The position numbers and the translations under genes are program-made. Under the pieces are notes generated by a model. The model saw only the letters and a list, made by a program, of their open reading frames with translations, had not been told where the DNA came from and made no database searches. From NCBI GenBank assembly GCA_000687655.1, contig JHWR01000007.1, positions 89,393 through 153,392 on the forward strand: 64,000 nt of DNA, given 5' to 3'. Positions 1 to 64,000 of the stretch are shown one piece after another; positions within the stretch are counted from its first letter, which is position 1, and each line of letters opens with the position of its first letter. This DNA comes from Lachnospiraceae bacterium YSB2008. Its GTDB lineage: Bacteria > Bacillota > Clostridia > Lachnospirales > Lachnospiraceae.

Positions 1-1571
1 AGTTTCACAGGCATGCGGTAAATGCGTGGAGGACATATCAGGAAGAAATTCAGAATTCATTCTGGGGCAAAAAAACAAATCTGAAACAGCTGAGAAAAGA
101 GTTCAAGGAGATCAATAATCTTCACAGGCTTGAGCTCCTCGAATATTCTGACAGCAAGGAATTCCTGAAGTCTTTTAAGGAAAATCGCTTTAAGATACAT
201 CAAGTGGTTGAAATATACAACTGGGCTAGGAAATGTAAGGAAGGTACTCCTGAACAGCAGGAAAACTATAATAAATTCAGAGTAGCTCTCGGTCTGACTC
301 ATGAAGGGTTTGAGAACCTGGCAGAAAAGGTTTCTGCACTCGAGATGATCGGACGTCATATGGATGCAAGGATGTCCATGTGTGCCAGTTCTGAATTTAC
401 CAAGTTGAGTACTGACGCAATACAGGATATCGCTCGTATGTCGAAAGAGGATCTTGGGGTACGTATAAAAACGGCTATCGAGAATCAGAATAATCCTCAA
501 CTTCCGAATGAGTATAAGCCTAGTGATGCAAGAATTAAATATCTGAAAAATGTATATAAGTTCAAGAATCTTGAGGAAATCGGTGTTGGAAAACTGGAAC
601 AGCCGGGAATCAGTAAGGAAAAGTCATATACCGACAGAACGGTGGGCGATTCATTTAAACGTAGATTCAAATTCCTTAATGTTCAGGCGAAAATAGGCCG
701 TAAACAGAATAAGAGGAATTATGTTACAGGAGTTGTTGACCTTCCTGTTCTGCTGAAAGCTAAGCTGGGCAAGGTATCACTGAAATATCAGACTAAAAAC
801 AAGCTATTCAAGGCCGGAGCACATGCCGGAGTTCTTGGAAGTAATGTGGCCGGAAGTGTGGGCATAGGTTTTTCACTTAAGAATCCGCTGAGCTCAAAGG
901 TTCAGGCGATGGGATTGGCTGAAGCCTATGCTGCAAGAGGAGTTGCAAAGGCCAACTTGGGTACGGATAATCTCAATGTTGAAGCCAAGGCGTCCGGACA
1001 TATAGGCCATGCTAAGATTGAAGGAAACGTCGGTCTTGGACATATATATAAAACAGATTCAAAAGGAAAAGTAACAGCAGATGGTCTGGGTCTGGAATTA
1101 AAGGGAGGCGCTTCTGCAGCTGTTTTCAGTGGCAGAGTAGAAGGTGGACTGAGTATCTTTGGAGTCAGGATTTCTGTTGCGGCAGAGGGTAAGGCAGTTG
1201 CTGCAGGCCTCGAAGGAGAGTTTTCATTTATTCCTAACAAAGGAGTGAGACTTGGTGGTGGCGGTGCCCTTGGAATCGGCGGAGGATTTTACATTTCGAT
1301 AGATTGGGGTTCGCTGACTGAAAAGTACAGAAGATGGAAAGAAAGAAGGACTATCTCAAAAGCAGCTCTCAAAGCAAAGAAAGAGGAAGAACGCAAGCTT
1401 AAAGAACAGCGTAAGGCTGAGGAAAAACGCCGCAAAGAAGAAGAGCGGAAACGTAAGCTTGAGGAAGCCAAAAGACAGAAGGCTATAAAGGAAGAACAGA
1501 AAAATACAAAGCATGTCAACCATAGTAACGAAATCAAAGGTCAGGTTTCAGTTATCAAATCAAGAAAGTGA
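1..1571 (+). CDS. C-terminal part of a large polymorphic-toxin-like or type VII effector-like protein (5' end outside window)
   Basis: The reading frame is open to the left edge (in frame from base 3), so the gene is 5'-truncated by the window and its start is unknown. About 523 codons are visible. The first ~240 are mainly helical and charged. Then comes a ~190-residue Gly/Ala-rich stretch with alternating small and polar residues (many AGAHAG-, GSVGIG- and GGASAA-type runs), ending near a GALGIGGGFYISIDW segment. The last ~75 residues are almost entirely Lys/Glu/Arg and should form one long charged helix. The Gly/Ala-rich region resembles those in secreted LXG/WXG-type polymorphic toxins of Firmicutes, and the next gene is DUF4176, a family often found beside such loci. 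I see no recognisable nuclease or other toxin motif, so the toxin label is inference. It could instead be a non-toxic envelope protein. Confidence 0.6.
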   Translation, partial: FHRHAVNAWRTYQEEIQNSFWGKKTNLKQLRKEFKEINNLHRLELLEYSDSKEFLKSFKENRFKIHQVVEIYNWARKCKEGTPEQQENYNKFRVALGLTHEGFENLAEKVSALEMIGRHMDARMSMCASSEFTKLSTDAIQDIARMSKEDLGVRIKTAIENQNNPQLPNEYKPSDARIKYLKNVYKFKNLEEIGVGKLEQPGISKEKSYTDRTVGDSFKRRFKFLNVQAKIGRKQNKRNYVTGVVDLPVLLKAKLGKVSLKYQTKNKLFKAGAHAGVLGSNVAGSVGIGFSLKNPLSSKVQAMGLAEAYAARGVAKANLGTDNLNVEAKASGHIGHAKIEGNVGLGHIYKTDSKGKVTADGLGLELKGGASAAVFSGRVEGGLSIFGVRISVAAEGKAVAAGLEGEFSFIPNKGVRLGGGGALGIGGGFYISIDWGSLTEKYRRWKERRTISKAALKAKKEEERKLKEQRKAEEKRRKEEERKRKLEEAKRQKAIKEEQKNTKHVNHSNEIKGQVSVIKSRK

Positions 1572-1581
1572 GGGATCTAAA

Positions 1582-1911
1582 ATGTATAAAGATTTATTAC
1601 CGGTAGGATCAGTCGTAAAACTCTTTGAGGGTGAAAGATATGTAATGATTTGCGGAAGGATTGTAGTGCCTGACGGAAGAACTGATATCTATGATTATGT
1701 TGGCTGCGTATATCCTGAAGGAATATCCAGCAGTGATGATATGGTATTCTTTAACAGGGATTCAATCGAACTTCTTTATTTTGTCGGATTCCAGGATCCG
1801 CAGGAGCTCGCTTACAGATCAGAAGTACTTGATGAACTCGGGGAGCTTGCTGTAGTGGACGGAGAGATTGTTCCTGTAGTTGATGACGATGAGATAGATA
1901 CATCTATATGA
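1582..1911 (+). CDS. DUF4176 family protein
   Basis: Small acidic protein of about 109 residues. It matches the DUF4176 pattern: an LPVGSVVKL opening, a VMICGR core, a YDYVGCVYPEG segment and an FFNRDSIE segment. An in-frame ATG lies further upstream, inside the preceding gene, but the ATG at 1582 follows a GAGGG ribosome site and begins exactly at the conserved domain, so I chose it. It starts 10 bases after the stop of the upstream effector-like gene and is probably cotranscribed. DUF4176 genes recur next to type VII secretion substrates and their chaperones in Firmicutes. The biochemical role is not settled; it may be a partner or accessory of the upstream protein. The C-terminus is a run of Asp/Glu. 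Confidence 0.7.
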   Translation: MYKDLLPVGSVVKLFEGERYVMICGRIVVPDGRTDIYDYVGCVYPEGISSSDDMVFFNRDSIELLYFVGFQDPQELAYRSEVLDELGELAVVDGEIVPVVDDDEIDTSI

Positions 1912-1987
1912 AAAAGCAAAACTATATGGCGTAGGAGTAGGTCCGGGAGAACCGGACCCTCTTACGCTTAAAGCATACAGAATAATC
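1910..1987 (+). pseudogene. cbiL: remnant of the 5' end of cbiL/cobI (cobalt-factor II / precorrin-2 C20-methyltransferase)
   Basis: Translating from 1910 gives EKAKLYGVGVGPGEPD followed by PLTLKAYRII. This is the N-terminal SAM-binding motif (GVGxGPGxPxxLTLKA) of precorrin/cobalt-factor C20-methyltransferases. Similarity stops after about 26 codons; the frame then runs through unrelated sequence to a stop at about 2064-2066. No start codon is in frame. ATGAAAAAGC at 1908 could be the original start with a one-base slip. No other cobalamin gene is nearby, so this is a deletion or rearrangement scar between the DUF4176 gene and the AraC gene. Confidence 0.7.
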
Positions 1988-2073
1988 TATAACCCGACGA
2001 AGAGTGCACAAAATGTCGGGAATAGAATGAGCTTATGTGATATAAGAAAAATGAACGGAAGGGGGTGACCGTT

Positions 2074-2907
2074 ATGAAAGACTGGATCGAAGGATTTCAG
2101 GCTTCAATTGATTATATTGAACAGAATCTGACAGAGGAGCTGGATATTGAAAAGATTTCTAAGAAAGCTGCGCTTTCCTCTTTCTATTATCAGCGTATCT
2201 TTGGAGCTATGTGCGGCATGACTGTTGGGGAATACATACGTGCACGACGCATGACACTGGCAGCTGAAGAACTATCCTGTTCAGATCATAAGGTAATCGA
2301 TATTGCCGTAAAGTATGGCTATGATTCTCCGGACAGCTTTGCAAAAGCTTTCCAGCGTTTTCATGGCATTACTCCGGCTCAGGCAAGAGAATCGGGGACG
2401 AAATTACGGTCATTTGCTCCGTTACATATCAAAATCACATTGGAGGGCGGAACTATGTTAGATTACAAGATTGTAGAAAAGGCACCATTTACAGTTGTGG
2501 GCATAAAAAAGAGTTTTGATGCCGAAACAAGTTATAAGGAAATACCTAAATTCTGGGATGAATGGATGTCAGATATGAAAGGTTTGAAAGGGACTTTCGG
2601 TATATGTACCGACATGGACGGAAAATTCTTTGACTACTGGATAGCTGACCTGTATCTTCCATGGGAGGATATCCCGGAAGGATGTGTTACATATCAGGTG
2701 CCGGGAGGGCTCTGGGCACTGTTCATGTGCAAAGGACCTTTGCCTGACAGTATGCAGAAGGTTAATACGGAAATCTGGTCAGAGTGGCTCCCTTCCTTAA
2801 AGGGGTATACCTTAGCAGGTAATTATTCTATGGAATTCTATCTTCCACCAACAGAGGATCCAGCCGATACTGTCAGCTATATCTGCATTCCTTTAAAGAA
2901 AGTGTGA
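2074..2907 (+). CDS. AraC-family transcriptional regulator with GyrI-like effector-binding domain
   Basis: About 277 residues. Residues 1-105 form an AraC double helix-turn-helix with the classical second-helix signature around YGYDSPDSFAKAFQRFHG and GITPAQAR. From about residue 127 a GyrI-like (SOUL/effector-binding) domain begins with MLDYKIVEKAPFTVVG. Regulators of this layout usually bind small hydrophobic or cationic ligands and activate neighbouring genes. A GTG at 2065 is also in frame, but the AAGGGGGTG ribosome site at 2057-2066 is correctly spaced only for the ATG at 2074. The stop lies 11 bases before the start of the MutS-like gene, so the two are translationally linked and probably one operon. 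Confidence 0.88.
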   Translation: MKDWIEGFQASIDYIEQNLTEELDIEKISKKAALSSFYYQRIFGAMCGMTVGEYIRARRMTLAAEELSCSDHKVIDIAVKYGYDSPDSFAKAFQRFHGITPAQARESGTKLRSFAPLHIKITLEGGTMLDYKIVEKAPFTVVGIKKSFDAETSYKEIPKFWDEWMSDMKGLKGTFGICTDMDGKFFDYWIADLYLPWEDIPEGCVTYQVPGGLWALFMCKGPLPDSMQKVNTEIWSEWLPSLKGYTLAGNYSMEFYLPPTEDPADTVSYICIPLKKV

Positions 2908-2918
2908 GGGGTGGAATT

Positions 2919-4622
2919 ATGGATAAACGCACGGGGTTCAGTCTGATACAGCCTGCCGGAACAGATATCGTATACCGAAGACTTCCGGAAAATGTAATGC
3001 ATGATCTGGGCTTGGAGGCCTTTTGTCAGGCGTTATCAAACGATGAGAAGGAACGCCGCCTGATCACGAACGTACTTTCTCAGATGACAGATGATGCAAG
3101 CGTTGCCGAATATCGCTGTGAGATTTTTGTGGATATTCTTCGACTGCCGGAACTTAGAAAGAACATGACTCTGCTGTTCGATAAGATTCAGTTCATGAAG
3201 GATTTTTTTACGATGAACAAGACCTCAGATGAGGAAATTGGTCTGTGGCATCTCTTTCATCGGCTTGAAGAACTGGATGATTATATCAAAACTGTGGAAA
3301 CGATGCGGGAATGTCTCTCCGATGACAGAATTCAGTCGGAGGGTCTGATCAAACTTCGTGAATATATCAGTGAACTCTATGAGGAGGCATGTTTCGCTGA
3401 AATGAAGAAGGACATCGCTGCACTGAAAATAAAGGCGTCAGATGTGCAGAGTGTTACCCTCGGCGTTAATGTTAACGAGCGCTTTGAAGCTATCAGCATA
3501 GGACTTGTCTCTGTAAACAAAAAGCCATTTAAAAAATCAAACATTGTCAGCAATTTTGCTGATGCAATCGCAACTAAGGATAAACTCCGTGAAACTGCGG
3601 ACTGGGATGGCGACATGCATTATCAACTTGTTGACAAGGAGGAAAAGCGTGGTTTCGTCGATTATATGACGAACGAGGCAAACCTGTTTGCAGCCATGTC
3701 AACGGTCGTGAATGCTACAGGTGATCCAGGGACGACAAATTCTACTTTCTACCTGGATTCGGTGTTGAATAAGATGCTCGGCTCGCTTGTAAAGAAGCTG
3801 AGAGACACACTTACCAAGTATGCGAATGTAGCGATTGTGAATGTTTCCTCATTGGTGCCGGAGTTTATTTATTATATAAGATGCGCTGAGTTTATCAGTG
3901 GCCTGATGGAAAAGGGTTGTTCATTCTGCGAAGCACAGCCGGAAACTGATGGCGAAAAATCTATGATTGCTGAAGGTTTTTACAACTTGAAGCTCGCAAT
4001 GAATATGGAGGATGTCAGAGGGATCATTTCAAATAATCTCTCATTTGATCAGAAGCATACAGTATATATACTTACAGGAGCAAATCGTGGTGGCAAGACC
4101 ACTATAACACAGGCTGTAGGTCAGCTGTTTGTTCTGGCGCAGGGAGGACTGTTTGTTCCTGCAAAGAGCTTCAGCTATGTTCCATGCGACTGTATCTATA
4201 CTCACTTTCCGGCGGACGAAGATAAGACAATGGATCTGGGAAGACTGGGAGAGGAATGTATCCGTTTCAAGGAGATGTTCTCAGAGTCTACAGACAGAAG
4301 CCTGCTGCTCTTGAATGAAACCTTCTCAACAACTTCCTTTGAAGAGGGTTACTATATAGCAAAAGACTCTGTAAAAGCACTCCTGACCAAATCTGTACGG
4401 ACAATCTACAATACCCATATGCACAAGCTGGGAGAGGAGGCTCCTGAATTAAGCCGTGAGGGCTCGGGAGCAGGAGCTGCCTCGCTGATTATGAGAACTG
4501 AAGATGGTAAACGTTCATTCAAAGTAGCTCTGGCCCAGCCTGAGGGTTCGTCCTATGCAAAGGATATCGCAGAAAAGTACGGCGTGACATATGACATGCT
4601 CGTCAGTGGTGAAAACAACTAA
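2919..4622 (+). CDS. MutS-related ATPase lacking mismatch-recognition domain
   Basis: About 567 residues. The C-terminal third is a MutS domain V ATPase: Walker A TGANRGGKTTITQ around residues 386-398 (compare TGPNMGGKST in MutS) and a Walker B/N-2 region LLLLNETFSTTSFEEG near residue 462. The N-terminal two thirds are helical, like the core and lever of MutS. I see no Phe-x-Glu mismatch-binding domain I and no Smr nuclease tail, so this is neither MutS nor MutS2 proper. The usual Walker B Asp before Glu is Asn here. GTG 2904 is in frame, but GAGGGGTGGA favours ATG 2919. It overlaps functionally with the upstream AraC gene as a two-gene unit. The DNA substrate and purpose are unknown. Confidence 0.8.
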   Translation: MDKRTGFSLIQPAGTDIVYRRLPENVMHDLGLEAFCQALSNDEKERRLITNVLSQMTDDASVAEYRCEIFVDILRLPELRKNMTLLFDKIQFMKDFFTMNKTSDEEIGLWHLFHRLEELDDYIKTVETMRECLSDDRIQSEGLIKLREYISELYEEACFAEMKKDIAALKIKASDVQSVTLGVNVNERFEAISIGLVSVNKKPFKKSNIVSNFADAIATKDKLRETADWDGDMHYQLVDKEEKRGFVDYMTNEANLFAAMSTVVNATGDPGTTNSTFYLDSVLNKMLGSLVKKLRDTLTKYANVAIVNVSSLVPEFIYYIRCAEFISGLMEKGCSFCEAQPETDGEKSMIAEGFYNLKLAMNMEDVRGIISNNLSFDQKHTVYILTGANRGGKTTITQAVGQLFVLAQGGLFVPAKSFSYVPCDCIYTHFPADEDKTMDLGRLGEECIRFKEMFSESTDRSLLLLNETFSTTSFEEGYYIAKDSVKALLTKSVRTIYNTHMHKLGEEAPELSREGSGAGAASLIMRTEDGKRSFKVALAQPEGSSYAKDIAEKYGVTYDMLVSGENN

Positions 4623-4637
4623 TAGAAAGGTGAAGGA

Positions 4638-5471
4638 TTACTCACCTACGAAGTTGTAATCCATAGGAGAATTCATATTTACTATATCCATTTTATATGT
4701 CTCGCCATCTATAGTAAAGAATCCGTAATATGGTGTATCAACCGTGTTTCCGCCATTTTTATCGACGCCGTCGATCATTGTTTTCTCATTATGCAAAACC
4801 AGAAGCAGAAGCTGGTCAAGCGAATACTTTTCGGACAGAAGCTGGTCAAGCTCATATTGTGTCAGACCATATTTTGAGTAATCTGAAGATATCAGATAAT
4901 CATAAGCATCCTGACCGACATATAGATCGAAGTGACCTTCGTAGTAGTAATTACTCTGGTCAGCCTTATCTTTGAAATACTTGAAGGAGTCATCATCGTT
5001 TGCAACTAAAAATGAATTGCTGTTCGTTTCAAGCCAGTAGTGAGATGTAAAAATCTCTTTGCTGAAGGCGGCGCCTGAGTTTGAACCGGAAACAGTTGCA
5101 GGCTCAGTTGTGACTTCTGTTGTTACCTCTGTTGTCGCCTCTGTGGTAGCTGCTGTAGTCGTTTCGGTTGTTGTTTCTGTAGTGGTCGCGGTTGTAATCT
5201 CAGTTGTGGCTTCAGTCGTGACTTCCGTCGTTTGATTTGCTATTTCGCTTGCTTTTTCCTTAGCTTTTTTCATAGGTATCAGGACAGCGGCAGCTATGGC
5301 AATAAGGATTATCACACTGACTATACCGCAGATTATGCCTATTATCAGACCTGTGTCTGATTTCGGATTATACCCGCCTTGCTGAGGAACCTGACCGTAC
5401 TGATTATATCCTCCCTGCTGAGGAGTCTGGCCATAACCGTTTTGATTGTAATTATTATAGTTATTGTCCAT
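4638..5471 (-). CDS. single-pass membrane protein with Thr-rich linker and extracytoplasmic domain
   Basis: 277 residues. The N-terminal ~35 residues are Asn/Tyr/Gln/Gly-rich low complexity (NNYNNYNQNGYG-like). A transmembrane helix GLIIGIICGIVSVIILIAIA follows at about 42-66. Next is a Thr/Glu-rich linker of TTEVTTEATTE type (about 80-125), then a ~150-residue soluble domain without Cys and rich in Tyr/Asp (about 130-277), presumably outside the cell. I do not recognise the soluble domain. The low-complexity-TM-TTE-ectodomain plan is the same as in the two kinases at 11.8-16.9 kb, minus the kinase domain. The ATG follows AGGAGGT with ideal spacing. The gene converges on the MutS-like gene, separated by 15 bases. 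Confidence 0.75.
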   Translation of the reverse strand: MDNNYNNYNQNGYGQTPQQGGYNQYGQVPQQGGYNPKSDTGLIIGIICGIVSVIILIAIAAAVLIPMKKAKEKASEIANQTTEVTTEATTEITTATTTETTTETTTAATTEATTEVTTEVTTEPATVSGSNSGAAFSKEIFTSHYWLETNSNSFLVANDDDSFKYFKDKADQSNYYYEGHFDLYVGQDAYDYLISSDYSKYGLTQYELDQLLSEKYSLDQLLLLVLHNEKTMIDGVDKNGGNTVDTPYYGFFTIDGETYKMDIVNMNSPMDYNFVGE

Positions 5472-5543
5472 GCCGTTTACCTCCTATGGATAATTGTCAT
5501 AAGAATAAAGTACACCCTGGAGGGGCTTCTATATATATGAAAA

Positions 5544-5570
5544 CGCGGGAGACCGATCTGGCCTCCCGCG
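5544..5570 (-). terminator. Rho-independent terminator of the 5600-5935 gene
   Basis: Eight-base-pair GC-rich stem CGCGGGAG/CTCCCGCG (5544-5551 with 5563-5570). Read on the minus strand it is followed by TTTTCAT. It lies 30 bases beyond the stop of the minus-strand gene upstream. Confidence 0.85.
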
Positions 5571-5599
5571 ATTCATTTCTTAATATAAACTGTTATATA

Positions 5600-5935
5600 T
5601 TATTCTGCAGAACCCTCTGCAGGAGCACTTGCAACAAAATCTTTAAGTGCAGCCTTAAGATCTTCTGTTATATCTGCATCACTGCCGGCGCTTTCGAGGA
5701 GTTTGCTCCATGCAAGCTTTGCAGCACCTGATATAGCCGGTGGGATAAGCTCTTCATGATCTCTGTAGTGTCCGTAGCCTCTGAACTTGCTACTGTACTG
5801 TGCTACTTCCTGCCCCATCATACTAACCCAGACTTTAACGTCCGGTTCACCCTCATGGTGATTGTTTCTCGGACGAAGATCTATCGCCCACATATCATCC
5901 TCATAGATTATCTGATTCTTTGATCCGTCGCTCAT
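5600..5935 (-). CDS. uncharacterised acidic protein
   Basis: Family not recognised. The C-terminal ~110 residues include a Trp/Arg-containing segment (DDMWAIDLRPRNNHHEGEPD) and an Ala/Glu-rich tail. There is no signal peptide, transmembrane segment or known motif. The frame is open upstream to a TTG at 6061, but a promoter (TTGAAG, 17 bp, TATAAT) sits at 6061-6089 and would place the transcript start inside that extension. The ATG at 5935 is preceded by AGAGGAGG with a long 13-base spacing and is my choice. ATG 5977 is the alternative and would add 14 residues. It is monocistronic, between its own promoter and terminator. Confidence 0.6.
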   Translation of the reverse strand: MSDGSKNQIIYEDDMWAIDLRPRNNHHEGEPDVKVWVSMMGQEVAQYSSKFRGYGHYRDHEELIPPAISGAAKLAWSKLLESAGSDADITEDLKAALKDFVASAPAEGSAE

Positions 5936-6060
5936 AATGTAGTACGTACCTCCTCTTATATTATATATAGTCCCCATATTGCCAAGGTATACGGATGTTT
6001 TATCAACGCGTATGCCGATGCAATCCTGTTCCAAAGAACAGTAGAATTTCTCCAAGTACA

Positions 6061-6089
6061 ATTATACTAGATTTGGGCTTTAACTTCAA
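6061..6089 (-). promoter_or_regulatory. sigma-A promoter for the 5600-5935 gene
   Basis: On the minus strand: TTGAAG (6084-6089), 17-base spacer, TATAAT (6061-6066). The -10 is a consensus match. Confidence 0.65.
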
Positions 6090-6122
6090 CAATACTATTC
6101 ATCAATTTTGTTCTTTTATTGT

Positions 6123-6151
6123 TTGAGATTATTCTGTTCAGATGATATACT
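6123..6151 (+). promoter_or_regulatory. putative sigma-A promoter for the GGDEF/EAL gene
   Basis: TTGAGA (6123-6128), 17-base spacer, TATACT (6146-6151), about 105 bases upstream of the ATG at 6257. The leader between them contains two similar AATGT-GTACTGAAA-like segments with no clear fold. Confidence 0.5.
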
Positions 6152-6256
6152 TATAATGTTACATATGAACTATAGGGGCGTGGCAAATGTGTACTGAAAT
6201 GTCTTTTAAGGCGTTGAAAATGTACTGAAAACGATATATACAGGGGGACACGGGGT

Positions 6257-9200
6257 ATGGGTGACTCTTTAAATGATAACAACGGTTACATATCAGAATC
6301 TGATCATGAAATATATAGCAATATAGCAGGAGCTCTCGCCAGTCGCTATGAAGCTATCTATTATATTGATAAGGAAACGGGAAATTATATACAGTACAGC
6401 GCAAGCAAGGATTATGCAAAGCTTGGAACTACCAAGCAGGGTAAAGATTTTTTTAAGGACGCTGTAAACGATATCAGAAGATTTGTTTATTCTGATGATT
6501 CAGAGCGTCTTCTTAAAGAAATGAATAAAGATCGCCTTCTGACTAATCTGTCAAATGATGGTTTCCTTTCATTTACATACAGGCAGCTTCTTAATAATAA
6601 AATACAGTATGTAAGCATGCAGATAGTGTGTCCTAAGAATGATGACAGACATATACTCATTGGAGTTACTAACATTGATTCTCAGATAAGGCGAGAGAAA
6701 GCTATGGCAGACGAGGGAGCTATATTTAGTGAGATAGCACTTGCCCTTGCGAAACGTTATGAGGTTATATACCTGGTTGATATAAATACGAATGAGTATT
6801 CTGAGTTCAGTGCCAGTGAAAAATACTCTAAGCTTAAAGTGGGAAGCAAAGGAAAGGATTTCTTTGCTGAAACACAGGTCAATATGAAGAGGGATATATA
6901 TCCTGAAGACTATCCTATGATGGCTTACTCCATGCAGAAGGATCATCTTCTTGAGAGTCTTAAAGATACCGGAAAGAATATGCTGAATTACAGGCTGATG
7001 CTTGACGGACGTCCTCAGTATGTAACTCTCTTCGCGGTTCAGCCGAATGAGAATTCTGAAACAATCATCATAGCGGTTGCAAATATAGATACCGCTAAAC
7101 GTATGGAAGAGAATCTGGAAGAGGTTCTCGATTCGGCTATGGATGCGGCTAACAACGATGCGCTGACGAATTTCAAGAATAAAAGATATTATGCTCAGAC
7201 AGAAATGACCATAGATAAGGAAATTGAAGATGGAAAAAAGCCTGAGTTTGCTATACTCGTCTGTGATATAAACGGGCTTAAGAGGGTAAATGATAGGTTA
7301 GGACACAGCGCCGGAGATGATTTCATAAAAGATGCAGCACAGCTTTTGACTGATGTTTTTGAGAACAGTACTATATTCCGAATTGGTGGGGATGAGTTTC
7401 TGATTATTCTCAGAGGAGAGGAATACAAGGAACGAGTAAAACTTATAGATCGCCTGAAGGCCAGAAACAGGGTTAATTACGATGCAAATAAGGCTACCAT
7501 TGCATTTGGAATGTCAGACTTTAATCCTGATAAGGATCTTAGAGTTCAGGATGTCTTTGAACGAGCAGATGCAGCAATGTACGATACGAAGAGGATACTT
7601 AAGCATCTGTATGCCAAAGAAGAAGACCGTAGCGAAATCGTGGATAGTGAGACGTACAGCTTTTATAAGCTTTTTGGAGAGCTTGTGTCTGCTATGACAA
7701 AGATGGATAGTCTGGACTATAATATGATAAGGCAGATTATCAGTGATATATCAAATATGTTCAGACTCTCAAGAGGGGTTGCAAGATTATATCGTAATCC
7801 GCAGGAAGAAGAATCCGGTGGCGGAGAGACTATAACTACCACATATGATCTGAATATAAAGGATAAACAGGTTATTTTCCTTCGCATAGTTACAAGTGTA
7901 ATGTCTATAGGAACTATAGCTGTCTATATGGCTGAAGATGAGAAACCGCTTTCTGATGTAGAGTATTCACGGGTTGAACTGGTTATGAGGACAACTCTGA
8001 GTTACCTGACAAGAAACCGACTCAGGGATATAGTTGAGGAATTGACATACTCTGATGAGTCAGGTTTTCCAAACTTCCGTAGTTTTAAGAAATACATCAT
8101 GAAGAATAGGATGAAGCTTGGCGGTAAGGTTGCAGTCAGATATAATCTCAGACATTTTAACCTTGTAAATCTGGAGAAGGGCAGAAGAATCGGCGATATA
8201 GTAATGCGCGGTCACTATGAAGGTCTGAAAAATATGATCGGAGATCATGGAACTGTAGGAAGGCTTGGTGGAGATAATTACGTTGCAGTTTTTGAGAGAG
8301 AGCAGATGGGAAATGTTTTATCTTACCTTTCAGAAGCTCCAATAGTTTATGATGTACATGACGGACGCTATATAAATGTTGCAGCAAGTGTTGGTGTTTA
8401 CTGTATGCCTGATGATTTTGTACTGACCAACATCGGAGAAATCATGGAGAAGATTATTCCGGCCTATACTGCCGCAAGAAGTGGAAATGCTGAAAAAATA
8501 GTATTCTATGACGATTCGCTGCTTATCAGTCGTGAAAAGAGTATGCGTGTACAGCAGATGTTCCCATCGGCTCTTCGCCACGAGGAGTTCCTGGTTTATT
8601 ATCAGCCAAAGGTCAACATAGAAACGGGTGAACTTGTAGGTGCAGAAGCTCTCTGCAGATGGAAGCATGCCGGTAAGATAATTCCACCCGTGGACTTTAT
8701 TCCTATGCTTGAGGAAACGAGCGATGTTTGTAAACTTGATTATTATGTACTTGAGCATGTTTGCCGAGACATAAGAAGATGGATAGATGAAGGACGAAAG
8801 GCAGTACGTGTATCGGTCAATTTTTCTCGAAAGCATATGATGGATGCGGATCTGACAGAATCTATACTGAAGATTGTTGACAGATATAAAGTTCCTCATG
8901 ATTATATAGAGATAGAACTCACTGAAACAACGACGGACGTTGAATTCGTTGATCTGAAGAGAGTTGTTAATAAACTTCAGGAAGCAGGTATATATACATC
9001 GGTAGATGATTTTGGTGTGGGGTACTCATCACTTAATCTTATAAAAGAGATGCCTTGGAATGTTCTTAAGGTTGACAGGAGTTTCCTTCCTTCAAATTCG
9101 GAAGATTTTGATAATTCAAGAAGCACCATATTCAAGCATTTAATAGCTATGGTGAAAGAAATCGGACTTGAGTGTATTGTAGAGGGTGTGGAAACAAAGG

Positions 9201-9325
9201 AACAGCTTGATATTCTAAGGAATAATCGCTGTGAGCTGGCACAGGGATTCATTTTCGATAAACCGCTTCCGGTTGCTGATTTTGAATCGAAGCTGAATGA
9301 CGGTTTCCGATATGAGATTCCATAG
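6257..9325 (+). CDS. dual GGDEF/EAL cyclic-di-GMP protein with tandem PAS-like sensors
   Basis: 1022 residues, cytoplasmic (no TM segments). Two tandem homologous PAS-like modules occupy about 20-135 and 150-275; both share a RYEAIYY/RYEVIYL opening and a GKDFF motif. A GGDEF domain (about 295-450) has an intact IGGDEF at about 376, so diguanylate cyclase activity is expected. A GAF-like linker follows (about 460-590), then a second GGDEF domain with a degenerate LGGDNY near residue 670, probably regulatory. The C-terminal EAL domain (about 770-1020) keeps GAEALCRW, ELTETTT, DDFGVGYSS and EGVETKEQ, so c-di-GMP phosphodiesterase activity is also expected. The net activity cannot be told from sequence. 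The ATG at 6257 follows CAGGGGGA. It is a single-gene transcript ending at the terminator at 9365. Confidence 0.93.
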   Translation: MGDSLNDNNGYISESDHEIYSNIAGALASRYEAIYYIDKETGNYIQYSASKDYAKLGTTKQGKDFFKDAVNDIRRFVYSDDSERLLKEMNKDRLLTNLSNDGFLSFTYRQLLNNKIQYVSMQIVCPKNDDRHILIGVTNIDSQIRREKAMADEGAIFSEIALALAKRYEVIYLVDINTNEYSEFSASEKYSKLKVGSKGKDFFAETQVNMKRDIYPEDYPMMAYSMQKDHLLESLKDTGKNMLNYRLMLDGRPQYVTLFAVQPNENSETIIIAVANIDTAKRMEENLEEVLDSAMDAANNDALTNFKNKRYYAQTEMTIDKEIEDGKKPEFAILVCDINGLKRVNDRLGHSAGDDFIKDAAQLLTDVFENSTIFRIGGDEFLIILRGEEYKERVKLIDRLKARNRVNYDANKATIAFGMSDFNPDKDLRVQDVFERADAAMYDTKRILKHLYAKEEDRSEIVDSETYSFYKLFGELVSAMTKMDSLDYNMIRQIISDISNMFRLSRGVARLYRNPQEEESGGGETITTTYDLNIKDKQVIFLRIVTSVMSIGTIAVYMAEDEKPLSDVEYSRVELVMRTTLSYLTRNRLRDIVEELTYSDESGFPNFRSFKKYIMKNRMKLGGKVAVRYNLRHFNLVNLEKGRRIGDIVMRGHYEGLKNMIGDHGTVGRLGGDNYVAVFEREQMGNVLSYLSEAPIVYDVHDGRYINVAASVGVYCMPDDFVLTNIGEIMEKIIPAYTAARSGNAEKIVFYDDSLLISREKSMRVQQMFPSALRHEEFLVYYQPKVNIETGELVGAEALCRWKHAGKIIPPVDFIPMLEETSDVCKLDYYVLEHVCRDIRRWIDEGRKAVRVSVNFSRKHMMDADLTESILKIVDRYKVPHDYIEIELTETTTDVEFVDLKRVVNKLQEAGIYTSVDDFGVGYSSLNLIKEMPWNVLKVDRSFLPSNSEDFDNSRSTIFKHLIAMVKEIGLECIVEGVETKEQLDILRNNRCELAQGFIFDKPLPVADFESKLNDGFRYEIP

Positions 9326-9364
9326 AGTAATAATCTATTTTTTGTAAATCAATAAATGAAATAA

Positions 9365-9398
9365 AGACTGTACAGATCAGATTCTGTACAGTCTTTTT
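9365..9398. terminator. bidirectional terminator between GGDEF/EAL gene and tatD
   Basis: Perfect 12-bp stem AGACTGTACAGA/TCTGTACAGTCT (9365-9376 with 9383-9394) followed by TTTTT on the plus strand. On the minus strand it is followed by a T-rich stretch. The right arm overlaps the last codons of tatD. Confidence 0.85.
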
Positions 9399-10150
9399 GC
9401 ATTATCAAATGTAATGCTTGCGACTTCTTCTTCATTCATATCTTTGATTCTTGCAATTTCAGCTACTACAAGCGGAAGATATCTCGAATCATTTCGTTCT
9501 CCACGATGAGGAGAAGGTGCAAGATAAGGAGAGTCGGTTTCAAGTACTATATTTTCAATCGGAATTGAAGCAACAGCCCGTTTCAGTTTTTTGGAATTCT
9601 TAAAGGTCAGAACGCCACCGATTCCGAAGTAGAATCCCATCTTTAAAAACTCACGTGCCATTTCCTCAGAATAAGAATAGCAGTGTACGACTCCGCCTAT
9701 ATCTTCAGCATGCGCCTTTTTCATCAGTTCATATGTATCCTGTGCAGCATCTCTGCTGTGTATGACTATAGGAAGTCCGAGTTCTCCGGCAAGCTCCATC
9801 TGGCGGAGAAACCATTTGTGCTGGAGTTCTTTTGATGGCTCGTCATAGTGATAGTCAAGTCCAATCTCACCTATAGCAACAACCTTGTCGCAGGAATTAG
9901 CCAGCTTCCTTAGTTCGTTTATGGATTCCTCGGTCACTTCATCCACATGGTGCGGAATCACACCGATTGATGCGTAAATATATGCATTTTCTTCTGCAAG
10001 TGATACGGACATACGGGAGGTTTCCATATCACATCCAATGTTAGTAATATTTGTAACATCTGATGTAGGGATGAGTCTTTTTAGCAGGTCATCTCTGTCT
10101 TCATTGAAAGCATCATCGTCATAATGTGCGTGTGTGTCGAAAATCTTCAT
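9377..10150 (-). CDS. tatD: TatD-family metal-dependent deoxyribonuclease
   Basis: 257 residues, the normal length of the TatD/YcfH family. Conserved metal-binding and catalytic motifs are all visible: DTHAHYDD at the N-terminus, GEIGLDYHYD near residue 95, VIHSRDA near 130, VVHCYS near 155 and ETDSPYLAPSPHRGERND near 205. Members are TIM-barrel 3'-5' exonucleases acting in the cytoplasm on damaged or free DNA. The ATG follows AGAGGA. The gene is expressed alone on the minus strand, convergent with the GGDEF/EAL gene. Confidence 0.93.
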   Translation of the reverse strand: MKIFDTHAHYDDDAFNEDRDDLLKRLIPTSDVTNITNIGCDMETSRMSVSLAEENAYIYASIGVIPHHVDEVTEESINELRKLANSCDKVVAIGEIGLDYHYDEPSKELQHKWFLRQMELAGELGLPIVIHSRDAAQDTYELMKKAHAEDIGGVVHCYSYSEEMAREFLKMGFYFGIGGVLTFKNSKKLKRAVASIPIENIVLETDSPYLAPSPHRGERNDSRYLPLVVAEIARIKDMNEEEVASITFDNAKRLYRI

Positions 10151-10197
10151 TGTATTCCTCTTTTGTTTTTATGGGACAATAATCAAAATAAATGATA

Positions 10198-10232
10198 ACA
10201 AAAATGAACCGGAACACTTGGCCCCGGTTCAT
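10198..10232 (-). terminator. Rho-independent terminator of the DUF5684 gene
   Basis: Nine-bp stem ATGAACCGG/CCGGTTCAT (10204-10212 with 10224-10232). On the minus strand it is followed by TTTTTG. Confidence 0.85.
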
Positions 10233-10270
10233 CTTAGTCACGTGTAATAAAACACGTTATCCTTATATCA

Positions 10271-10657
10271 CTACTGTGGTCCGATATACTGTGCGCTACC
10301 GAAAGCAAGTATTGGAAGGAAGATTATTGGAAGGAATATAAGTCCTACTGCAAATCCGCCGCCCTTACCAAATGCCTGAGCGAGCTTAACTTCGAAGATA
10401 ATAGCGATAACGAAGTTAACAACAGGAATGAGCATAAGAAGGAATAACCATCCATTTCCCCATGCAATCTTGAACTCGGTATACATGTTGTAGAAAGGAA
10501 TGAGTGTCTTCCAACCAGCTTCACCGGCCTTTGTAAAGATCTTCCACATACAAACGATTGAGAATACGATAATAGCGATATAGAAAACGATAGTACCTGT
10601 TCCCATTGCTGCGAACTGAGTCATATCGATATCGCCGTTAGCAAAAGTAGCAAACAT
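10271..10657 (-). CDS. DUF5684 multi-pass membrane protein
   Basis: 128 residues with three hydrophobic segments (about 20-38, 68-88 and 100-120). Between the first two is the diagnostic KIFTKAGEAGWKTLIPFYN motif of DUF5684 proteins. These small integral membrane proteins are widespread in clostridia and bacteroidetes; some are fused to signal peptidase domains, but no enzymatic role is established and no catalytic residues are visible here. The ATG follows GGGAGGT. It is monocistronic, with its own promoter at 10719-10747 and terminator at 10198. Confidence 0.85.
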   Translation of the reverse strand: MFATFANGDIDMTQFAAMGTGTIVFYIAIIVFSIVCMWKIFTKAGEAGWKTLIPFYNMYTEFKIAWGNGWLFLLMLIPVVNFVIAIIFEVKLAQAFGKGGGFAVGLIFLPIIFLPILAFGSAQYIGPQ

Positions 10658-10718
10658 AAACTTTTTACCTCCCTCTTTTTTTTAACAAAAGTTACTGTTT
10701 GTCTTCAGTTACGCCAAT

Positions 10719-10747
10719 AATATAGCAATAATGCATAATATTGTCAA
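10719..10747 (-). promoter_or_regulatory. sigma-A promoter for the DUF5684 gene
   Basis: Minus strand: TTGACA (10742-10747), 17-base spacer, TATATT (10719-10724). A perfect inverted repeat lies just upstream of the -35 (see 10754-10770). Confidence 0.75.
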
Positions 10748-10753
10748 GTTTTT

Positions 10754-10770
10754 GTATGCAATATGCATAC
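10754..10770. promoter_or_regulatory. operator-like inverted repeat upstream of the DUF5684 promoter
   Basis: Perfect palindrome with 7-base arms GTATGCA/TGCATAC separated by ATA. It lies seven bases upstream of the -35 hexamer, a usual place for an activator or repressor dimer. The cognate regulator is unknown. Confidence 0.4.
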
Positions 10771-10804
10771 GTGACGTAGATATTACTTCCTTATATAGAG
10801 TGTA

Positions 10805-11692
10805 TTACGCGAGTTTTTCGCCTGTTATCATCTCATATCCTTCGAGATAGATATTGATTGTCTTTTCAGCTATATCATCAGGAAGCATCCAGTCGTCTGT
10901 GCTTGTAGCTGTGTTTGCATCAGATTTGAGCCAGTCTCTTGCAAACTGCTTATCGAAGGATGGCTGACCGTGGCCCGGCTCATATGTATCTGCAGGCCAG
11001 AAACGTGAACTGTCAGGTGTGAGCATTTCGTCGCCGAGTACTATATTTCCATCTTCATCAAGTCCGAATTCGAACTTTGTATCAGCTATGATGATTCCGC
11101 GTGTAAGTGCGTAGTCGGCACATTTCTTATAAAGAGCTATTGTGTAGTCGCGAAGCTTCTCTGCATATTCCTCGCCCTTCTCAGGATAGAGCTTCTTAAG
11201 AATCTCAACTGACTTCTCGTATGAGATATTCTCATCATGATCTCCAAGGTCAGCCTTTGTTGAAGGAGTATATATAGGCTCAGGAAGCTTATCAGATTCC
11301 TTGAGTCCCTCCGGAAGAGTGATTCCGCATACGGTTCCGTTCTCCTGGTAGCTAGCCCAACCGCTTCCTGTTATATATCCTCTTACTATACATTCGATAG
11401 GAAGCATTGTGAGCTTTTTACACTTCATACTGTTTCCGTCGAATTTTTCCTGCCTGAAGTATTCAGGCATTTCATTTACATCTGTTGTGATCATGTGGTT
11501 CGGAAGGATATCCTCTGTCATATTGAACCAGAACTTTGACATCTGAGTCAGTACGGTTCCCTTCTTATGAATAATGTTTTTAAGTATTACATCGTAGCAG
11601 CTGATTCTGTCTGTTGCGACCATGATGAGACTGTCGCCGGCATCGTAGATTTCTCTGACTTTGCCTTCTTTGATCGGAGTAAAGTTTTCCAT
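10805..11692 (-). CDS. purC: phosphoribosylaminoimidazole-succinocarboxamide synthase (SAICAR synthetase)
   Basis: 295 residues. Catalyses ATP-dependent joining of CAIR and aspartate to give SAICAR, a late step of purine synthesis. Visible family motifs: KEGKVREIYD near the start, MVATDRISCYDV, PIECIVRGYITGSGW, and the C-terminal IADTKFEFG and DEMLTPDSSRFW segments. At 295 residues it is of the longer form rather than the ~235-residue Bacillus form. The ATG follows AGAGGTGA. It stands alone, divergent from the kinase operon and sharing its 150-base upstream region; purE is 13 kb away, so the pur genes are scattered here. Confidence 0.95.
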   Translation of the reverse strand: MENFTPIKEGKVREIYDAGDSLIMVATDRISCYDVILKNIIHKKGTVLTQMSKFWFNMTEDILPNHMITTDVNEMPEYFRQEKFDGNSMKCKKLTMLPIECIVRGYITGSGWASYQENGTVCGITLPEGLKESDKLPEPIYTPSTKADLGDHDENISYEKSVEILKKLYPEKGEEYAEKLRDYTIALYKKCADYALTRGIIIADTKFEFGLDEDGNIVLGDEMLTPDSSRFWPADTYEPGHGQPSFDKQFARDWLKSDANTATSTDDWMLPDDIAEKTINIYLEGYEMITGEKLA

Positions 11693-11769
11693 ATTGTATC
11701 ACCTCTTGTATATTTTGTTGAAACTGCCAATAAAGAATAGATGATTTTAGTATATTTTGCAAGAAAATT

Positions 11770-11798
11770 TTGACACTTTGGCCTAAATCAAATATAAT
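11770..11798 (+). promoter_or_regulatory. consensus sigma-A promoter of the kinase/FHA/PP2C operon
   Basis: TTGACA (11770-11775), 17-base spacer, TATAAT (11793-11798): a perfect match to both hexamers, 42 bases before the first kinase ATG. On the other strand, TTGCAA-17-TATTCT lies between here and purC and could drive purC. Confidence 0.88.
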
Positions 11799-11839
11799 AA
11801 TATCGGTATCTTGTAATCTTTTTTACGGAGATTTCTGCT

Positions 11840-14389
11840 ATGAATGAAAAATATCCACTTGCGCTGCCGGAGGGTACAGCCCTAGCCGGTCAGTATATAA
11901 TAGAAAAAGTTCTGGGGCAGGGTGGTTTCGGTATCACCTATAAAGCTGTTGATCATAATTCAGGTCAGTACGTTGCAGTAAAGGAATTCTTCCCGGACAG
12001 TATGGCTACGCGAAATGGAACGACGGTCATTCCATTTTCAGGCGAAAGAGGAGAAAGCTATGTCTATGGTAAAGGCTGTTTCCTCCAGGAGGCTGAGACG
12101 CTCGCGCAGTTTATTGGTAACGATAATATAGTCAGAATATTTACTTATTTTGAAGAAAATGGAACGGCCTACTTTGTTATGGAGTATGTCGAAGGAACTT
12201 CCTTCGATGTCTATATTAGAGAGCATGGCGGAAGACTCAGCTTCGATGAAGCGGCAGCGGTTCTGGTTCCTATTATGGATGCACTCTATGCTGTTCATCA
12301 GAAGGGAATAGTTCACAGAGATGTTACTCCGGACAATATTTATATAACGAACAGTGGCGTGGTTAAGCTTCTTGATTTCGGTGCTGCGAGATACAGTCTC
12401 GGAGATAAGAGCCGAAGTCTTGATGTAGTTCTTAAACATGGATTTGCTCCTAAGGAGCAGTATACAAGGCGTGGTAAACAGGGACCTTTCACAGATGTTT
12501 ATTCCCTGGGAGCAACCTTCTACTATGCTATCACAGGAAAGAGACCTCCTGATTCAGTTGAAAGAATGGATGACGATTCACTCATTCCTCCAAGTAATCT
12601 GGGAGCAAATATCGGACGTGTTCCTGAACAGGCGATACTGAATGCCCTGAACATACAGCCACAGGACAGATTCCAGTCTATGAAAGCCTTCAAAAAGGCC
12701 ATGTATGATTCTCAGGTTATAGATGCCCAGGAGAAGAATGCATACGGAACAGCTTATTATCCGAATACTCAGGTTCAGCCTAATCAGTTCGCAGGACAGA
12801 ACGGACCGGGTTACGGAAGCAGCAGTCTTGGCGGAACATATGGTAACAGTAATGTTCAGCCTGCACAGTATGGCAATGCCGGTGGACAGCCTACTCCATA
12901 TGGTAACAGTGCCGGACAGCCTGCACCATACGGAAACAGTGGTTATGACCAGAGGGCGTATGGGCCGAGTCAGCAGGGTGGAAACAGGAATGTAGGTCCA
13001 ACAACACCTTATAATGCCGGTCAGACTACACCTTACAACGGTGGTCAGACTACACCATACGGATCGGGTGGTAATCAGGGAAGTTACCCATCAGGTGGTT
13101 CGTACGGCGGTGGAAGTCAGAAGAAGAAGACTAATATTGTTCCTATTATAATAATAGCAGCTTCTGTGTTAGCTGTACTGATAGCAGTAATCATCATAGT
13201 TGCTTCCAAAGCACGTAAGCCGGAACCGACAACGGTTGCCGTGAATACAACGACGGAAACAACCACAGCAACAACAGAAACAACCACAAGTCACCGGGAT
13301 ACGGTTGATCCATTCCCTGGCACGACGAGTCCGACTACAGATACTACGACCGAAACTACGACTGAAACTACAACCCAGACCGGAAACAGTGAGACTTATC
13401 CGGAGATTCTTGGAAATGAACCGACGAATCTTGCTAACATGGGGCTTTGTGCAGTAGATGGAAACGGTCAGGAATACGATGCTGATTACAAGGGACAGAG
13501 ACTTCTGAAATATGTTGAAAATGGTGATGATGAGGTCCTTGTTTCAGGAAAGTATATATGGAATCTGAGTATCGTTGATAACACTATATACTATATAGGC
13601 GGTCGACATGCCTATACATGTGGATTGGACGGAAGTAATGATACGTTGATTCCGGAGCTTTCTGCTTACGGTGATGTCGAGAATCTATACGTAACAAAGG
13701 ATTATTACTTTGCACTCAGAGTTGATTCAGCAAGTGATGTATCCAGACTTCTTTGTGTTGAAAGAGGGTCGGGAACTCTGTTATATGAGCTCAAGCTGGA
13801 CCGCGAATATGACTCTGATGCAGATCTTGGTATGAGACAGGTTACATTTACCGGAGGATGCGTATACTATCTGCTTACTTCTGCTGATGGAATCACATAT
13901 GACAGCAGTCAGAAACAGTGCCTTTGGATGCTGCCTGCAGGAGATATGGCTAATTCGACTCCTAAGAAGATAGTTTCATATAACAAACACTGCAGCGAGA
14001 TAACAGCCGAAGGTGACTACGTATATTATATGTTCGGTGACAAAGGCCATGGCTACGGACTTGCCATGATCGATATCAAGAACATTGAAATAGTTGGTGA
14101 TTTTGCGTTCGACGAGAATACATATGACATGACACATATGGTTGTCAGAGATAAGAAACTTGCATTCTATTCTGAGAACAACGGAACTGTCTCAGTATGT
14201 ACGGTAGATGCTATACCGAATGCCGAAAGCTGGACTATTAATACAATTAAGTCGTTTGAAACAGATGAGGGTTTCTGGGGCCTCACTGTTAAGAAAAATG
14301 GATACTATATACTGTCACAGGATTTAGGACTTCAGTACATGGGTCTTGAGGGTGGCGGATATACGATAATATCTGATGTAGATCAGTAA
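11840..14389 (+). CDS. transmembrane Ser/Thr protein kinase with low-complexity juxtamembrane region and extracytoplasmic propeller-like domain (copy 1)
   Basis: 849 residues. Cytoplasmic Hanks-type kinase domain about 15-290: glycine loop GQGGFG, VAVKEFF lysine near 48, catalytic loop HRDVTPDN near 159, DFG near 180, P+1 region KHGFAPKEQY. The usual catalytic-loop lysine (HRDxK) is Thr. A Tyr/Gly/Gln/Pro-rich low-complexity stretch (about 310-430) follows, with repeated GQPxPYGNS and GQTTPY units. One transmembrane helix lies at about 432-456, then a TTETTT-rich wall-spanning linker (465-515) and a ~330-residue ectodomain with repeated Tyr/Asp-rich beta blades, like DUF5050/propeller sensors. 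It is the first gene of a seven-gene operon. The next gene is a tandem paralogue. The sensed signal and the substrates are unknown. Confidence 0.9.
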   Translation: MNEKYPLALPEGTALAGQYIIEKVLGQGGFGITYKAVDHNSGQYVAVKEFFPDSMATRNGTTVIPFSGERGESYVYGKGCFLQEAETLAQFIGNDNIVRIFTYFEENGTAYFVMEYVEGTSFDVYIREHGGRLSFDEAAAVLVPIMDALYAVHQKGIVHRDVTPDNIYITNSGVVKLLDFGAARYSLGDKSRSLDVVLKHGFAPKEQYTRRGKQGPFTDVYSLGATFYYAITGKRPPDSVERMDDDSLIPPSNLGANIGRVPEQAILNALNIQPQDRFQSMKAFKKAMYDSQVIDAQEKNAYGTAYYPNTQVQPNQFAGQNGPGYGSSSLGGTYGNSNVQPAQYGNAGGQPTPYGNSAGQPAPYGNSGYDQRAYGPSQQGGNRNVGPTTPYNAGQTTPYNGGQTTPYGSGGNQGSYPSGGSYGGGSQKKKTNIVPIIIIAASVLAVLIAVIIIVASKARKPEPTTVAVNTTTETTTATTETTTSHRDTVDPFPGTTSPTTDTTTETTTETTTQTGNSETYPEILGNEPTNLANMGLCAVDGNGQEYDADYKGQRLLKYVENGDDEVLVSGKYIWNLSIVDNTIYYIGGRHAYTCGLDGSNDTLIPELSAYGDVENLYVTKDYYFALRVDSASDVSRLLCVERGSGTLLYELKLDREYDSDADLGMRQVTFTGGCVYYLLTSADGITYDSSQKQCLWMLPAGDMANSTPKKIVSYNKHCSEITAEGDYVYYMFGDKGHGYGLAMIDIKNIEIVGDFAFDENTYDMTHMVVRDKKLAFYSENNGTVSVCTVDAIPNAESWTINTIKSFETDEGFWGLTVKKNGYYILSQDLGLQYMGLEGGGYTIISDVDQ

Positions 14390-14418
14390 ATATATACACA
14401 GGCAGGAGAACAAAAGAA

Positions 14419-16932
14419 TTGAGCGAAAAATATCCACTTGCGCTGCCGGAGGGAACAGCCCTCGCCGGACAGTATATAATTGAAAAAGTTTTAGGACAGG
14501 GTGGCTTCGGTATTACATACAAAGCCGTTGATCATACCTCAGGTCAGAATGTTGCCGTAAAGGAATTCTTCCCGGATGCAATGGCCACAAGAACAGGAAC
14601 AACAGTAGTTCCTTTCAGTGGTGAGAGAGGGGAGAGTTTTGAATATGGTAAGGCCTGCTTCCTTCAGGAAGCTGAGACACTTGCCCAGTTCATAGGCAAC
14701 GAGAATATAGTCAGGATATATACATATTTTGAGGAAAATGGAACGGCCTACTTTGTTATGGAATATATCGAGGGAACTTCGTTCGATGTATATATCAAGG
14801 AACATGGCGGAAAGATAACTTTCGATGAAGCGGCTGCAGTTCTTATCCCTATAATGGATGCTCTGAATATAGTTCATTCCAAGGGTATAGTTCACAGAGA
14901 TGTTACTCCTGATAATATTTATATAACTAACAGCGGCGTGGTTAAGCTTCTTGACTTCGGCGCGGCAAGATACAGCCTCGGTGATAAGAGCCGAAGCCTT
15001 GATGTCGTTCTTAAGCACGGATTTGCTCCTAAGGAGCAGTATACAAGACGTGGTAAGCAGGGGCCTTATACTGACGTATATTCACTTGGTGCCAGCTTCT
15101 ACTTTGCTCTTACAGGCAAGAGACCTCCTGATTCTGTTGAACGAATGGATGAGGATGAGCTTGTTCCGCCAAGTAACCTTGGTGCAAAGATAGGCCGAGT
15201 TCCTGAACAGGCTATACTGAACGCACTGAATGTTCAGCCACAGGACAGATTCCAGACCATGGCAGCCTTCAAAAATGCCATGCTCGGCGCGCAGGTCATA
15301 GACGCACAGGAGAAGGCGGCAGCGGGTACCAATACAGCATTATATAACAACCAGTTTGGTGGCGGCGGCTCCTATGGTGATCAGACATCATATGGAAATC
15401 AGCAGACATCATATGGAAATCAGCAGACATCATATGGCGGCCAGCAGAATTCATACGGCGGCCAGCAGAACTCGTATGGCGGCCAGCAGAATTCATACGG
15501 TGGCCAGCAGAACTCTTATGGCGGTGGTTCATACGGCAGTCAGTCAGGATCATATCCCGGTGGACAGAATACACCATATGGTTCAGGCGGCGGCAGCTAC
15601 AGTAGTAGTCAGAAGGGTTCATATAACGGCGGCGGCAACTATCCGAATAAGACTGTTGCGGCAAAGAGCAGTTCAAGTAAGAACAATGGACTTATGATAG
15701 GACTTATCATAGGTGGAGCGGTTCTGGCGGCAATAATCATATTTGTCGTAATAATTGCCGCATCGAGTAGCAAGAAGAAACAGGAAGCAAAGAATACAAC
15801 GGAGTATACTACTCAGGCTACAACAACCGCTACCGATGACACTACATATACAACAACTGAAGCTGACACTACAGATACAACTACGGAAGCAACGACTGAA
15901 ACGACTACGGAAGCAACCACGGAAGTGGCAACCGGTGATATGTATCCGGATATATACGGTGTTCCGGATAATATCTGCTATGGTGGACTGCTTGCTTTCT
16001 CAAGTGACGGTCAGGAGTTCGATATAGACAGAAAGAACAGTCGAATTCTTAAGTACGTTTCCGGCGGAGACGATATAGAAATAGATTCCGGAAGCAATGT
16101 ATTTGCCCTCAGTGTTGCAGGAAGCAGACTGTACTACATAAAGAATAATGTTGCATGGTCCTGTAATCTTGATGGAACCGGAAAAGAGATGGTACCTGAA
16201 CTTCTCAGTTTCTCTGATCTTGAGCAGTTATATGTATCAGATGATTATTTCTTCGCTTACAGATGTAGTTCCAGTAAAAGAGTCAGCAGACTTGTTCAGG
16301 TTTCAAGAACCACCGGAAAGACCGTAGGTGAAATGATATTCGATTACGAGTCTAACGGCGACGAATTTATAGGAAGCTATTTATTCACACTTAATGGAGG
16401 ATATCTCTATTATATAGGCAAATCTTCAGACGGAAGGACATATAATTCTTCTGAACAGAACAGGCTCTGGAGAATCCCTCTCGGAAATCTGGGCGGCACT
16501 CCTGAGGATACAAATGTCAGGATCAAGTGCGACTGTGAGGAGGTTATTTCTAACGATGATTATGTTTTTATCCTCTGTGGAACTCATTACAATGCGTCGG
16601 AGATAGTGGCTGTTTCACTTTCGGATTTCTCAATAGTGAACGACGCACTTTGGGACAGCAATACGTACACATTCTCATATCTGAATGTAAGAAATGGACA
16701 GCTTGCTCTTATAGGATATGAAGGGGGCAAAACCGGTATATATACTATAGATATTTCCTCATCAATGACGAATTGGACTGTAGTAAAGTATGCTCCTCTT
16801 GATGATCTTGGATTCTGTTTCGATCTGAATGTGATAAAGAATGGATTTTTCATTGCAACAACAGAAAGAGGAACGGTGTTTATCCCTGATGAAGGAAATA
16901 ACTTCGTATATATTGGCGAAGATGATAATTGA
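14419..16932 (+). CDS. transmembrane Ser/Thr protein kinase with SYGQQ-type low-complexity repeats (copy 2)
   Basis: 837 residues, a tandem duplicate of the preceding kinase. The kinase domains are nearly identical over residues 1-290, with the same HRDVTPDN loop and DFG, while the downstream parts diverge. The juxtamembrane region (about 310-420) contains about seven heptad-like repeats of SYGxQQx type, strikingly like the low-complexity regions of human FUS/EWS proteins. The TM helix lies at about 422-448, followed by a TTEATTE linker and a propeller-like ectodomain of about 310 residues with only moderate similarity to copy 1. The start is TTG 14419, preceded by AGGAGAA; the N-terminus SEKYPLALPEG aligns with copy 1 and supports it. 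It starts 30 bases after copy 1. The pattern suggests two kinases with a shared output but different sensors. Confidence 0.9.
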   Translation: MSEKYPLALPEGTALAGQYIIEKVLGQGGFGITYKAVDHTSGQNVAVKEFFPDAMATRTGTTVVPFSGERGESFEYGKACFLQEAETLAQFIGNENIVRIYTYFEENGTAYFVMEYIEGTSFDVYIKEHGGKITFDEAAAVLIPIMDALNIVHSKGIVHRDVTPDNIYITNSGVVKLLDFGAARYSLGDKSRSLDVVLKHGFAPKEQYTRRGKQGPYTDVYSLGASFYFALTGKRPPDSVERMDEDELVPPSNLGAKIGRVPEQAILNALNVQPQDRFQTMAAFKNAMLGAQVIDAQEKAAAGTNTALYNNQFGGGGSYGDQTSYGNQQTSYGNQQTSYGGQQNSYGGQQNSYGGQQNSYGGQQNSYGGGSYGSQSGSYPGGQNTPYGSGGGSYSSSQKGSYNGGGNYPNKTVAAKSSSSKNNGLMIGLIIGGAVLAAIIIFVVIIAASSSKKKQEAKNTTEYTTQATTTATDDTTYTTTEADTTDTTTEATTETTTEATTEVATGDMYPDIYGVPDNICYGGLLAFSSDGQEFDIDRKNSRILKYVSGGDDIEIDSGSNVFALSVAGSRLYYIKNNVAWSCNLDGTGKEMVPELLSFSDLEQLYVSDDYFFAYRCSSSKRVSRLVQVSRTTGKTVGEMIFDYESNGDEFIGSYLFTLNGGYLYYIGKSSDGRTYNSSEQNRLWRIPLGNLGGTPEDTNVRIKCDCEEVISNDDYVFILCGTHYNASEIVAVSLSDFSIVNDALWDSNTYTFSYLNVRNGQLALIGYEGGKTGIYTIDISSSMTNWTVVKYAPLDDLGFCFDLNVIKNGFFIATTERGTVFIPDEGNNFVYIGEDDN
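15376..15525 (+). repeat. tandem 21-bp coding repeat (SYGxQQx low-complexity region)
   Basis: About seven imperfect 21-base units built on TCATATGGCGGCCAGCAGAA, encoding SYGGQQN-type heptapeptides inside the second kinase. Synonymous variation is small (tac/tat, tca/tcg), so unit number may change by slippage or recombination. Confidence 0.9.
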
Positions 16933-16982
16933 TACTAAAGACAGATAAAATGTCTTACATATAATAAAGGAGGTATATTAAT

Positions 16983-17732
16983 ATGGCATTAGTGGAGTGT
17001 GCAAATGGACACCTTTACAATACTGACCAGTATGCATCATGCCCTTACTGTGGCGGAACTATGAACCGCGTAGAGTTCGGATATGGTGGAGACAGTAGTA
17101 TAGGTAAGACTGCTCCAGCCGGTTTCGGAGCTACAGCAGCACCATCGGGGTATGGTGCAACAGCAGCACCATCAGGCTACGGCTATGGGGGAGGCGGATA
17201 CGCACCGGGACCTGAGTATGGCGCAACAGTAGCACCTGCAAGCTATGGGTATGGGGCACCCGGAGGATTCGGTGGTGGCGAAGATATAGGTGCAACAGTA
17301 GCACCGTCAAGCTACACTGATTCACAGAAGCAGGAGACATCAGACGAGGATACAGGTAAGACTGTAGCAGTTCTGAAGAAGAGTCTCAACGTTGATCCTG
17401 TTGCAGGATGGATCGTATGTATTGAGGGAACAGATAAGGGTAAAGATTTCCGCATCCTGGCTAAGAATAACAGTATTGGCCGTAGCGAGAAGATGGATAT
17501 CTGTATCAAGGGTGACACGACTATATCTCGTGAGAATCATGCCAAGATAGCTTATGACGTTAAACACAATACATTTCATCTTATACCTGCCGACAGCACG
17601 AACAGCATTTATCTGAACGGCGAGCCTGTATATGTTCCTACAGTTCTCGAAGCAAATGATGTTCTGGAGTTCGGCGAGAGCAAATTCATGTTTGTGCCTT
17701 TCTGCAGTGAGAAATTTACATGGCAGAGTTAA
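16983..17732 (+). CDS. zinc-knuckle FHA-domain protein with GATxAP repeats
   Basis: 249 residues, cytoplasmic. Residues 6-23 hold Cys6, His10, Cys20 and Cys23 (CANGH ... CPYCGG), a likely zinc knuckle. Residues 38-110 are Gly/Tyr/Ala-rich with at least four GATxAPxxY units, each with a Thr that could be phosphorylated. A GKTVAVL segment leads into an FHA domain (about 140-245) with the phosphothreonine-binding GRSEK, ISRENHAKI and SIYLNGEP elements. The layout recalls GarA/FhaA-like kinase substrates, which carry a phospho-Thr tail and an FHA domain; that role here is inference. The ATG follows AAGGAGGT. It lies 50 bases after kinase 2 and 15 bases before the first phosphatase. Confidence 0.88.
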   Translation: MALVECANGHLYNTDQYASCPYCGGTMNRVEFGYGGDSSIGKTAPAGFGATAAPSGYGATAAPSGYGYGGGGYAPGPEYGATVAPASYGYGAPGGFGGGEDIGATVAPSSYTDSQKQETSDEDTGKTVAVLKKSLNVDPVAGWIVCIEGTDKGKDFRILAKNNSIGRSEKMDICIKGDTTISRENHAKIAYDVKHNTFHLIPADSTNSIYLNGEPVYVPTVLEANDVLEFGESKFMFVPFCSEKFTWQS

Positions 17733-17747
17733 TAATGGAGTTATGAT

Positions 17748-18515
17748 ATGCAAGGTGAGCAGAATTTATCATATAGGCTTGGCAATCTTCAGGGCGTAGG
17801 AGCAAGAAAACGTCAGGAGGATTCATTCGCTGTTGCAAATGCATTTGATGTTAATATGATCAGAGAGCAAGGACTGTTCTTCACCGTCTGTGATGGTATG
17901 GGTGGTATGAAGGATGGCAAGCTTGCAAGCGAGACAGCAGTGGCAAGTCTCAGAAATTCATTTATGGAAATGGACCGTAACGGGGATATATCATCCCAGC
18001 TCAGAGACAGTGTGTTTAAGGCGTCGGAAGCGGTATTTGATGTTATAGGAGGCAGTGGCGGAAGTACTACTGTAACCGGCATCATCTATAAAGAGCAACT
18101 GTACTTCTCAAGTGTTGGAGACAGCTACTTCTTCCTTCTCAGGAAGGGCAGGCTTTACAGGCTTAATCATGAACATAACTTAAGACATGAGAAATTCCTG
18201 TCTGCGATACGTTTCGGAGATATGGATCCGTCTAAGTACATGAACATTCCTGAAGCTGAAGCTCTTACACAGTTCCTGGGTATGGACGGTATGTCAGATG
18301 TTGACTGTACCGTAAAACCGTTCCCTCTTCTTAGGGGTGATGTGCTTATGGCCTGCTCCGACGGAGTCGGCGGAGTACTCACGGAAGACGAAACGAGAAG
18401 GTGTATGTCCTTTGTTTCCGAAAGGTCCATGTGCCAGCAGATCGAACAGTTCCTGGTTGCTCATGCAAGAAGAAATCAGGATAATTATACGGCACTTATA
18501 GTTAAATGTATTTAG
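17748..18515 (+). CDS. PP2C-family Ser/Thr protein phosphatase (copy 1)
   Basis: 255 residues. PPM/PP2C metal-binding motifs are visible: RQEDSF (first Asp) near 22, VCDGMGGMKDG near 47, SVGDSYFFLL near 125, ACSDGVGG near 203 and QDNYTALIV at the C-terminus. It should remove phosphate from Ser/Thr in the cytoplasm and so oppose the two kinases upstream. In place of the more usual MGGHxxG it has MGGMKDG, a mild deviation. There is no signal peptide or TM. It sits between two FHA-encoding genes in the operon, with 6 bases between its stop and the alternative ATG of the protease gene. Confidence 0.92.
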   Translation: MQGEQNLSYRLGNLQGVGARKRQEDSFAVANAFDVNMIREQGLFFTVCDGMGGMKDGKLASETAVASLRNSFMEMDRNGDISSQLRDSVFKASEAVFDVIGGSGGSTTVTGIIYKEQLYFSSVGDSYFFLLRKGRLYRLNHEHNLRHEKFLSAIRFGDMDPSKYMNIPEAEALTQFLGMDGMSDVDCTVKPFPLLRGDVLMACSDGVGGVLTEDETRRCMSFVSERSMCQQIEQFLVAHARRNQDNYTALIVKCI

Positions 18516-18539
18516 AGTTTTATGAAAGTGAGGAAGAGT

Positions 18540-19907
18540 ATGAAAAGTAGAATGAAGAAATGGTTAGGCGTACTTGTACTTGCAGCCTTCATGGCTTTCG
18601 GAGTGCTGCCAATCAAGTCATCCGCAGCATTTGATACAGGTGTTAGAGATGGTGTTTGCGTTGTTACATCATATCTTATTGATGCAAGCACAGGACTTAT
18701 TTATGACGGTGGACAGGGTTCAGGCTTCTTTATAGGTGAGCTTGACAAGAATCCTGAATATCTTATAACAAATCACCATGTTGTTGATACTTATCTCAAT
18801 TATGGTAAAGGTGAGAAGTGGCAGGCTCAGCTTACAAACGGAAGTGTTGTGACTGTAAGAGCAACTGTAAGAGTTTACTTTACAGGTGTTGAGTTTGTTG
18901 AAGCAAGAGTTATTGATTATGATGATGTAGCTGACGTTGCAGTTCTCAGAATTGCATCTCCTACAGATCAGAGAAAGGCTCTTCCACTTCACGTTCCTAC
19001 AGATAATGACGTAGGAAGCACATGCTACTGTGTTGGTTACCCTGCAATAGCTGAGAACTTCTATAAGGAAGCTACATCTTCATGGAAGAAGGAAGACTCC
19101 AGTGTAACAACAGGTACAGTCAGCCGTCTTATCACAATAGCAGGTACAGGCGTTAAGGCTATACAGACAGATGCTCAGGTTAATCATGGAAACTCAGGTG
19201 GACCTATGGTTAATGACGCAGGTGAGGTACTTGGTATCAATTCATGGGGAGTTCAGAATACTGAAGGTGAGCAGGAGAATTACGCATGTGATATCTCTGA
19301 AGTAACATCAATCCTCAGCAGAAATAATATTACTTACGTTGAGGGCGCAGGTACAAATACTGACCCTTCTACAGAGGATCCTACTACAGAAGCTCCTACA
19401 CCTGAGAAGAAGAGTGGTCTTTCAACAGGCGCACTTATAGGTATTATCGCAGGCGCACTTGCTGTTATAGCTGCAATCGTTGTTATCATAATTGTTGCTA
19501 CAGGAAAGAAGTCAGCTCCACAGGCAGCACCACAGGCAGCTCCACAGCCAATGCCTGGTCCAATACCTCAGGCAGCTCCACAGAAGAGAGCTATGCTCAG
19601 ATCAATGTCTACACAGCATGGTGGTCAGACATTCCCTGTTGGTTCAACACCTGTTATGATTGGTAGAGATCCATCAAGCTGTACTATCGTATATCGTGAA
19701 GGTACAGCAGGTGTCAGTGGAAAGCATTGTCAGGTACAGTTTGATGCAGGTTCAGGTAACTTCATCATTACAGACCTTCGTTCATCTTATGGTACTTTCC
19801 TTATGAACGGAACCAAGCTTCCTGCAAATACACCATATCAGCTTAAGGCTGGTGACAGTTTCTATGTTGGTGACAAGCAGAACGTTATACGTACTGAATT
19901 GGGGTAA
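18540..19907 (+). CDS. membrane-anchored extracytoplasmic trypsin-like serine protease with cytoplasmic FHA domain
   Basis: About 455 residues. The N-terminus KKWLGVLVLAAFMAFGVLPI then SSAA is a signal peptide. An S1C (HtrA/trypsin-like) protease domain follows (about 35-265): ITNHHVVD for His, DVADVAVLRI for Asp and NHGNSGGPMV for the nucleophilic Ser are all present. A short Thr/Pro linker leads to one TM helix near 296-320 (GALIGIIAGALAVIAAIVV). A Pro/Gln/Ala-rich stretch then leads to an FHA domain (about 353-450) with GRDPSS, SGKHCQV and SSYGTFLMNG. Predicted topology is protease outside, FHA inside. There is no PDZ domain. ATG 18522 is in frame, but AGTGAGGAAG lies between it and ATG 18540, which I chose. 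Confidence 0.88.
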   Translation: MKSRMKKWLGVLVLAAFMAFGVLPIKSSAAFDTGVRDGVCVVTSYLIDASTGLIYDGGQGSGFFIGELDKNPEYLITNHHVVDTYLNYGKGEKWQAQLTNGSVVTVRATVRVYFTGVEFVEARVIDYDDVADVAVLRIASPTDQRKALPLHVPTDNDVGSTCYCVGYPAIAENFYKEATSSWKKEDSSVTTGTVSRLITIAGTGVKAIQTDAQVNHGNSGGPMVNDAGEVLGINSWGVQNTEGEQENYACDISEVTSILSRNNITYVEGAGTNTDPSTEDPTTEAPTPEKKSGLSTGALIGIIAGALAVIAAIVVIIIVATGKKSAPQAAPQAAPQPMPGPIPQAAPQKRAMLRSMSTQHGGQTFPVGSTPVMIGRDPSSCTIVYREGTAGVSGKHCQVQFDAGSGNFIITDLRSSYGTFLMNGTKLPANTPYQLKAGDSFYVGDKQNVIRTELG

Positions 19908-19910
19908 AAC

Positions 19911-20630
19911 ATGATAGATGTATATGAATACACTAACCAGGGTGGACGCAGCTACAATGAGGACTCAGTTGGCTCTGTATATAAGGACAATACAGGAATC
20001 TTTGTAGTTGCTGACGGACTTGGTGGTCATGCCTTCGGTGAGGTCGCATCTTCGTGTGCAAGAGATACAGTGCTCTCGGATTGGAAGCCGGGAGCACAGG
20101 ATCCTGTTGCATGGTTTAACGCGGTCATAACAAAGGCAAATAACAATATATTACAGCTCCAGCAGGAGAAGGGTGAGATCATGAAAAGCACGATAGTAGC
20201 CCTTTCTCTGGATAACGGAAGAGCTGTATGGGCTCATTCGGGAGATTCCAGACTTTATTACTTCCACGACGGATTGATTGCTGAATTCACAGATGATCAC
20301 AGCGTTGCATATAAGAAGTATAAAGCCGGAGAAATCGAACGTGATGAGATAGCAGATGATGACGATCAGTCAGCGCTTCTCAGGACTCTTGGAGGTCCTG
20401 ACAGGTTTGAGCCGGATGTCTTCGTTCTGCCGCATCAGGTTGAGGTGGGAGACGCTTTCTTCCTGTGCTCGGATGGTGCGTGGGAGTTTCTCCGTGACGA
20501 AGAGATGGCAGTGGATCTTGCTAAGGCAGATGACGCAAAGCACTGGGCTGAGCTCATGCTTCTTCGAATGATGGACAGAATAAAGGGTGGCAATGATAAC
20601 CTGACACTTCAGACTATCATTATCAAATAA
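19911..20630 (+). CDS. PP2C-family Ser/Thr protein phosphatase (copy 2)
   Basis: 239 residues. Canonical PP2C motifs: RSYNEDS near 14, VVADGLGGHAFGE near 34, AHSGDSRLYYF near 104, FTDDHS near 122, LCSDGAWEFL near 185 and GNDNLTLQTIII at the end. It is closer to classical bacterial Stp/PrpC than copy 1, so the two are probably not recent duplicates. It starts three bases after the stop of the protease-FHA gene, implying tight translational coupling. Likely role: dephosphorylation of proteins phosphorylated by the operon's kinases, possibly the phospho-Thr sites read by the FHA domains. Confidence 0.93.
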   Translation: MIDVYEYTNQGGRSYNEDSVGSVYKDNTGIFVVADGLGGHAFGEVASSCARDTVLSDWKPGAQDPVAWFNAVITKANNNILQLQQEKGEIMKSTIVALSLDNGRAVWAHSGDSRLYYFHDGLIAEFTDDHSVAYKKYKAGEIERDEIADDDDQSALLRTLGGPDRFEPDVFVLPHQVEVGDAFFLCSDGAWEFLRDEEMAVDLAKADDAKHWAELMLLRMMDRIKGGNDNLTLQTIIIK

Positions 20631-20659
20631 GCATAAGTCACGTAAGGGGGTAACCTGTT

Positions 20660-21781
20660 TTGAAAAGAAAATTAATACAGAAAATTCTTATCGTGGCATT
20701 TGCAATCGTTATGATGATTGCCATTCCATTTAAAACAAATGCCGCAAAAGGCACACCGGGTGGTGAGAACGGTACAACCGAAACAACTACTGAAAAGCCC
20801 GGAAAGACGACTGAGTCAACAACTGAATCAACTACAGAACCAAGTGTATTAAAACCGGGACAGCCGCCGGCCTTAACAGAAGAGCCGTCAACGGATGAGG
20901 AACCGGGAGCGGGCGATTCACAGGAGCCTACAACAGAGGCAACCACTGAAAAACCTGGTAAAACGACTGAGTCAACTACAGAGGCTGATACAGATGATTC
21001 AGAGACAACTACTGAAGAAACAACAAAGCCTAAGAATGAAGACAGGACTGTAGAAGATAAGACAGAGAAAAGTGATAAGGACCTTATTGCAACTAAAGGC
21101 GACCCTGATAAAGATAAAGAAGGAAAGAGCATTCCTACTACATTTATTATTATCGGTGTTTGTGCACTCGTTGTAATAATCGCACTTATTGTAGTTATTG
21201 CAGTTCTCCTGTCAGCTCGCAAGAAGAATTCGGCACCGGTAACTACTGTAACGCCGGATATACCGCCAAATGATTTTGATGATACACTGCCACCTATTCC
21301 GCCGGCATTTGCAGCAGGCGCAGCGGACGGAAACAGCGGAGTTCTTGCAGGTCAGGCGGTTGGAGCAAACAGTGGAGTCCTTGCAGGCCAGGCAGTCGGA
21401 GCAGGCAGCGGAGTTCTTGCAGCAGGTGCTGCAGCAGCGGCTGTAAATGCAGTAAGACCGGATGCGACAGTACAGGCGCCTGGATCATTGCCTATTCAGC
21501 TCGATATTTATAATGGCGAGTCACCTACAGGAAGCAGGACACTGTATATGGCACAGGATCTCATCATAGGAAGTGGTCCGAACTGTGATATCATATTCAG
21601 TGAGCCTTATGTATCAGGTCAGAATACAAGAATATTCCTTCAGAACGGAACAGTTATGATAGAGGATATGAATTCTACCAACGGTACTTATGCAGCAGGA
21701 CTCAGAGTGAATAAGGCAGCACCACTTAAGAGTGGTGATGTAATATCCATAGGAGAAGCAGAATTCTGTTTGAAATTCTAA
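20660..21781 (+). CDS. single-pass membrane protein with extracytoplasmic Thr/Glu/Pro-rich region and cytoplasmic FHA domain
   Basis: 373 residues. An N-terminal signal sequence (residues 1-30) precedes an extracytoplasmic low-complexity region (about 30-150) of TTEKPGKTTES-type repeats. The TM helix lies at about 156-180 (IIIGVCALVVIIALIVVIAV). The cytoplasmic part holds three near-identical NSGVLAGQAVGA units (about 215-260) and a C-terminal FHA domain (about 275-372) with IGSGPNCDI and DMNSTNGTY. It has the same topology as the protease-FHA protein but with no folded outer domain, so it may be a wall-contacting adaptor. TTG 20660 is the start, with AAGGGGGT eight bases upstream. It is the last gene of the operon, followed by a strong terminator. 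Confidence 0.85.
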   Translation: MKRKLIQKILIVAFAIVMMIAIPFKTNAAKGTPGGENGTTETTTEKPGKTTESTTESTTEPSVLKPGQPPALTEEPSTDEEPGAGDSQEPTTEATTEKPGKTTESTTEADTDDSETTTEETTKPKNEDRTVEDKTEKSDKDLIATKGDPDKDKEGKSIPTTFIIIGVCALVVIIALIVVIAVLLSARKKNSAPVTTVTPDIPPNDFDDTLPPIPPAFAAGAADGNSGVLAGQAVGANSGVLAGQAVGAGSGVLAAGAAAAAVNAVRPDATVQAPGSLPIQLDIYNGESPTGSRTLYMAQDLIIGSGPNCDIIFSEPYVSGQNTRIFLQNGTVMIEDMNSTNGTYAAGLRVNKAAPLKSGDVISIGEAEFCLKF

Positions 21782-21794
21782 TAATGATTATTCT

Positions 21795-21823
21795 TACGCC
21801 GGGTTTTTACCCGGCGTATTTTT
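21795..21823 (+). terminator. strong Rho-independent terminator ending the kinase/FHA operon
   Basis: Perfect 10-bp stem TACGCCGGGT/ACCCGGCGTA (21795-21804 with 21809-21818) and a TTTTT tail. It bounds the operon 13 bases after its last stop. Confidence 0.95.
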
Positions 21824-21921
21824 AGTATTAAAGATATTTTCTAAAGATACAATAGTTGCCAGCATGGAGAATGAGTAAAATTGGTTTGAGAATTATTAGA
21901 TGTAGTGACAAATTAAAATGA

Positions 21922-21950
21922 TTGTAAGATGGTTAAAACGCTAGTATAAT
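21922..21950 (+). promoter_or_regulatory. sigma-A promoter for the DUF4230 gene
   Basis: TTGTAA (21922-21927), 17-base spacer, TATAAT (21945-21950), 48 bases before the ATG at 21999. Confidence 0.7.
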
Positions 21951-21998
21951 ATTATGGTCTATAAGTAAGCAATAAGATGTTTTTTGAGAGGATAGAGT

Positions 21999-22676
21999 AT
22001 GGCGAAGGAAGAAAGGCAGGAAGTTAAGGCTGAACTGCAGAGATATAAGATGATAAAGACAGTGGCTGTTTCAGCGGTAATAGCGGTTGTGGCCATAATA
22101 GCTCTTATAATTGTTATTGTAGTAACAAATACAATAAAGGCAAAGAATGCAGCGGAACCGGAAGAGCCGACGGTTACAGTAAGTATGATAGAACAGCAGG
22201 TTCAGAGCTGCAGTGAGCTGACTACAGCAGAGCTTAAGTTCAGAGGCGTGCTTACATTTGAAAAGGGTGATATTCCGATCATCAATAAGAATTCATTTTT
22301 CATGATCTATGAAGCTGATGTACAGGCAGGAGTGGATTTATCCAAGGCTGAGATTTCCATGACCGATACTGAAGTTATCGTGAAGCTGCCACAGGTAGAG
22401 ATTCAGTCCATAGATGTTGATCCGGAATCCATAGAGTTCTATGACAATCAGACTTCTATTTTCAATCCTTCAGGTAAGGAGGATGCGGTAACAGCTATGG
22501 AGTACGCGGTGGATGATGTTAAAGTCCATGCGGATCTTGGAGAGCTTAAAGAGAGAGCAAAGAAGGAAACCAGCTCTATCATAAGCGGAGTGCTCAGCCC
22601 GACACTTGACGGCAGAACCCTCCGAATTGAATATGAGGAAGAAGAACCAACTACAGCAGATGAACTGACTGAGTAG
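21999..22676 (+). CDS. DUF4230 membrane-anchored protein
   Basis: 225 residues. A short charged N-terminus, one TM helix at about 22-45 and an extracytoplasmic DUF4230 domain with the family segment FFMIYEADVQAGVDLSK. Function is not established for the family. The C-terminus ends in an acidic TTADELTE tail, and the last codons plus stop are duplicated in tandem immediately downstream (22655-22718), so the natural C-terminus may have been altered or simply copied. ATG 21999 has a purine-rich GAGAGGAT upstream. It is the first gene of a run continuing into pncB, purE and hisS. Confidence 0.82.
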   Translation: MAKEERQEVKAELQRYKMIKTVAVSAVIAVVAIIALIIVIVVTNTIKAKNAAEPEEPTVTVSMIEQQVQSCSELTTAELKFRGVLTFEKGDIPIINKNSFFMIYEADVQAGVDLSKAEISMTDTEVIVKLPQVEIQSIDVDPESIEFYDNQTSIFNPSGKEDAVTAMEYAVDDVKVHADLGELKERAKKETSSIISGVLSPTLDGRTLRIEYEEEEPTTADELTE

Positions 22677-22718
22677 ATATTTGAATAGCAGATGAACTGA
22701 CTGAGTAGATATTTGAAT
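22655..22718 (+). repeat. perfect 32-bp tandem duplication over a stop codon
   Basis: AGCAGATGAACTGACTGAGT with the following TAGATATTTGAAT block (overlapping the TAG) is present twice back to back, at 22655-22686 and 22687-22718, with no mismatch. The first copy carries the end of the DUF4230 gene; the second is non-coding. Confidence 0.97.
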
Positions 22719-22767
22719 GACAGGAAAATAATATGCGGCAGATATTGCAGTTATTAAGGAGGAAAAG

Positions 22768-24222
22768 ATGGCAGTGACGCAGTATGACAAAAGAAATATC
22801 AGCATGATGATGGATTTTTACGAGATGACCATGGCGTATGGTTACTTTACTGAAAGTGAGAACGATGCGAGAGTTACATTTGATGTATTCTACAGGAGAA
22901 ATCCGGACAACGCTTCATTTTCAGTTTTCGCGGGACTGGAGCAGATCATAGAGTACGTTGAGAATCTTCATTTTGATGAAGACGATATAGAATATTTCAG
23001 AAGTCTTTCTCTTTTTGATGAGAAGTTCCTGAACTTCCTGAAGGATTATAGATTTAAAGGCGATATATATGCATTTCCTGAAGGAACTATCATGTATCCA
23101 AATGAACCGATAGTGACAGTTTCTGCACCGCTCCTTGATGCTCAGCTTATAGAGACTGCATTACTTGCACAGGTCAATCACCAGTCACTTATCGCTACAA
23201 AGACAAGAAGGATAGTTAAGGCTGCAAGAGGCAGAGCAGTTTCTGATTTCGGTGCAAGACGAGCTCATAATGTTGATGCGGCTGTATATGGTGCAAGAGC
23301 TGCTTATATAGGTGGAGCAACCGGAACAGCAACAGTTCTTGCAGGTCAGATGTTTGATATTCCTATAAGTGGAACTATGGCTCACAGCTGGGTAATGTAC
23401 CATGATGATGAATTCACAGCATTTAAAAAGTATGCTGAGACTTATCCGGATGCAACACTTCTTCTGGTAGATACTTATGATGTTCTTCAGTCAGGTATTC
23501 CAAATGCTATAAGAGTTGCTAAAGAAGTTCTTCAGCCTATGGGCAAGAGACTTAAGGGCGTCAGACTTGACTCAGGAGACTTAGCACTCCTTTCAAAGCA
23601 GGTAAGAGATATGCTTGACGATGCAGGGCTCGATGACTGTAAGATAGTTGTTTCTAACAGTCTTGATGAATATACGATTAATTCCATTCTTCAGCAGGGC
23701 GGATGCATCGATTCATTCGGAGTCGGTGAAAGACTTATAACAGCGAAGAGTGATCCTGTATTTGGAGCTGTTTACAAGATATGTGAAGCTACAAAGGATG
23801 GAAAGACTATTCCTAAGATTAAGATTTCCGAGAATCATGAGAAGATTACAAATCCGGGAAGAAAGAAGGTATACAGAATCTTCAATTCGGACGGACAGGC
23901 TATAGCAGATCTTATCGCAGGTTATGATGAGGTTATAGATATGTCACAGCCGTTCAGATATGTGGATCCTGAGAAACCATGGAAGAACAGAAGCTTCGAG
24001 AATTGTACAGCAAGAGAACTTCAGGTTCTTGCTGTTAAGGATGGTAAGAGAGTTTACGAAAAGAAGACCATGAACTACCTCCGCGATTTTGTTCAGGAAC
24101 AGCTCAGGGATGAGATACGTAAAGAGGAACAGCGTTTCGAGAATCCTCATATCCATCTCCTTGCAATGACTCCTGATTATTACGAGATGAAGATGGATCT
24201 CCTTAAGTCTTACGAAGCTTAA
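22768..24222 (+). CDS. pncB: nicotinate phosphoribosyltransferase
   Basis: 484 residues. Converts nicotinate and PRPP to nicotinate mononucleotide in the NAD salvage pathway. Characteristic segments: the N-terminal MMMDFYEMTMAYGYF, the RRAHN motif near 173, SGTMAHSWVM near 208, RLDSGDLALL near 267, and VSNSLDE/GVGERLITAK further on. Its length and motifs fit the clostridial PncB-2 type. The ATG follows AAGGAGGAAAAG. It is followed by purE after 80 bases. Confidence 0.94.
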   Translation: MAVTQYDKRNISMMMDFYEMTMAYGYFTESENDARVTFDVFYRRNPDNASFSVFAGLEQIIEYVENLHFDEDDIEYFRSLSLFDEKFLNFLKDYRFKGDIYAFPEGTIMYPNEPIVTVSAPLLDAQLIETALLAQVNHQSLIATKTRRIVKAARGRAVSDFGARRAHNVDAAVYGARAAYIGGATGTATVLAGQMFDIPISGTMAHSWVMYHDDEFTAFKKYAETYPDATLLLVDTYDVLQSGIPNAIRVAKEVLQPMGKRLKGVRLDSGDLALLSKQVRDMLDDAGLDDCKIVVSNSLDEYTINSILQQGGCIDSFGVGERLITAKSDPVFGAVYKICEATKDGKTIPKIKISENHEKITNPGRKKVYRIFNSDGQAIADLIAGYDEVIDMSQPFRYVDPEKPWKNRSFENCTARELQVLAVKDGKRVYEKKTMNYLRDFVQEQLRDEIRKEEQRFENPHIHLLAMTPDYYEMKMDLLKSYEA

Positions 24223-24303
24223 ACAGTGTTCACTAAGATTTAGAAGACTATATAATGAGTAAGATATAGAGGAACATATAATAAACAAGAAAGAGGAAAT
24301 GAA

Positions 24304-24792
24304 ATGAAAGTAGCAATCATAATGGGTTCAACAAGCGATCTTGCAAAGGTTGAGCCTGCAGTAGGAATCCTTAAGGATTACGGCGTAGAAGTTAAGGTTA
24401 GATGCCTTTCCGCTCACAGAGCAGCAAGGATGCTCAGTGAGTTTATAGATGAGATTCATAATGACGGTACAGAGGTTATTATTACAGCAGCAGGTATGGC
24501 AGCAGCTCTTCCGGGAGTAGTTGCCTCACAGACTGTTCTTCCTGTTATCGGAGTACCGCTTTCAGGTTCTGTTCTTGACGGACAGGATGCACTTTATTCT
24601 ATAGTTCAGATGCCTCCTGGAATTCCGGTTGCAACTGTAGCTATAAATGGAAGCAAGAATGCTGCTTATCTTGCACTTCAGATTATAGGCATCAAGCATG
24701 AGGAGGTTAAGACCAGACTCCGTCTTGAAAGAAAGTCTATGGAAGAAGCTGCCATGAAGGCAAATGAAGAGGTTATGGCTAAATTCGAGTAA
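24304..24792 (+). CDS. purE: PurE-type N5-carboxyaminoimidazole ribonucleotide mutase (or AIR carboxylase)
   Basis: 162 residues, the normal PurE length. IIMGSTSDL near the start, SAHRAARML near 38, an AAGMAAALPGVVA loop (class I enzymes usually have GAGGAAHLPGM) and VIGVPLSGSVLDGQD followed by SIVQMPPGIPVATV match the family. Acts in purine synthesis just before PurC. The AAALPG loop deviates from both the class I (AAHLPG) and class II (SNALSG) forms, so I leave the class open. No purK is visible nearby. It starts 81 bases after pncB and ends 11 bases before the EEP gene. Confidence 0.9.
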   Translation: MKVAIIMGSTSDLAKVEPAVGILKDYGVEVKVRCLSAHRAARMLSEFIDEIHNDGTEVIITAAGMAAALPGVVASQTVLPVIGVPLSGSVLDGQDALYSIVQMPPGIPVATVAINGSKNAAYLALQIIGIKHEEVKTRLRLERKSMEEAAMKANEEVMAKFE

Positions 24793-24803
24793 GAGGGAAT
24801 TGT

Positions 24804-25961
24804 ATGGCAAAGGAAGGCAAGAAAAAGAATCCGATTCTTAAGGTTCTTAAGGTCATAGGTATCATACTTCTCATCATAATACTGCTTGTGGGAGGTCTTT
24901 TCGCATGGCTTACAGTCAAGGAGTATAAGCCTGAAGATGTTGAAGCGGTGGAGATAGAGAAGGAAGGCGACAATGATTCGTCGAAACTTCCGCTTGGCGA
25001 TACATTTACAATTATGACCTGGAATATGGGCTATGGTGCACTTGGTGAAAATGCTGATTTCTTTATGGATGGCGGTACCGGCGTTATGACTGCTACGGCT
25101 GATGAGGTTGATCAGAATGTTAAAGCCATAGCTGATACTGTGGCTGAATATGACACAGATTTTGTTTTTCTTCAGGAAGTGGACAGAGATTCAAAGAGAT
25201 CCCATAACAAGGATGAATATGCTTCTCTTGCTGATGCTTTGTGCAAGAAAAGTGATGATGCAGATGGTGATGCTTTCCTGACTCATGCATTTGCATATAA
25301 TTACAAAGTTCCGTATGTACCTTATCCGGTTCCGCCACTCGGAAAGATAAATGGTGGTATTGCGACCTTCTCAAAGTACGATATGGAAAAGGGTGAAAGA
25401 ATCCAGCTGCCATGTCCTTTTAAATGGCCGGTCAGACTGGGTAACCTGAAGAGATGTCTTTTGATAACAAGGATTCCGCTTCTGATGAAGAGTGATCTGG
25501 ATGATACAGAGAACATGAAATACCTTGTCCTCATAAACCTTCATCTTGAAGCTTATGATGACGGAGAGGGTAAGAAGGCACAGACAGAACTTCTTAAAGC
25601 GCTTCTTGAATATGAAGCTGAACAGGGCAATTACGTTGTTGCCGGAGGCGACTTCAACCAGACATTTTCCAATGTGGATTCAAGTATGTATCCTGAGCTT
25701 CCGGATATGTGGCATTGTGGTGCGATAGATGCTGAAACATTTGATGATGGATGGCAGCTTATGATGGATAATACTGTTCCAACCTGCAGATCGCTTGATA
25801 AGGCATACAAAGGTGCAGATCATGATAATTTCCAGTATTATCTTATAGATGGGTTTATAGTTTCAGGCAATATCAAGGTTGATAAGATTGAAACGGTCGA
25901 TAAACAGTTTGTAAATACTGATCATAACCCGGTAGTTATGACATTTACACTGGATGAGTAA
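24804..25961 (+). CDS. membrane-anchored endonuclease/exonuclease/phosphatase (EEP) family protein
   Basis: 385 residues. An N-terminal TM helix (about 15-38, VIGIILLIIILLVGGLFAWL) anchors an extracytoplasmic EEP domain. Seen motifs: MTWNMGYGALGE (first metal ligand Asn), FVFLQEVDRDS (Glu), INLHLEAY, GGDFNQTF and the terminal TDHNPVVM. Families with this fold cleave phosphodiesters of nucleic acids, inositol phosphates or phospholipids. An outside location favours a phosphodiesterase such as a sphingomyelinase-like or nuclease enzyme, but substrate cannot be assigned. It lies between purE and hisS. Confidence 0.88.
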   Translation: MAKEGKKKNPILKVLKVIGIILLIIILLVGGLFAWLTVKEYKPEDVEAVEIEKEGDNDSSKLPLGDTFTIMTWNMGYGALGENADFFMDGGTGVMTATADEVDQNVKAIADTVAEYDTDFVFLQEVDRDSKRSHNKDEYASLADALCKKSDDADGDAFLTHAFAYNYKVPYVPYPVPPLGKINGGIATFSKYDMEKGERIQLPCPFKWPVRLGNLKRCLLITRIPLLMKSDLDDTENMKYLVLINLHLEAYDDGEGKKAQTELLKALLEYEAEQGNYVVAGGDFNQTFSNVDSSMYPELPDMWHCGAIDAETFDDGWQLMMDNTVPTCRSLDKAYKGADHDNFQYYLIDGFIVSGNIKVDKIETVDKQFVNTDHNPVVMTFTLDE

Positions 25962-26005
25962 TTAGTTTACATAAAATGCAACGAATAGAAACAGAGGATT
26001 TAGAA

Positions 26006-27265
26006 ATGGCATTAAAGAAGACTCCTGTAAAGGGAATGTGTGACATGCTCCCGAGCGATATGAGGCTTAGAGAACATGTTATAGGAATGATAAAAGAAGC
26101 ATATGGAAGATACGGATTCATGGAGATAGAGACTCCGGTTATGGAGCATATCGAGAATCTGACCAGTAAGCAGGGCGGAGATAATGAGAAGCTCATATTC
26201 AAGATAATGAAGAGAGGCGCAGATCTTATGCGTGCGCTTGAGAAAGAGGATGGCGAGCTTGCAGATGGAGGACTCCGTTATGATCTGACACTTCCGCTTG
26301 CCAGATATTATTCCAATAACAAGGATGTGCTTCCAACACCGTTCAAGTCTCTTCAGATAGGAAATGTATGGCGCGCTGACAAGCCTCAGAAGGGCCGTTT
26401 CAGACAGTTCACACAGTGCGATATAGATATACTGGGTGACAACAGTAATCTCGCTGAGATCGAGCTTATAGGCGCTACAAGCGATATGCTTAGAACTATC
26501 TTCAGTGAGGTAGGTATAGAAGGCTTCACTGTACATATAAATGACAGAAGATTCCTCATAGGAGCAGCAAAGAACGCCGGCTTCAAGGAGGAGGATATAG
26601 AAGGTATACTCATTACCCTTGATAAGTTTGACAAGATCGGTTTAGACGGAATAAGAGAAGAGCTTATAGGAAACGGACAGGATCCTGCGGTAGTTGATAA
26701 GTATCTTGCACTTTACAGTGATCTTGAAAATGTAAGTATAGAAAACTTTGTTTCTGACATAGATGAAGCATTCCTCTCAAAGGATGCCGTAAATGGACTG
26801 AGCGAGATTCTTACATGCGCAAAGTCAATGGTAGATAAGAGCATAACTGTTGTGTTTGACCCTACTCTTGTTCGTGGTATGGGTTACTATACAGGACCGA
26901 TATTTGAAGTGACGATAGATGGATATAATTTTTCCATAGCAGGCGGCGGAAGATATGATAAGATGATAGGCCGTTTCACAGGTCAGGATACGCCGGCAAC
27001 AGGCTTCTCCATTGGTTTCGAGAGAATCATAACCATACTGAAGGATAAGCTTGGAGAGGATTATAAGATATCGGCAGACAATGTTGCCATACTTATAGGC
27101 AAGAAGGTTTCTCTTGAAAAGAAGGTTCAGATACTTGAAGAGGCAAAAGAACTCAGGGCGGCCGGTAAGACGGTACTGATTCAGCCTATGCAGAAGAATC
27201 TGGGACATCAGATAGAGATGCTGGAAAAAGAAGGATATACAGAGTTCCGCAAGGAATTTGAATGA
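26006..27265 (+). CDS. hisS: histidine--tRNA ligase
   Basis: About 419 residues, class II aminoacyl-tRNA synthetase. Motif 2 region LQIGNVWRADKPQKGRFRQF, a following TQCDIDILG, the His-A motif LVRGMGYYTGPIFEV and the SIAGGGRYDKM/GFSIGFERI motif 3 region are all present. The C-terminal anticodon-binding domain is short but plausible. An ATG at 25976 is in frame, but GAGGATTTAGAA precedes ATG 26006, where the conserved KGMCDMLPSD begins. The complete LVRGMGYYTGP motif argues against the HisZ regulatory paralogue. A terminator follows directly. Confidence 0.9.
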   Translation: MALKKTPVKGMCDMLPSDMRLREHVIGMIKEAYGRYGFMEIETPVMEHIENLTSKQGGDNEKLIFKIMKRGADLMRALEKEDGELADGGLRYDLTLPLARYYSNNKDVLPTPFKSLQIGNVWRADKPQKGRFRQFTQCDIDILGDNSNLAEIELIGATSDMLRTIFSEVGIEGFTVHINDRRFLIGAAKNAGFKEEDIEGILITLDKFDKIGLDGIREELIGNGQDPAVVDKYLALYSDLENVSIENFVSDIDEAFLSKDAVNGLSEILTCAKSMVDKSITVVFDPTLVRGMGYYTGPIFEVTIDGYNFSIAGGGRYDKMIGRFTGQDTPATGFSIGFERIITILKDKLGEDYKISADNVAILIGKKVSLEKKVQILEEAKELRAAGKTVLIQPMQKNLGHQIEMLEKEGYTEFRKEFE

Positions 27266-27272
27266 TGAATAC

Positions 27273-27309
27273 AGGATGGTATCAAAGATTGTTGATACCA
27301 TCCTTTTTG
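27273..27309 (+). terminator. Rho-independent terminator after hisS
   Basis: Stem GGATGGTATCAA/TTGATACCATCC (27274-27285 with 27292-27303) followed by TTTTTGT. Confidence 0.92.
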
Positions 27310-27386
27310 TATGACGCGATTATATTTCATGAACTGCTCTGCTCGTGCAGCGAACGGATACGATACTAAAAGACCGAAAAAGTATA

Positions 27387-27444
27387 TTGACAAAATAAAT
27401 AAAATGGTGTATTTTATACTAGCACATATGAACAGACGTTCATA
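27387..27444 (+). promoter_or_regulatory. promoter with palindromic operator for the ABC exporter operon
   Basis: TTGACA at 27387-27392 with TATTTT 17 bases on (27410-27415); a TATACT at 27415-27420 is a better -10 but would need a 22-base spacer. Immediately downstream is a perfect inverted repeat TATGAAC-AGAC-GTTCATA (27427-27444), the size and place of a TetR-type repressor operator. No tetR gene is adjacent. Confidence 0.6.
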
Positions 27445-27509
27445 AGTTAAAGATGATTAACACACTTGTAGAGGATCACAGTCATGTACTGATGATCAAG
27501 GAGGCAGAT

Positions 27510-28208
27510 ATGTTTCTTGAATTGAAACAGATTAAAAAATCATTTGGGCAGGGCGAGAATAAGGTTGAAGTACTGAAGGGCATAGATTTTACTCTGGAAA
27601 AGGGTGAATTCTGTGTCCTTCTCGGTCCTTCGGGCTCTGGAAAGTCCACACTCCTGAATATCATAGGGGGTATAGATACTCCTGATTCCGGAGAGATAAG
27701 CATAAATGGTGACCTGATGTCAAATATGAAGGAGAAGGCACTGACACAGTACAGAAGAAAGCACCTTGGATATATATTCCAGAGATACAATCTGATACCT
27801 AACCTGACAGTAAGGGAAAACATAGAGGTAGGTTCATATCTGGCGGACAATCCTCTGGATGTAAATGAACTGATAGATGTCCTGGGACTTCACAGTCACA
27901 GACATAAGTATCCGAATCAGCTTTCCGGCGGTCAGCAGCAGCGCTGCTCCATAGGAAGAGCCATAGTGAAGAATCCGGATATTCTGCTCTGTGATGAGCC
28001 TACAGGTGCACTTGATTCCAAGACATCAGTAGAAATACTCAAGCTAATAGATACAGTGAATAAAACTTATCAGAATACCATCATCATGGTTACCCACAAT
28101 GACGGAATCAAGGATATGGCTGACAGAGTCATAAAGCTTAAAGATGGTGCGATTCGTAAGAATTACGTAAATGAAACGAAGAAGACGGCAGAGGAGCTTG
28201 ACTGGTAA
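27510..28208 (+). CDS. ABC transporter ATP-binding protein (MacB/LolD type)
   Basis: About 232 residues. Walker A GPSGSGKST near 39-47, Q-loop YIFQRYNLIP near 88, signature LSGGQQQR near 138 and Walker B ILLCDEPTGALD near 157. This is the LolD/MacB subfamily that partners FtsX-like permeases. Upstream in-frame ATGs exist (27453), but AAGGAGG lies at the right distance only for ATG 27510, where the domain begins. The stop is followed one base later by the permease ATG, so the two are coupled. Confidence 0.92.
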   Translation: MFLELKQIKKSFGQGENKVEVLKGIDFTLEKGEFCVLLGPSGSGKSTLLNIIGGIDTPDSGEISINGDLMSNMKEKALTQYRRKHLGYIFQRYNLIPNLTVRENIEVGSYLADNPLDVNELIDVLGLHSHRHKYPNQLSGGQQQRCSIGRAIVKNPDILLCDEPTGALDSKTSVEILKLIDTVNKTYQNTIIMVTHNDGIKDMADRVIKLKDGAIRKNYVNETKKTAEELDW

Positions 28209-28209
28209 T

Positions 28210-30528
28210 ATGCGTAACCCACTTAACAAACGACTGCTGAGGGATCTCTTATCAGACCTCGGCAAATATCTCGTTATCTTCATAATGATGACGATGTCCA
28301 TAGGTATGACTTCCGGTTTCCTGGTTGCGGGCGAAAGCATGCTTAAGGCCTATAACGAGAGCTTTGAAAAGTATAATACTGAAGACGGAAACTTCAGGGT
28401 AGAGAAGAAGCTTACAAAGGCCAGCAGGAAGCTGATAGAGAAAAATGGAGTTAAGGTCTACGAGAATTTCTATGTAGAAATGATCATGGACAAAGGACAG
28501 ACCGTCAGAACATTTAAAATAAGAGATAAAGTAAATAAGGCTGATGTTCTCCACGGAAGACTTCCTGAAAAGACCGGAGAGATAGCCATAGACAGAATGT
28601 TTGCTGACAACAATGATATCATTGTCGGTGACAGGATAAACTGCGACGGAAAGGAATACGAAGTAACAGGACTGGTTGCTCTTTCTGATTACAGTGCACT
28701 TTTCAAAGATAATAATGATGCAATGTTTGACGCCGGCATGTTTGCTGTTGCAGTTGTTACGGAAGAGGAGTTCGATTCATTTAAGGATAAGATAACCTAC
28801 TTCAACTATTCATGGAAGTATGACAATCCGCCTGCCGAAGGAAAAGAGGAGCAGGATACGGGACTTGAACTCATGAAGAGCATACATAAGGTCGTTACGC
28901 TTGAGAACTTTGTTCCGAGATATGCCAATCAGGCGATACAGTTTACCGGTGAAGACTTCGGCGGCGATATAGTCATGTTTGAGGTTGCCTTCTATATCAT
29001 AGTCGTTATCATGGCTTTTGTATTCACGGTTACCATCAACAACACGATTGAGAAAGAAGCAGAGGTTATAGGAACGCTTAGAGCAACAGGATATACAAGA
29101 GAAGAGATGACGCTTCATTATATGTCCATGCCGCTTCTGATAACGCTTATAGGAGCTATCATCGGAAATGTTATGGGTTATACATTCATGAAGAATATCA
29201 TGGCGAATATGTATTATCACAGCTACAGCCTTCCGAGCTATGTGACAGTCTGGAGTTCTGACGCATTCCTGAAGACGACGCTTATGCCACTGCTCATCAT
29301 GATCTTTGTAACATACTTCTCTCTTAGGAAGAAGCTTAAGCTTTCACCGCTCCGCTTCATAAGAAGAGACCTTTCCAAGAAGGGCAGAAAGAAAGCGTTC
29401 AGGCTCAGCCCTAAGATTGATTTCTTTACCAGATTCAGACTCAGGGTTATATTCCAGAACTTAAGTAATTATGTGGTTCTGTTCTTCGGAATCCTTTTTG
29501 CTAACATACTTCTTATGTTCGGCCTTACATTTCCGGAGGTTCTCAGGGATTATCAGGATAATATAGGCGACAACCTGTTCTGTAAATACCAGTACATGCT
29601 TGATGTTCCGTCAGAGGTTCTTGCGAGTGACAGCAAGCTCGAGGGAATGATAGCAGGAATGAAGTACATGGAAGAGGTTGAAACCGAGAATCCGGATGCA
29701 GAGAAATTTACGGCGTATGGGCTTGAGGCAACCAATCCGAAGTACAGGATTGAAGAGATAAGTCTTTACGGTATTGAGAAGAAGAGTAAGTATATTAAGC
29801 TTGATCTTAATAAGGATGAAGTTTATGTTTCCAGAAGCCTTGCAGAGAAGCAGGAGCTTTCCATAGGAGACACGATAACTCTTAAAGAGAAGTATGAGGA
29901 TGACGAATATACCTTCAAGGTAAGCGGAATATATGATTACGTGGGCGGACTTGCACTGTTCATGGATATAGATTACATGAACCGCACATTTGATTTCGGA
30001 GACGGCTATTTCTCAGGATATCTGTCCAATACAGAAATAACTGATATAGATGATAAGTATCTCGGAACCGTCATAGATTATGACAGCATCACCGCGATAT
30101 CGAGACAGCTTCTTATATCTATGGGTTCATTCATGGATGTACTTGTTTATGTTTGTGTTATAATATTCATGGTGCTTATTTACCTTTTGACCAAGGTAAT
30201 AATTGAGAGGAACACTCAAAGCATAAGTATGGCAAAGATACTCGGATATACCAGCGGAGAGATAAGTAAGCTGTATGTACATGCAACGACATATATGGTC
30301 CTGATATTCATTTTCCTAACGATCCCTATATCGGATTTTCTTGTAAATGTAGTGTTCAGGGCGCTGTTACGTACAGAGATGAATGGATGGTTCGATATAT
30401 ACCTTCCGCTTAAGATTAAAGTCATAATGGTTGCAATGGGAATAGGAACCTACGCAATCGTTGCACTTTTGGAATATAGAAAAGTAAGACGAGTTCCAAT
30501 GGAGGATGCACTTAAATACGACGAGTAA
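28210..30528 (+). CDS. ABC transporter permease, FtsX/MacB-like with two permease domains
   Basis: About 772 residues. One TM segment near the N-terminus, a large extracytoplasmic MacB-periplasmic-core-like domain (about 45-255), a three-TM FtsX block (about 265-390), a second core-like domain (about 440-620) and a final three-TM block (about 640-770). The first FtsX block has the motif VIGTLRATGYTREEMTLHY. Proteins of this duplicated type form exporters or mechanotransmission devices for peptides, lipoproteins or antibiotics together with the upstream ATPase. An in-frame ATG at 28171 overlaps the ATPase gene; ATG 28210 is preferred. Confidence 0.9.
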   Translation: MRNPLNKRLLRDLLSDLGKYLVIFIMMTMSIGMTSGFLVAGESMLKAYNESFEKYNTEDGNFRVEKKLTKASRKLIEKNGVKVYENFYVEMIMDKGQTVRTFKIRDKVNKADVLHGRLPEKTGEIAIDRMFADNNDIIVGDRINCDGKEYEVTGLVALSDYSALFKDNNDAMFDAGMFAVAVVTEEEFDSFKDKITYFNYSWKYDNPPAEGKEEQDTGLELMKSIHKVVTLENFVPRYANQAIQFTGEDFGGDIVMFEVAFYIIVVIMAFVFTVTINNTIEKEAEVIGTLRATGYTREEMTLHYMSMPLLITLIGAIIGNVMGYTFMKNIMANMYYHSYSLPSYVTVWSSDAFLKTTLMPLLIMIFVTYFSLRKKLKLSPLRFIRRDLSKKGRKKAFRLSPKIDFFTRFRLRVIFQNLSNYVVLFFGILFANILLMFGLTFPEVLRDYQDNIGDNLFCKYQYMLDVPSEVLASDSKLEGMIAGMKYMEEVETENPDAEKFTAYGLEATNPKYRIEEISLYGIEKKSKYIKLDLNKDEVYVSRSLAEKQELSIGDTITLKEKYEDDEYTFKVSGIYDYVGGLALFMDIDYMNRTFDFGDGYFSGYLSNTEITDIDDKYLGTVIDYDSITAISRQLLISMGSFMDVLVYVCVIIFMVLIYLLTKVIIERNTQSISMAKILGYTSGEISKLYVHATTYMVLIFIFLTIPISDFLVNVVFRALLRTEMNGWFDIYLPLKIKVIMVAMGIGTYAIVALLEYRKVRRVPMEDALKYDE

Positions 30529-30579
30529 GTTGTGGATTCTCGCAGATAAGTCATGGATTGGCGCATATAGGAGGCAAGA

Positions 30580-32415
30580 ATGGTAAAGAGGATAATAAGG
30601 AGCAAGAGTGCGAAAATACTGTCATGCATTATGATCGGCGCACTTCTCCTCAGCTCCTGTGGGAAAAAGGCAGGGGAAGTAACTGAGATTTCCGGAAATG
30701 ATGATACAGAAGCAGTTACTGAAGCTGAAGATATCGTTGATATAGATAAGAGTACTGCGGTGGCTGCGGGAACAAGAGAAGAGAGCGTAAGCATCAAGGC
30801 TGACGCCTCGGGTAAGGTTAAAGAGATTAAATCGGAGGTTATTCTGTCCGATCTTAAGGATGGAAAAGCTATCCTTGATGTATCTAAGCTTACAGATATA
30901 CGTAACAAGAACGGTGATGAGGAGTTCATCCAGGAAGGCGACAATATCTTCTGGGAGAACAAAGGCGAGGATATAAGCTATGAAGGTATCTCAAACGCCG
31001 AACTTCCTTTCGAGGTAAAGGTCACATACTTCCTGGACGATAAGGAAACTTCGCCTTCAGATATGGCCGGTAAGTCGGGTAAGGTCAAAATCAGATTCGA
31101 CTATAAAAATAAGAACGAAACAACGGTTAAATCAGAAGGAAAGAGTTTTAAGGTGAGTGTGCCATATACATTTATCTCAGCGGTTACCCTTGACTCAGAG
31201 AAGTTCAGTAATATTGAAGTAACAAACGGCAAGATTACAACTCTCGAAGGACAGACTATGGCTGTGGGCTATGCATTTCCGGGACTCAAAGAAAGCCTTG
31301 GGCTCGATACATTTGATACAGATATAAATGTATCGGACTATGTTGAGATTACGGCTGACGCGAAGGATTTCGCACTTGACTTTACGGTTACCATGGTAAC
31401 AACCGGGATATTTGCTGATATTGATACAGCTTCTATAAATGATGCCCAGGAGCTTTCTGACAATATGAAGAATCTGGGTGACAGCAGCAACGATCTTGCT
31501 GATGCTGCAGATAAGCTGGCATCGGGAGCCGGTACCATGAATACAGCCCTTGCACAGTATGTCGCAGGAATAGCCAAGGTTAATCAGGGAGCAGCCGGAC
31601 TTCGTGACGGACTCTGTACTCTTGATAAGAATACGGCAAGTCTGGTAAGTGGTGCAAATAAGCTTTCGACCGGACTTTCAGAACTTGATACAACTCTTCA
31701 GAATATGGATATGAGCGGTGGTATCAGTGAAACAGATATGGCAAATCTGCAGACGGCTCTTACAGGGCTTGCAACAGATGCAGGAAATATGGGAGCCAGT
31801 ATTGGTGCACTTCAGCAGAACCTGACAGCGATATCAAATGAGGTACAGACCCTGTCAGGCGAGTATCCGGATATAGATACATCGGGAGCTGTGGCAAATA
31901 TCGGAGCAATTCAGAGCAGTCTCGGAAGCATGAATCAGAACGTAACGCTGCTTCAGGGGTCACTCCAGAATATAAGTACAGCCATGGCCGGCATGAAGGA
32001 TGCGGCTGCGGGACTGGAACAGCTTAAGCCTGCCATAAGCCAGCTTGCTACAGCGAGTGGACAGCTGGCAACGGGAATAAGCGGCTATGGGCAGGGAGTT
32101 ACTGCGGCATACAGCGGTTCCAAACAGCTGGCGTCAGGAACAAGTCAGCTTGCAAATGCAGGCGGGCAGCTGACATCAGGATGTTCTGCTCTTGCCTCAG
32201 GTCTCAGATCATTTGCAGATGGAATGCATACCTTTGATGAAGAAGGTATACAGGAATTGTCAAAGCTTGCAGGTGATGACCTTGGAACAGTTATAGAACA
32301 TCTCAAGGCTGTTAAGAAGGCGGATGAAGGATATACAACATTCTCCGGAAGCGATAAGGTTAAGGAGTCTTCAGTCAGATTTGTCATTGAGACAGAGGGG
32401 ATTGAAGAGGAGTAG
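30580..32415 (+). CDS. lipoprotein with YhgE/Pip-like heptad-repeat region, accessory to the ABC exporter
   Basis: 611 residues. Lipobox LLSSC with the modified Cys at residue 27, so anchored on the outer face of the membrane. Residues about 60-290 form a beta-rich domain. From about 300 to 570 there are many ASGxxQLxxG- and SGANKLSTG-type units, the coiled-coil repeats of YhgE/Pip and tape-measure-like envelope proteins. Three-gene cassettes of ATPase, FtsX permease and such a protein are common in clostridia and usually under TetR control, consistent with the palindrome at 27427. Probably it extends the exporter through the wall. The ligand is unknown. Confidence 0.8.
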   Translation: MVKRIIRSKSAKILSCIMIGALLLSSCGKKAGEVTEISGNDDTEAVTEAEDIVDIDKSTAVAAGTREESVSIKADASGKVKEIKSEVILSDLKDGKAILDVSKLTDIRNKNGDEEFIQEGDNIFWENKGEDISYEGISNAELPFEVKVTYFLDDKETSPSDMAGKSGKVKIRFDYKNKNETTVKSEGKSFKVSVPYTFISAVTLDSEKFSNIEVTNGKITTLEGQTMAVGYAFPGLKESLGLDTFDTDINVSDYVEITADAKDFALDFTVTMVTTGIFADIDTASINDAQELSDNMKNLGDSSNDLADAADKLASGAGTMNTALAQYVAGIAKVNQGAAGLRDGLCTLDKNTASLVSGANKLSTGLSELDTTLQNMDMSGGISETDMANLQTALTGLATDAGNMGASIGALQQNLTAISNEVQTLSGEYPDIDTSGAVANIGAIQSSLGSMNQNVTLLQGSLQNISTAMAGMKDAAAGLEQLKPAISQLATASGQLATGISGYGQGVTAAYSGSKQLASGTSQLANAGGQLTSGCSALASGLRSFADGMHTFDEEGIQELSKLAGDDLGTVIEHLKAVKKADEGYTTFSGSDKVKESSVRFVIETEGIEEE

Positions 32416-32616
32416 ATTATATAGTAAGTGACATCGGCGGCTGATATGTCTCGCAGACATACCGGTCGCCAATTGTTTTCTGTATGAACCGGAATGGTTT
32501 TGCCGGCTGTAAGTTGTTTACCAGTCGTGATTGAATGTTACAGGTAAATAAGGTAGAATATTCACAGTGTGTTTTGATTATAAAACAATATTATATTTAG
32601 AAAAGAGGAACGTGAT

Positions 32617-33552
32617 TTGGAATATATAAATACACTTCATGAGGGTACAAATGTATCGGAGATTTTTTTCTGTAAGTCAAAGACTGTAGCTCAGACTAAG
32701 GCGGGAAAGACTTATTACAATGTTACTCTTCAGGATAAGACGGGTACACTTGATGCGAAGATATGGGAGCTTTCAAATGCCATAGAGCATTTCGAGGCAA
32801 TGGATTATATAAAAGTAGATGGAGCGGTCGTTTCATTTAATAATAATCTTCAGCTGAATATCAGACGCCTCAGAAGGGCAGAGGAAGGTACATATGATGT
32901 ATCCGATTATATGCCAGTTTCAAAGAACAGTACGGATCAGATGTATGATGAACTGCTGAGCCTTGTGAATTCTGTAAAGGAAGAGCATCTTAATGCACTT
33001 CTTAAGAGCTTTTTTGTTGATGACGCAAAGTTTGCTGAAGGATTCAAGAAACACAGTGCAGCGAAGTCCATACATCACAGCTTCATAGGCGGACTGCTTC
33101 AGCATTCACTGGCAGTTGCGAAGATATGTGATTTCCTTGCAAGCCAGTATGCAGTACTGAATCGTGACCTTCTTATAACAGCAGCGCTCTGCCACGATAT
33201 CGGAAAAATGTATGAACTTTCGGATTTTCCGCATAATGACTATACTGATGAAGGACAGCTCCTTGGACATATCGTAATGGGTGCAATGATGGTAAGGGAT
33301 AAGGCCAATGCTATAGAAGGATTCCCTGCAGATCTTCAGAACGAACTTATCCATTGTATTCTTGCACATCATGGTGAACTTGAATTCGGATCTCCGAAGA
33401 AGCCTTCTATCATTGAAGCAGTTGCGCTTTCTTATGCGGATAATCTTGATGCAAAGATGGAAACCTTCCAGGAGCTTCTTGAGGGAAGCAGTCAGAAGGA
33501 AGACTGGCTTGGATTCAGCAAGCTGTTTGATGCTAATGTGAGGAGAACCTAA
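32617..33552 (+). CDS. yhaM: 3'-5' exoribonuclease YhaM
   Basis: 311 residues. An N-terminal OB-fold nucleic-acid-binding domain (about 10-90, LQDKTGTLDAKIWEL) is followed by an HD phosphohydrolase domain with HSFIGGLLQHSLAV, ALCHDIGKM near residue 191 and ILAHHGELEFG. This is the YhaM layout; the enzyme degrades RNA and single-stranded DNA from the 3' end with Mn2+. The start is TTG 32617 with AAGAGGAA upstream. The 200 bases before it, after the lipoprotein gene, hold no feature I can identify. Confidence 0.92.
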   Translation: MEYINTLHEGTNVSEIFFCKSKTVAQTKAGKTYYNVTLQDKTGTLDAKIWELSNAIEHFEAMDYIKVDGAVVSFNNNLQLNIRRLRRAEEGTYDVSDYMPVSKNSTDQMYDELLSLVNSVKEEHLNALLKSFFVDDAKFAEGFKKHSAAKSIHHSFIGGLLQHSLAVAKICDFLASQYAVLNRDLLITAALCHDIGKMYELSDFPHNDYTDEGQLLGHIVMGAMMVRDKANAIEGFPADLQNELIHCILAHHGELEFGSPKKPSIIEAVALSYADNLDAKMETFQELLEGSSQKEDWLGFSKLFDANVRRT

Positions 33553-33579
33553 CATTTACCGGAATGAGGGGACAAGGAT

Positions 33580-34791
33580 ATGAACGATCGCAGAACTGAA
33601 AAACCGCTTACATCCAAGAGACTTAATGTTCTCGGTACCGGAAGTACGCTTCTGACTATATTCTTAATATCAGTACTCTTACTTGGAGCAGGAGCAGTAT
33701 ATCTTATTATGACGATGGGATTCAAAGAGGCTCTCAAGGAAAACTGGGGATGGCTTATAGTAATAATCCTGGTTGAGAATATCCTGTTCTGGGTCGGAAT
33801 CATCATGGTATATGTCACATCTGTTCAGCTGGGAATGAAGATGAGAATTATAGGTATACTGTGCGGACTTATTCCGATAGTGCATATTATCGTTCTGATT
33901 ATGATCATCAGTATTACAGGCAGTGAAGCCCGCTTCGAGAAGAAGAAGCTTAAGCTTGACAGACAGAGACATGATCAGCAGATATGCCGGACTAAATACC
34001 CGCTTCTTATGGTTCACGGAGTTTTCTTCAGGGATTTCAAATACTTCAATTACTGGGGAAGAGTTCCTGATGAACTTATGAAAAATGGAGCGACCATCTT
34101 TTATGGTAATCATGAGTCGGCAGCTTCCGTAGAGGACAGTGCCAAAGAACTGGCTGTCCGCATACAGCAGATAGTTCAGGAAACAGGATGCGGAAGGGTT
34201 AATGTTATAGCCCATTCAAAAGGAGGACTTGATACTAAGACAGCAGTTGCATGTCTCGGAATGTCACCTTATGTTGCATCCATCACAACTATTAATACTC
34301 CTCACAGAGGATGTGAGTTTGCGGAATATCTTCTCGGCAGGGCGCCTCAGTTCCTTAAGGATAAGGTGTCGGGTGCTTATAATTCAGCTCTTCGTAAGCT
34401 GGGAGACCAGAATCCGTCATTTATAGCGGCGGTTACGGATCTTACTGCTTCAAGATGTCGTTTCATTTCCGATATAACAGATCAGTTTGATTATAAGGGC
34501 GCGGGAGTATATACACAGAGCGTCGGGTCCTGTATGAAGAAGGCCAAGGGCGGTGCATTTCCGCTTAATATGAGTTATAACTTCGTAGATAGATTCGATG
34601 GAAAGAACGACGGACTTGTAGGCGAACCGTCATTCCATTGGGGTGAGAATTATACCTATCTTGAGAATAAGAAAAAGAGAGGTATATCACACGGAGACAT
34701 GATCGATCTTAATCGTGAGAATATCAAAGGCTTTGATGTAAGAGAGTTTTATGTTCAGCTTGTGGCAGACCTTAAGAAGCGTGGACTGTAA
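33580..34791 (+). CDS. membrane-associated alpha/beta hydrolase (lipase-like)
   Basis: 403 residues. Three TM helices at about 22-45, 55-75 and 82-108 are followed by a hydrolase domain that starts with PLLMVHGVFFRD, giving the oxyanion-hole HG. The nucleophile elbow is AHSKGGLD with Ser near 213 (AxSxG instead of GxSxG, as in many EstA/LipA-type lipases). The C-terminal GISHGDMIDL supplies the catalytic His, and Asp candidates lie in NDGLVGEPS. It probably acts on acylglycerols or phospholipids at the membrane; substrate unknown. ATG 33580 follows GAGGGGACAAGG, 27 bases after yhaM, so the two may be cotranscribed. Confidence 0.85.
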   Translation: MNDRRTEKPLTSKRLNVLGTGSTLLTIFLISVLLLGAGAVYLIMTMGFKEALKENWGWLIVIILVENILFWVGIIMVYVTSVQLGMKMRIIGILCGLIPIVHIIVLIMIISITGSEARFEKKKLKLDRQRHDQQICRTKYPLLMVHGVFFRDFKYFNYWGRVPDELMKNGATIFYGNHESAASVEDSAKELAVRIQQIVQETGCGRVNVIAHSKGGLDTKTAVACLGMSPYVASITTINTPHRGCEFAEYLLGRAPQFLKDKVSGAYNSALRKLGDQNPSFIAAVTDLTASRCRFISDITDQFDYKGAGVYTQSVGSCMKKAKGGAFPLNMSYNFVDRFDGKNDGLVGEPSFHWGENYTYLENKKKRGISHGDMIDLNRENIKGFDVREFYVQLVADLKKRGL

Positions 34792-34951
34792 ACCAGGTGC
34801 TCTCACTTGGTTAATATAATAAGAACCCTGGTTAAGGTTAAGTTAAGATTAGAAGATTTTTCCGGTAAGATTTCTCTGTTACTATAAATACATAAGAGCA
34901 GGGGACGACCTGCAGAACCGCATATGTTTGTTTATAGAAAGGAGAATGACT

Positions 34952-36307
34952 ATGTGGACAAGAAAAGAATTAAAGGATAGAGCAAAGGTTGCTTTTAAAG
35001 CAAACTACTGGAAGGCTTTACTGGTAGCCCTGGTGCTCGGAATAGTAGTTGGTTCATCAGGAGGATGCTCGGTTCCGGCAGCTCCGTCATTTAACATCAA
35101 CACACCGGATCTGAATTATTCACCTAAGGTTTATGATGATGACGATGACGACAAGTCAGGTAAGGGTAATGACTTTGTTGATGATGACGACGATGAAGAA
35201 GAAGATGATGATGATGATGTGGATGATGCCACAGTAGCAGATGCAGATTTTGATAACGGAAACGTTTCAATTAATGCTGATGACGGAGACTTCAATCTCA
35301 ACATCGACGGCGGCGACGGATCATATGTCAGGATTCAGGCTGATGAAAATGGAAAGTTCAACATCGACATCAATGGCAATGACGGCGATACATTTAAGAT
35401 GAACGGCGATGGTGAGGACGGAAAAGTCATCATCAATGGTACTGAATACGATGCAGATGAGATGTCAGATATAGAGTTCAATCCTATAGCTGAGATGAAA
35501 GAAAAGGCTCAGGAGTACAGAGGACCGCTTATAGCGATGGGAGTTGCATTCCTGGTAGTTTTCCTCTTCGTTTTCCTCTTCATTATGGCATTCAGCATTG
35601 CATTTGATATATTCCTCCTCAATCCTATTGAGACAGGATGTTACAGATTCTTCGCAAAGAATACAAAAGAACCTGCTAAGCTTTCAAACGTAGTATTTGC
35701 ATTCGATCATAATTACATGAACGTAGTTAAGATCAGATTCTTCCAGGATCTCTACATATTCCTGTGGTCACTTCTCTTCGTAATACCTGGTATCATCAAG
35801 TCTTACGAATACAGAATGGTTCCATATATAGTTGGTGAGAATCCGAAGATTTCTAAGGCAGAAGCATTCAGACTCAGTAAAGAGATGATGATGGGTAACA
35901 AGTGGAGAGCATTCGTACTTGACCTTTCGTTCATACCTTGGGATCTCCTCTCAATTCTTACCTGCGGAATACTTTCAATATTCTGGGTAGATCCATACAG
36001 ACAGGCTACATACGCAGAGCTTTACATGGTACTTAAGAATGGTTTCGATATCGGCGGCGATGATGAGGCAGTAGTTGTTCCACCAACAGCACCATCACCA
36101 GCACCGGCATACAATGCAGCACCTGCAGCACCATATTCAGAACCTGTTGCAACATATGCTGCAGCACCTGCAGCACCTGCCACAGAAGTCCCTCCTGTAA
36201 ATAACGAAGTGGCGAGCTCAGCAGAGGCAATATGGAATGAACAGCCGGAAGAGGCACCTGCAGAGGATACACCTGAAGCAGATGCGCCGAAAACGGACAA
36301 TGAATAA
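34952..36307 (+). CDS. DUF975 membrane protein with acidic Asp-rich insertion
   Basis: About 451 residues. It opens MWTRKELKDRAKVAFKANYW, the DUF975 signature. TM1 is followed by a ~140-residue insertion not normal for the family: a run of Asp/Glu (about 48-85) and then acid-rich NDG/DGDG units (about 90-165) resembling calcium-binding turns. The remaining TM helices (about 175-370) carry the usual DUF975 features. The tail (about 375-450) is Ala/Pro/Tyr-rich, ending in acidic residues. In-frame TTG 34928 and ATG 34946 exist; AAAGGAG spacing and the family N-terminus favour ATG 34952. Function unknown; DUF975 proteins are envelope proteins. Confidence 0.85.
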   Translation: MWTRKELKDRAKVAFKANYWKALLVALVLGIVVGSSGGCSVPAAPSFNINTPDLNYSPKVYDDDDDDKSGKGNDFVDDDDDEEEDDDDDVDDATVADADFDNGNVSINADDGDFNLNIDGGDGSYVRIQADENGKFNIDINGNDGDTFKMNGDGEDGKVIINGTEYDADEMSDIEFNPIAEMKEKAQEYRGPLIAMGVAFLVVFLFVFLFIMAFSIAFDIFLLNPIETGCYRFFAKNTKEPAKLSNVVFAFDHNYMNVVKIRFFQDLYIFLWSLLFVIPGIIKSYEYRMVPYIVGENPKISKAEAFRLSKEMMMGNKWRAFVLDLSFIPWDLLSILTCGILSIFWVDPYRQATYAELYMVLKNGFDIGGDDEAVVVPPTAPSPAPAYNAAPAAPYSEPVATYAAAPAAPATEVPPVNNEVASSAEAIWNEQPEEAPAEDTPEADAPKTDNE

Positions 36308-36357
36308 ATGCTGAAAAGCATTTCATAGCTACACCAAGCAAATAGTTAGAACAAGAA

Positions 36358-36385
36358 GGTGCCGGTAGGTAAAACTATCGGCACC
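36358..36385 (+). terminator. hairpin after the DUF975 gene (weak terminator candidate)
   Basis: Eleven-bp stem GGTGCCGGTAG/CTATCGGCACC with one G-T pair (36358-36368 with 36375-36385). There is no T-run after it, so it may attenuate rather than terminate before the response-regulator gene. Confidence 0.4.
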
Positions 36386-36411
36386 CGATGTTGTGATATG
36401 GGAGATGGGTT

Positions 36412-37092
36412 ATGGCATATAAAATACTTATAGCAGATGATGAAGCAGAAATAAGAGACCTGCTGAAGCTATATCTTGAAAATGAAGGTTATACAGTTAT
36501 TGAGGCGGCAGACGGGGTAGAGGCTATCAATCTGGTCAATCAGCAAAGTCCTGATCTGTGTATACTTGATATCATGATGCCGAAAATGGACGGCTACAAG
36601 GTTCTCAGAAAGATACGCGAGACCAGCAATGTGCCGGTTATGATACTTTCTGCGAAGGATGCAGATTCCGAGAAGATACTCGGACTTAATCTCGGGGCGG
36701 ATGACTATATGGCAAAGCCTTTCAATCCACTTGAGGCAGTTGCAAGAGTTAACTCAAACATAAGACGTTTCTACAGCTTAGGTGCAAATGAAACGAAGGC
36801 TGAGGTGCTGAGGGTAAAGGATCTTGTTCTTGATCCTGATACATGTTCACTTAAGAAAGGTGATGAGGATATAGAGCTTACCATGGTCGAATATAAGGTT
36901 ATGGAGCTTTTTATGCAGCATCCGGGAAGAGTCTTCACCAAACAGCAGATATATGAATATGCCTGGGGAGATGAATTCTTTGTAGCTGATAATAATATCA
37001 TGGTATGTATCAGTAAACTGAGATCCAAGCTCAGTGATAATCCATCAGAGTATATAAAGACCATGAGAGGACTTGGTTACAGACTGAGTTAA
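36412..37092 (+). CDS. OmpR-family response regulator
   Basis: 226 residues. Receiver domain 1-118: acidic pocket D9/D10, phospho-acceptor Asp53 (ILDIMMPK), T/S signal residue in MILSAK and Lys102 in MAKPF. The C-terminal winged helix (about 130-226) has YEYAWGDEF and RSKLSDNPSEYIKTMRGLGYRL. It is of the VanR-like class. It precedes its cognate kinase by 13 bases. Target genes are not evident; the downstream HD/feoAB genes lie in the same direction and could be cotranscribed. Confidence 0.95.
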   Translation: MAYKILIADDEAEIRDLLKLYLENEGYTVIEAADGVEAINLVNQQSPDLCILDIMMPKMDGYKVLRKIRETSNVPVMILSAKDADSEKILGLNLGADDYMAKPFNPLEAVARVNSNIRRFYSLGANETKAEVLRVKDLVLDPDTCSLKKGDEDIELTMVEYKVMELFMQHPGRVFTKQQIYEYAWGDEFFVADNNIMVCISKLRSKLSDNPSEYIKTMRGLGYRLS

Positions 37093-37105
37093 ATGGCGGG
37101 TTTTT

Positions 37106-38314
37106 ATGAAAGATTTAAAAAGCTTAAGAGGATATCTCATTAAGAGATTCCTGCTGACAATAATATTTCTTAGTATAACAGAGTATGCTGCTCTTTCGTT
37201 GATGCGGCGTACTCTTATTCCGTTTGTTATCAGAACTTATCTCAGGGGCGCTGACTGGAGCAGTATCAATCCTTTGTCGATAATTGTCGGCTTCATTGTC
37301 ATGCTCGTACTTGTAATCCTTGATTTACTGGGCGAGATTCTTCCGGGGCAGTTCGGCCTCGTATTTGACGGTGGAGTAAGAGCGCTCAGAAGTCTTATCG
37401 GAGGCTTCTTCAGCAGCAATTCATTTACAGTAAATATGAATATTGGCAAGGAAATAATACTTCTTGTTTTTCTTCTTGCTATGGCGCTCCTTATATTGGT
37501 TCCTATAGGAATCGCTGCGGCATATTACTCTGCAGTTGTTGTCAGAAGAGTAAGGAAGCTGGAGGAAAGAGACAGAGAGAAACAGAAAGAGTATGATCGC
37601 AGCAGAAATCTTATGCTTTCGGATATAGCACATGATCTCAGGACTCCTATGACAACAGTTTCCGGCTATGCAAAGGCACTTTCAGATGGTATGATACCTG
37701 ATGAAAAGGTTCCTGAAATACTTGAAGCTATTCAGTCAAAGTCTGAGAGGATGAACGAGCTTATTAATCTTCTTTTTGATTATGTCAGGCTTGACAGTGA
37801 AGGCTTTACTTTGAATAAAGAATCTCTTGATATATGTGAGCTGCTCAGAGAAACTGCGGCACTTCTCTATCAGGATATAGAGGATGCCGGTATGGAACTG
37901 GTCGTATCCATACCTGATGAAAAGATCAAGATAACAGGAGATAAACTCCAGCTGTCCCGAGTTGTGACAAATCTTATCACCAATGCAATGAAACATAATG
38001 ACGAAGGGACAGTTATAGGTCTGATCCTTAAGAATGATGAGGATGAAGGAATCAAGATAGCTGTCGCAGATACCGGCGAGGAGATACCGGAAGAAAAGGT
38101 TGATACGCTGTTTGATCCTTTTGTTATGGGAGATGAATCCCGTCAGTCAAAAGGTGGTTCAGGACTGGGACTTTCTATTGTAAAAAAAGTTGTTGAAATG
38201 CATGAATTCAGGATTAAACTTCTTCAGAATGATAAGACGAAGGATTATGATATCAAGGATGAAGAAGGAACTATACATTTCACCAAGGCCTTTGTCATAA
38301 GTATACCGATATAG
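37106..38314 (+). CDS. membrane sensor histidine kinase
   Basis: 402 residues. Two TM regions (about 15-40 and 115-142, with a further hydrophobic segment near 55-75) flank a short extracytoplasmic loop of about 50-70 residues. The HisKA dimerisation domain contains SDIAHDLRTPMT with phospho-acceptor His176. The HATPase_c domain shows the N box NLITNAMKHN, the G1 box VADTGEEIP and the G2 box GGSGLGLSIVKK. The loop is too short to be a binding domain, suggesting intramembrane or envelope-stress sensing. Partner of the response regulator just upstream. Confidence 0.94.
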   Translation: MKDLKSLRGYLIKRFLLTIIFLSITEYAALSLMRRTLIPFVIRTYLRGADWSSINPLSIIVGFIVMLVLVILDLLGEILPGQFGLVFDGGVRALRSLIGGFFSSNSFTVNMNIGKEIILLVFLLAMALLILVPIGIAAAYYSAVVVRRVRKLEERDREKQKEYDRSRNLMLSDIAHDLRTPMTTVSGYAKALSDGMIPDEKVPEILEAIQSKSERMNELINLLFDYVRLDSEGFTLNKESLDICELLRETAALLYQDIEDAGMELVVSIPDEKIKITGDKLQLSRVVTNLITNAMKHNDEGTVIGLILKNDEDEGIKIAVADTGEEIPEEKVDTLFDPFVMGDESRQSKGGSGLGLSIVKKVVEMHEFRIKLLQNDKTKDYDIKDEEGTIHFTKAFVISIPI

Positions 38315-38334
38315 AAAACAGGAAAATGTAAAGC

Positions 38335-38850
38335 ATGGCAAAATTCAGACTAAAACCGCATGAAGTGACAGATTTTAAGGGCATGATCCAGGAAATAGCC
38401 ATGCATGATTCTGCTAAGGATATGAAGAATTATATTCAGCACGCAGATGTTTCAACTTACAGGCATGCTATGTCAGTAGCGCTTCTCAGCTACTGTATAG
38501 TGAAGAGATTCCGGATAAAGGCTAATGAGGAGTCGCTTGTGAAGGGTGCTTTTCTTCATGATTACTTTCTCTACGACTGGCATACAAAAGGCGACCATCT
38601 TCATGGTTATCATCATCCTTTCATAGCAGCTGATAATGCAAAGAGAGATTTTAAGATAACGGATCATGAGGCCTCTATTATCAAGAGTCATATGTGGCCG
38701 CTTACACTTCGTTCTGTTCCGAAATCCAGGGAAGCAGCGGTGGTCTGCATAGCGGATAAAATGATATCATCACGTGAGAGCTTCGCCAGAAATGGAAAGC
38801 TGATCACGAAAAAATTCAAGAGAAAGATTCTGTCCAAGAGGAAAAAATAG
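38335..38850 (+). CDS. HD-domain phosphohydrolase
   Basis: 171 residues. HD superfamily residues are visible: H in STYRHAMSVAL, GAFLHDYFLYDW (HD), HHPFIAADNA and the later ADKMISSRE Asp. Similar small HD proteins in clostridia are annotated as phosphohydrolases of unknown substrate. A basic tail (KKFKRKILSKRKK) could bind nucleic acid or the membrane. The stop codon directly abuts the feoAB start (zero spacing), and the gene begins 20 bases after the histidine kinase, so it is translationally coupled to iron transport. Confidence 0.85.
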   Translation: MAKFRLKPHEVTDFKGMIQEIAMHDSAKDMKNYIQHADVSTYRHAMSVALLSYCIVKRFRIKANEESLVKGAFLHDYFLYDWHTKGDHLHGYHHPFIAADNAKRDFKITDHEASIIKSHMWPLTLRSVPKSREAAVVCIADKMISSRESFARNGKLITKKFKRKILSKRKK

Positions 38851-41256
38851 ATGACACTCAGAGATTTGAAAATTGGAGACAGTTGCAGGATTACAGCAGT
38901 CGGCGGTGAAGGTGCATTACGACAGCACTTCCTTGATATGGGTATGATACCCGGAGTGGAAGTGACTGTCGTTAAGTTTGCTCCGATGGGTGACCCGGTT
39001 GAACTTCTTATACATGGATATCAGCTGACACTACGACTTGATGATGCAGAGCAGATTGAAGTGGAGATGCTTACATCAGACATTAGTGATAGTGAGCATC
39101 AGAGCTTGAACCCAGATGACACAGAATACTCGTCAAAGAAAAAGAACAGCAAATTAACTGATGATAAATATAAGCCTTGCAAGGTGACTGAACATCCCGG
39201 CCTCGGTGAAGGCGGCAAGTATCATCCGAAGGGCAGCGGTGATCCGCTTCCTGAAGATACGGTCCTTACATTTGCACTTGTTGGCAATCAGAACTCCGGA
39301 AAGACTACACTTTTCAATCAGCTTACCGGTGCCAATCAGCACGTGGGGAACTTCCCGGGCGTCACTGTCGACCGCAAGGATGGTGTCATAAAGGGATATC
39401 CGAATACTCTTGTTACTGATCTTCCGGGAATATACTCCATGTCCCCATACAGCAGTGAGGAGATAGTGTCCCGTAATTTCGTCCTGGATGAAAAGCCTAA
39501 GGCTATCATCAACATAGTAGATGCAACAAATATCGAAAGAAATCTTTATCTTACGATGCAGCTCCTGGAGATGAATATTCCTATGGTAGTTGCCCTGAAT
39601 ATGATGGATGAGGTCCGTACGAACGGCGGAACCATAGATATAAATGAGATGGAAGCTGCACTCGGTGTTCCTGTCGTACCAATCTCAGCAGCTAAGAATC
39701 AGGGTATAAATGAGCTCATAGAGCATGCTGTCCATATTGCGCATTACCAGGAACGTCCTCTCAGACAGGACTTCTGTGACGAGAAGGAAAACGGTGGTGC
39801 AGTACATCGCTGTATTCATGCTGTAATACATCTTATAGAGAATCGCGCCAATGCAGCCGAGCTCCCAGTGAGATTCTCTGCGAGCAAGGTTATAGAAGGA
39901 GATGAGCTTGTTCTCGAAAAGCTTTCTCTGACTGAAGAAGAAAGCGATATGCTGGAGAATATTGTCCGGAATATGGAGAAGAAGCGCGGACTGGACAGGA
40001 ATGCGGCTATCGCAGATATGCGCTATTCATTTATCAGAAAGATATGTTCGGCATTCGTAAGACGTCCGCATAAGAGCAAAGAGAGCATAAGAAGCGAAAA
40101 GCTCGATAAAATTCTCACCGGAAAATGGACCGCCATCCCGCTTTTCATTGCTATCATGTTCATTATCTCATGGCTGACATTCAATGTTATCGGAGGAACT
40201 CTTCAGGGATGGCTTGAGATGGGAATTGATGCACTTACGAAGGTTACTGACAGGGCAATGACGAATGCCGGAATAAATGAAGTGCTTCATGGACTTATAA
40301 TCGACGGAGTTTTTGTCGGAGTAGGAAGCGTTCTGTCTTTCCTGCCTATCATAGTAACACTGTTCTTCTTCCTTTCACTGCTTGAGGATTCAGGATATAT
40401 AGCAAGGGTTGCTTTCTTCATGGATAAGATCCTCAGAAAGATAGGCCTCTCCGGAAGAAGTATAGTTCCGATGCTGATAGGTTTCGGTTGTACTGTTCCT
40501 GCGGTAATGTCTACAAGAACTCTCCCGAGTGAACGAGACAGGAAGATGACGATACTGCTGACTCCATTTATGAGCTGTACCGCAAAGATGCCTATATACG
40601 CATTCTTTGTAGATGCTTTCTTCTCAAGGTATAAAGCTCTGATACTTATAGGCCTTTATCTTCTGGGAATACTGATTTCCATACTGATAGCGCTTGTATT
40701 TAAGAAGACGCTCTTTAGGGGTGAGGCAGTTCCTTTCGTTATGGAACTTCCTAACTACCGTCTTCCGGGATGGAAGAATGTAATGAGGCTTCTCTGGGAT
40801 AAAGCAAAGGATTTCCTTCAGAGAGCGTTTTCTGTAATATTCATAGCAACTATCGTGATATGGCTTCTGAAGAGTTTTGATACACATTTCAATTTTATAA
40901 CCGATCAGCAAAACAGTATACTTGCAACAGTTGCAGGATGGTTTGTTCCGGTGATGCATCCTATAGGACTTGGTGACTGGCGTATATGTACAGCTCTCAT
41001 AAGCGGTTTTATGGCTAAGGAGAGTGTTGTATCTACTCTGGAGGTTCTTTACGCTCAGGGTATAGAAACGGCTATTACGTCTGCTACGGCAGCGGCCATA
41101 CTCGTTTTCTCTTTGCTTTACACTCCTTGTGTTGCTGCTATAGCATCCATAAGAAGAGAGCTCGGCAGAAAGTGGGCACTGGCGGTTGTTGTATGGCAGT
41201 GTTTTGTGGCCTGGGTTGCAGCATTCGTTGTATATATGATTGTAACGATGTTATAA
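38851..41256 (+). CDS. feoB: FeoA-FeoB fusion ferrous iron transporter
   Basis: 801 residues. Residues 1-75 form a FeoA (SH3-like) domain (LRDLKIGDSCRITAVGGEG), normally a separate protein. A ~65-residue charged linker follows. The FeoB G domain begins near 140: P-loop GNQNSGKTTLFNQL at 144, G2 FPGVTVDRK, G3 DLPGIYSM and G4 ALNMMDEV. The membrane part (about 430-800) has two gate modules, with IGFGCTVPAVMSTRT in the first and the related SALISGFMAKESVVSTL region in the second. It imports Fe2+ under anaerobic conditions. ATG 38851 follows directly on the HD gene stop. No separate feoC is seen. Confidence 0.96.
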   Translation: MTLRDLKIGDSCRITAVGGEGALRQHFLDMGMIPGVEVTVVKFAPMGDPVELLIHGYQLTLRLDDAEQIEVEMLTSDISDSEHQSLNPDDTEYSSKKKNSKLTDDKYKPCKVTEHPGLGEGGKYHPKGSGDPLPEDTVLTFALVGNQNSGKTTLFNQLTGANQHVGNFPGVTVDRKDGVIKGYPNTLVTDLPGIYSMSPYSSEEIVSRNFVLDEKPKAIINIVDATNIERNLYLTMQLLEMNIPMVVALNMMDEVRTNGGTIDINEMEAALGVPVVPISAAKNQGINELIEHAVHIAHYQERPLRQDFCDEKENGGAVHRCIHAVIHLIENRANAAELPVRFSASKVIEGDELVLEKLSLTEEESDMLENIVRNMEKKRGLDRNAAIADMRYSFIRKICSAFVRRPHKSKESIRSEKLDKILTGKWTAIPLFIAIMFIISWLTFNVIGGTLQGWLEMGIDALTKVTDRAMTNAGINEVLHGLIIDGVFVGVGSVLSFLPIIVTLFFFLSLLEDSGYIARVAFFMDKILRKIGLSGRSIVPMLIGFGCTVPAVMSTRTLPSERDRKMTILLTPFMSCTAKMPIYAFFVDAFFSRYKALILIGLYLLGILISILIALVFKKTLFRGEAVPFVMELPNYRLPGWKNVMRLLWDKAKDFLQRAFSVIFIATIVIWLLKSFDTHFNFITDQQNSILATVAGWFVPVMHPIGLGDWRICTALISGFMAKESVVSTLEVLYAQGIETAITSATAAAILVFSLLYTPCVAAIASIRRELGRKWALAVVVWQCFVAWVAAFVVYMIVTML

Positions 41257-41287
41257 ATGTATGATAAGGCTGATATGATATTCGAAA

Positions 41288-41328
41288 AAAGAGACATTCC
41301 CCATGTGTCGGGTGAATGTCTCTTTCTT
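41288..41328. terminator. bidirectional terminator between feoB and the HAD gene
   Basis: Stem AAAGAGACATTC/GAATGTCTCTTT (41288-41299 with 41314-41325). T-rich on both sides: TTTCTTTATT on plus and TTTTTTC on minus. Confidence 0.88.
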
Positions 41329-41351
41329 TATTGTGGACTTACTTTATATTC

Positions 41352-42182
41352 TTATATAATACCAAGCTTCAGAAATGCCGTCGCGAGTCCGTCGTCAGTT
41401 ACGGCGGGACATACGAAGTCAGCGATTCCTTTGAGGGCAGCACTTCCATTTTCCATTACTGTACTGTGACCGACGGTTTCTATCATCTCAAGATCGTTCA
41501 TACTGTCTCCGAAACCGTAGCTGTTATCTATATCTATATTGAAGTGGCGGCAGACCAGTTCTACAGCTTTTCCTTTGTCAAATTTCCTGTTTACGAGTTC
41601 TCCGTTTGTGATTCCGTATTTGTCAGGTTCCTGTACTACAAAATGGAAGTCTTCCGAGAGAAGTTTCTTCGGTTCCTCCAGATAGTCAGGAGACGGACTC
41701 ATGAAGACTATCTTATATACAGGTTCTCCGCCGTATTCACTCATAGGTCTTATATTCAGAGATTCCTCTATCTGTTTTCTCCAGCGGAGAAGCTCGCTGT
41801 TGCCGCCTTCAGAAGCGTGTTCTTCAAGGAACTCTTTGAAGCCTTCATCAGTATATGAACCGTCTTTACATTCTACAGTTCTGAACACTCCATTTTCTTT
41901 TAAAGAATTAAGTGAGAGGAGTCTCTGTTCCTCTGTCATCGGGCAGTCGAAGAGCACTTCGTCTCCATATACTATATACCCACCACCGCTGCCTATGGCA
42001 CCGTCGAAGCCGAGCTCGTACACAGGACGGAGCATATCAAAGTTTCTGCCTGTGCATAAGAATACGAGATTGCCCTTTGCGCGGGCTCTCCTTACTACAT
42101 CCATAGCGGATTCAGGTGGTACATTTGATCCGGGTTCGGTAAGTGTTCCGTCTATATCCAGAAAGATTATTTTCTTTATCAT
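41352..42182 (-). CDS. Cof-type HAD-superfamily phosphatase
   Basis: 276 residues. Motif I FLDIDGTLTEPG at the N-terminus, motif II FLCTGRN near 40, motif III Lys in the KFDKGKAVEL segment and motif IV SYGFGDSMNDLEMI. The IIB cap lies between. Cof-type enzymes hydrolyse sugar phosphates, pyridoxal phosphate or FMN. It is divergent from the sucrose-type PTS operon and shares its ~200-base upstream region, so a sugar-phosphate substrate is plausible but unproven. The ATG follows AGGAGG. Confidence 0.9.
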   Translation of the reverse strand: MIKKIIFLDIDGTLTEPGSNVPPESAMDVVRRARAKGNLVFLCTGRNFDMLRPVYELGFDGAIGSGGGYIVYGDEVLFDCPMTEEQRLLSLNSLKENGVFRTVECKDGSYTDEGFKEFLEEHASEGGNSELLRWRKQIEESLNIRPMSEYGGEPVYKIVFMSPSPDYLEEPKKLLSEDFHFVVQEPDKYGITNGELVNRKFDKGKAVELVCRHFNIDIDNSYGFGDSMNDLEMIETVGHSTVMENGSAALKGIADFVCPAVTDDGLATAFLKLGII

Positions 42183-42316
42183 ATGAGCCTCCTGTAGATA
42201 ATTGAATAAATACCATATTTATGTAACCGTTTTCAGATATCTTACAATAGTAGCTTGATTATTACAATTATGCATAATGCACAATATATTGGAAAAATGT
42301 TTGGTAGATGTTTCGC

Positions 42317-42369
42317 TTTACACTTTTATTCATAGTGTTATAATGAGCATATGAGTGAAAACGATTTCA
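42317..42369 (+). promoter_or_regulatory. promoter and LacI-type operator of the sucrose-type PTS operon
   Basis: TTTACA (42317-42322), 16-base spacer, TATAAT (42339-42344). The operator TGAAAACGATTTCA (42356-42369) has the CG centre and near-palindromic arms (12 of 14 positions symmetric) typical of LacI/GalR sites, and it covers the expected transcription start. The RBS AAAGGAGGT and the ATG follow. Confidence 0.75.
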
Positions 42370-42390
42370 CATATCAAAAGGAGGTAGGCT

Positions 42391-44379
42391 ATGGCATTAG
42401 ATTATCGCAAATGTGCAGAAGAGATCTATAGTCATCTGGGTGGCCGGGAGAACATAGTTCAGGCGGCTCATTGCGCGACAAGGCTCAGACTCGTTCTGGC
42501 TGATAACAGTAAAATTGATAAGAAAGCCTTAGAGGATGTTGAAGGAGTAAAAGGCCTCTTCGAATCCAATGGACAGGTTCAGCTTATCATAGGAACAGGA
42601 ACTGTAAACAAAGTATATGATGAATTCCTTGCAGTAACAGGTATGACTGCAGCTACCAAGGATGATGTTAAGGCAGCGGCAGCCGCACAGCAGCCGGCAT
42701 GGAAGAGGGCTCTTAAGTCCGTAGGTGATGTTTTCGTTCCTATTCTTCCTGCTATCGTTGCATCAGGTCTTATGATGGGTGTTGTTGAAGCACTTGGTAA
42801 AGCAATGCCGAATTTTGCAAATACAGACTGGTATGCATTCCTGGATATGGTTGCAAATACTGCGTTTGCATTCCTTCCGGTTATCGTAGCTATAAGTGCT
42901 GCAAGAGTATTCGGAGGCAATGTATTCCTCGCGGCTGTTATAGGTCTCATGATGGTTCATACGGGACTCCTGAATGGCTGGAACGTTGGTAGCGCAGATG
43001 CAATAAACAGTTTCTTTGGAATTGAAACAGGTGTTATTCCGACCTGGAATCTTTTCGGTACTTTCAAGATAGGCACTTATGTAGTCGGTTCCATATCGCG
43101 GCATGGTTATCAGGGCCATGTTATCCCGGTAATGATCGCTGTATGGTTCATGTGTAAGATTGAGAAATGGTTACATAAGCATGTTCCTGAGATGATCGAC
43201 CTTTTCGTAGTTCCTATAACAACAGTTTTCTGTACAGCACTTCTTACATTTGTAGTTATAGGACCTATCTTCGCAGCACTTGAGAATTACGTACTTAAGG
43301 GAGCTCAGTGGCTCGTTCAGTTCCCTCCTGGAGCTATGATCATGGGCGCTATATATCCTGCAACAGTTGTTATGGGTCTTCACCATATGTACAACGTTAT
43401 CGAGGCAGGAATGCTTTCCTCAGTCGGACTCAATACATGGATGCCTATCGCATCAGCAGCAAACTTCGCACAGTTCGGTGCGTGTCTTGCAGTCGGCCTT
43501 AAGTGTAAGCAGGCTAAGCTCAAGACGGTTGCAGTTCCATCATCCATGTCAGCAGCACTCGGTATAACAGAGCCTGCTATATTCGGTGTTAACTTCAGAT
43601 TCATGAAGCCTTTCGTATGCGGTATGATCGGTGGTGCATGTGGTTCACTTTTCGGAGCTATAGTTAAGATCGGTGCGACAGCTTACGGTGTTACGGGAAT
43701 TCCTGGATACCTTACAATTAACAATTATGGACTTTACACAATACTTCTTCTTATATCAGGTGGTATAGCATTCATACTTACATGGATCACATGGAAGGAA
43801 GAGGTTCCTGAACCGACAGCTGAAGAGATTCAGAAGAAGGAAGCAGCAGAAAAGGCTGAGGAGCCGGCTGAAGAAGTAAAGAAGCCTGCAGGTATGGCTG
43901 ACCGTCTTGCATCCAAGAAGGATGAAGATGCTGAAATGAAGATATATGCCCCTATCAAGGGTAATGCTATAAGCTATGAAGAGATTCCGGATGAGACATT
44001 TGCATCAGGTGTTCTCGGAGCAGGTATAGGCATAGAGCCTGAAGAGGGTGTTGTATATGCACCATATGACGGAGAGATTTCATCTACTACAGAGACCAAG
44101 CATGCCATAGGTATCACAGGTGCAGGAGATATGGAACTCCTTATCCATGTCGGCGTTGATACAGTTAATATGAAGGGTGACGGATTTGAACTTTTCGTAG
44201 CTGAAGGCGACCAGGTTAAGAAGGGACAGAAACTCATTACATTTGATATCGAGAAGATCAAAGCTGCAGGATACAGTCCTACAACAGCTGTTCTTCTTAC
44301 AAATAGTGATGACTATGAGGACTTCAAGGTTGTTAAGACCGGAGCTGTAAATGTCGGCGACGAGGTTATGGATGCATAA
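42391..44379 (+). CDS. scrA: PTS glucose/sucrose-family EIIBCA permease, probably sucrose-specific
   Basis: 662 residues. EIIB domain 1-85 with phosphocysteine Cys28 (AAHCATRLRL). EIIC membrane domain about 105-465 with the family segments GGNVFLAAVIGLMM, GLHHMYNVIEAG and AALGITEPAIFGVNFRF. An acidic Pro/Glu/Ala linker (about 470-515) leads to an EIIA(Glc) domain (520-662) with the active His in LLIHVGVDTVNMKG near 586. It phosphorylates a disaccharide during uptake; sucrose is the best guess because fructokinase and a sucrose-active GH13 type follow. Trehalose or a beta-glucoside are alternatives. First gene of the operon. Confidence 0.88.
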   Translation: MALDYRKCAEEIYSHLGGRENIVQAAHCATRLRLVLADNSKIDKKALEDVEGVKGLFESNGQVQLIIGTGTVNKVYDEFLAVTGMTAATKDDVKAAAAAQQPAWKRALKSVGDVFVPILPAIVASGLMMGVVEALGKAMPNFANTDWYAFLDMVANTAFAFLPVIVAISAARVFGGNVFLAAVIGLMMVHTGLLNGWNVGSADAINSFFGIETGVIPTWNLFGTFKIGTYVVGSISRHGYQGHVIPVMIAVWFMCKIEKWLHKHVPEMIDLFVVPITTVFCTALLTFVVIGPIFAALENYVLKGAQWLVQFPPGAMIMGAIYPATVVMGLHHMYNVIEAGMLSSVGLNTWMPIASAANFAQFGACLAVGLKCKQAKLKTVAVPSSMSAALGITEPAIFGVNFRFMKPFVCGMIGGACGSLFGAIVKIGATAYGVTGIPGYLTINNYGLYTILLLISGGIAFILTWITWKEEVPEPTAEEIQKKEAAEKAEEPAEEVKKPAGMADRLASKKDEDAEMKIYAPIKGNAISYEEIPDETFASGVLGAGIGIEPEEGVVYAPYDGEISSTTETKHAIGITGAGDMELLIHVGVDTVNMKGDGFELFVAEGDQVKKGQKLITFDIEKIKAAGYSPTTAVLLTNSDDYEDFKVVKTGAVNVGDEVMDA

Positions 44380-44428
44380 ACTATAAAATGTAATGTTAAA
44401 TTCTAATATAAAGGGAGGATTATGAATC

Positions 44429-44686
44429 ATGCAAAGTTTTGAGTATGTTATCAAGGATGAAGTAGGTATTCACGCAAGACCGGCAGGTAATCTTGCTAAA
44501 GAAGCTAAGAAGTATGAAAGCGTTGTTACTATCAAGAAGGGTGAGAAGTCAGCAGCTGCAACAAAGCTCATGGCAGTTATGAGCCTCGGAGTTAAGTGCG
44601 GCGATACAATTACAGTTGAAGTTGAAGGCGCTGACGAGGAAGCAGTTGTTGCTGAAGTTAAGGCATTCTTTGAGAATAACCTTTAA
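44429..44686 (+). CDS. ptsH: HPr phosphocarrier protein, Ser46 replaced by Lys
   Basis: 85 residues. The Enzyme I-phosphorylated His is intact at position 15 (GIHARPAG). The regulatory serine normally at 46 is Lys here (AAATKLMAVMSLG against NLKSIMGVMSLG in Bacillus). The protein should therefore carry phosphate from EI to EII but cannot be phosphorylated at that site by HPr kinase, so it should not act as CcpA corepressor. It is encoded between the EII and the GH13 enzyme, 49 bases after the former. A hairpin follows. Confidence 0.95.
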   Translation: MQSFEYVIKDEVGIHARPAGNLAKEAKKYESVVTIKKGEKSAAATKLMAVMSLGVKCGDTITVEVEGADEEAVVAEVKAFFENNL

Positions 44687-44693
44687 ACGAAAC

Positions 44694-44726
44694 AAGGGTC
44701 AGACCGTAAAAAGTCTGGCCCTTTTG
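44694..44726 (+). terminator. intra-operon terminator or attenuator after the first HPr gene
   Basis: Stem AAGGGTCAGAC/GTCTGGCCCTT (44694-44704 with 44713-44723) and TTTT. It lies between HPr and the GH13 gene and probably lowers expression of the downstream genes, giving more EII/HPr than enzyme. Confidence 0.8.
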
Positions 44727-44743
44727 AAAAAGGAGAGTTTTGT

Positions 44744-46597
44744 ATGGCTCGTCTTACAGCTAAAGAAGAAAAAGTTTTTTACGAGAGAATGGCCAAGCAT
44801 GATGCCGAGATGAGATGGCTCTATATGGAGCTCTACAATAACTCATCCATGTATGCTGAGATGGTTGATAAGCTTAAGGAGTTTTATGTTTCCAGGAAGA
44901 AGGATCTGAAAGCTTCCGATCTTAAGAGAGAGGCTTCACCTGACTGGTACAAAGGTTCTGATCAGCTTGGAATGATGCTCTATATTGATAACTTTGCCGG
45001 AAACCTTAAGGGCGTTCAGGAGAAACTGGATTATCTCGCCGACACAAATGTAAATTACATTCATCTCATGCCGTTTCTTGATACGGTGGACGGAGAGTCA
45101 GATGGTGGATATGCAGTCCGTGATTTCAGAAAAGTAAAACCTGAGCTCGGAAATATGAAGGATCTCGCAAACCTGACATCGGAATGTCATAAGAGAGGCA
45201 TGAATGTCTGCTGTGATTTTGTCATGAATCATACTTCGAGTGAACACGAGTGGGCGAAGAAAGCAAGAGCCGGTGACGGCGAATATATGAGCAGGTATTT
45301 CTTCTTCGACAATATGGATATACCATCTGAATTCGAGAAGACTGTACCGGAGGTCTTTCCATCTACTGCGCCGGGGAACTTCACATATCTTCCTGATGCT
45401 AAGCATTATGTCATGACAAGCTTTTATCCGTATCAGTGGGACCTGAATTATCGTAATCCGAGAGTTTTCAACGAAATGATATACAATTTCCTCTTTCTTG
45501 CAAATGAAGGATTGGATATAATAAGAATCGATGCAGTTCCGTATATCTGGAAGACTCTGGGAACCAACTGCAGGAATCTTCCGGAGGTTCATACCATCGT
45601 AAGACTTATGCGTATGATAAGTGAGATAGTGTGCCCGGGCATACTCCTTCTGGGAGAGGTTGTCATGGAACCTTCCAAGGTAGTTCCTTATTTCGGAACG
45701 CTTGATAAACCTGAATGTCATATGCTCTATAATGTTACTACCATGGCTACTACATGGCATACGGTTGCGACCCGTGATGTAAGACTGCTCCGTCAGCAGC
45801 TGGATATCGTAAATGCACTTCCGAAGAACTATACATTTCTCAATTATCTGAGATGTCATGATGATATAGGCTGGGGACTGGATTATGATTCACTTCAGAA
45901 CTACGGAATAGCAGAGGTTCCTCACAAGAATTATCTGAATGACTACTTCCTCGGGAATGCCGGGATGAGCAACAGCAGAGGTGAACTCTATAATTATGAT
46001 CCTGTGACTCAGGATGCAAGATTCTGCGGGACGACAGCTTCACTCTGCGGCATAGAAAAGGCCGGGTTCGAGAATGATGCAGCGGCTATGGAAAGAGCTG
46101 TGACACTTGATATCATGCTTCATGCATATATGTTCATGCAGTCCGGCATACCTATACTATACAGCGGAGATGAGATAGCGCAGGTAAATGATTACAGCTA
46201 CAAGAATGACCCGCATAAAGCTGATGATTCAAGATATCTTCACAGAGGCAGCTTTAACTGGAAGAATGCTGAAAAGAGAAATGATGAATCGACAGTTGAG
46301 TACAAGGTTTTCCATGGAATCAAGAAGCTTTCTGATTTCAGGGAAAAGCATGCATGCTTCTCGTCCCTTGCGGATACATGGACGCTGAATACTTATGATG
46401 ACAGTATACTCTCCATAGGAAGATATATGGATGGTGAAAAGGTCATAGGAGTATTTAATTTCAGTGAAAATGAAAGGACTGCATGGATAGACGAGGGCGA
46501 TGGTGAATATACGGACATCATGACGGGCGAGGTACTCGAAGCCAGGGCAATCTCACTTCAGGGCTATTCATTCAGAATACTGTATAAAGAGTTTTAA
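44744..46597 (+). CDS. amylosucrase-like GH13 (subfamily 4-type) sucrose-active enzyme
   Basis: 617 residues. An N-terminal helical domain (1-100) precedes the (beta/alpha)8 barrel, as in Neisseria amylosucrase. Catalytic nucleophile Asp263 in IIRIDAVPYIWK, acid/base Glu305 in LLLGEVVMEP, transition-state Asp near 373 in LRCHDDIGWGL. The stretch LGTNCRNLPEVH just after the nucleophile closely parallels the amylosucrase MGTSCENLPQAH. The family transfers or hydrolyses the glucosyl unit of sucrose. In a PTS operon it may instead act on sucrose 6-phosphate. No GH32 sucrase is in the window. ATG 44744 follows AAGGAGAG. Confidence 0.88.
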   Translation: MARLTAKEEKVFYERMAKHDAEMRWLYMELYNNSSMYAEMVDKLKEFYVSRKKDLKASDLKREASPDWYKGSDQLGMMLYIDNFAGNLKGVQEKLDYLADTNVNYIHLMPFLDTVDGESDGGYAVRDFRKVKPELGNMKDLANLTSECHKRGMNVCCDFVMNHTSSEHEWAKKARAGDGEYMSRYFFFDNMDIPSEFEKTVPEVFPSTAPGNFTYLPDAKHYVMTSFYPYQWDLNYRNPRVFNEMIYNFLFLANEGLDIIRIDAVPYIWKTLGTNCRNLPEVHTIVRLMRMISEIVCPGILLLGEVVMEPSKVVPYFGTLDKPECHMLYNVTTMATTWHTVATRDVRLLRQQLDIVNALPKNYTFLNYLRCHDDIGWGLDYDSLQNYGIAEVPHKNYLNDYFLGNAGMSNSRGELYNYDPVTQDARFCGTTASLCGIEKAGFENDAAAMERAVTLDIMLHAYMFMQSGIPILYSGDEIAQVNDYSYKNDPHKADDSRYLHRGSFNWKNAEKRNDESTVEYKVFHGIKKLSDFREKHACFSSLADTWTLNTYDDSILSIGRYMDGEKVIGVFNFSENERTAWIDEGDGEYTDIMTGEVLEARAISLQGYSFRILYKEF

Positions 46598-46623
46598 TAA
46601 TTAAAAGAGGTATACAACATATT

Positions 46624-47631
46624 ATGACTATTAAAGATATTGCAGAGATGGCGGGAGTTTCAACAGCAGCAGTCTCAAGATATTTTAACAATGGTTATAT
46701 ATCTGATGAGAAGAGAGAGGCTATAAGGAAGGCGGTTCAGAAAACAGGCTACCATCCGTCTCTTCAGGCGTAGACGCTAAGAACCAGAAGAACCAAGCTG
46801 ATAGGAATAGTACTTCCGAGGATTGATTCCAGTTCGATAGCAAAGGTTGTAGCAGGCGTGTTGGATGTCGCAAATAAAAAAGATTATCAGATACTGCTTG
46901 CAAATACAATGGATGATAACATGAAGGAACTTGAATATCTGTCCATTTTCAGTGAAAAACAGGTAGACGGTCTGATACTTGTCGGAACACTTATGACTGA
47001 AAAGCATGAAGAGGCTCTTTCCAATATGGAGGTTCCTGTTATAGTTGTCGGTCAGAGGCTTACGGGTGTAAATTCTGTATCGCATGACGATTACAATGCT
47101 GAATATGACGTAACGAAGCTTCTCCTGGATAAGGGAAGACGTAAGCTTGTATATATCGGTGTTACTGCAAGAGATAAGGCGGTAGGAGAGAGCAGATACA
47201 GAGGCTACTGTGATGCTGTGTGCAGCGCAGGACTTCAGGAGCTTACAGGAAGAACTGCAACGGCAGGCTTTGATATGGAATCCGGATATGAGAAGATGAA
47301 GGAGCTTTACGGCAAATATGGTGATATAGACGGCGTTATTGCTGCTACAGATACACTTGCTGCCGGTGCGATGAGATATCTTCATGAACAGGAAGTGAGG
47401 ATTCCGGAAGATATTATGATAGTCGGACAGGGTGATTCGATGGTTTCGAAGGTTACGAATCCGGAACTTACAACAATCAAGTATTACTATGAGGAGAGCG
47501 GCAGAACGGCCGCTGAAATGCTGGTGAACATGATGGAAGCGGATGATGTGGAAAGTTCCAAGAGTGCTCCGGTCATGGAGATCAAGCTTGGTTATGAACT
47601 GATAGACAGAGATTCTACGAGAGTCAAATAG
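46624..47631 (+). pseudogene. scrR: LacI-family repressor gene interrupted by an in-frame amber codon
   Basis: The frame from ATG 46624 encodes a complete LacI helix-turn-helix (TIKDIAEMAGVSTAAVSRYF) and recognition region, then hits TAG at 46771-46773 after 49 codons, exactly in the hinge. The same frame continues without shift through RTKLIGIVLPRIDSSSI and a full sugar-binding domain (DGVIAATDTLAAGAMRYL, DIMIVGQGDS) to 47631. The amber stands where an Arg or Ser is usual in YxPxxxARxLRT, so a single base change explains it. Either the repressor is lost, or two polypeptides are made (internal GTG/TTG at 46855/46858), or the base is a sequencing error. It would have bound the operator at 42356. 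Confidence 0.85.
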
Positions 47632-47653
47632 TATTTTGACGGAGGTATGACAT

Positions 47654-48619
47654 ATGACCAGAGATGTAGTAGCTTTAGGGGAGCTTCTTATAGATTTTAC
47701 CGATTCGGGAGAAAGTGCACAGGGTAATCCTGTTATGGAGGCAAATCCGGGCGGTGCGCCTTGTAACGTGCTTTCCATGCTGACTAAGCTTGGACATAGT
47801 ACAGCATTTATTGGCAAGGTTGGAAAGGATATGTTCGGAACACAGCTGGAGGAGGCTCTTCTGGAGGTAGGCATAGGAACGGAAGGACTGATAAAGGATG
47901 ATAAAGTCCATACCACGCTTGCCTTTGTTCATACCTATCCGGACGGTGACCGGGATTTCTCATTCTACAGGAATCCCGGCGCCGATATGATGCTCAGTAA
48001 AGATGATATAGATCCCGAGCTTATAAAGAGCTCGAAGATATTTCATATGGGCTCTCTGTCAATGACAGACGAGGTATGTCGTGAAGCTACTCGTTATGCT
48101 GTGGATATAGCAAAGGAAGCAGGATGCATAATCTCTTTTGATCCGAATCTCAGAGAACCTCTCTGGGAAAGTCTTGATGCTGCAAGAGAGCAGATAGCAT
48201 ATGGCCTTTCTAAGTGCGATATTCTGAAAATATCCGATAACGAGATCACCTGGTATACGGGTGAGGCAGACTATGATAAGGGAGTAGAAAAGCTCTTTGC
48301 TGAGAATCCTGAAATCAAACTGATACTTGTTTCCATGGGAAGAGACGGTAGCCGTGCATATCAGAAAGGTGGAACCTGTGAGGCTAAGCCTTTTATACAG
48401 GAGAACACTATAGAGACTACCGGTGCGGGCGATACCTTCTGTGCAGGCATACTTCATTTCGTACTTGAAAATGGAATGAGAGACTATACTGAAGAAGAAA
48501 TGAAACGTATGCTGACCTTCGCAAATGCAGGAGCTTCCATAATCACTACCAGGAAGGGAGCGCTCAGAGTTATGCCTTCCAAGGAAGAGGTTATGGAGCT
48601 TGCATCAACAAGATTGTAA
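47654..48619 (+). CDS. scrK: fructokinase, PfkB/ribokinase family
   Basis: 321 residues. ATP-dependent phosphorylation of fructose to fructose 6-phosphate. Motifs: VALGELLIDFTD at the N-terminus, the di-glycine ANPGGAPCNVLSML near 35, FDPNLREPLW, and the anion-hole/catalytic ETTGAGDTFCAG with Asp near 259. It closes the operon, where it would trap the fructose half of the disaccharide released by the GH13 enzyme. ATG 47654 follows GGAGG, 23 bases after the broken regulator. Confidence 0.93.
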   Translation: MTRDVVALGELLIDFTDSGESAQGNPVMEANPGGAPCNVLSMLTKLGHSTAFIGKVGKDMFGTQLEEALLEVGIGTEGLIKDDKVHTTLAFVHTYPDGDRDFSFYRNPGADMMLSKDDIDPELIKSSKIFHMGSLSMTDEVCREATRYAVDIAKEAGCIISFDPNLREPLWESLDAAREQIAYGLSKCDILKISDNEITWYTGEADYDKGVEKLFAENPEIKLILVSMGRDGSRAYQKGGTCEAKPFIQENTIETTGAGDTFCAGILHFVLENGMRDYTEEEMKRMLTFANAGASIITTRKGALRVMPSKEEVMELASTRL

Positions 48620-48770
48620 GAATGTGATATTTAAGTGTAATAATTCACAAAATCTATATTTCGTATTGTATAAAATGTCATAAAATGGTAATATTATGAC
48701 GTGAATTTGCAAAGCAGATTGATGCTGACTATAGTGTGTGACGCATCGCGCGGCGGAAAGGATGTATGAT

Positions 48771-48992
48771 ATGACGAATATGGAACTTTACACGAAACTT
48801 ACTACTGCAGAAGGCATGAATTATCCTTACGGTCACGGCAGGGAATTCTTTGCTGACATGAGCAAGGTCTTCGGAACAGAGGTTGCAAAGGAAATGGCCA
48901 GAACATATATAGATCTCATGGAGGAATATCCTGAGACTGATGGTGAGATGGACTTCATCCGTCAGATCCGTATGGCTGTACGTGAGGCATAG
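48771..48992 (+). CDS. small conserved-looking protein of unknown function
   Basis: About 73 residues, acidic, helical, without TM or Cys. Composition and codon use look coding, and GGAAAGG lies nine bases before ATG 48771. ATG 48762 is in frame but too close to the ribosome site. I do not recognise the family. It lies alone between the sucrose-type operon and a convergent MATE gene. A small hairpin (GACAAAGC/GCTTTGTC, 48998-49017) follows the stop. Confidence 0.65.
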   Translation: MTNMELYTKLTTAEGMNYPYGHGREFFADMSKVFGTEVAKEMARTYIDLMEEYPETDGEMDFIRQIRMAVREA

Positions 48993-49041
48993 TGTTTGAC
49001 AAAGCTCTGGCTTTGTCCGGTGAATAGTTTGATAGATATAG

Positions 49042-49080
49042 AAGAGGCAGTTCTCAGATTATGTGAGAACTGCCTCTTTA
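49042..49080. terminator. bidirectional terminator before the MATE gene end
   Basis: Perfect 15-bp stem AAGAGGCAGTTCTCA/TGAGAACTGCCTCTT (49042-49056 with 49064-49078). It serves both the small gene (plus) and the MATE gene (minus). The T-tails are short. Confidence 0.85.
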
Positions 49081-49108
49081 TATGTTATGAATGCTTTATT
49101 TAATTCAT

Positions 49109-50491
49109 CTAACTGTCGTTTTCAGACATATGTATGAGCTCTGATACAGCAAGTGGCACTGTCAGAAACATAGTGCAGAAGTCTGCAACTGTCTGAGCCA
49201 GTTCAACTCCGAGTATTCCGAAGAAATACGGAAGTATGAGAATTGCCGGTATAAAGAAAATTCCATTTCTGGCTGATGAAGTAATGCTGGCCTTTACGCC
49301 CTTTCCTATCGACTGCAGCATCATATTTGTCATTATAATGGTTGCCAGGAGCGGCAGTGCAAGTGACTGATATCTGAGTGCGGCTGCACCGACGGTGACA
49401 GCTCCGGGATCATCATTGAAACAGCTTACTATCCACGGCGCCTTTATGAAACAGATGACTGCAAGAATTGTGAGGAAGATAGTTCCCCATCTTATACAGA
49501 ACCAGTAGCCCTGTCTGACTCTCTTCATGAGCCCGGCACCATAATTGAAAGAACATACCGGCTGGTAACCCTGACCGAAGCCTATGAGAGCTGATATGAG
49601 AAGCATAAGAACTCTTGTGACTATGGTCATACCTGATATGGCAGCTTCATTGCCATACAGCCCTGCAGCATGGTTTAGAAGTGCTGTTGATACTGCAGCG
49701 AGTCCCTGTCTGAAGAGGGAAGGGATTCCGCCGTTTATGACTTCCGTGAAATAATAAGAGTTGAGCCTTACATTTTTAATTGATAAATGAATATTCTCAC
49801 CACGGAAGCTGCCTATAAGAAGTATGCAGAAGCTGGTTATCTGTCCTGAAACTGTGGCTATTGCAGCACCGGTAACACCCATACCGAAATAGAGAATAAG
49901 CAGCGGGTCCAGGAACATATTAATTATCGCTCCGGACAGAAGTCCTATCATTGCATACATGGCACTTCCCTGGAATCGCAGCTGATTATTAATAACGAAC
50001 TGACACATCATAAATGGAGCGCCGATGAGAATGATCCTTGCGTAAGCTTCAGTCATACTGAGCGTCAGGGCGGATACATCTTCAGTGGTAAGGAACTCTA
50101 TGAGAGGTCCCATAAAAATATTACCAAGACCGGCTATAATTATTCCAACTATGAGAGCCATGGCGAATCCGCTGGATGCCATTTCCGAAGCTTCTTTCCT
50201 TTTGCCCGCGCCAAGCATTCGTGACAGGAAGTTTCCGGAGCCATGGCCGAACATGAATCCGAAGGCCTGTATGATCGCCATGACCGGAAAGACAATTCCG
50301 ACAGCTGCTGTGGCAGGTGTTGCATTTCCGGGTATACGGCTGACGAAATAAGTGTCAGCAGTATTGTATATGCCTGTTACAAGCATACTGATTATGGTCG
50401 GAACTGCGAGAGATGCTATAAGTCGTGGTACCGGCGTCGTTGTCATGTATGTGAATTTGTCCTGTTTAGTTTTGGTACCGAATAACTTCAT
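49109..50491 (-). CDS. MATE-family multidrug/cation antiporter
   Basis: 460 residues with about 12 TM helices. The N-terminal VPRLIASLAVPTIISML and GIYNTADTYFVSRI segments are typical of the MATE/NorM-DinF family (MATE cluster common in Lachnospiraceae). Expected to export cationic compounds in exchange for Na+ or H+. The second half carries a related GMTIVTRVLMLLISALIGFGQG segment. The ribosome site is weak. It starts 18 bases after the end of the minus-strand TerB-like gene, so the two probably form an operon. Confidence 0.92.
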   Translation of the reverse strand: MKLFGTKTKQDKFTYMTTTPVPRLIASLAVPTIISMLVTGIYNTADTYFVSRIPGNATPATAAVGIVFPVMAIIQAFGFMFGHGSGNFLSRMLGAGKRKEASEMASSGFAMALIVGIIIAGLGNIFMGPLIEFLTTEDVSALTLSMTEAYARIILIGAPFMMCQFVINNQLRFQGSAMYAMIGLLSGAIINMFLDPLLILYFGMGVTGAAIATVSGQITSFCILLIGSFRGENIHLSIKNVRLNSYYFTEVINGGIPSLFRQGLAAVSTALLNHAAGLYGNEAAISGMTIVTRVLMLLISALIGFGQGYQPVCSFNYGAGLMKRVRQGYWFCIRWGTIFLTILAVICFIKAPWIVSCFNDDPGAVTVGAAALRYQSLALPLLATIIMTNMMLQSIGKGVKASITSSARNGIFFIPAILILPYFFGILGVELAQTVADFCTMFLTVPLAVSELIHMSENDS

Positions 50492-50509
50492 GATACTTCG
50501 TATTAGTGT

Positions 50510-50989
50510 TTACTGTCCTCTGTTTATGATATAGGAATTAAACTGATCTATAACCTGCTGCTCTGATGCGCTTATACCGTCAGATGCATTTGCTATCTTA
50601 GTTACGCCTTCCTTCATGGCTATGAGATCCATATCGGATACGCTGTCGAGGAAAACTGTAACTTCCGGCCACTTGATGTTCTGCTTATCATAAATCTTCT
50701 TAACCTCAGCCATGATGTCATCAGGTATATATGTCTGATTGTTGATCTTGGCGATGTTAAGATCCATTTCCATATATTCATCAAGTGAGATATTGTTATC
50801 TGAAACCGCAACATAAAGAGAAAGGGCTGCAGTTGCAAGCACGATGCCGGAAAGTCTTCTGTGTTCTTCAGGTGAAAGCTCCGGAGTCGTTCCGTTTGCC
50901 TGATCCTTAACCTCACTTACAGACTTTACGTTGATCTCAGAAATATTTCCGTTTTCGAGATGAGTCATAAGACTGTCAAAAATACCCAT
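50510..50989 (-). CDS. TerB-like helical protein
   Basis: About 159 residues. Two similar EF-hand-like segments, VAVSDNNISLDEYMEMD and NASDGISASEQQVID, match the pattern of TerB/tellurite-resistance-like folds, in which such acidic loops bind metal. I assign the fold with moderate confidence. The frame extends to 51019, but AGGAGGT precisely precedes the internal ATG at 50989 (MGIFDSL), which I chose. Cotranscribed with the MATE gene downstream. Role unknown. Confidence 0.65.
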   Translation of the reverse strand: MGIFDSLMTHLENGNISEINVKSVSEVKDQANGTTPELSPEEHRRLSGIVLATAALSLYVAVSDNNISLDEYMEMDLNIAKINNQTYIPDDIMAEVKKIYDKQNIKWPEVTVFLDSVSDMDLIAMKEGVTKIANASDGISASEQQVIDQFNSYIINRGQ

Positions 50990-51092
50990 AGTAATACCTC
51001 CTAAAATAATATAGTACAAATATAGATTCCCTGCGCCTTTTTGTCAATCTGTTACGGATGTGCGTACTAAGGCTGGACAAGATATATCAGAT

Positions 51093-51239
51093 ATGGATAT
51101 AATGAACTTTGAGCAGACAAACGGTGTAGCAAGAGCCAAGGCAAGGAGTGAAGAGAAACTCCTCCAGAAACAGGGTAAAAAGCAAAAGGATAATGCTAAT
51201 ATCAAGAATGATGTAAAAAAGGCTCATGCAAAGAACTAA
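51093..51239 (+). CDS. possible small Lys-rich protein upstream of the GMP synthase gene
   Basis: 48 codons, very Lys/Ala/Gln-rich (KKQKDNANIKNDVKKAHAKN end). The frame can extend to GTG 51060. No good ribosome site and no known family. It sits 29 bases upstream of the GMP synthase gene in the same direction and could be a small nucleic-acid-binding protein or a remnant. Confidence 0.35.
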   Translation: MDIMNFEQTNGVARAKARSEEKLLQKQGKKQKDNANIKNDVKKAHAKN

Positions 51240-51268
51240 TAATCATAATAATAAAAGGGGGAAACAAA

Positions 51269-52252
51269 ATGGCAGAATTAAGACGACCTGATACCATGGA
51301 ACGTATCACAACACCTGAGCTTGCAAAGGCATTCATAGAGGAACAGATAGCTGACCTCAGAGCTCAGATCGGAGACAAAAAGGTTTTACTTGCGCTTTCA
51401 GGAGGAGTTGACTCATCAGTAGTTGCAGCACTCCTTATAAAGGCTGTCGGACAGCAGCTTGTATGTGTTCATGTAAATCATGGACTTCTCAGAAAAGGTG
51501 AGCCTGAGCAGGTTATAAAGGTATTCAGGGATGAAATGAATGCCAATCTCATATATGTAGATGCAACTGATCGTTTTCTTGATAAGCTTGCAGGAGTAAC
51601 AGATCCTGAGCAGAAGAGAATGATAATAGGCGGAGAATTCATAGAGGTCTTCGCAGAAGAAGCTCGTAAGCTTGATGGTATAGATTTTCTGGCACAGGGT
51701 ACCATATGGCCTGATATCCTTGAAAGCGAAGCAGGAATCAAGGCACATCACAACGCAGGCGGACTTCCTGAGGATATGAAGTTTGAGCTCGTTGAGCCTG
51801 TACGTATTCTCTTCAAGGATGAGGTTCGTGTAGTAGGTAAGGAACTTGGACTTCCTGACAATATGGTATATCGTCAGCCATTCCCGGGACCTGGACTTGG
51901 TGTAAGATGTCCGGGTGCTATAACTCGTGACCGCCTTGAGGCAGTACGTGAGTCAGATGCCATCCTTCGTGAAGAGTTCGCAAAGAACGGACTTGAGGGC
52001 AAGGTATGGCAGTATTTCACAGTTGTTCCTGATTTCAAATCTACAGGAGTTAAGGACGGAAAGAGAACATTTGACTGGCCTTGCATAATCCGTGCTATCA
52101 ATACAACAGACGTTATGGAAGTTACAGTTGAACATCTTTCGGATGAACTTATAGATCATCTTGTTAATCGTATTATCACAGAGGTACCGGGAATAAACAG
52201 AGTACTGTTTGACTATACACCTAAGCCACCGGCTACTGTAGAATATGAGTGA
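51269..52252 (+). CDS. guaA: GMP synthase ATP-pyrophosphatase subunit without glutaminase domain
   Basis: 327 residues. The ATP-PPase P-loop LSGGVDSSVVA is near 43-53, followed by HVNHGLLRKGE, AQGTIWPDILES, RQPFPGPGLGVRCPG and the C-terminal dimerisation domain ending NRVLFDYTPKPPATVEYE. The ~190-residue glutamine amidotransferase domain that precedes this in ordinary bacterial GuaA is absent; the gene begins with its own AAGGGGGAAAC ribosome site, so it is not a truncation by a nearby stop. It resembles archaeal GuaAb. It either uses free ammonia or a separate glutaminase subunit encoded elsewhere. A terminator follows within a palindrome cluster. Confidence 0.93.
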   Translation: MAELRRPDTMERITTPELAKAFIEEQIADLRAQIGDKKVLLALSGGVDSSVVAALLIKAVGQQLVCVHVNHGLLRKGEPEQVIKVFRDEMNANLIYVDATDRFLDKLAGVTDPEQKRMIIGGEFIEVFAEEARKLDGIDFLAQGTIWPDILESEAGIKAHHNAGGLPEDMKFELVEPVRILFKDEVRVVGKELGLPDNMVYRQPFPGPGLGVRCPGAITRDRLEAVRESDAILREEFAKNGLEGKVWQYFTVVPDFKSTGVKDGKRTFDWPCIIRAINTTDVMEVTVEHLSDELIDHLVNRIITEVPGINRVLFDYTPKPPATVEYE

Positions 52253-52258
52253 TAACGA

Positions 52259-52441
52259 GCCAAACCGAGATAGATAATCAGCGGTCACGAAGTGACCGAT
52301 CGGAAAGAAGAGCCTCCCTCAAGCTTGCTTGAAAGGGATGGCTCTTCTTTTTGATTGTCTGCTGCGAAGCAGCGCTGATTATCTATTTCGGCTTGGCGAC
52401 AACATACATCGGGACTATGGCTTTAGCCATAGTCCCGATGA
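52259..52441. repeat. nested palindrome cluster with terminator after the GMP synthase gene
   Basis: Long outer inverted repeat: 52259-52283 pairs with 52373-52397 at 23 of 25 positions. Inside it are CGGTCAC-gaa-GTGACCG (52282-52298), a terminator stem AAAGAAGAGCC/GGCTCTTCTTT (52304-52314 with 52340-52350, inner stem TCCCTCAAGC, TTTTT tail) and GCTGC-gaa-GCAGC (52361-52373). Just beyond lies a perfect 16-bp hairpin CATCGGGACTATGGCT with its complement (52408-52441). Together they form about 180 bases of almost fully base-paired sequence with no ORF. Confidence 0.9.
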
Positions 52442-52500
52442 GTAAAAAGGATAAGTCGAAGCGAAACGACCAATATGATTAAAAATGGTCAATTTTTTGC

Positions 52501-52529
52501 TTGATTTTGACTGAGTTTGATTATATACT
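52501..52529 (+). promoter_or_regulatory. promoter of the fructose operon
   Basis: TTGATT (52501-52506), 17-base spacer, TATACT (52524-52529). Spaced TTGATT/TTTGATT and TTTGACT elements between 52501 and 52523 could be sites for the operon's DeoR-type repressor; this part is inference. Confidence 0.6.
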
Positions 52530-52560
52530 GAATTTATGATGTAAAATAGGAGGTGGCAAA

Positions 52561-53466
52561 ATGGTATATACCATAACATTTAACCCATCACTTGACTATA
52601 TCGTTACGGTTGATGATTTTAAGCTTGGGCTTACAAACCGGACAACATCGGAGCTGATGCTGCCGGGAGGTAAGGGAGTTAATGTTTCAATCGTTCTCAG
52701 TAATCTCGGAATCGAAAATACTGCCATTTATTTTTCGGCAGGATTTGTTGGTGACGAGATAACAAGAAGGATAAAGGAAAGCGGAATAAAAGCTGATGAG
52801 ATCAGAATCAGCGAAGGATGTTCCAGAATTAACCTTAAGCTTAAATCAATTGATGGTACCGAGATAAATGGTATGGGTCCTGACATCTCTGATGAAGCTA
52901 TAGCAGAACTGTATAAAAAGCTGGATGGATTAAAGGAAGGGGATACTCTTGTTCTTGCAGGAAGTATTCCTTCTAGTATGCCTGAAACCATATACAGTGA
53001 TATTATGGCAAATCTTCAAGGAAAGGGAATTAGGATAGTAGTCGATGCTACCAAAGATCTCCTGCTAAATGTACTCAAATACAAACCATTCCTTATAAAG
53101 CCTAATAACCATGAACTTGGAGAAATCTTTGGTGTCAAACTGGAAACTAGAGAGAGCGTTGTTGAGTACGCTCAGAAGCTGCTTGAAATGGGAGCGGAAA
53201 ATGTAATCATTTCCATGGCCGGTGAAGGTGCGGTATTTGTAAACGGCAATGGAGAAGTATACATGAGAGAAGCTCCGAAAGGGAAACTCGTTAACGGCGT
53301 AGGCGCAGGCGATTCAATGGTAGCAGGATTTATAGCGGGATATCTGACAGAAAAGAATTTGCTCCATGCATTTAAACTGGGACTTAGTTCGGGGTCAGCC
53401 AGCGCATTTTCTGAAAACCTGGCAACAAAAGAAGAAATCATGAAGGTTTATTCAACAGTAGAGTAG
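52561..53466 (+). CDS. fruK: 1-phosphofructokinase
   Basis: 301 residues, PfkB family. ITFNPSLDYIVTVDDF start, PGGKGVNVSIVLSNLG near 38, and the catalytic VGAGDSMVAGF near 248. Phosphorylates fructose 1-phosphate, the product of the fructose PTS, to fructose 1,6-bisphosphate. Tagatose-6-phosphate kinase is a related alternative, but the adjacent fruA decides. ATG 52561 follows AGGAGGT. It is the first gene of the operon, 17 bases before fruA. Confidence 0.94.
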   Translation: MVYTITFNPSLDYIVTVDDFKLGLTNRTTSELMLPGGKGVNVSIVLSNLGIENTAIYFSAGFVGDEITRRIKESGIKADEIRISEGCSRINLKLKSIDGTEINGMGPDISDEAIAELYKKLDGLKEGDTLVLAGSIPSSMPETIYSDIMANLQGKGIRIVVDATKDLLLNVLKYKPFLIKPNNHELGEIFGVKLETRESVVEYAQKLLEMGAENVIISMAGEGAVFVNGNGEVYMREAPKGKLVNGVGAGDSMVAGFIAGYLTEKNLLHAFKLGLSSGSASAFSENLATKEEIMKVYSTVE

Positions 53467-53483
53467 AGAAGGAGGAGCAAAGA

Positions 53484-55571
53484 ATGAAGATTATAGAACT
53501 TCTTGATAAGAAGAGTATAAGTCTTGAAGCGGCACCGAAGTCTAAAAGTGAAGCGCTGGATTTGGCCGTAGATCTTATGGCGGAAAGCGGAAAGATCAAA
53601 GACAAAGAAGCTTATAAAAAACTGGTGTATGCACGTGAAGAAGAAAGCACCACAGGAGTAGGAGAAGGAATAGCTATTCCTCACGGAAAAGGCGACTGTG
53701 TCGACAAGCCGGGACTTGCGGCAATGGTAATAAAAGATGGAGTTGATTTCGAAGCACTTGATGAGGAACCTGTAAATATTCTTTTCCTTATCGCAGCTCC
53801 TGATACAGAAGATAATGTACATCTGGATGTGCTTTCAAAGCTCTCCATGATGCTTATGGATGAAGACTTCCGTAATTCACTCATTAATGCTAAGGATGTT
53901 GACGAGTTTATCGATATCGTAGACAGAACCGATGAGGGAAGAGGAAGTGTTGATGAGACTATAGCCGAAACATCTATAGTTGATGATACATCCGGCGCAC
54001 TTAAGGTTGTTGCCGTAACTTCATGTCCTACCGGAATCGCTCATACTTATATGGCTGCCGAAGGTCTTGAGAAAGCAGCTGATAGGGCGGGTATAAAGAT
54101 TAAGATAGAAACCAGGGGTTCCTCGGGAGCAAAGAATGTCCTTACCGATGAAGATATAGCTGCAGCTGATTGCGTAATAGTAACGGCTGATTCTAAAGTT
54201 CCTATGGATAGATTTAAAGGTAAGAAGGTTATTCAACGTAAGGTTGCAGACGGAATAAATAAAGCCGATGAGTTGATGGGAATTGTTAAAGACGGCTCGG
54301 CGCCTATCTTCTCGGGAGATGCTTCAGAAAGTAGCGAAAGCAAAAAAACAGTAGATCAGGGTAGCGTAGGACATAAGGTTTATACCTGGCTTATGAACGG
54401 TGTTTCCCATATGCTTCCTTTCGTAATCGGTGGTGGTATCCTCGTAGCTATTGCATTCCTGATCGATACAATAGCAGGATACGGAGCAACAGGTGGTGGA
54501 GACTTCGGTAGTATCACACCACTTGCAGCACTTCTTAAGTATATCGGTGGTCTCGCTATGGGACTTATGGTTCCGGTTCTTGCAGGATATATAGCTTATG
54601 CGATAGCCGACAGACCGGGTCTTGCAGTCGGATTTGTAGGTGGTATGCTTGCATCCAACGGTAATGCACTCCTTTCCGGATATACATTTGCAGAAGGCAC
54701 ACTTGTAGACGGAAAAGCAATCGGTGGATTCGGAGAATTCCTTTCCAAGTTTGCATTCCAGCAGCCGAACGGTGGTAATACAGTATCCGGATTCCTCGGC
54801 GGTATCGTAGCAGGTTTCCTTGCAGGGTTTATCGTTCTCGGACTTCAGAAGCTGTGTGCAAATCTTCCACAGGCACTGGATGGAATCAAGCCGACACTTA
54901 TTTATCCACTTGTTGGTATCTTCCTTGAAGGCGTGATAATGTGCTTCATACTTAATCCGCTTATCGGACTTGCAAACACAGGCCTTTCACATATGCTTAC
55001 AGCTATTTCCGATGCGGGAATGCTGACAGTACTCGGACTCATCTTAGGTGCCATGATGGCAATAGATATGGGTGGTCCTATCAATAAAGCGGCTTATGTA
55101 TTCGGTGTTGGTATGCTTACTCAGGCATCCGATTATCTGAACAATGGAATGTCTGCAGACGATCCGAAGGTTGTTGCATGCTATGTATCAATGGCAGCAA
55201 TCATGGTTGGTGGTATGGTTCCACCGGTTGGTATCGCACTTGCATGCTGGATATTCCCTAAGAAGTTTACGAAGGCAGAACGTGGTTCGGCTGTATCAAA
55301 TGTTGTCATGGGTGCTTCATTCATCACTGAGGGAGCTATCCCATTTGCAGCGGCAGATCCACTTCACACTATTCCTTGTACAATGGTTGGAGCAGGAGTT
55401 GCGGGATTCCTTGCAGCACTCTTCAAATGTACACTTATGGCACCTCACGGTGGACTCTTCGTATTCGCAACAGTTGGAAATCCATTTATGTATATCGTAG
55501 CATGGTTGGTTGGTTCGGCAGTTACATGTATAATGCTCGGACTTATCAAGAAGCCGGCTGAAATGAATTGA
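53484..55571 (+). CDS. fruA: PTS fructose EIIABC permease
   Basis: 695 residues. EIIA(Fru) domain 1-150 with active His67 in IAIPHGKG. EIIB domain about 172-275 with phosphocysteine in VTSCPTGIAHTYMAAEGLE near 181. EIIC membrane domain about 300-690 with GGGILVAIAFLID, IDMGGPINKAAYVFG and TEGAIPFAAADP. Imports fructose as fructose 1-phosphate. The domain order A-B-C is the common Firmicute one. Coupled to fruK upstream and to a second HPr gene 53 bases downstream. Confidence 0.96.
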   Translation: MKIIELLDKKSISLEAAPKSKSEALDLAVDLMAESGKIKDKEAYKKLVYAREEESTTGVGEGIAIPHGKGDCVDKPGLAAMVIKDGVDFEALDEEPVNILFLIAAPDTEDNVHLDVLSKLSMMLMDEDFRNSLINAKDVDEFIDIVDRTDEGRGSVDETIAETSIVDDTSGALKVVAVTSCPTGIAHTYMAAEGLEKAADRAGIKIKIETRGSSGAKNVLTDEDIAAADCVIVTADSKVPMDRFKGKKVIQRKVADGINKADELMGIVKDGSAPIFSGDASESSESKKTVDQGSVGHKVYTWLMNGVSHMLPFVIGGGILVAIAFLIDTIAGYGATGGGDFGSITPLAALLKYIGGLAMGLMVPVLAGYIAYAIADRPGLAVGFVGGMLASNGNALLSGYTFAEGTLVDGKAIGGFGEFLSKFAFQQPNGGNTVSGFLGGIVAGFLAGFIVLGLQKLCANLPQALDGIKPTLIYPLVGIFLEGVIMCFILNPLIGLANTGLSHMLTAISDAGMLTVLGLILGAMMAIDMGGPINKAAYVFGVGMLTQASDYLNNGMSADDPKVVACYVSMAAIMVGGMVPPVGIALACWIFPKKFTKAERGSAVSNVVMGASFITEGAIPFAAADPLHTIPCTMVGAGVAGFLAALFKCTLMAPHGGLFVFATVGNPFMYIVAWLVGSAVTCIMLGLIKKPAEMN

Positions 55572-55623
55572 TAAATAAGAAATCAATAACGTAAAAATAT
55601 ATAAAAATTAGGAGGTAACCGAT

Positions 55624-55881
55624 ATGGTAAGTTTTGAGTATGAGATCAAGGATGTTCACGGAATTCACGCAAGACCTGCAACAGATCTGTTTAAGCTGAC
55701 AAAGAATTATGAGTCAGCTGTTAAGGTTGCGAAGGGTGACAGAGAAGTTCCATTCAAGGGACTTATGGGTATCATGTCACTGGGAGCAAAGCAGGGCGAT
55801 ACAGTTAAGTTTACATTCGAAGGTCCTGACGAAGAAGCTGAGATGGCTGCTGTTAAGGAGTTTATGGAAGCAAACCTGTAA
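55624..55881 (+). CDS. ptsH: HPr phosphocarrier protein, Ser46 replaced by Gly
   Basis: 85 residues, paralogue of the HPr in the sucrose-type operon. His15 is intact (GIHARPAT). Position 46 is Gly (VPFKGLMGIMSLG), so the HPr-kinase site is missing here too. The two HPr proteins share the opening (SFEYxIKD) but differ in most surface positions. ATG follows TAGGAGGTAAC. Located between fruA and the FBPase gene, as in a specialised operon-borne HPr. Confidence 0.95.
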   Translation: MVSFEYEIKDVHGIHARPATDLFKLTKNYESAVKVAKGDREVPFKGLMGIMSLGAKQGDTVKFTFEGPDEEAEMAAVKEFMEANL

Positions 55882-55896
55882 AAAGAGGTACGATAG

Positions 55897-57843
55897 ATGA
55901 GAGATATGGATTATTTAAATCTTCTCAGTCACGAGTTTCCGAGTGCACGAAGCTGTGCTGCAGAGATGATAAATCTGAATGCCATCCTGGCACTTCCAAA
56001 GGGAAATGAATTCTTCTTTTCGGATATACATGGTGAGTATGAAAGCTTTATACATCTTATCCGGAGTGCTTCGGGCGTGGTTAAGGCGAAGATCGAAGAT
56101 GTATTCGGCAGCCTTATGACGGAAGAAGAACAAAGTAAGCTCGCGCATCTCATCTATTATCCTAACGAAGTACTTATTACTATGAAACATTCAGGTGAGA
56201 TAGCTGATGGATGGTACGAACGTACCATTCATCAGCTTGTTATGCTTGTAAGGGAAGTTTCTTCGAAGTACACAAGATCAAAGGTTCGTAAAAAGATGCC
56301 CGAAGAATACGGTTATGCAATAGACGAACTGATTCATACGGATGAATCTGAACCTGATAAAAGACTGTACTATAACGAGATAATCAAATCAGTTGCAAAA
56401 ATAGAAGTGGCGGATGATTTCATTATAGCCTTAGCTGAACTTATACAGTCCCTGCTTATCGATACACTTCATATCATCGGAGATATATTCGATCGTGGTC
56501 CGAGAGCTGACTACGTTATGGATGAGCTGATAAAGTTCAGGAACGTGGATATCCAGTGGGGTAATCACGATGTAAGCTGGATGGGCGCCGCAGCGGGAAA
56601 CACAACCTGTATAGCAACAGTTCTGAGAATTGCTACAGGCTATAATTCCTTTGATGTGCTTGAGGACGGATACGGTATAAATCTGAGACCGCTCTCTATG
56701 TTTGCGGATAAGATATATAAGAATGATGAATGTAAATGCTTTTGGCCGCATTTACTTGATGATAATGAATATGATTCTGTTTCACCATCACTTGCCGCAA
56801 AAATGTGCAAGGCAATTTCCATTATCGAACTGAAACTGTCAGGTCAGCTTATAAAGCGTCACGCGGAGTTTCAGATGAATGACAGACTTCTGCTTGATAA
56901 GATCGACTATGAAAAAGGAACGGTTCTTATCGGTGATAAGGAATATAAGATGAAGGATATGAATTTTCCTACGATCGATCCGAAGGATCCGTATAAGCTT
57001 ACGGATGAAGAGGAACAACTCGTTGAGACTCTCAAGATATCATTCCTTCATAGCAGAAGACTTCAGAAACATATCAGATTTTTATATTCTCACGGAAGTA
57101 TATATAAGAAGTACAATAATAACCTTTTGTTCCACGGATGTATTCCGATGGATGAGAATGGGGAATTTATAGTCCTTGCTACCGATGAGGGTAAGTATAG
57201 GGGAAAAGATCTGATGGATTTCTTTGAAGAGAAGATCATAGATGCATATTTTGCGGATGAGTTCGATGAGCCGGAAAAGAAAAAGTACGGAGTTGACCTT
57301 ATGTGGTATATGTGGGCAGGACCTATATCTCCGCTTTTCGGTAAAGACAGAATGGCCACTTTTGAACACATTTTTTTAGAAGAAAAAGAACTGGCTAAAG
57401 AAAACTATAATGCTTATTACGAGTTTTCAAAACAGTCTGAGTATTGCGATAAAATATTCGAAGAATTTGAAATGAATCCGGAGATTTCCCATATAATAAA
57501 CGGTCACGTTCCGGTAAAGGTTGTTAAGGGCGAGAAGCCTGTGAAAGCTAACGGAAAGCTGTATGTGATAGACGGAGGTCTGTCCAAGGCTTATCACAGA
57601 AGAACGGGAATAGCAGGTTATACACTTATATTTAATTCCCATCATCTGGCGCTTGCCGAGCATACGGAATACGACCGAAAGGGAGATAATACTCCGAAAA
57701 TGTATGTTACGGAAATGCTTCCTCGAAGACTGCTTGTAAGGGATACGGACATAGGTGAGGAACTTAAGAAAAGAATATTCGACCTTGAAGAACTGATAGA
57801 GTGCTATCGGATAGGTCTTATCAAAGAACACGAGAGGGGTTAG
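55897..57843 (+). CDS. fbp: fructose-1,6-bisphosphatase, class III
   Basis: 648 residues, the normal length of class III (Firmicute) FBPases. Metallophosphatase motifs: FFSDIHGEYESF near 45, GDIFDRGPRADYV near 194, QWGNHDVSWMG near 219, NGHVPVKVVKGEKP near 535 and the C-terminal GGLSKAYHRRTGIAGYTL. Hydrolyses fructose 1,6-bisphosphate to fructose 6-phosphate. Its place in a fructose operon makes sense: fruK yields the bisphosphate directly, bypassing fructose 6-phosphate, so this enzyme is needed for pentose and wall precursors during growth on fructose. It starts 15 bases after HPr. Confidence 0.95.
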   Translation: MRDMDYLNLLSHEFPSARSCAAEMINLNAILALPKGNEFFFSDIHGEYESFIHLIRSASGVVKAKIEDVFGSLMTEEEQSKLAHLIYYPNEVLITMKHSGEIADGWYERTIHQLVMLVREVSSKYTRSKVRKKMPEEYGYAIDELIHTDESEPDKRLYYNEIIKSVAKIEVADDFIIALAELIQSLLIDTLHIIGDIFDRGPRADYVMDELIKFRNVDIQWGNHDVSWMGAAAGNTTCIATVLRIATGYNSFDVLEDGYGINLRPLSMFADKIYKNDECKCFWPHLLDDNEYDSVSPSLAAKMCKAISIIELKLSGQLIKRHAEFQMNDRLLLDKIDYEKGTVLIGDKEYKMKDMNFPTIDPKDPYKLTDEEEQLVETLKISFLHSRRLQKHIRFLYSHGSIYKKYNNNLLFHGCIPMDENGEFIVLATDEGKYRGKDLMDFFEEKIIDAYFADEFDEPEKKKYGVDLMWYMWAGPISPLFGKDRMATFEHIFLEEKELAKENYNAYYEFSKQSEYCDKIFEEFEMNPEISHIINGHVPVKVVKGEKPVKANGKLYVIDGGLSKAYHRRTGIAGYTLIFNSHHLALAEHTEYDRKGDNTPKMYVTEMLPRRLLVRDTDIGEELKKRIFDLEELIECYRIGLIKEHERG

Positions 57844-57849
57844 TACTGA

Positions 57850-58184
57850 ATGATAATAAAAGAAGGCAGAGCCGTATTTGAAGGTGTTGCCATTGGAAAG
57901 CTTTCTGTTTTCAAAAAATCCGAACAGACTGTAAAAAGAGAAAAAGTAGAGGATGTTGAAGCGGAAGTCTCAAGATGTTGAAGATGATCGTAGACGGAGC
58001 TCATAAGGGAGGAGCCTGGGTCGGAATATGCGGAGAGCTGGGATCGGACCTTTCACTTACAAAAGAGTTTCTGGCTATGGGATATGATGAATTATCGGTT
58101 TCACCGGGAAGAATTCTTCCACTCAGGAAGGTGGTTTTGGAAACAAATGTTTCCGAGTATAAGGAGGAAAAAGGTTACAAATAA
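57850..58184 (+). pseudogene. ptsI: ptsI (PTS Enzyme I) with large internal deletion and frameshift
   Basis: ATG 57850 opens a 43-codon frame (RAVFEGVAIGKLSVF ... VEAEVSR) matching the EI N-terminus and stopping at 57979. A second frame, 57975-58184, reads MLKMIVDGAHKGGAWVGICG and ELGSDLSL ... DELSVSPGRILPLRKVV, the EI C-terminal end including the active-site Cys region. About 450 codons between them are gone: the His-domain, phospho-His189 region and most of the PEP-binding barrel. The two pieces overlap in different frames at the junction. It cannot work as EI, so a functional ptsI must lie elsewhere for the PTS operons to operate. Confidence 0.88.
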
Positions 58185-58200
58185 AACGAGGTGAAGAGAA

Positions 58201-58956
58201 ATGCTTACAGAAGAGCGAAAGTTGCATATACTAAAAAAAGTAAATACTGAGAAAAGTGTGACTGTTCAGGAGTTAACAGATGAACTGGGTGTGTCTGAAT
58301 CAACGATCAGAAGAGATATAACAGCACTTAGTCGTGAAGGTAAGCTTATAAAAGTTTTCGGAGGAGCGGTGGCTCTTGATGAGCCACCATCATCCGAAGA
58401 ATTATCGGTTATTGTTAAAGAATCGATCAATAAAGATGAAAAGCTGAGAATAGCAAAATATGCTGCGAGTCTGATCATGCCCGGAGATTATGTATTTATT
58501 GATTCGGGAACTACAACGGAATATATGATTGATTATATAACCGAGAAACATGCTACATATGTAACGAATGCGGTTTCTCATGCAAAGGATCTGGTAAGAA
58601 AAGGTTGTAAGGTACTTCTTATCGGTGGGGAACTGAAAGAAAATACGGAAGCCGTTGTAGGGGCTGATGCGATCCTGCATATCCAGAAATATCATTTCAC
58701 CAAAGGATTCTTCGGTACAAATGGTATCAATATTGAACTGGGATATACCACTCCGGATGTCAGAGAAGCGCTTATAAAAAGAGTTGCTATTCAGAATACA
58801 CAGATCGGTTCAAGATTTGTTTTGGCGGACCACGATAAGTTCGGGCACTCATCTGCCGTTACATTTGCCGATTTTGGCGGAACGGTTGTGATCACCGATA
58901 AGAATCCGGGAAAACTCTATATGAAATCATTGGATATAAAGATTGTTGATGAGTGA
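58201..58956 (+). CDS. fruR: DeoR-family transcriptional regulator, probable fructose operon repressor
   Basis: 251 residues. DeoR helix-turn-helix at 1-57 (VQELTDELGVSESTIRRDI). The DeoRC sensor domain has DSGTTTEYMIDYI near 100 and the GTNGINIELGYTTPDVREA loop that binds phosphorylated sugars. Repressors of this class at fru operons are released by fructose 1-phosphate or related esters. Location at the 3' end of fruK-fruA-ptsH-fbp supports the assignment, unusual only in being last rather than first. ATG follows GAGGTGAAGAG. Confidence 0.9.
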   Translation: MLTEERKLHILKKVNTEKSVTVQELTDELGVSESTIRRDITALSREGKLIKVFGGAVALDEPPSSEELSVIVKESINKDEKLRIAKYAASLIMPGDYVFIDSGTTTEYMIDYITEKHATYVTNAVSHAKDLVRKGCKVLLIGGELKENTEAVVGADAILHIQKYHFTKGFFGTNGINIELGYTTPDVREALIKRVAIQNTQIGSRFVLADHDKFGHSSAVTFADFGGTVVITDKNPGKLYMKSLDIKIVDE

Positions 58957-59088
58957 TATAGCTTCTATTAGGTTTTTGACGGAAATATACGTTAACAGCA
59001 AATAAAAGATACCATTATGAACGCTATGACCGGGCTGAAACCGCCTATTATAGCAGGGATAAAGTCTAGAAATAATAATCAGAAATAA

Positions 59089-59131
59089 TTAGCACTCACC
59101 TCTTGACAGTGCTAACAATTAGTGTTATAAC
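59089..59131 (+). promoter_or_regulatory. CIRCE operator overlapping the hsp20 promoter
   Basis: TTAGCACTC (59089-59097), nine-base spacer, CAGTGCTAA (59107-59115): the HrcA-binding CIRCE element with one mismatch in 18. A consensus promoter TTGACA (59103-59108), 17 bases, TATAAC (59126-59131) overlaps its right arm, so HrcA would block RNA polymerase. Confidence 0.92.
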
Positions 59132-59240
59132 ATAGTCAGACCAAAGGAATAGAGAAGATTCCAAGATAGAATCCAAACGCTCCTTCCCTTGCTCTTGAAA
59201 CTTATTTAATTATATTTTTCTTGAGAAGGAGGAATGACTT

Positions 59241-59687
59241 ATGTTACTACCTAGTATTTTTGGAGAAAATTTATTGGATGATTGGATGGATTTTCCAAGG
59301 ATGGATTTCGGAGATATAGACCGAAAACTCTATGGAAAAAGAGCTGCACAGGTTATGAAGACTGATGTGCATGAGCATGATGACAAGTATGAGCTTGATA
59401 TTGATCTTCCTGGATTTAAGAAAGACGAGATTAAGTTATCACTTGAAAATGGTTACTTGTCAGTAAGCGCTGCTAAGGGACTTGATAAGGAAGAAAAGGA
59501 TAAGAAGGGCAAACTTATTCGTCAGGAACGTTATGCAGGGGCTATGCAGAGAAGCTTCTATGTAGGAGATGCAGTAAAACAGGAAGATGTCAAAGCTAAA
59601 TTCGAGGATGGTGTACTGAAGCTTTCAATTCCAAAGAATGAGGCAGAGGAGCTTCCAGAAAAACAGTATATAGCTATTGAAGGATAG
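59241..59687 (+). CDS. small heat-shock protein, Hsp20/alpha-crystallin family
   Basis: 148 residues. The alpha-crystallin domain spans about 42-145: KTDVHEHDDKYELDIDLPGF, ENGYLSVSAAK, the ERYAGAMQRSFYVGD loop and the FEDGVLKLSIPK final strand. It is an ATP-independent chaperone that holds unfolding proteins. Regulation is well supported: a CIRCE element overlaps its consensus promoter 110 bases upstream. ATG follows GAGAAGGAGGAATG. Single gene with its own terminator. Confidence 0.95.
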   Translation: MLLPSIFGENLLDDWMDFPRMDFGDIDRKLYGKRAAQVMKTDVHEHDDKYELDIDLPGFKKDEIKLSLENGYLSVSAAKGLDKEEKDKKGKLIRQERYAGAMQRSFYVGDAVKQEDVKAKFEDGVLKLSIPKNEAEELPEKQYIAIEG

Positions 59688-59695
59688 TATGTGAT

Positions 59696-59745
59696 ATAAG
59701 GGATATCATAGTCGCGCATTATGGTGTGGCTGTGGTATCCCTTAT
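59696..59745 (+). terminator. terminator after hsp20
   Basis: Stem ATAAGGGATA/TATCCCTTAT (59696-59705 with 59736-59745), with extra pairing inside the loop, followed by a T-rich tract. Confidence 0.75.
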
Positions 59746-59861
59746 CTAATTGTTTTATTATATATTATATGTCAATGATACCGGATTGAGTATAAAAAGG
59801 ATAATCAAAGTTTTTTAGGGTTTTCCATACTTTTTTAGGGTCAAATAAGAGCAATATTCAG

Positions 59862-59887
59862 CAGGGTCTGGCAAATGCCAGACCCTG
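59862..59887. repeat. perfect 12-bp hairpin at the CPBP truncation point
   Basis: CAGGGTCTGGCA/TGCCAGACCCTG with a two-base loop. It sits exactly where CPBP similarity begins. It could be a terminator relic or a mark of the rearrangement. Two copies of CTTTTTTAGGGT-like sequence (59810-59842) precede it. Confidence 0.85.
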
Positions 59888-60237
59888 AAATGGATAAAAA
59901 ACTTGGATTTCTTATATCGGCTTTTATGACCGGTATTATCTGGGCAATCTGGCATCTGCCTTTATTCTTTATTCCAGGTGTACATCAGTATGGTAAGAAC
60001 TTCCTTGGCTTTACTATCACAGTGATAGGTCTTAGCTTTGCTCTTGCAACGATTCGAAAGGTAACAGGAAGTATCTGGCTGTGTGTACTTTTTCATATGA
60101 TAGTAAATGCAGTGCCGGAATCAATCAGATATGATATTTATAACAGTTATATAGCAAGCACTATTACAACTATAGTAATGATTATAGTTTCCTTAATTGC
60201 TGTCAGTATTTTCAAAAAAGGACTAAACCAGAATTAG
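59875..60237 (+). pseudogene. 5'-truncated CPBP-family intramembrane metalloprotease
   Basis: 120 codons matching the C-terminal half of CPBP (Abi/CAAX) proteases: the motif-2 segment IIWAIWHLPLFF with its His, and LCVLFHMIVNAVPES for motif 3. The N-terminal TM helices and the essential motif 1 (EExxxR) are missing. Upstream is AT-rich sequence without the missing part. The only available ATG (59875) lies inside a perfect hairpin (59862-59887) and has no ribosome site. I judge it a decayed fragment; a functional short form is unlikely. Confidence 0.7.
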
Positions 60238-60527
60238 ACAAAAATTAGAAATTTTCAAGTGTAATAGATTGCACTATTATTAATGACGTATATAAAGCTT
60301 TTTACAAATTACTTGTCTTTATGTGTATAAAGCAGAGAGCAAAGAAATGATTGATACTCAGAATAATGAGCGTTTATTATAAGGGGAGAACGATATTGTA
60401 ATCTTTACGCAACTAAATATAACATAATATATAAGGAATTGTTCGCTTTACTTGGTGGACATTTCCTTGTTTGTTTGTAAAATAATATCAACCCGATGTT
60501 AATAATAGTTGCAAAGGTAGGTTATAT
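60238..60527. other. AT-rich intergenic region, no gene seen
   Basis: 290 bases between the CPBP fragment and the acyltransferase gene. It has stops in all frames and an 11-codon ATG frame at 60346 without support. No clear promoter match or hairpin. It may be eroded sequence from the same event that truncated the CPBP gene. Confidence 0.6.
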
Positions 60528-61637
60528 ATGAGAAAGTATTACTTGGACAACATTAGATGGATTACAGTTGTAATTGTTGTTTTATACCATGTATTTTATA
60601 TGTACAATGCAGAGGGAGTATTAGGAGGAATTGGTCAGATTACCAATCTGACTGTTCAGCCTTACGATATCTTCCAGTATCTTGTATATCCGTGGTTTAT
60701 GCCAGTGCTGTTTATAGTGGCAGGTATAAGCTCAAGGCTGTATCTGGATAAGCATCTGGATAAGGAGTTTATTAAGAGCAGAACTACTAAGCTTCTTGTT
60801 CCATCAACTATAGGACTTTTTGTATTCCAGTTTATTCAGGGATATGTAAGTATGCATCTGTCAGAAGGAGCAGCAGAACTGACATCTTCGGGCGTTCCTA
60901 AGTTTGTTATCTATCTCATTATGGTCGCATCAGGAAGTGGAGTACTGTGGTTTGTTCATCTTCTTTGGATATATAGCGTTATACTTGTGATTGTAAGAAA
61001 GCTGGAGAAGGGAAAACTTCTGGAGGTCGGTTCAAGAACTCCACTGTGGCTGATAATTCTTTTCTTCTTCCCTGTTTGGGGAGCAGCGCAGATACTTAAT
61101 ACACCAATCATATCGGTATATAGATTTGCATTTTATTTTATATTCTTCATGCTGGGCTACTATGTATTTTCAAATGAAGAAGTAATGGATAAAATGAAGA
61201 AGTACGCAGTGATTATTTTAGTGATTGGAATAGCGCTTTCTATTACATTTGCAGTATTAAACTTCATCATTCGTGGTGGAACTAACTATGCTGATAAGCC
61301 GGTCAACAGAGGACCACTTTACGTAGCATGTGCTTATTTTGGTTCCCTTGCAATGCTCGCAGGTATGGCAAGATATGGAGACTTTAGTAACAGCTTTACA
61401 AAGTGGATGAGTAGTCATAGCTTCGGCCTCTATGTATTCCATTATCTTGGAATATCTACAGTTGCACTGGTATTTGCGAAAAATGCAATTCTGCCTGCAC
61501 CTCTTTGCTACCTTCTTAGTCTTGTAGCTGGATTTGTATTCGGATATGGATTATATGCTATCATTTCCAGGATACCATTCTTCAGATGGGCAGTCCTCGG
61601 AATCAGTAAGAAGAAGGTTCTGAAGAATGAGGGGTAA
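60528..61637 (+). CDS. membrane acyltransferase, acyltransferase_3 family
   Basis: 369 residues with about ten TM helices. The N-terminus YYLDNIRWITVVIVVLYHVF contains the family's catalytic His (LYHV), followed by a PWFMPVLFIVAGISSRLYL segment and an SRTTKLLVPSTIG segment with the conserved basic residues. Such proteins transfer acyl groups to extracellular sugars, wall glycans or antibiotics. No partner genes for an exopolysaccharide are nearby. The ATG has only a weak purine stretch (GCAAAGGTAGG) upstream. Confidence 0.9.
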   Translation: MRKYYLDNIRWITVVIVVLYHVFYMYNAEGVLGGIGQITNLTVQPYDIFQYLVYPWFMPVLFIVAGISSRLYLDKHLDKEFIKSRTTKLLVPSTIGLFVFQFIQGYVSMHLSEGAAELTSSGVPKFVIYLIMVASGSGVLWFVHLLWIYSVILVIVRKLEKGKLLEVGSRTPLWLIILFFFPVWGAAQILNTPIISVYRFAFYFIFFMLGYYVFSNEEVMDKMKKYAVIILVIGIALSITFAVLNFIIRGGTNYADKPVNRGPLYVACAYFGSLAMLAGMARYGDFSNSFTKWMSSHSFGLYVFHYLGISTVALVFAKNAILPAPLCYLLSLVAGFVFGYGLYAIISRIPFFRWAVLGISKKKVLKNEG

Positions 61638-61702
61638 TCTGTGAATGAAAGAAATACTATATGGCAGATTGGAAGTACCGTAGAGTAAATAGGAGCTCAA
61701 AA

Positions 61703-62131
61703 ATGTTTAATGAAAATATTGTTCGTTTAAGAAAAATAAATCAGATGACTCAGGAGGATATAGCTGAAGCTGTAGGTGTATCCAGACAGGCAGTTGCTAA
61801 GTGGGAGAGTGGCGAAACTATCCCTGATCTTGAAAAGTGTAAGCTGATGGCTGAGCTCTTCGGTGTTTCTCTTGATGATCTGGCAAACTATGAACCGGAG
61901 GATAATATGGGGCTGGATGTGCCGCCGAAGGGCAAGCATTTATTCGGTATGGTTACAGTTGGAGATAAGGGACAGATAGTTATACCTGCAAAGGCAAGGA
62001 AACTGTTTGATATATCACCTGGAGATCAGTTGGTGGTTCTTGGTGATGAGTCACAAGGGATGGCAATTATGAAAGCTAAGGATTTTCTTAATCTGGTAAA
62101 TATAGTTAGAAAGATTACAGGAAAAAAATGA
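61703..62131 (+). CDS. transcriptional regulator with XRE HTH and C-terminal AbrB-type domain
   Basis: About 142 residues. Residues 1-65 form a Cro/XRE helix-turn-helix (LRKINQMTQEDIAEAVGVSR, QAVAKWESGETIPDLEKC). Residues 80-135 form an AbrB/SpoVT swapped-hairpin DNA-binding domain (VTVGDKGQIVIPAKARKLF, SPGDQLVVLGDE). Two different DNA-binding folds in one chain suggest it bridges or compacts sites. The frame extends to 61661, but AGGAG at 61690 and the domain start support ATG 61703. It may control the acyltransferase gene just upstream. Confidence 0.88.
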   Translation: MFNENIVRLRKINQMTQEDIAEAVGVSRQAVAKWESGETIPDLEKCKLMAELFGVSLDDLANYEPEDNMGLDVPPKGKHLFGMVTVGDKGQIVIPAKARKLFDISPGDQLVVLGDESQGMAIMKAKDFLNLVNIVRKITGKK

Positions 62132-62192
62132 ATGGGAGAAGCTTATAAAGTGACATATTGGTTTATTATGCAAAAAAACGAGACGTATCATT

Positions 62193-63014
62193 ATGACTGA
62201 ACCTATGATAGAAATTAAAAATCTGGAAAGCCGAGAGCTGGCCATTTATCGGGAGAGGAGCGAGATTCAGCTCCTCAGGATAAATGAGCCGGCTTCCGGC
62301 ATTTTTATCTGTGAAAGTGCAAAGGTTATCCGCAGAGCTCTTGATGCAGGATACGAACCGATTTCAGTACTGACATCCATCGATGATCCGGATGAAGAAG
62401 TTAAAGAGATATTTGAATTATGTAAGGATGTTCCGATATACTATGGAAGTGACAGCGTATTAAGAGAAATAGCGGGATATGCACTTACAGGTGGTATCCT
62501 TTCTGCGATGAAGAGGAAGCCTCTTTCAGATATTTCCGATGTTATCAAAAACAAAAAGCTGATTGCCGTGCTGGAAAATGTTGAGAATCCGACAAATGTG
62601 GGGTCGATATTTCGTTCAGCTGCTGCAATGAGCGTTGAGGCAGTTATCCTTACTTCGGACTCTTCAGATCCACTGTACAGGAGAGCTGAAAGGACCAGCA
62701 TGGGAAATGTATTTCAGGTTGACTGGACTATCATAGATAAAGAGATGGATTACGTTTCATTTTTACATGATGAAGGTTTTGCAACGGTTGCCATGGCACT
62801 TTCGGATGATTCTGTAAGTATCAGTGACCCGCGTATCAAGGCAGAGGAAAAGCTTGCTATTATTCTCGGAAATGAAGGGGATGGGCTCAGATCTGATACC
62901 ATACAAAGAAGCAGCTATACTGCAAAGATTCCTATGAAACCCGGAGTTGATTCTCTTAATGTCGGAGCCGCCAGTGCAGTAATGTTCTGGGAACTGGTAC
63001 GGGAGGGAAATTAG
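62193..63014 (+). CDS. TrmH/SpoU-family RNA 2'-O-methyltransferase
   Basis: 273 residues. An N-terminal substrate-binding domain precedes the SPOUT fold: ENVENPTNVGSIFRSAAAM (motif 1), the AIILGNEGDGL loop (motif 2) and IPMKPGVDSLNVGAASAVM (motif 3, knotted SAM site). It methylates ribose 2'-OH in tRNA or rRNA; the exact target cannot be told. The ATG has no strong ribosome site. It ends three bases before the HAD nucleotidase gene, so these two are an operon. Confidence 0.92.
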   Translation: MTEPMIEIKNLESRELAIYRERSEIQLLRINEPASGIFICESAKVIRRALDAGYEPISVLTSIDDPDEEVKEIFELCKDVPIYYGSDSVLREIAGYALTGGILSAMKRKPLSDISDVIKNKKLIAVLENVENPTNVGSIFRSAAAMSVEAVILTSDSSDPLYRRAERTSMGNVFQVDWTIIDKEMDYVSFLHDEGFATVAMALSDDSVSISDPRIKAEEKLAIILGNEGDGLRSDTIQRSSYTAKIPMKPGVDSLNVGAASAVMFWELVREGN

Positions 63015-63017
63015 ATT

Positions 63018-63617
63018 ATGAAGATATATGTTGATTATGATGATTGTCTGTGCGAGACAGCAAGATCATTTTCAAAACTCGCTCTGGAGATGTTTAATAT
63101 AGATGTTCCTTACGAAAAGATCAGATATTTCGAACTGGATAAATCCTTTAATCTGAATGAAGAACAGTTTGAACAGTTTATGATAAGAGGTCATCAGCCG
63201 GAGGTGCTTTTATCTTATGAGGAGACCCCGGGAGCATCCAGAGTTATAAATGAATTGATAGCGATGGGCCATGAGGTATCAATAATAACAGGACGTCCAT
63301 TTAGTGCATATGAGCCATCAAGGCAGTGGCTGGATAATCATGGACTGAAAGATGTCAGGCTCTATTGCTTGAACAAATATGGAAGAGACAGCTTTATCCG
63401 TAATAGTGATTTCAATCTTGAACTTGATGATTACTACAGGATGAAATTCGATTTTGCAATAGAGGATTCTCCTAAGGCGTTCAAGTTTTTTGACCATCTT
63501 CCGGATCTTAGGGTTTTGGTTTTTGACAGACCATGGAACAGAGAATGTGAATTTCCGAACGAAAACTATACAAGATGCTCAGGCTGGGATACCATTGAAA
63601 GAACATTGATGATTTAA
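63018..63617 (+). CDS. HAD-superfamily 5'(3')-nucleotidase-like protein
   Basis: 199 residues. Motif I IYVDYDDCLCETA (DxDDxL as in the NT5C deoxyribonucleotidase group), motif II SIITGRPFS near 92 and motif IV FAIEDSPKAFKFF near 150. The final FDRPWNREC segment is also typical of this group. It probably dephosphorylates nucleotides in the cytoplasm. Cotranscribed with the TrmH gene. The IS200/IS605 end begins within a few bases of its stop, so the insertion just misses the gene. Confidence 0.85.
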   Translation: MKIYVDYDDCLCETARSFSKLALEMFNIDVPYEKIRYFELDKSFNLNEEQFEQFMIRGHQPEVLLSYEETPGASRVINELIAMGHEVSIITGRPFSAYEPSRQWLDNHGLKDVRLYCLNKYGRDSFIRNSDFNLELDDYYRMKFDFAIEDSPKAFKFFDHLPDLRVLVFDRPWNRECEFPNENYTRCSGWDTIERTLMI

Positions 63618-64000
63618 CCGCCGCACACTCGTGACTTTAGTCGTGAGTTAGGCGGCATTTTCTTGAGTTTAGCCTATACATATGGTATAATAAATATATG
63701 GATAAAAATGTTTATTTTACATTACCTAAAGATGTTACACATGGTCGTGGATATATTTACTCTTTGCAGTATCATATCGTATGGGTTACCAAGTATAGAA
63801 AGCCCATATTTATAGGTGAAATCGAGACGGATGTTAGAAAGTATCTTCTTGAAACACTTAAATCTTTGGATATGGTTCCTTTAGCAATGGAGATAATGCC
63901 TGATCATATTCATCTTCTTGTAGATTGCAAACCACAGATCAGACTGTCGGATGCAATCAAAATTCTTAAAGGCAATACTGCCCGGTGGTTATTCCTTAAA
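63618..64000 (+). mobile_element. left part of an IS200/IS605-family insertion sequence (runs off the window)
   Basis: A long imperfect hairpin, CCGCC ... ACTCGTGACT-tt-AGTCGTGAGT ... GGCGG (63618-63655), typical of the subterminal hairpins bound by single-strand transposases, precedes a Y1 transposase gene. The hairpin starts right after the nucleotidase stop. The right end is outside the window. Confidence 0.85.
63698..64000 (+). CDS. tnpA: IS200/IS605 TnpA Y1 transposase (3'-truncated by window edge)
   Basis: 101 codons visible from ATG 63698. The sequence shows SLQYHIVWVTKYRKPIF near 30 and the HUH metal-binding motif MEIMPDHIHLLVDC near 71-84, followed by the KILKGNTARWLF segment just before the catalytic Tyr region. 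It is a small single-strand DNA transposase that needs only the terminal hairpins. The catalytic Tyr lies beyond base 64000. I see no frameshift, so it may be active. No ribosome site is obvious. Confidence 0.93.
   Translation, partial: MDKNVYFTLPKDVTHGRGYIYSLQYHIVWVTKYRKPIFIGEIETDVRKYLLETLKSLDMVPLAMEIMPDHIHLLVDCKPQIRLSDAIKILKGNTARWLFLK

Follow-up and report, generated by a model that had tools for sequence, protein, structure and literature searches.

Bacterial Ser/Thr kinases often come without dedicated, genetically linked readers and outputs. Among the described systems that most resemble the locus analyzed here, the actinobacterial pstP locus comprises, in the accessible part of its description, the pknA, pknB, pstP, fhaA, fhaB, rodA, and pbpA genes (PMC6554272), while the accessible part of the T7SSe report groups a kinase and a PPM phosphatase with FHA proteins (Garrett, Higginson and Palmer, 2024; PMC11217815). 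In the ABC transporter Rv1747 of Mycobacterium tuberculosis, condensation of the FHA-and-linker region is promoted by the kinase PknF and reversed by the phosphatase PstP, as stated in the accessible portion of that work (PMC9312465). The seven-gene operon described here is located in a 64-kb stretch of DNA from Lachnospiraceae bacterium YSB2008 (the window), and it shares with the pstP locus the presence of two receptor kinases, a PP2C phosphatase, and FHA proteins in one cluster. It differs from that locus, as far as its accessible description goes, by the lack of rodA, pbpA, and PASTA domains, by an added protease-FHA protein and a second PP2C, and by its varying receptor domains. As in T7SSe, genes for a kinase, a PPM phosphatase, and FHA proteins are grouped, and a protease-TM-FHA protein is also found in the T7SSe-like cluster of the same genome; in contrast to the accessible T7SSe description, the window operon is devoid of EssC, WXG100, TseI, and TseK, its kinases and receptors look different, and it possesses a zinc-ribbon FHA hub instead of a DUF6382-FHA protein. 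An FHA domain and a Thr-motif array are present here, and kinase-promoted, phosphatase-reversed clustering of FHA domains and a disordered linker in a membrane protein, as described for Rv1747, would be the corresponding mechanism; the output of Rv1747 is a transporter rather than a protease, and its linker connects two FHA domains within a single polypeptide, whereas it belongs to a separate hub in our operon. The accessible parts of PMC7159879, PMC1262709, and PMC6213207 do not describe such a cassette, and narrow term searches of the open-licence literature returned no description of this gene set, which weakly supports its absence from print.

The operon is delimited by a perfect promoter and a strong terminator. 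The promoter (TTGACA-17-TATAAT; 11770..11798, + strand) is the sole exact match in the 64-kb window, where 0.06 are expected and at least one occurred in 6 of 100 shuffles. Seven genes follow on the same strand with intergenic gaps of 29, 50, 15, 6, 3, and 29 bases, in this order, and end at an intrinsic terminator (21795..21818, + strand) consisting of a stem-loop (-20.5 kcal/mol, z = -5.46) and a T-run. Pfam analysis of the seven genes yielded two kinase, three FHA, two PP2C, and one Trypsin_2 matches, all above the curated cut-offs, and hydropathy analysis found one TM segment in each of both kinases and the two membrane FHA proteins. The initial annotation had proposed tight gene spacing, a single strong terminator, and membrane crossing by these four proteins, all of which agree with our data. 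Its claim of one consensus promoter is valid for the exact match; a promoter-like site with 10 of 12 matching positions (16938-16965) in the gap between the second kinase gene and the first FHA gene may, judged by its sequence, serve as a second promoter, with sites of this quality being common by chance (45 found vs. 30.6 expected).

The first gene (11840..14389, + strand; assessed by Pfam, hydropathy, AlphaFold2, and Foldseek) encodes K1, a receptor Ser/Thr kinase of 849 aa with a kinase domain (residues 20-238), a Tyr/Gly/Asn/Gln-rich inner linker, a TM segment (436-454), and a Thr-rich outer linker. Its outer domain (residues about 520-849) is predicted to form a beta-propeller (AlphaFold2 pLDDT 87.7, pTM 0.87), a prediction made from a 10-row alignment since only three homologous proteins, the query itself included, were found; the top Foldseek match is the 7-bladed propeller 3s25 of Eubacterium rectale. 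K2, a second receptor kinase of 837 aa (14419..16932, + strand; Pfam and identity to K1), starts with a TTG codon at 14419 that is preceded by AGGAG, and carries its TM segment at residues 429-447. While the kinase domains of K1 and K2 are 88.8% identical, their outer domains share only 34.3% identity, and the K1 counterpart in the relative genome G023 likewise differs more in the outer (50.2% identity) than in the kinase domain (86.7%). Both proteins possess complete Hanks-type motifs (GQGGFG, VAVK, HRDVTPDN, DFG) and score 117.6 and 119 bits against PF00069 (cut-off 31.7), so that they can be regarded as Hanks-type Ser/Thr kinases with predicted catalytic competence. We also considered FUS-like Tyr/Gly/Gln linkers as a shared trait; they occur in K1 and K2 of the window and in the relative loci L060, L061, and L063, and were dropped as a defining feature because they are not found across the family.

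The third gene (16983..17732, + strand; Pfam, alignments, and motif count) encodes an FHA protein, termed znFHA, with an N-terminal zinc-ribbon motif (C-x2-G-H...C-P-x-C) and a C-terminal FHA domain whose alignment displays the G-R, Ser, and His residues of the phospho-Thr site. Between them lies a linker (residues 24-141; 17052..17405, + strand) with the Thr motifs GKTAP, GATAAP, GATVAP, and GKTVAVL. Counting [GA][KR]T in 30 hub homologues gave 49 motifs as compared to a mean of 5.2 and a maximum of 14 in 2000 shuffles that ignore kinship, and 37 class-level homologues contained 26 motifs vs. a shuffle mean of 3.1, kinship again being ignored; the two sets share one sequence. Nine of the 30 linkers in the first set and 20 of the 37 in the second lack the motif altogether. 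From these counts, the linker of znFHA is a predicted phospho-acceptor array. The two phosphatases, PP2C A (255 aa; 17748..18515, + strand) and PP2C B (239 aa; 19911..20630, + strand), both score above the Pfam cut-off for PP2C or PP2C_2 and carry the metal-binding motifs ED, DG(M/L)GG, GDS, SDG, and DN. The last gene (20660..21781, + strand; Pfam, alignment, and TM hydropathy) encodes FHA3, in which an N-terminal hydrophobic stretch that we read as a signal peptide and a Thr-rich outer segment are followed by a TM segment (162-180) and an inner FHA fold; exposed Thr-rich linkers are thus features of the receptors and of FHA3. The phospho-Thr-binding Arg and His are missing from FHA3 (G-S for G-R, no S-x-x-H), as they are from its counterparts at L060-L062, while those at L079, L082, L084, L085, L087, and L099 keep the GR. 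The three FHA proteins that the initial annotation had listed are all recovered by Pfam, but a reader-like FHA domain is seen in just two of them.

PRO-FHA, the membrane protease (18522..19907, + strand; Pfam, AlphaFold2, Foldseek, catalytic residues, and TM hydropathy), begins with a hydrophobic stretch read as a signal peptide and comprises an outer protease domain, a TM segment (308-326), and an inner FHA domain (379-450). Foldseek searches with the AlphaFold2 model assigned a DegS/HtrA-like trypsin fold to the protease domain, whose catalytic triad is H86, D138, and S225. As in DegS/HtrA proteases, an H-D-S triad is set in this fold, and the protein is predicted to be membrane anchored with its catalytic domain outside; unlike them, PRO-FHA has no PDZ domain by Pfam at E <= 0.01, its sole other domain being the predicted cytosolic FHA in its place, and its neighbors are kinases and phosphatases. 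Among 51 stand-alone protease-FHA copies, which include one pair of identical sequence, the triad is intact in 49, and the FHA-site residues G, R, S, and H are present in 51, 50, 51, and 51 copies, respectively. The usual third FHA contact is a Tyr instead of an Asn in 33 of the 51 domains, and phospho-Thr binding could hence be weak or altered. The earlier proposal that an inner FHA domain is linked across the membrane to an outer protease stands solely as a predicted architecture of fold, TM segment, and FHA domain.

On comparison with relatives, the window operon is, by its sequence, one copy of a Clostridia-wide cassette with a constant inner core and swapped outer parts of the kinases. 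The cassette is made up of one or more receptor kinases, the zinc-ribbon FHA hub, two PP2Cs, the protease-TM-FHA protein, and often a TM-FHA protein, and its kinase ectodomains are propellers, LRR, BspA, DUF285, or PASTA domains. With the protease-FHA as the starting point, 80 named loci were collected, 28 of which carry a one-gene protease-FHA fusion; within five same-strand genes of these fusions we found a kinase in 24 cases, a soluble FHA protein in 27, a PP2C in all 28, a second PP2C in 23, and EssC in none. The core order of the window (soluble FHA, PP2C, protease, PP2C) was observed at 13 of the 28 fusion loci and the order soluble FHA, PP2C, PP2C, protease, kinase at seven; the remaining eight fit neither, which rules out a strict gene order as the definition of the cassette. 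Among the 37 loci drawn with the hub, automatic annotation assigned a protease-FHA to 17, and Pfam added L220, so that 20 cassettes (19 if L220 is counted) are without an annotated protease; the protease is hence one of several outputs, and some hub cassettes contain FHA-FHA-ABC fusions. A tally of protease matches in 49 of 117 relatives was discarded as a count of operons because most of the matches near E = 1e-11 cover the protease part alone; at least two matches other than a lone protease were present at 42 of 93 loci (13 fetched relative regions and 80 named loci). All seven genes are found in G023, and presence of the operon within the genus is patchy. Conservation beyond the strain had been set beforehand as a test of the self-contained kinase, phosphatase, and FHA circuit with a membrane protease, and the recurrence of the gene set, and in part of its order, widely in Clostridia upholds this description.

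Tentatively, we regard the operon as a transmembrane phospho-signaling cassette whose likely output is the membrane-anchored DegS-type protease, which would be controlled from the inside through its FHA domain. K1 and K2 would use their propeller domains to sense something at the cell surface and would then phosphorylate the Thr motifs of the hub linker and themselves. Binding of the hub and protease FHA domains to these phospho-sites would bring the protease beside the receptors; its outer domains could then meet and cleave targets in the envelope, perhaps including the Thr-rich linkers of the receptors or FHA3. The two PP2Cs would reset the phosphorylation state, and in this species FHA3 would be a partner that works independently of phosphorylation. 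The working model of phospho-gated clustering is derived from the Rv1747/PknF/PstP precedent. More speculatively, the cassette may be a widespread, so far undescribed platform for bacterial signaling, in which swappable outer sensors (propeller, LRR, BspA, DUF6273, PASTA) feed into an unchanging core. In this core, a multi-Thr zinc-ribbon FHA hub that receptor kinases write and two PP2Cs erase would nucleate membrane clusters in a phosphorylation-dependent manner, and these would switch on a DegS-like protease on the outer side; in other genomes, the hub would be re-wired to type VII secretion and to FHA-ABC transporters. One operon that recurs in many Clostridia unites the probable sensor with a writer, a pair of erasers, a hub, and a membrane enzyme, so that seven genes could suffice to rebuild the whole route by which an external cue leads to an external cut. 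If correct, the model would represent bacterial inside-out control of proteolysis by phosphorylation via a transmembrane FHA-protease, as well as a general principle of exchanging sensors and outputs around a constant phospho-hub.

Signaling might also run from the outside in, the outer protease acting as a sensor or as a cutter of receptor ectodomains and thereby altering FHA docking and kinase activity inside. DegS, which is among the closest folds of the protease, cuts a membrane partner to start a signaling cascade, and the intact triad, the predicted outside location, and the exposed Thr-rich linkers of the receptors and FHA3 are compatible with such a role; it is rendered unlikely by the FHA core residues, which are conserved to the same degree as the triad, and by the fact that it is the kinases whose outer domains are swapped, a hint that they are the point of signal entry. 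Rather improbable is an accessory function, in trans, for the genome's type VII secretion system. T7SS variants with kinases, a PPM phosphatase, and FHA proteins appear in the accessible part of PMC11217815, and the one EssC of this genome that scores above the cut-off resides on another contig inside the T7SSe-like cluster. However, this cluster already owns kinases, a PP2C, and a distinct protease-TM-FHA protein, and in three of four copies of that type a Lys replaces the FHA Arg. G023, with all seven genes and a completeness of 97%, has no EssC match at E <= 1e-60, and across 392 Clostridia genomes EssC was present in five of 35 hub-positive (absent from 30) vs. 29 of 357 hub-negative genomes, a difference that is not significant (p = 0.21). 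On these two grounds we ruled out the T7SS as a required partner and kept it as a minor alternative. The initial annotation had noted that the operon contains no secretion genes, and Pfam indeed found neither EssC nor WXG100 among the seven; the type VII link at which it hinted is slightly favored by two of 37 hub cassettes that adjoin WXG100/EssC genes and disfavored by the lacking association and by G023, and the "effector-like" gene at the left edge gave no Pfam match.

We consider it similarly improbable that the operon is the Clostridia counterpart of the pstP locus, with a role in the control of cell-wall growth and division. The joint occurrence of two kinases, a PP2C, and FHA proteins follows the accessible description of that locus (PMC6554272); against it, the Pfam search of the operon turned up neither rodA nor a penicillin-binding protein nor a PASTA domain, and the patchy presence in the genus likewise disfavors this role. 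Elsewhere in the genome, at C8, there is a separate PP2C-kinase pair that we take to resemble the housekeeping PrpC-PrkC pair, a further point against such a counterpart. It is very improbable that the operon is an anti-phage defense system that works through kinases and a protease. PADLOC scored the kinases at 165-169 bits on the best PD-T4-6 model and at about 164 on mad6, the protease at 65.9 (RT-Protease_XI) and 45.2 bits (LmuA), and PP2C B at 48.0 bits on PDC-M21C; yet the best matches are confined to the kinase or protease domain and do not span whole proteins, znFHA, PP2C A, and FHA3 gave no PADLOC match, and the two kinases reach 135 and 134 bits on the NCBIfam MAD6 model (cut-off 460). 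Genome-wide, there are ten kinase and ten FHA matches, and the operon set is hence not the sole one in this bacterium.

The seven genes lie where the initial annotation had placed them, as do their promoter and terminator, with intergenic spacings of 3 to 50 bases; Pfam returned Pkinase, Pkinase, FHA, PP2C, Trypsin_2 plus FHA, PP2C and FHA, in this order. These domains belong to two receptor kinases (K1 and K2), a zinc-ribbon FHA protein with a Thr-motif linker (the znFHA hub), PP2C A, a protease-TM-FHA fusion (PRO-FHA), PP2C B and a third FHA protein (FHA3; 20660-21781). K2 starts with TTG, preceded by AGGAG, and transcription may also start internally, from a less perfect promoter-like sequence at 16938-16965. 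Catalytic motifs are kept in both kinases and both phosphatases. Tyr, Gly, Gln and Asn abound in the cytosolic linkers of K1 and K2 (window 12695-13144 and 15274-15702), which carry SYGGQQN-like repeats that in our view resemble eukaryotic FUS; such linkers occur in some relatives within the genus (L060, L061, L063) and are not family-wide. Phospho-Thr binding by FHA domains requires a G-R pair. While three FHA domains are indeed present, as proposed for three phospho-Thr readers, the alignment revealed G-S in place of G-R and no S-x-x-H motif in FHA3, which is thus probably a non-reader in YSB2008. Its close relatives in L060, L061 and L062 have the same substitution and likewise lack S-x-x-H; G-R is retained in the third FHA protein of L079, L082, L084, L085, L087 and L099.

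Clusters of kinase, PP2C and FHA genes are already known. In the portion of the literature covered by our search, we found no description of a transmembrane protease-FHA as a conserved partner, of a zinc-ribbon multi-Thr hub, or of an outer-domain swap in such cassettes. The initial annotation had called for a survey of co-occurrence in clostridial genomes, and the gene set recurs beyond YSB2008. One genome (G023) possesses all seven genes in identical order and at the identical site, with one additional gene on the purC side; the shared flanks are what we take to be a purC-like gene and DUF4230 plus nicotinate phosphoribosyltransferase-like genes. Three genomes (G051, G012, G030) have a single kinase followed by znFHA, PP2C, PRO-FHA and PP2C, and G111, from a different family, carries the set in rearranged form. 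The kinase copy of G012 (L062:369-2297) apparently misses most of its kinase domain and keeps the outer domain.

From at least 535 relatives in the named genome collection, we kept 80 loci, 28 of which encode the one-gene protease-FHA fusion on the matched strand. Within five same-strand genes, each of these 28 fusions has a PP2C, and 23 have two; a kinase lies within this distance of 24, a soluble FHA protein of 27 and a TM-FHA protein of 16. The presence of the protease-FHA is not a result here, since it was used to draw the loci. The window order of soluble FHA, PP2C, protease, PP2C is found in 13 of the 28, soluble FHA, PP2C, PP2C, protease, kinase in seven, and neither in eight. In an independent draw by the hub, 36 of 393 class genomes matched at E ≤ 1e-25, and 37 loci were fetched from the 35 genomes other than YSB2008; a single genome (L087/L223) is common to both draws. 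Automatic annotation placed a protease-FHA in 17 of these 37 loci, Pfam added a diverged copy in L220, and L224 has a gene of similar size at this position. The remaining hub loci are other versions of the cassette. Eight of the hub loci (L207, L208, L209, L211, L212, L213, L236, L239) combine znFHA, a PP2C and a second PP2C-like protein of about 550-625 aa, and neither a kinase nor a protease-FHA was labelled in the sequence fetched for them; the long PP2C-like protein of L208 had no Pfam match at E ≤ 0.001. FHA-FHA-ABC transporters (L220, L224, L230) or an FHA-FHA-ABC ATPase (L216) are found as output genes.

The outer, presumably sensory, parts are exchanged as well. The kinase domains of K1 and K2 are 88.8% identical, the outer domains just 34.3%, and that of K1 is predicted to be a propeller (closest PDB match 3s25, a seven-bladed propeller of Eubacterium rectale). 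Among nine homologous kinases, picked from many for their differing outer parts, the scan detected LRR_4 (L083, L104), DUF285 (L081), BspA-type LRR_5 (L102), DUF6273 (L098), PASTA (L088) and DUF5050 (L092), and no known outer domain in L078 and L089. L098 has the hub and PP2Cs and no one-gene protease-FHA.

For PRO-FHA, the N-terminal hydrophobic stretch and charged residues past the membrane segment (TM 308-326) predict an outer protease and an inner FHA domain. Its structure model, built from a 30-row alignment, has a mean pLDDT of 82.7; Foldseek groups the protease with Deg1, DegS and HtrA, and Pfam detected no PDZ domain. The full catalytic triad is present in 49 of 51 stand-alone copies (one pair, L087/L223, is identical across the last 300 residues); the L104 protease lacks part of the triad. 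The FHA Gly, Ser and His are found in all 51 and the Arg in 50; Tyr replaces the usual Asn in 33. Among four T7SSe-type or EssC-linked copies, three have Lys for this Arg, and in one, that of L157, two residues of the triad are missing.

The C-terminal domain of the hub is strongly conserved: across 24 aligned rows, 16 columns are invariant, the ribbon Cys and G-R among them. Repeats such as IGKTVAV, GRTAP and GATVAP occur in the hub linker. Thirty linkers contain 49 [GA][KR]T motifs (shuffle mean 5.2, maximum 14, 2000 shuffles; at least one in 21), and 37 class-level hubs contain 26 (mean 3.1, maximum 10; at least one in 17), with the shuffles ignoring shared ancestry of the hub proteins. By eye, several lineages without [GA][KR]T have other motifs, e.g., of PTxxP or ETxLL type. 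We infer that an outside cue would activate the kinases, which would phosphorylate the hub array and the receptors; through FHA docking of hub and protease, the outer protease would then cluster and fire, and PP2C would reset the state. According to the available text on Rv1747 (PMC9312465), FHA clustering is promoted by a kinase and reversed by a phosphatase, which is a precedent for phospho-controlled FHA clustering rather than as evidence for the window operon.

A type VII connection, hinted at from an effector-like gene at the left edge (713 aa; window 3-1571, start upstream of the window, L024:12823-14964), holds in some genomes and is not general. This gene had no Pfam match at E ≤ 0.01. 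Two hub loci (L220, L221) adjoin WXG100 and EssC genes; against the hint, G023 (97% complete) has no EssC match at E ≤ 1e-60, and EssC occurs in 5 of 35 hub-positive versus 29 of 357 hub-negative genomes, YSB2008 left out (Fisher p = 0.21). The sequence fetched around the 28 fusion loci, up to 10 kb on each side, contains no EssC, and a three-reference search of limited sensitivity found no WXG100 gene there.

The YSB2008 genome (2.69 Mb, 29 contigs) has ten kinase and ten FHA matches and one EssC over the cut-off, on contig C3. There it clusters, itself bearing an FHA domain, with WXG100 genes, two kinases, TseI-like (1746 aa) and TseK-like genes, a PP2C and a 659-aa protease-TM-FHA, resembling the T7SSe defined in PMC11217815, from which the Tse labels were assigned by comparison. 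The protease-TM-FHA, apparently the first gene of this cluster (L019 with L029, G000:C3:8500-36000), is not among the T7SSe components given in the available text of that article, where "trypsin" is absent and "protease" appears just for MycP and in references. Contig C17 (L022, G000:C17:42000-54497) carries a second, similar TseI/TseK/kinase/PP2C/FHA-like set that is truncated by the contig end, with no EssC in the fetched stretch. Since YSB2008 has these further phospho-modules, the window operon is one of several and lies outside the T7SS cluster. T-x-[VLI]-L arrays were observed in the cytosolic tails of TseK-like single-TM proteins (L019:15893-16453, L022:7542-8459, L065, L067, L156), with 16 motifs in the five tails versus a shuffle mean of 0.9 and a maximum of 6 (2000 shuffles); T7SSe FHA domains might dock on phospho-Thr at these motifs.
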